From positions 1 through 12,767 of the forward strand of contig SKXI01000352.1 of NCBI GenBank assembly GCA_007128515.1: 12,767 nt of DNA, in the 5' to 3' direction. The notes under the pieces are model-generated. The model saw only the letters and a list, made by a program, of their open reading frames with translations, searched no databases and was not told the DNA's origin. Positions 1-12,767 of this stretch are shown piece after piece. A program made the translations under genes and the position numbers. The first letter of the stretch is position 1. Every line of letters starts with the position of its first letter. This stretch comes from Halococcaceae archaeon. GTDB taxonomy: Archaea > Halobacteriota > Halobacteria > Halobacteriales > Halalkalicoccaceae.

Positions 1-718
1 CGCCGACGTAGAAGCCGACGTGCTCGCGGGCGAGTTCGCGTGCCCGCTCGCGGTCGGAGAGCCCACAGCAGGTGAGAGAGAGCGTTACGCGCAGGCCCTC
101 GGGATCCTGCCCGCCGAGGTCCGCCCCGCGACGGAAGTCGGCGAGACGCTCTTCGAGTCCCTGGGGGGTGAAGACGATGGCGTGCCAGCCGTCGGCGAAC
201 CGCCCGGCGAGTTCGACCGATTTGGGACTCAGTCCCGCCGCGTCGATGCTTGGTGGATCGTCGGGTGGCTCACACCGAAGTCTCAACCCCGACAGCGAGA
301 AGATGTCTCCGTCGTACTCGACCGGATCGCCGGAGAGCACCTGCCGGACGATCTCGACGTACTCGCGGGTACGCCTGAGCGGCCGGTCGAACGACGCGCC
401 GTGCCAGCCCGCGATCACCGCGGGGCCGCTCGGACCGAGCCCGAGACGAAACCGACCCCCGGAGAGTTCGGCGAGCGTCGCGGCGGTCTGGCCGACGAGC
501 GCGGGCGAGCGCGAGTAGACGGGGAGGATGCTCGCGCCGATCCCGACCTCCTCGGTCCGTTCGGCGAGGACGGCGAGCGTCGTCACCGCGTCGCGGCCCC
601 AGGTCTCGGGGAGCCAGACGTGGTCGTATCCAGTGCGTTCGGCGCGTTCGCCGTAGCCGACGAGCGTGTCGAGTGCGGGCTGTGCCGCGACCGGGAGGTG
701 GAGGTCTCGTTCGCTCAC
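1..718 (-). CDS. F420-dependent luciferase-like (LLM) oxidoreductase, partial at the window edge
   Basis: The first 239 residues are present; the C-terminal part lies beyond position 1. The protein reads as a TIM-barrel enzyme of the bacterial luciferase/F420-dependent superfamily. Visible hallmarks are an early PALDTLVGYGERAERTGYD segment (residues 14-32), LPETWGRDA at 36-44, the glycine-rich GGRFRLGLGPSGP at 87-99 and EYVEIVRQVLSG at 119-130. It most resembles the haloarchaeal group related to methylene-tetrahydromethanopterin reductase (the NP1902A-type family), which transfers hydride with coenzyme F420. The substrate cannot be told from sequence. I chose the GTG at 716-718: no start lies in frame just upstream, and a TTTTAT box at 744-749 is about 28 nt away with no Shine-Dalgarno site, so a leaderless mRNA is likely. 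It diverges from the glutaredoxin-like gene. The superfamily is secure; the subfamily is inferred. Confidence 0.9.
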   Translation of the reverse strand, partial: MSERDLHLPVAAQPALDTLVGYGERAERTGYDHVWLPETWGRDAVTTLAVLAERTEEVGIGASILPVYSRSPALVGQTAATLAELSGGRFRLGLGPSGPAVIAGWHGASFDRPLRRTREYVEIVRQVLSGDPVEYDGDIFSLSGLRLRCEPPDDPPSIDAAGLSPKSVELAGRFADGWHAIVFTPQGLEERLADFRRGADLGGQDPEGLRVTLSLTCCGLSDRERARELAREHVGFYVG

Positions 719-796
719 ACCCCGAACTCGGGGTCTCGGCTGATAAAACGCGACGGTGATCGGCCGATTTTTGTCCACGGAGTCGCTCGGTCGTGT
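719..796. promoter_or_regulatory. Divergent promoter region with two TATA-like boxes
   Basis: Two AT-rich boxes point in opposite directions. TTTTAT on the minus strand (744-749) lies about 28 nt before the GTG of the oxidoreductase. GATTTTTG on the plus strand (766-773) lies about 28 nt before the ATG of the glutaredoxin-like gene. This spacing is what archaeal TATA boxes need to start transcription at or next to the start codon, and neither gene has a Shine-Dalgarno match. Leaderless initiation of both genes is inferred from spacing alone. Confidence 0.6.
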
Positions 797-1048
797 ATGG
801 GAATCACGCTCTACCAGTTGGAGGGCTGTCCGTACTGCGAGGACGTCGCCGATCGGCTCGACGAGGTCGGCGTCGAGTACGAGACGATCTGGACCGAGGC
901 GTTACACTCGAACCGGAACGAGGTCAGACGCGTCTCGGGTCAGCGTGCCGTTCCGGTGCTCGTCGACGACGACAACGGCGTGACGATGGCCGAGTCCGAG
1001 AACATCCTCTCGTACATCGACCGGAGCTACGTCGCCGAGGCCCGATAG
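797..1048 (+). CDS. Glutaredoxin/GST N-terminal-like thiol-disulfide protein, 83 aa
   Basis: A single small thioredoxin-fold domain. It has the active-site CPYC at residues 11-14 directly after the first strand (ITLYQLEG), the cis-proline segment AVPVLV with Pro53, and an AESENI helix start at 66-71 like the thiol-ligand site of glutaredoxins and GST N-terminal domains. It should act in the cytosol as a dithiol reductant or disulfide exchanger. Haloarchaea use gamma-glutamylcysteine rather than glutathione (known from the group), so the partner may be that thiol or a protein. A longer in-frame reading upstream exists, but it runs antisense through the F420-dependent gene. The ATG at 797 is chosen because a TATA-like box lies about 28 nt before it and CPYC then falls at the usual position. 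It converges on the AMP-binding gene. Confidence 0.88.
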   Translation: MGITLYQLEGCPYCEDVADRLDEVGVEYETIWTEALHSNRNEVRRVSGQRAVPVLVDDDNGVTMAESENILSYIDRSYVAEAR

Positions 1049-1195
1049 CGACGGTCGCGAGTCGTTCCCGTATCGACCGCACGACGACGTGCGCTCGAAC
1101 CGGCAACCAGTCACACCCACCGCTACGAGACGGGGTCGTCTCCTCCCGTCGAGAGTCCTCGGGATCCGCGATCACCGACGCACGGCGCCGAACGG
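1049..1195. other. Convergent intergenic gap
   Basis: The 147 bp lie between the ends of the glutaredoxin-like gene and the AMP-binding gene. I see no RNA gene, T-run or strong palindrome. Reading the minus strand in all frames shows no remnant of the missing AMP-binding C-terminal domain. Confidence 0.6.
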
Positions 1196-2458
1196 TCAGG
1201 CACTTCTGAGACCGTCGCTCGCCCGCTCGAAGGGGTAGAGATGGCCCGCCTCGTCGCGGTACGCGGTCTCCCCGGTGTGAAAGAGCCGGTTGCCCTCGAC
1301 CGTCGAGACGGCCTCTTCGGTCCGGGTCGGATCGCCGAAGTAGCCATGCAGGACCGTCGGCCCGGTGACGACGACCTCCCCCGTGATCGACCCCACGTCG
1401 AGGGGGTCACCCCGTCGGACCGGCCCGGCCTCGACCGGTGGGGCGACGGTGTACTCCTCGGTAAGCACGCTCACGTGCACGCCCGGTACCGGTCGGCCGA
1501 CGCTCTCTGCCGGGGCGATCTCGCCGGGGCCGCTCACGTGGGTGACCGTGCTCGTCTCCGTGCGGCCGTACCCGACGTGGACGCCGACGTCGAGGCGGTT
1601 TTCGGCCGCCTCGCGCTCGGCGTCGGTGAGGGATCCACCGAGCGAGAGGCAGAAACGGAGGTCGTTGTCGATCGGTGTCTCGACCGTGAGCGCGTCCCGG
1701 ACCATCGCCGGGGTGACGTACCAGAGGGTGATCGCCTCCGTCGACAGCGCCTCGAACGCGCGTTCACGACTCCACCGACCGATCGGGTGGTAGCACGCGC
1801 CCGCCAGCAGCGTCGGGAGGAGTGCGGTCGTGAGCCCGAAGGCGTGCCAGAGCGGGTAGGACCCGAGGTGTCCGTCGGTCGGCTCGATCCCACCGGGGAC
1901 GAGCCCTCCCGCGACCGTCGCCGCGGCGAGGAGGTTGCCGTTCGTGAGGACCGCTCGACGCGAGAGCCCGGTTCCGGTCTCGACCTGTGCGAGCAGCGCC
2001 GGATCCTCGCTGCTCCGGGTGCGTATCGGGGCCTCTCGCTCCGCGAGCAGGTCGGCGAAACTCGCCTCGACGGGCTCGTCGCTTCCGACGGTGACCACCG
2101 GGAGGTTCGTCAGTCCGCGGAGCGCTGCGGCGTCCTCGTCGAGGGCGATCACGACTGTGGCATCGACCTCCTCGAGACTGGCCGCGATCGCCGAGGGCGA
2201 TTGCCGGGGACCGAACGGGACGAGTACGCCGCCCGCCTGGAGCGTCCCGAGCGCGGCGACGACGAACTGCGGGAGGTTCGAGAGCGCGACGCCGACGCGG
2301 TCGCCCGGGCCGACACCCCGGGAGTCGAGGCCGGCCGCGAACCGTCCGCTCAGCGAGAGGAGCCGCTCGTAACTCGTCTCGCCCCCATCGTAGGCGAGCG
2401 CGGGCCGCTCGGCGTGGACGGCCGCGGAGTCGCTGAGACGCCCGACCAGGTCGCTCAT
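1196..2458 (-). CDS. AMP-binding (acyl-CoA synthetase-like) protein, short and motif-degenerate
   Basis: A 420-aa member of the adenylate-forming superfamily by overall sequence: an N-terminal ALAYDGGETSYERLLSLS stretch (20-37), PGDRVGVALSNLPQF (51-65), the core LWYVTPAMV (245-253) and motif A5 as YGRTET (297-302). Catalytic signatures are eroded. The phosphate loop, normally of the form YTSGTTGxPKG, reads VETGTGLSRR (159-168), with the lysine replaced by Arg. The ribose-binding TGD reads TGE (395-397). The protein ends at residue 420 just where the hinge and the roughly 100-residue C-terminal subdomain, which carries the catalytic lysine, should start. Only 147 bp separate its stop from the next gene, and I see no displaced C-terminal domain there. 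It has a TATA-like box TTTTAA about 28 nt upstream. It may be a pseudoenzyme, an unusual ligase half, or a decaying gene. Confidence 0.85.
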   Translation of the reverse strand: MSDLVGRLSDSAAVHAERPALAYDGGETSYERLLSLSGRFAAGLDSRGVGPGDRVGVALSNLPQFVVAALGTLQAGGVLVPFGPRQSPSAIAASLEEVDATVVIALDEDAAALRGLTNLPVVTVGSDEPVEASFADLLAEREAPIRTRSSEDPALLAQVETGTGLSRRAVLTNGNLLAAATVAGGLVPGGIEPTDGHLGSYPLWHAFGLTTALLPTLLAGACYHPIGRWSRERAFEALSTEAITLWYVTPAMVRDALTVETPIDNDLRFCLSLGGSLTDAEREAAENRLDVGVHVGYGRTETSTVTHVSGPGEIAPAESVGRPVPGVHVSVLTEEYTVAPPVEAGPVRRGDPLDVGSITGEVVVTGPTVLHGYFGDPTRTEEAVSTVEGNRLFHTGETAYRDEAGHLYPFERASDGLRSA

Positions 2459-2481
2459 CCGCGACCGTCGGAACCGGAGTG

Positions 2482-2490
2482 ACTTAAAAG
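2482..2490 (-). promoter_or_regulatory. TATA-like box for the AMP-binding gene
   Basis: On the minus strand the gap between the AbrB-PhoU stop (2502) and the next ATG (2458) contains CTTTTAAGT. Its centre is about 28 nt before the ATG, and no Shine-Dalgarno site is present. The gene is therefore likely to have its own leaderless transcript, although it is only 43 bp downstream of the AbrB-PhoU gene. Confidence 0.5.
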
Positions 2491-2501
2491 GTGACCCGGA
2501 A

Positions 2502-3539
2502 TCACTCGATCGTCGGGGGTGGGTGATAGCGCCCCTCCCGGGTCGAGGGGGAGGGAGCGGCCTTCTGGAGGGCCGTCTCGGCGACGTTCGCGCCGTAGTC
2601 GCCGATCCGGGTGAGCGAGTCCACGACCAGCCCGAGGTGCTGGGCGTCGACGGGGTCGATCTCGCGGAGGTGGTCGTCGATCGCTCGCGCATGCGTCTCG
2701 ATCCCCTCCGCACGGCCGAGCGTCGTCGAGGCGAGTTCGGTCGCCCGCTCGTCGTCGTCGACGAGGAAGGCGTCCATCGCGTCCTCGACGACCGCCGTCG
2801 CCTCCGCCTCGAGGGTCAGAAACGGCTCGCCGATCCCCTCGGGCAGCTCCTCGAGTTCGCCGACGTGGTGGCCGATCTTCACGGTGTGATCGGCGATCCG
2901 CTCGATCTGTCTGGCACAGCAACGGTAGTCGAAACAGGTCGCCCGGTCGACGTCGATCCGGGCGGCCGCCCGCGGATCGCGAAGCGCCGCACGGAACATC
3001 CGCGAGGTGACGTACCAGAGCCGGTCGACGTCGTCGTCCCGGGCGATCACGTCCCGGGCGAGCGCACGGTCGCTCTCGACCAGCGCCTCGATCGCGTCGC
3101 CGAGCATCGAGAGCGCGATCAGGCGCATCTGCATCACGGTGTTGTGGATCGAGAGCTCCGCCGAGTCGAGGAAATCCCGGAGGACGATCCGGTCGTCGGT
3201 CTCGGTGCTCACCTCGAAGCCGACGAGGCCGGTCGTCACCGAGCGGACCGCACGTCGCTGTTGGGGGGTGATCCCGTCGGATTCGAGGACGATCTCCGGG
3301 AAGCCGTTGACGTAGAGCGTGATCACGCGGCTGACCAGCTCGGTCTCCTCGACGCCGGAGACGTCGACGGTCGCGGCGGCCTCCGTGGGGTACTCGTTCG
3401 GTGTCGCGATCAGCGAGTCGGCCTCGCGGAAGAACGCGAGCTCCGTCCCGGCCTCGATACCGAGGTCGGTCGCCCACTCCTTCGGGAGCGAGACGGTGAA
3501 CGTCGACCCGCCCGTGATCTGGACCTTTCGGACCTCCAT
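2502..3539 (-). CDS. AbrB-type DNA-binding domain fused to PhoU domains; likely phosphate regulator
   Basis: 345 aa. Residues 1-48 form a SpoVT/AbrB swapped-hairpin DNA-binding domain (MEVRKVQITGGSTFTVSLPK, then EWATDLGIEAGTEL). A short linker leads to a helical PhoU-type region at about 120-328. Within it are two PhoU-like signatures, RQIERIADHTVKIG (210-223) and DSLTRIGDYGANVA (307-320). PhoU proteins act at the Pst transporter; joining one to a DNA-binding domain suggests a direct regulator of phosphate genes. It diverges from pstS across a 365-bp region, the position expected of a local regulator. The ATG at 3539 is chosen because the AbrB domain starts there, and a TTATGT box lies about 26 nt upstream with a TCTATATACTT box about 45 nt upstream. 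An N-terminal extension to 3710 is possible but is not AbrB-like. Repressor or activator cannot be decided. Confidence 0.92.
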   Translation of the reverse strand: MEVRKVQITGGSTFTVSLPKEWATDLGIEAGTELAFFREADSLIATPNEYPTEAAATVDVSGVEETELVSRVITLYVNGFPEIVLESDGITPQQRRAVRSVTTGLVGFEVSTETDDRIVLRDFLDSAELSIHNTVMQMRLIALSMLGDAIEALVESDRALARDVIARDDDVDRLWYVTSRMFRAALRDPRAAARIDVDRATCFDYRCCARQIERIADHTVKIGHHVGELEELPEGIGEPFLTLEAEATAVVEDAMDAFLVDDDERATELASTTLGRAEGIETHARAIDDHLREIDPVDAQHLGLVVDSLTRIGDYGANVAETALQKAAPSPSTREGRYHPPPTIE

Positions 3540-3561
3540 GGTCGTCGTTCGCACTGCTTGT

Positions 3562-3588
3562 ACATAAGCCTGTCCAGAAGTATATAGA
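3562..3588 (-). promoter_or_regulatory. Promoter boxes of the AbrB-PhoU gene
   Basis: On the minus strand two TATA-like boxes precede the ATG at 3539: TCTATATACTT (3578-3588) and CTTATGTA (3561-3568). The nearer one would give a leaderless mRNA; the farther would give a leader of about 18 nt. The farther box closely resembles the TCTATATATT box before pstS on the opposite strand, which hints at shared control of the two divergent units. Confidence 0.5.
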
Positions 3589-3712
3589 ATAATCAGAGTC
3601 GTCGTTCGAGACGGGTAGATCACCGATGAGACGAACTCGAACGAGTCGTCTATCGAGTGGGTTGATATCGCTCCCGAGATCCGAGCAGGGAACCTCTCAG
3701 ATCGGCCCACTT

Positions 3713-3731
3713 CTCTAAACCACGTTTAGAG
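3713..3731. repeat. Perfect 8-bp inverted repeat, candidate operator
   Basis: CTCTAAAC and GTTTAGAG are exact reverse complements separated by CAC. The site is about 120 bp upstream of the TATA-like box nearest pstS and 174 bp upstream of the AbrB-PhoU start. No run of T follows it and no gene ends here, so an operator for a dimeric DNA-binding protein is more likely than a terminator. Confidence 0.55.
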
Positions 3732-3760
3732 CGTCCAAACGGCCTTTTGAGGTGGATGAG

Positions 3761-3781
3761 GAGTGTTCCACTCGCGGAGTG
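3761..3781. repeat. Three alternating half-sites (GAGTG-TTC-CACTC-GCG-GAGTG), candidate operator
   Basis: Three copies of one 5-bp half-site in alternating orientation sit exactly 8 bp apart with 3-bp spacers, giving two overlapping inverted repeats that share the central CACTC. The array is about 90 bp upstream of the pstS TATA-like box. Alternating, evenly spaced half-sites suit an oligomeric or cooperatively binding regulator. Five-base arms are short, so chance cannot be excluded. Confidence 0.45.
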
Positions 3782-3831
3782 ACCGACTGTGAGTATCGTT
3801 CAGGGCATAGAGATACGTCCGTACCGTTACC

Positions 3832-3878
3832 GATATTTTTTGGCCGTAGATCTATATATTTCTCATAGCAGTTTACTT
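3832..3878 (+). promoter_or_regulatory. pstS promoter with up to three TATA-like boxes
   Basis: Three AT-rich boxes precede the pstS ATG at 3905: GATATTTTTT (3832-3841), TCTATATATT (3851-3860) and GTTTACTT (3871-3878). Using about 25 nt from box to start, they would begin transcription near 3861, 3881 and 3899. The middle box is the best match. There is no clear Shine-Dalgarno site between it and the ATG. Alternative starts under high and low phosphate are possible but inferred. Confidence 0.6.
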
Positions 3879-3904
3879 GTGGGGTCCACTCATCCGGCTA
3901 AGCG

Positions 3905-4969
3905 ATGGCACACGACCCATCGCGGATCAGGGGGAGCACTACACGACGAGCGTTCATCGCGACGGCTGGCGCTGCGAGCGCGTTTTCGCTCGCCGGGTGT
4001 ATGGACACCCTCGAGAGCGCCGCCGACGAGACCGCCGCGATCAACACGGTCGCCGTCGAGAGCGACCAGGACGGGGAGTTCTACCACCCCACCCAGGAGA
4101 ACATCGAGAGCGGCGTCTACTCGCCGCTGACGAGGCCGCTGTTCATCTACGTGAACCACGCGACGCTGGAGGAGAACCCGGACCTGATCGGCTCGTTCGT
4201 CCAGTTCTACTTCGAGGGTCAGCACGACTTCGCCCGCGAGACGGGCTACTACGCCGCGACCGACGAGGTCCGCGACGGGAACATGGGGGAGTTTCAGGCC
4301 GTTCTCGACGACCTCGGGCTCGACCCTGACCCGGCCAACGCGGAGGGCACCGTCGAGTGCTCGGGCTCGAACACGGTCGCGCCGGTCACCGACGCGGCCG
4401 GCGAGGACTTCGAGGCCGAACACAAGGGTGTGACGGTCGCGGTCAACCCCGAGGGGACGGGTGCGGGCTTCGAGGACTTCTCGACCGGCGGTTCGGACAT
4501 CCAGAGCGCGAGCCGGGAGATCCTCGACGAGGAGGCCGAGCAGGCCGAGGAGAACGGCGTCGAGTACAGCCACTACGAGATCGGCTGGGACGGGCTCTCG
4601 GTCGTCAAACACGCCGACAACGACTGGATGGAGGAGGTCACGCTCGACGAACTCCACGAGGTCTGGCGCTTCGAGTCCGAGATCACACAGTGGAGCGACA
4701 TCCGCGAGGACTACCCGGACGACGAGGTCGAGCTCTGGGGTCGCGACGACGACTCCGGGACGTTCGACTACTTCACCCGCGAGATCAACGGCGAGATCGG
4801 CTCGATCCGTACGGACTACAGCGCCCACACCGACACCGGCTCGATCATGGAGGGGGTCGCGGAGAACCAGTACGCCTTCGGCTGGGGCGGCGTCGGCTAC
4901 TTCACCGAACTCGGCGGGACGCCCGGCGAGGCGCTCGACGTCGAGGAGACCGACGACGAAGACGAGTGA
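3905..4969 (+). CDS. pstS: PstS phosphate-binding Tat lipoprotein with circularly permuted domain order
   Basis: 354 aa. A twin-arginine signal (TTRRAFIAT, RR at 14-15) ends in lipobox LAGC, with Cys32 as the likely lipid anchor, so it works on the outer face of the membrane. The phosphate-binding core is at about 150-335: SGSNTVAP (153-160), GTGAGFEDF (184-192), SASREI (201-206), and RDDDSGT (280-286), where the Arg and SGT match the E. coli PstS ligands R135 and S139-G140-T141. It closes with NQYAFGWGGVGYF (321-333). In ordinary PstS this is followed by a C-terminal block. Here that block lies ahead of the core: residues 46-135 carry VAVESDQDGEFYHPTQEN, SPLTRPLFIYVN (73-84), GSFVQFYFE and ARETGYYAATDEV (110-122). 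The protein then ends soon after residue 345 with an acidic tail. The reading frame is open throughout. It leads the pst operon. Confidence 0.95.
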   Translation: MAHDPSRIRGSTTRRAFIATAGAASAFSLAGCMDTLESAADETAAINTVAVESDQDGEFYHPTQENIESGVYSPLTRPLFIYVNHATLEENPDLIGSFVQFYFEGQHDFARETGYYAATDEVRDGNMGEFQAVLDDLGLDPDPANAEGTVECSGSNTVAPVTDAAGEDFEAEHKGVTVAVNPEGTGAGFEDFSTGGSDIQSASREILDEEAEQAEENGVEYSHYEIGWDGLSVVKHADNDWMEEVTLDELHEVWRFESEITQWSDIREDYPDDEVELWGRDDDSGTFDYFTREINGEIGSIRTDYSAHTDTGSIMEGVAENQYAFGWGGVGYFTELGGTPGEALDVEETDDEDE

Positions 4970-4983
4970 CGGGACCGATCTAG

Positions 4984-6003
4984 ATGAGCACGGACGCCAC
5001 CACCGACCCCGGACCGGGGATCACCGGCGACGTCGCGGCCGCGGACCAGCGACGCGACCGGCTGATCCGCCGGGTCCTCTTCGGCTGTACGTCGATCACG
5101 GTGTTGACGACGATCGCGATCTTCGTCGTGCTGCTCGACAACACCTGGGGTTTCTTCTTCGACGCGACGTTCTCGCAGTGGCTGGTGCGATCGGTGACGA
5201 GCCTCACGGTCGAGGGGCTGACCCAGCGGATCGCGGTCACCGAGTTCCTCTTCGACACCGAGTGGCGGCCCTCCCACGCCGACGACCCGCGATTCGGGAT
5301 CATGACGCTCGTCTCGGCGACGGTCCTGATCACGGTCGGGGCGGCGTTCGTCTCGATCCCGATCGGGACCGCGGCGGCGCTCTACCTCTCGGAGTACGCG
5401 AGCGTGCGGACGAGGAAGTACCTCAAGCCGACGCTCGAAGTGCTCGCGGGGGTGCCGACGATCGTCTACGGCTTCTTCGCGGTCTCGTTCGTCACGCCGG
5501 TCTTGCTCAGGCCGGTGCTCGAACTGTTCGGGCTCTCGATCGGCCGGAACAACGTACTGTCGGCGATGGTCGTCGTCGGGATCATGACGATCCCGATGGT
5601 CGCATCGATCTCGGAGGACGCGATGCGGGCGGTTCCCGACGACCTCAGAAACGGTGCGTACGCCCTCGGTGCCTCGAAGTACGAGGTGTCCACGAGCGTC
5701 GTCCTCCCGGCGTCGATCTCCGGGATCTTCGCGTCGTACATACTCGCGGTGAGCCGGGCGATCGGGGAGACGATGGCGGTGACGCTCGCGGCGGGGGCGA
5801 CCCCGACGCTGACGGCGAACCCGCTCGCGGAGGTCCAGACGATGACCGCCTACATGGTGACGACGATGCGCTCGACGGCCGGCGTCGGCTCGATCACCTA
5901 CCAGAGCCTCTTCGCCGTCGGGCTGGTGCTCTTCCTGATGACGCTCGTCGCGAACCTGATCAACGACTACATCAAACGCCGCTACCGGGAGGTCTACCGG
6001 TGA
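4984..6003 (+). CDS. pstC: Phosphate ABC transporter permease PstC
   Basis: 339 aa, an integral membrane protein that forms half of the phosphate channel with PstA. There is a cytoplasmic N-terminus of about 28 residues and a first helix (about 29-51). An external loop (52-104), typical of PstC, follows, then a MetI-type permease domain with helices near 107-135, 153-175, 190-209, 244-264 and 305-327. The cytoplasmic coupling (EAA) loop that contacts PstB reads EDAMRAVPDDLRNGAYALGA (211-230) and continues to VVLP (239-242). VSRAIGETMAVTLAAG (256-271) is also typical. It starts 14 bp after pstS with no clear Shine-Dalgarno site, so it is probably translated from the shared mRNA. PstC rather than PstA is assigned from the order in the operon and the long first loop. 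Confidence 0.95.
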   Translation: MSTDATTDPGPGITGDVAAADQRRDRLIRRVLFGCTSITVLTTIAIFVVLLDNTWGFFFDATFSQWLVRSVTSLTVEGLTQRIAVTEFLFDTEWRPSHADDPRFGIMTLVSATVLITVGAAFVSIPIGTAAALYLSEYASVRTRKYLKPTLEVLAGVPTIVYGFFAVSFVTPVLLRPVLELFGLSIGRNNVLSAMVVVGIMTIPMVASISEDAMRAVPDDLRNGAYALGASKYEVSTSVVLPASISGIFASYILAVSRAIGETMAVTLAAGATPTLTANPLAEVQTMTAYMVTTMRSTAGVGSITYQSLFAVGLVLFLMTLVANLINDYIKRRYREVYR

Positions 6004-6055
6004 CCCCCCTCCCGAGGACGGATCGTCCGCGGTCCGCAGGTCGGGGGTGGCCACG

Positions 6056-6955
6056 GTGAGCACCGACACCGATTCCGGGGTGCTCTCCGACGCCGACCTG
6101 CGGTGGGTCAAGCGAAAGGAGGTGCTGTTCCACGCCACGCTGTTCCTCGCGTCGGTCTTCGGCGTGGCCATGCTCGGGCTGCTCGTCTTCGACGTGCTGT
6201 TCGAGACCGCTGTGGGCGTGCTCGTCCTCGGCATCGACGTGACGACGTTCCTCACCAGCGGTGCCTCGCGGGACTGGGAGCGGGCCGGCTTCCTGCCCGC
6301 GATCATCGGCTCGGTCTGGCTCGTCCTCTTGACCCTGATCTTCTCCTTCTTCCTGGGTGTCTCGACCGCGACCTACCTGGAGGAGTACGCGCCGAACACC
6401 CGGACGGTGCGGCTGATCGAGGCGAACCTGACGAACCTCGCGGGGGTCCCGTCGGTCGTCTATGGGTTGCTAGCGCTCGGGGTGTTCGTCAACGGGCTCC
6501 GGCTGGGGTCGATCCTCCTCGCGGGTTCGATCGCGCTCGCGCTGCTGGTCGTGCCGATCGTCATCGTCGCGAGCCAGGAGGCGCTGCGGGCGGTCCCGAG
6601 CGGGGTGCGCGACGGTTCGCTCGCGACCGGCGCGACCCGGTGGCAGACGGTCCGCGGGGTCGTCCTCCCCGCGGCGCTGCCCGGCATCGTCACCGGGACG
6701 ATCCTCGCGCTCGCGCGGGCGATCGGCGAGACCGCGCCGCTGATCATGGTCGGGGCAGTGCTCCAGGCGAGACAGACCCCCGACCCGTTCTCGCTGTTCG
6801 GGTCGATGCCGACGATGATCTACTACTGGGCGTTTCGCCCGATCACCGAGTTCCACAACCTCGCGGCGCTCGGCATCCTCGTCCTGCTCACGATCCTGGT
6901 CGGGATGTACGGCGTCGCGTTCTTCGTGCGAAACCGGTACGAACGGAGGCTCTGA
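6056..6955 (+). CDS. pstA: Phosphate ABC transporter permease PstA
   Basis: 299 aa from the chosen GTG at 6056; an in-frame GTG at 6047 would add three residues. I prefer 6056 because GGGGGTGG (6043-6050) then sits 5 nt upstream as a ribosome-binding site, and the resulting N-terminus (VSTDTDSG) resembles that of PstC (MSTDATTD). It is the second half of the membrane channel. A first helix lies at about 25-48. The MetI-type permease domain follows with helices near 82-104, 128-146, 150-172, 205-222 and 267-290. The EAA coupling loop reads [20 protein letters not shown] (174-193) and leads to [28 protein letters not shown] (218-235) is characteristic of PstA. The gap from pstC is 52 bp (43 with the earlier start), the largest inside the operon. 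The gene ends 1 bp before pstB. Confidence 0.94.
6945..6949 (+). promoter_or_regulatory. Shine-Dalgarno site for pstB
   Basis: GGAGG, complementary to the archaeal 16S rRNA 3' end, lies within the last codons of pstA with a 7-nt gap to the pstB ATG. It supports the start at 6957 and direct ribosome entry for an internal operon gene, in contrast to the leaderless genes elsewhere in the window. Confidence 0.75.
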
Positions 6956-6956
6956 G

Positions 6957-7781
6957 ATGGCAACAGGAGAGAACGAACCACTGATATCGACGGCGGTAAC
7001 GAGCCGGGAGACCGAGCGGTCGGCGCGGGCGGACGAGACGATCCTCGAGGCGAGGGGTCTCGACGTCCACTACGGCGAGGATCGGGCGCTTCGGGAGGTC
7101 ACGGCCGAGATCCCGGAGCGAAAGGTGACGGCGATCATCGGTCCCTCGGGCTGTGGGAAGTCCACGTTCCTCCGGTCGATCAACCGGATGAACGACCAGA
7201 TCGAGGTCTGTCGTGTCGAGGGCGACCTCCTGTTCAGGGGGAAGAACGTCTACGACGACGACGTCGATCCGGTCGCCCTGCGCCGGAAGATCGGCCAGGT
7301 GTTCCAGAAGCCGAACCCGTTCCCGAAGTCGATCCGGGACAACGTCACCTACGGGCTGAGGGTCCAGGGCAAGTCCGCGACCGACGACGACGTCGAACGG
7401 GCGCTCCGCGGGGCAGCGCTCTGGAGCGAGGTCGAGGGGAAACTCGACTCCTCCGGGCTCGATCTCTCGGGCGGCCAACAGCAGCGTCTCTGCATCGCGC
7501 GTGCGATCGCACCCGATCCGGAGGTGGTCCTGATGGACGAACCGACGAGCGCGCTCGACCCAGTCGCGGCCTCGAAGATCGAGGACCTGATCGCCGAACT
7601 CGCACGCGAGTACACCGTGGTGATCGTCACGCACAACATGCAGCAGGCCGCCCGAATCAGTGACGAAACGATGGTCTTTCTCACCGGCGGCGAGCTGGTG
7701 GAGTTCGACGACACGGCCACGATCTTCGAGAACCCGGCGAACCAGGCGGTCGAGGACTACATCACCGGGAAGTTCGGGTGA
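6957..7781 (+). CDS. pstB: Phosphate ABC transporter ATPase PstB
   Basis: 274 aa, the cytoplasmic ATP-hydrolysing subunit that drives phosphate import through PstC/PstA. All ABC motifs are intact: Walker [10 protein letters not shown] (62-70), Q-loop Gln117 in [11 protein letters not shown] (the PNPFP stretch is typical of PstB), signature LSGGQQQR (170-177), Walker [13 protein letters not shown] (190-201) and switch His226 in [11 protein letters not shown]. The end, DYITGKFG, is also typical. The first 27 residues are an unconserved acidic extension. GGAGG 7 nt before the ATG fixes the start, 1 bp after the pstA stop. PhoU follows after 4 bp, so pstA, pstB and phoU are probably translationally linked. 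Confidence 0.98.
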
Positions 7782-7785
7782 GTCC

Positions 7786-8454
7786 GTGAGCCGCTTCGAG
7801 TACCGCGCGCAGCTGCGGGCGCTTCGGGAGGAGCTGCTGGCGATGAGCGACCTGGTCTGTGAGGCGCTCCAGCGCGCGCTCGAGGCGTTCGAGGCGAGGG
7901 ACGCTGAGATCGCCTCGCTCGTCGTCGAGGGAGATCGGGAGATCAACGAGCGGTATCTCGCGATCGAACGCCGGTGTATCGAGCTGATCGCCCGCCAGCA
8001 GCCGGTCGCGGGCGAGATGCGTGTCGTCGTCGCGACGTTCAAGATCAGCACGGACCTCGAACGGGTCGGCGACCTCGCGACGAACCTCGCTACCTACGCC
8101 ATCCAGGGCGAGCGCCACGCCTACCCCGAGGTCGACGCCGGGACGATCGGGCGACACGCCCTCGCGATGGTCCGAGAGGCGGTGGCCGCCTACGCGACCG
8201 AGGACGCCGAGGCCTGCTACGCGGTCGCCGACCGCGACGAGGCGCTCGACCGTCTCTGTGAGGCCGCCAACGGGATCGTGGTCCACGATCTGCTCGCCGA
8301 TAGGGGTCCGGACGACTCCGTGGAGACACTGCTCGCGGACGTCTCGCGGCTCTTCCTCACGATCCGGGACCTCGAACGGGTCGGCGACCACGCGGTGAAC
8401 CTCGCCGCACGCACGCTCTACATGGCCGAGGGGAACGACGACCTGCTCGCCTGA
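7786..8454 (+). CDS. phoU: Phosphate signalling protein PhoU
   Basis: 222 aa, the usual length for PhoU. It is all-helical with two three-helix repeats, each marked by the metal-binding signature: TDLERVGDLATNLA (89-102) and RDLERVGDHAVNLA (194-207). In bacteria PhoU sits between the Pst transporter and the phosphate sensor kinase and represses uptake when phosphate is plentiful. Here no PhoR/PhoB is visible, and the likely partners are PstB and perhaps the AbrB-PhoU protein encoded across the regulatory region. I chose the GTG at 7786: it lies 4 bp after the pstB stop, keeps the reading frame, and has a GGTGA match just upstream (7777-7781). The longer reading into pstB is out of frame with pstB and carries no PhoU features. 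It is the last gene of the operon. Confidence 0.95.
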   Translation: MSRFEYRAQLRALREELLAMSDLVCEALQRALEAFEARDAEIASLVVEGDREINERYLAIERRCIELIARQQPVAGEMRVVVATFKISTDLERVGDLATNLATYAIQGERHAYPEVDAGTIGRHALAMVREAVAAYATEDAEACYAVADRDEALDRLCEAANGIVVHDLLADRGPDDSVETLLADVSRLFLTIRDLERVGDHAVNLAARTLYMAEGNDDLLA

Positions 8455-8550
8455 GCTCCGGCGAGGACGGCCGCTCGCGTCGCACTCGACCGACGACGTT
8501 CCCCGGCCACGGGTAGAGTTGTACGAAACACCCAATACTAACCGGTCATC

Positions 8551-9171
8551 TCACGCCCCGGGGACCGGGGCGAGCGTCACGGCGTAGAACGCGAGGACCG
8601 AGAGCGTGCCGACGGCGACGAGCATCGCCGGCCACGTGAGCGAGCCGTCGCGGAGGATCGCGGCGGGATCGGCGAGCAGCTCCCCCGTGGACGGGAGGGC
8701 ACTCGTCCGGAGGATCGCGAGTTCGAGGCCGAAGAGCGTCACCGTCGCGGCGGCGGATACCATGCAGAACGGGCAGATCGCCCCGATCACACCGATCTGG
8801 AGGTAGACGAAGACCAGAGAGGCGAGCACGCCGCTCGCGGTGAGCGGGGTGAGCAGTTTCACGACGGACGGGTGGCGTGTCTCGAACCACAACCCGGCGA
8901 GGACTATCGTCGTCAGGTAGTAGAGCGCCCCGAGCAGCGCGAGCGGCACGCCGAGGACGTAGGCGTACTCGCTGGTGATCACGAGCATACTTCCGCTCGG
9001 TTCGACTCCCGGCGGTAGCGGGAGCGCCCAGAGGTGTATCCCGGTGAGGAAGACGCTCACGAGCCAGCCGACGATCGCGACGGCGGTGAACAGGCCGAAC
9101 AGCGTCGGAACGCGGTCGGCGTAGCCCCACTCGGCGGTGGACGGACGGGTGGTGACGGTTTCGGTGGTCAT
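8551..9171 (-). CDS. VKOR-family membrane protein with only the CXXC cysteine pair
   Basis: 206 aa with about five hydrophobic helices (near 24-46, 69-93, 107-127, 129-154 and 181-203). It matches the vitamin K epoxide reductase fold: the loop and helix SEYAYVLGVPLALLGALYYL (67-86) correspond to the conserved S-Y-x-x-x-G-I-P segment, and CPFC (133-136) is the quinone-side redox motif. VKOR proteins oxidise partner thiols through a second pair of loop cysteines and pass electrons to quinone. Here that loop (about 47-66, ending PSGSMLVITS) has no cysteine, and the CPFC pair holds the only cysteines in the protein. Standard disulfide relay is therefore doubtful. The ATG at 9171 is preferred over an upstream ATG at 9222 because a TATA-like box (AATACTTATC) lies about 31 nt upstream of it. 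It diverges from the photolyase gene. Confidence 0.85.
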   Translation of the reverse strand: MTTETVTTRPSTAEWGYADRVPTLFGLFTAVAIVGWLVSVFLTGIHLWALPLPPGVEPSGSMLVITSEYAYVLGVPLALLGALYYLTTIVLAGLWFETRHPSVVKLLTPLTASGVLASLVFVYLQIGVIGAICPFCMVSAAATVTLFGLELAILRTSALPSTGELLADPAAILRDGSLTWPAMLVAVGTLSVLAFYAVTLAPVPGA

Positions 9172-9197
9172 GCGGATGGTGATAACGGACGGAGTGC

Positions 9198-9237
9198 GAT
9201 AAGTATTGTGAATACTGTACAATATAGTGAACTACTG
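9198..9237. promoter_or_regulatory. VKOR-like gene promoter overlapped by palindromic repeats
   Basis: On the minus strand AATACTTATC (9198-9207) is a TATA-like box about 31 nt before the ATG at 9171. It overlaps a perfect inverted repeat, AGTATT-GTG-AATACT (9202-9216). A related sequence follows 19 bp along: TATTGTGAATACTG (9204-9217) against TATAGTGAACTACTG (9223-9237), the latter containing TAGT-GA-ACTA. A repressor bound here would block TATA recognition. The same AT-rich block could also serve the photolyase gene, which has no clear TATA box near its ATG. Confidence 0.55.
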
Positions 9238-9321
9238 CTCGTGCCTCCTCACGCGATCGGGAGTCCGGCGTCGATGGCGATGGAGCGGTAGCTTCACGCC
9301 CCGTTCGCCCACACTACGGAT

Positions 9322-10704
9322 ATGGAACTCTGCTGGCACCGGCGGGACCTCCGCGTCGCGGACAACCGTGCGCTCGCCGCCTGTGACTGGACGCTCCCCG
9401 TCTTCGTCTTCGACGACTCGGTCCTCGCACACGCCGGTCCCCCGCGGGTGGCGTTCATGCTCGACGCGCTCTCGGCGCTTCGCGAGGCCTACCGCGATCT
9501 CGGTGGCGACCTGCTCGTCGAACGCGGCGATCCCTCGACGATGATCGCCGATCTCGCGTCGGAGTTCGGGGTCGACCGGGTCGTCTGGAACGAGGACTAC
9601 TCGGGGCTCGCGCGGGAGCGGGACGAGGCGGTCCGCGCCGCCCTCGACGAGGAGGGGATCGACCACGAGACGTACCACGACGCGATCCATCACGAGCCGG
9701 GGACGGTGTTGACCAACGACGGCGAGCCGTACTCGGTGTTCACCTACTTCTGGAAGAAGTGGCGCGACCGGGAGAAGGCCGACCCGGTCTCGCCACCCGA
9801 CGAGATCGCGGATGGCGACGGGGGAATACCGACGCTCTCGGAGCTCGGGTTCGACGAGCCGGCGGGATCGGTGCCGGAAGCGAGCACCGAGGCCGCGGAG
9901 GACCTCCTCGCTGCGTTCTGTGACGGCCCGATCTACCGCTACGCCGAGGACCGCGACTACCCGGAGCGCGAGTGTACCTCGCGGCTCTCGCCGCACCTGA
10001 AGTTCGGGACGATCGGTATCAGACGGGTGTGGGAGGCGACCGAGGAGGCCAGAGAGAGCGCGGAGAGCGAGGAAGAACGCGAGTCGGTCTCCGAGTTCCA
10101 GTCACAGCTGGCCTGGCGGGAGTTCTACACGCAGGTGCTCGCCTACCACCCTCACGTCGTCACGGAGAACTACAGGGAGTACTCGAACGGGATCGAGTGG
10201 CGCAGCGACGAGGAGGGGCTGGCCGCCTGGAAGGCCGGCGAGACGGGTTATCCGATCGTCGACGCCGGGATGCGCCAGCTGAAGACCGAATCGTACATGC
10301 ACAACAGACTCAGAATGATCGTCGCCTCCTTCCTCACCAAGGACCTCCTGCTCGACTGGCGCGAGGGCTACGCCCACTTCAGGGAGTTCCTCGTGGATCA
10401 CGACACCGGTAATGACAACGGCGGCTGGCAGTGGGCCGCGTCCACTGGCACGGACGCCCAGCCCTATTTCAGGGTCTTCAACCCGATGACCCAGGGCGAG
10501 CGTTACGACCCGGACGCCGAGTACATCACCTCCTACGTCCCAGAGCTGGAGGGCGTCGACCCGGAGACGATCCACTCCTGGCACGAGATAGGGGACGACG
10601 AACGCGAGGAGGCGGCCCCGGAGTACCCGGCTCCGATCGTCGATCACGCGAAACGCCGCGAGGAGGCGATCGAGACGTTCGAACGCGCACGGGGGGACGA
10701 GTAG
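9322..10704 (+). CDS. phr2: Class I CPD photolyase (photolyase/cryptochrome family)
   Basis: 460 aa. A flavoprotein that repairs cyclobutane pyrimidine dimers using near-UV/blue light. The N-terminal Rossmann domain starts ELCWHRRDLRVADNRAL (2-18). The FAD-binding helical domain includes SRLSPHLKFGTIGIRRVW (220-237), QLAWREFY (262-269), MHNRLRMIVASFLTKDLL (326-343) and GGWQWAASTGTDAQPYFR (367-384). The electron-transfer Trp triad is present with E. coli spacing: W293, W346 and W369 (E. coli 306, 359 and 382). The residue four before W369, which faces flavin N5, is Asp365, where E. coli has Asn378. The N-terminus matches the family, so the ATG at 9322 is secure. Haloarchaea live in strong sunlight and commonly carry this gene. 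It ends directly against the CoA-transferase gene. The symbol follows haloarchaeal usage. Confidence 0.94.
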   Translation: MELCWHRRDLRVADNRALAACDWTLPVFVFDDSVLAHAGPPRVAFMLDALSALREAYRDLGGDLLVERGDPSTMIADLASEFGVDRVVWNEDYSGLARERDEAVRAALDEEGIDHETYHDAIHHEPGTVLTNDGEPYSVFTYFWKKWRDREKADPVSPPDEIADGDGGIPTLSELGFDEPAGSVPEASTEAAEDLLAAFCDGPIYRYAEDRDYPERECTSRLSPHLKFGTIGIRRVWEATEEARESAESEEERESVSEFQSQLAWREFYTQVLAYHPHVVTENYREYSNGIEWRSDEEGLAAWKAGETGYPIVDAGMRQLKTESYMHNRLRMIVASFLTKDLLLDWREGYAHFREFLVDHDTGNDNGGWQWAASTGTDAQPYFRVFNPMTQGERYDPDAEYITSYVPELEGVDPETIHSWHEIGDDEREEAAPEYPAPIVDHAKRREEAIETFERARGDE

Positions 10705-11931
10705 ATGGTCGGCGAGGCACGCGAACCGAGCAGCGACGACGGTCCGCTCTCCGGGATCACGGTCCTCGACGCCTCCCGGGTGCTCGTCGGCCCGTTCTGT
10801 ACGATGCAGCTCGGCGACCTCGGCGCGGACGTGATCAAGGTCGAGCGTCCGGGCGAGGGCGATCAGACCCGGAGGTGGCACCCGCCGACGTACGGCGAGA
10901 GCGGAGAGAGCACCTACTACCTGAGCGTCAACCGGAACAAACGTTCGGTGACGCTCGATTTCAGTACCGAGGAGGGCCAGGAGGTCTTCCGCCGGCTCGC
11001 ACGGGAGGCGGACGTGCTCGTCGAGAACTTCCGGGTCGGAACGCTCGAACGGTGGGGACTCGGCTACGAGACGCTCTCGGAGGGAAACCCGGGGCTGATC
11101 TACGCGAAGCTCTCGGGCTACGGCGAGTGGGGCCCGAAACGCGACGAGCCGGCGTACGACCTGGCGATCCAGGCTGAGGGCGGGTTCATGTCGATCACCG
11201 GTACCGAAGACGGCGAGCCGGTCCGCGTCGGCGTCGCCATCGCGGACATCGGCGCGGGGATGTACGCCACGCAGGCGATCCTCGCGGCCCTCTTTTCGCG
11301 CGAGATCGGAACCGGTGGGGGTCAGAAGATCGACGTGAGTCTGCTGGACGGGCAGGTGGCCTGGCTCACCTACATGGGGACCGCGTACCTCGCGACCGGA
11401 GTTGTACCGGAACGGATTGGGAGCAAACACCCGAACATCGTCCCGTACCGGGCGTTCGAGACCTCGGATGGGTACGTCGTGGTCGCCGCCGCGAGCGAGC
11501 CGATCTGGCGACGGCTCTGTACGGCGCTCGAGCGCGAGGGTCTCGTCGACGACGACCGGTTCGCGACGAACGCCGACCGGGTGGAAAACCGGGAAGCGCT
11601 CGACGCGATCCTCGAACCGATCTTCGAGGAGTTCACGGCCGAGGAACTGGTCGACCACCTCGCCGACCACGACGTGCCGGCGACGCCGGTCAACGATCTG
11701 GAGAGCGTGTTCGACTCGCCGCAGATCGCCGCACGTGGGATGCGCCAGACCGTCTCACATCCGACCGCGGGTTCGATCGAGCTGCCCGGCGTGCCGATGC
11801 ACTTCTCGGACGCGTCGACGGAGGTACGGAGACACCCGCCGTTGTTGGGCGAACACACCGAGGAGGTGCTCCACGAGATGGGGTACGAGGACGCTGAGAT
11901 CGCGCGGTTTCGGGACGCGGGTGCGATCTGA
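10705..11931 (+). CDS. Family III (CaiB/BaiF) CoA-transferase
   Basis: 408 aa, the normal length for the family, which moves CoA between carboxylic acids through an aspartyl-CoA intermediate. Conserved features are LSGITVLDASRVLVGPFCTM (15-34), LGDLGADVIKVERPGEGDQT (36-55), NRNKRSVTLDF (76-86), ADVLVENFRVGTLERWGLGY (102-121) and YDLAIQAEGGFMSITG (151-166), whose Asp152 is the expected catalytic nucleophile. The C-terminal half carries the usual RPxxLGEHTEEVL-like end (RHPPLLGEHTEEVL). The substrate cannot be predicted; formyl-, carnitine-, succinyl- and mesaconyl-CoA transferases all share this fold. The ATG directly follows the photolyase stop codon, so the two genes are probably co-transcribed although their functions are unrelated. 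The G-rich end of the photolyase gene is only a weak ribosome-binding site. Confidence 0.92.
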   Translation: MVGEAREPSSDDGPLSGITVLDASRVLVGPFCTMQLGDLGADVIKVERPGEGDQTRRWHPPTYGESGESTYYLSVNRNKRSVTLDFSTEEGQEVFRRLAREADVLVENFRVGTLERWGLGYETLSEGNPGLIYAKLSGYGEWGPKRDEPAYDLAIQAEGGFMSITGTEDGEPVRVGVAIADIGAGMYATQAILAALFSREIGTGGGQKIDVSLLDGQVAWLTYMGTAYLATGVVPERIGSKHPNIVPYRAFETSDGYVVVAAASEPIWRRLCTALEREGLVDDDRFATNADRVENREALDAILEPIFEEFTAEELVDHLADHDVPATPVNDLESVFDSPQIAARGMRQTVSHPTAGSIELPGVPMHFSDASTEVRRHPPLLGEHTEEVLHEMGYEDAEIARFRDAGAI

Positions 11932-11990
11932 CCCCCGGGACTGACGTGCCAACACCTGTCAATACGCGTGAAACCCGCCCCCTCCTCAAC

Positions 11991-11997
11991 GGTTAAG
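11991..11997 (+). promoter_or_regulatory. TATA-like box for the superoxide dismutase gene
   Basis: GGTTAAG, in the 102-bp gap after the CoA-transferase, is the best AT-rich box upstream of the superoxide dismutase gene. It would start transcription near 12018-12020, giving a leader of about 15 nt that keeps the Shine-Dalgarno site GGAGG (12022-12026). The match is modest. Confidence 0.4.
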
Positions 11998-12010
11998 GGG
12001 CCGCCGGACG

Positions 12011-12035
12011 ATTGTCAGGGTGGAGGGTTGACAAT
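12011..12035 (+). promoter_or_regulatory. Inverted repeat around the superoxide dismutase ribosome-binding site and start codon
   Basis: ATTGTCA (12011-12017) and TGACAAT (12029-12035) are perfect reverse complements with an 11-nt loop. GGAGG (12022-12026) lies in the loop, 7 nt before the ATG at 12034, and the right arm includes the first two bases of that ATG. As RNA this could form a hairpin that hides the start codon. As DNA it could be an operator at the transcription start. Another copy of the half-site (TGTCAA) is at 11957-11962. Confidence 0.5.
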
Positions 12036-12645
12036 GCCAGAACACTCACACGCCGAACTGCCGGACCTACCGTACGACTACGACGCACTCGAGCCATCGA
12101 TCTCCGAACAGGTGGTCACGTGGCACCACGACACGCACCACCAGAGCTACGTGAACGGGCTCAACTCCGCCGAGGAGACGCTCGCGGAGAACCGCGAGTC
12201 CGGGGAGTTCGGGTCGTCGGCGAACGCGATGGGGGCGGTGACCCACAACGGCTGTGGCCACTACCTCCACACGCTGTTCTGGGAGAACATGCACGCCGAC
12301 GGCGGCGGCGAACCCGAGGGCGAACTCGCCGATCGGATCGAGGAGGACTTCGGCTCCTACGAGGGCTGGAAGGGCGAGTTCGAGGCCGCAGCCTCCGCTG
12401 CGGGCGGCTGGGCACTGCTGGTCTACGACCCGGTCGCGAAGCAGCTTCGCAACCTCACGGTCGACAAGCACGACCAGGGCGCGCTGTGGGGCGCACACCC
12501 GATCCTCGCCTGCGACGTCTGGGAGCACTCGTACTACCACGACTACGGCCCGGACCGAGGCAGCTTCATCGAGGGCTTCTTCGACGTGATCAACTGGGAC
12601 TCGGTCGCCGACGAGTACGCCAAGTGCGTCGATCACTTCGAGTAG
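12034..12645 (+). CDS. sod: Superoxide dismutase, Mn/Fe family
   Basis: 203 aa, about the usual length. It converts superoxide to oxygen and hydrogen peroxide in the cytosol. By alignment with E. coli MnSOD the metal ligands are His31 (in WHHDTHHQSYV), His79 (in GHYLHTLFW), Asp161 and His165 (in DVWEHSYY); the gateway Tyr39 is present. The start LPDLPYDYDALEPSISEQ (9-26) and the NGCGHYLHTLFWENM segment are typical. Haloarchaeal enzymes of this type usually use Mn; that is inferred, not read from the sequence. A strong Shine-Dalgarno site GGAGG, 7 nt before the ATG at 12034, decides the start against an upstream in-frame GTG at 11968. An unusual inverted repeat surrounds the ribosome-binding site. 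A run of six T follows 17 nt after the stop. Confidence 0.97.
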   Translation: MPEHSHAELPDLPYDYDALEPSISEQVVTWHHDTHHQSYVNGLNSAEETLAENRESGEFGSSANAMGAVTHNGCGHYLHTLFWENMHADGGGEPEGELADRIEEDFGSYEGWKGEFEAAASAAGGWALLVYDPVAKQLRNLTVDKHDQGALWGAHPILACDVWEHSYYHDYGPDRGSFIEGFFDVINWDSVADEYAKCVDHFE

Positions 12646-12656
12646 TGCCAGATCTA

Positions 12657-12668
12657 CCCCGTTTTTTC
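12657..12668 (+). terminator. Probable poly-T terminator after the superoxide dismutase gene
   Basis: Six consecutive T (12662-12667) after a C-rich stretch lie 17 nt past the stop. Archaeal RNA polymerase stops at U-rich tracts without needing a stem-loop. It is the clearest such tract following a gene end in this GC-rich window, and a new gene starts 52 nt later. Confidence 0.5.
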
Positions 12669-12719
12669 GCGCTGACCGAACAGCGTGAGGTTTACCCCGT
12701 TCGTACCGGTAGGTGAGCC

Positions 12720-12767
12720 ATGCCGGTCGAGAAAGACGAGTTCGAGGCGCTCTACCCGTGTGACTTC
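12720..12767 (+). CDS. Start of an unrecognised gene, cut by the window end
   Basis: An open frame begins MPVEKDEFEALYPCDF and runs off the end after 16 codons. Support for a real start comes from a TTTAC box (12691-12695) about 27 nt before the ATG, a GGTGAG match just upstream (12712-12717) and the poly-T terminator of the preceding gene. The acidic composition fits a haloarchaeal protein. I do not recognise the family from so few residues. Confidence 0.6.
   Translation, partial: MPVEKDEFEALYPCDF

Follow-up and report, generated by a model that had tools for sequence, protein, structure and literature searches.

Evidence for a naturally circularly permuted PstS-type phosphate-binding protein in haloarchaea

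The first gene of a pst operon in the window (the whole 12,767-nt stretch of haloarchaeal DNA analysed here) very probably encodes a PstS-type phosphate-binding protein that is naturally circularly permuted. Both of its segments are homologous to one canonical protein, each occurs once, their order is swapped and the old termini are joined. The chain now starts at the hinge and stops behind the GVGYF helix, and a short linker connects the old termini.

Segment order of the window protein

The preliminary description of this sequence placed the closing block of PstS directly behind the lipoprotein cysteine, Cys32, and ahead of the SGSNTV motif, with a twin-arginine signal at the front and all parts present once in a single open frame. 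This layout is borne out: the block spans approximately residues 45-142, SGSNTV starts at residue 153 and the reading frame is open throughout (Table 1). The E. coli ADGKPVSPTEEN stretch likewise aligns with part of the closing block as described. Further along the chain are R280...S284-G285-T286 and GVGYF (residues 329-333). The chain was said to end about 12 residues past GVGYF; the distance is actually 21, and tail length differs among relatives, the acidic tail being nearly missing in P0017, P0027 and P0028. We take residues 1-32 to be a Tat signal with a lipobox (twin-Arg 14-15, Cys32). In an alignment of 27 permuted sequences G31 and C32 are invariant and R14/R15 nearly so; in the predicted model of the window protein residues 1-42 have a pLDDT below 50.

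Table 1. Position of the permuted pstS gene, its parts and the neighboring genes in the window
Feature	Position	Strand	Basis
CDS of circularly permuted PstS-type lipoprotein	3905..4969	+	354 aa, ATG start, open frame
Residues 1-32, twin-arginine signal peptide with lipobox, Cys32	3905..4000	+	alignment, 27 rows
Residues 45-142, moved block: canonical C-terminal third (hinge strand, P-T-x-E-N, TRPLFIYV strand, last helices)	4037..4330	+	
Residues 143-147, new junction, old C-terminus to old N-terminus	4331..4345	+	alignment, predicted model
Residues 148-336, canonical N-terminal and middle part, all eight phosphate-ligand positions	4346..4912	+	
Residues 337-354, acidic C-terminal tail, length variable	4913..4966	+	alignment
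Divergent gene, MazE/AbrB-type DNA-binding and PhoU domains	2502..3710	-	PF04014, PF01895
pstC	4984..6003	+	TIGR02138, 241 bits vs cut-off 196
pstA	6047..6955	+	TIGR00974, 227.8 bits vs cut-off 193
pstB	6957..7781	+	TIGR00972, 363.7 bits vs cut-off 343
phoU	7784..8454	+	TIGR02135, 161 bits vs cut-off 130
VKOR family protein	8551-9222	-	
DNA photolyase	9322-10704	+	
CoA-transferase family III	10705-11931	+	

Surveying the PDB returned 4jwo_A, a solved bacterial relative of canonical PstS, as the best match, and the window protein matches its two segments in reverse order. Residues 141-336 align with chain residues 54-249 (i-E 8e-45) and residues 45-117 with 252-323 (i-E 3e-5). The canonical N-to-C order is absent from the window protein, and the aligners, whose output was compared with control alignments, gave no full collinear match to an ordinary PstS; such a match is what the preliminary description had named as evidence against permutation. 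The nearest canonical PstS, the haloarchaeal protein P0025 (locus L027), has 193 of 294 residues identical to the window protein after rotation.

The preliminary description had also allowed that residues 46-135 might be a domain unrelated to PstS. Alignments to PstS entries do mostly span only residues ~138-346, but residues 46-142 share 66% identity with the genuine C-terminal block of P0025 and fold into the same elements in the predicted models of both proteins. It is therefore scarcely conceivable that an unrelated N-terminal domain occupies residues 45-142 and that the protein lacks its true C-terminal lobe segment. In the predicted models, the strands and helices of the window protein are those of canonical PstS, rotated; around the junction, the last helix of the moved block (residues 120-137) is followed by the strand at 148-155. 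The window protein thus resembles canonical haloarchaeal PstS (PBP_like_2/TIGR02136 type) in predicted secondary structure, ligand positions, operon place and twin-arginine lipoprotein signal, and differs from it in segment order, its chain beginning at the hinge and finishing after the GVGYF helix. Its lipid anchor adjoins the hinge strand and, judging from the models, would now lead into that strand and not into the phosphate-loop strand.

The protein matches the PBP_like_2 family (PF12849) over residues 145-325 with 97.1 bits against a cut-off of 27. Its TIGR02136 match falls in two stretches and reaches 192.9, below the cut-off of 206.6, and we therefore refer to a permuted, PstS-like protein. 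As canonical P0025 also misses this cut-off (194.6), permutation by itself does not account for the low score, and we dropped it as a sign of permutation.

Occurrence of the permuted order

A search of 5.8 billion proteins found 531 relatives, the best 120 of which were examined together with the window protein. Twenty-seven of these 121, the window protein included, match end to end in one piece; among the matches listed, the other 94 align as two pieces in reversed order, with query residues ~148-351 falling on canonical ~44-248 and query ~31/46-142 on canonical ~230-334. At least 26 further proteins from many assemblies, 55-93% identical, have the same permuted order. The 27 permuted sequences share invariant residues in both blocks, and the distance from the cysteine to the hinge strand (T48) is 10-18 residues, being 15 in 20 of them. 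A second search, with a profile built from the 27 rows, found 297 proteins. The best 120 of the 297 were examined and 11 were new: nine canonical proteins with swapped pieces, a short protein with the first block only (P0131) and a tandem (P0124). No further permuted protein was present among the matches listed.

The preliminary description proposed looking for the same order in other archaeal genomes, and it recurs across several haloarchaeal genera. With a threshold of E 1e-100 or better, the permuted order was found in nine of the 391 genomes of the class sample, the window's genome and eight more. In the window's own family 4 of 10 genomes carry it, a fifth match found there at a looser threshold (G123) being canonical, and in the family of G020 (code f4) 5 of 125 genomes do. 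Carriers named among the listed proteins include Natronorarus salvus, Halalkalicoccus tibetensis, Natronococcus amylolyticus, Natronorubrum texcoconense and N. daqingense. A scan of genome contigs yielded 30 loci, comprising 9 permuted loci (L004-L012), 18 canonical loci (two of them bacterial) and 3 that were cut or held one block only (L014, L029 and L032). For the permuted gene of genome G340, the TAG flagged in the class sample lies just before the ATG, from which the frame is open.

The window's own assembly is 62% complete and lies in 501 contigs, but the same order in at least 26 other proteins and in genomes that combine high completeness with few contigs (G122 with 2 and G202 with 4, for example), together with the need for a misassembly at 4018-4370 to recur in independent genomes, including those of N. 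amylolyticus and N. texcoconense, makes an assembly or annotation artefact vanishingly improbable. Because the order recurs in at least 26 proteins and 8 further genomes, chance or misassembly is not a fair reading. The permuted order has a patchy distribution, and most of the genomes that carry it retain a canonical PstS as well. Carriers among the listed proteins are named "substrate-binding domain-containing protein" or phosphate-binding protein, and such domain-level names overlook the rearrangement.

Phosphate sites, operon and likely role

Eight positions that we take, from E. coli PstS numbering, to be phosphate contacts map to residues 156, 157, 185, 203, 280, 284, 285 and 286 of the window protein. 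All eight carry the same residue as canonical P0025, and four (R280, S284, G285 and T286) keep the E. coli residue while the other four differ. The contacts all lie in the unmoved block; as the moved block has none, the contact set remains one continuous stretch. A codon comparison with the copy from the same genus gave a dN of 0.027 and a dS of 0.251, and pN/pS was 0.12-0.56 across the ten loci measured (L009, L010 and L012 were left out because the motif gave no ORF). The permuted pstS is under purifying selection.

In the window and in all nine permuted loci L004-L012, pstC, pstA, pstB and phoU follow the permuted pstS, and the stretches of these nine loci contain no other PstS match. The listed phoU ORF of the window begins at 7660, within pstB; the PhoU model covers its residues 48-260, and the start is probably near 7784. 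The divergent gene that encodes MazE/AbrB and PhoU domains adjoins the pst operon in the window and in several relatives, and may be a regulator of this operon.

Eleven carrier genomes were checked for the PstS family, and 10 also have a canonical-order PstS: nine, the window's genome included, have a second PstS over the cut-off, and in G412 it scores 200.4, under the cut-off. The permuted protein may thus be redundant in most carriers. G340 (89% complete, 60 contigs) has no PstS-family match besides the permuted gene (L075, G340:C35), which is followed by pstC and pstA in the stretch covered, and the permuted PstS may be its sole phosphate receptor.

The co-resident canonical proteins might suggest that the permuted protein is a degenerate or repurposed sensor that no longer serves as a transporter receptor. 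We consider this very unlikely given the purifying selection on the gene, ligand positions that are all as in P0025, the pstC-pstA-pstB-phoU genes at each of nine permuted loci that hold no second PstS match, and the lack of any other PstS match in G340. The ligand positions and the codon comparison instead point to ordinary phosphate capture for the PstCAB importer as the likeliest role. The protein would be exported by the Tat pathway, anchored by lipid at Cys32, close around phosphate like PstS and hand it to the PstC-PstA-PstB importer encoded downstream.

Origin of the permutation and its relation to other permuted binding proteins

The permutation probably arose once, in haloarchaea, from a canonical PstS. 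A tree built from rotated sequences (27 permuted rows and 41 of the 103 aligned canonical rows) places the permuted rows on one side of a branch with support of 85/95. The single-block trees, drawn from the same rows, are weak: block A alone needs two changes, and block B places the permuted rows on one side of a branch with a support of 34. These trees are too weak to decide on a fusion of two different pstS paralogues, and we set that candidate aside. The PstC and PstA trees also need two changes. Both divide the permuted loci between two groups, near which canonical L027 also falls, and so the pst operon seems largely to travel together. An AU test of a single clade formed by the permuted rows, P0025 and P0057 did not reject it (p 0.476) and carries no decision.

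The two changes required by block A and the split in the PstC and PstA trees would fit repeated origins of the permutation, or an origin in which two distinct paralogues fused and no single gene was duplicated in tandem. Against this stand the single branch of the combined tree and the start of the moved block, which is alike in all 27 rows with its narrow spacing between Cys and T48; we regard a multiple or mixed origin as unlikely.

For a single origin, the simplest route would be that two pstS copies fused in tandem and in frame, that copy 1 then lost the stretch separating its signal from its hinge, and that copy 2 was truncated. The duplication and loss proposed in the preliminary description is thus plausible, and a tandem PstS-PstS in another haloarchaeon lends it weight, but it is not demonstrated. 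BLAST pieces seemed to place both chain ends on one set of canonical hinge residues. When the ends were scored with a profile of the canonical hinge, the C-terminal tail outscored 95% of shuffles of itself in 1 of 26 rows, and the N-terminal linker did so in 7 of 27 (the P0016 linker was miscut). With joint column shuffles that keep relatedness, 169 of 300 score as well as the tails, which show no hinge remnant, and 8 of 300 as well as the linkers, a weak hint of one. We therefore do not base the origin on a duplication footprint.

The tandem gene lies in genome G079 (G079:C2, L034:4500-6500, minus strand), on a 2.8-Mb contig of a two-contig genome. Its 679-aa ORF encodes two fused PstS domains behind one lipoprotein signal, with 278 of 288 amino acids identical between the domains and 91% nucleotide identity between the copies, and is followed by pstC, pstA, pstB and phoU. 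This shows that fused pstS duplicates arise in haloarchaeal pst operons. As the tandem is only ~36% identical to the permuted protein, it is an analogue and not an ancestor. A second tandem, P0124 (647 aa, copies 286 residues apart), was rejected as an intermediate because its near-perfect copies lie on a contig of 3.3 kb and could be an artefact.

Locus L027 (831-1847), which holds the G123 locus and belongs to the window's genus, carries a canonical PstS in the corresponding gene position. Over 30 residues its signal peptide shares 80% identity with that of the window protein, and the flanking PhoU genes are 81-84% identical, while PstS (by block), PstC, PstA and PstB are only 64-79% identical. 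Since the signal peptide and flanks match better than the pst core, the core may have been exchanged between related strains.

Two sequence searches and one structure alignment indicate that 4h1x (PstS 2 of Streptococcus pneumoniae, SP_2084) appears to be permuted at another site. Its cut falls within the middle part, giving the order middle, C-terminal, N-terminal; the haloarchaeal protein, by contrast, is cut at the hinge. We place no weight on the absence of 4h1x from the best 50 rows for the canonical control. No paper naming 4H1X was found in the open-access literature. That literature, covered mainly through titles and abstract openings and with subscription journals scarcely represented, yielded no report of a permuted PstS. 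The earlier statement that no permuted PstS had been described thus agrees with the open-access literature, but a differently permuted PstS is already in the PDB. Counting 4h1x, the data suggest that PstS has been permuted at least twice; to our knowledge the haloarchaeal protein is the first archaeal case, with its own cut site.

According to the accessible part of its report, TpMglB-2 (Tp0684) of Treponema pallidum, with Gram-positive relatives, is a circularly permuted glucose-binding lipoprotein that retains ligand binding and whose topology is possibly an adaptation to anchoring (PMC4990184). Both it and the haloarchaeal PstS are lipid-anchored ABC binding proteins in which circular permutation has occurred naturally. 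It differs in its sugar-binding Type I/Cluster B fold, in having a poorly conserved permuted part and a fourth hinge crossing (PMC4990184), and in ligand and lineage; the window domain is of PstS type. A tentative and somewhat doubtful generalization is that selection has repeatedly used circular permutation to relocate the lipid anchor of tethered binding proteins, with haloarchaeal PstS, streptococcal PstS 2 and TpMglB-2 as independent cases. If true, the tether would be shifted away from the ligand loop, altering closure or docking on the permease.

The permutant in several haloarchaeal genera and its ~66% identical canonical sister at the same place in the same genus (L027) form a closely matched pair, which allows tests of the influence that chain ends and anchor position have on folding, on closure of the hinge and on docking to the permease in ABC receptors. 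With the tail moved to the front while gene neighbors, binding residues and predicted fold stay in place, this PstS is a natural experiment on how much re-wiring a binding protein tolerates.
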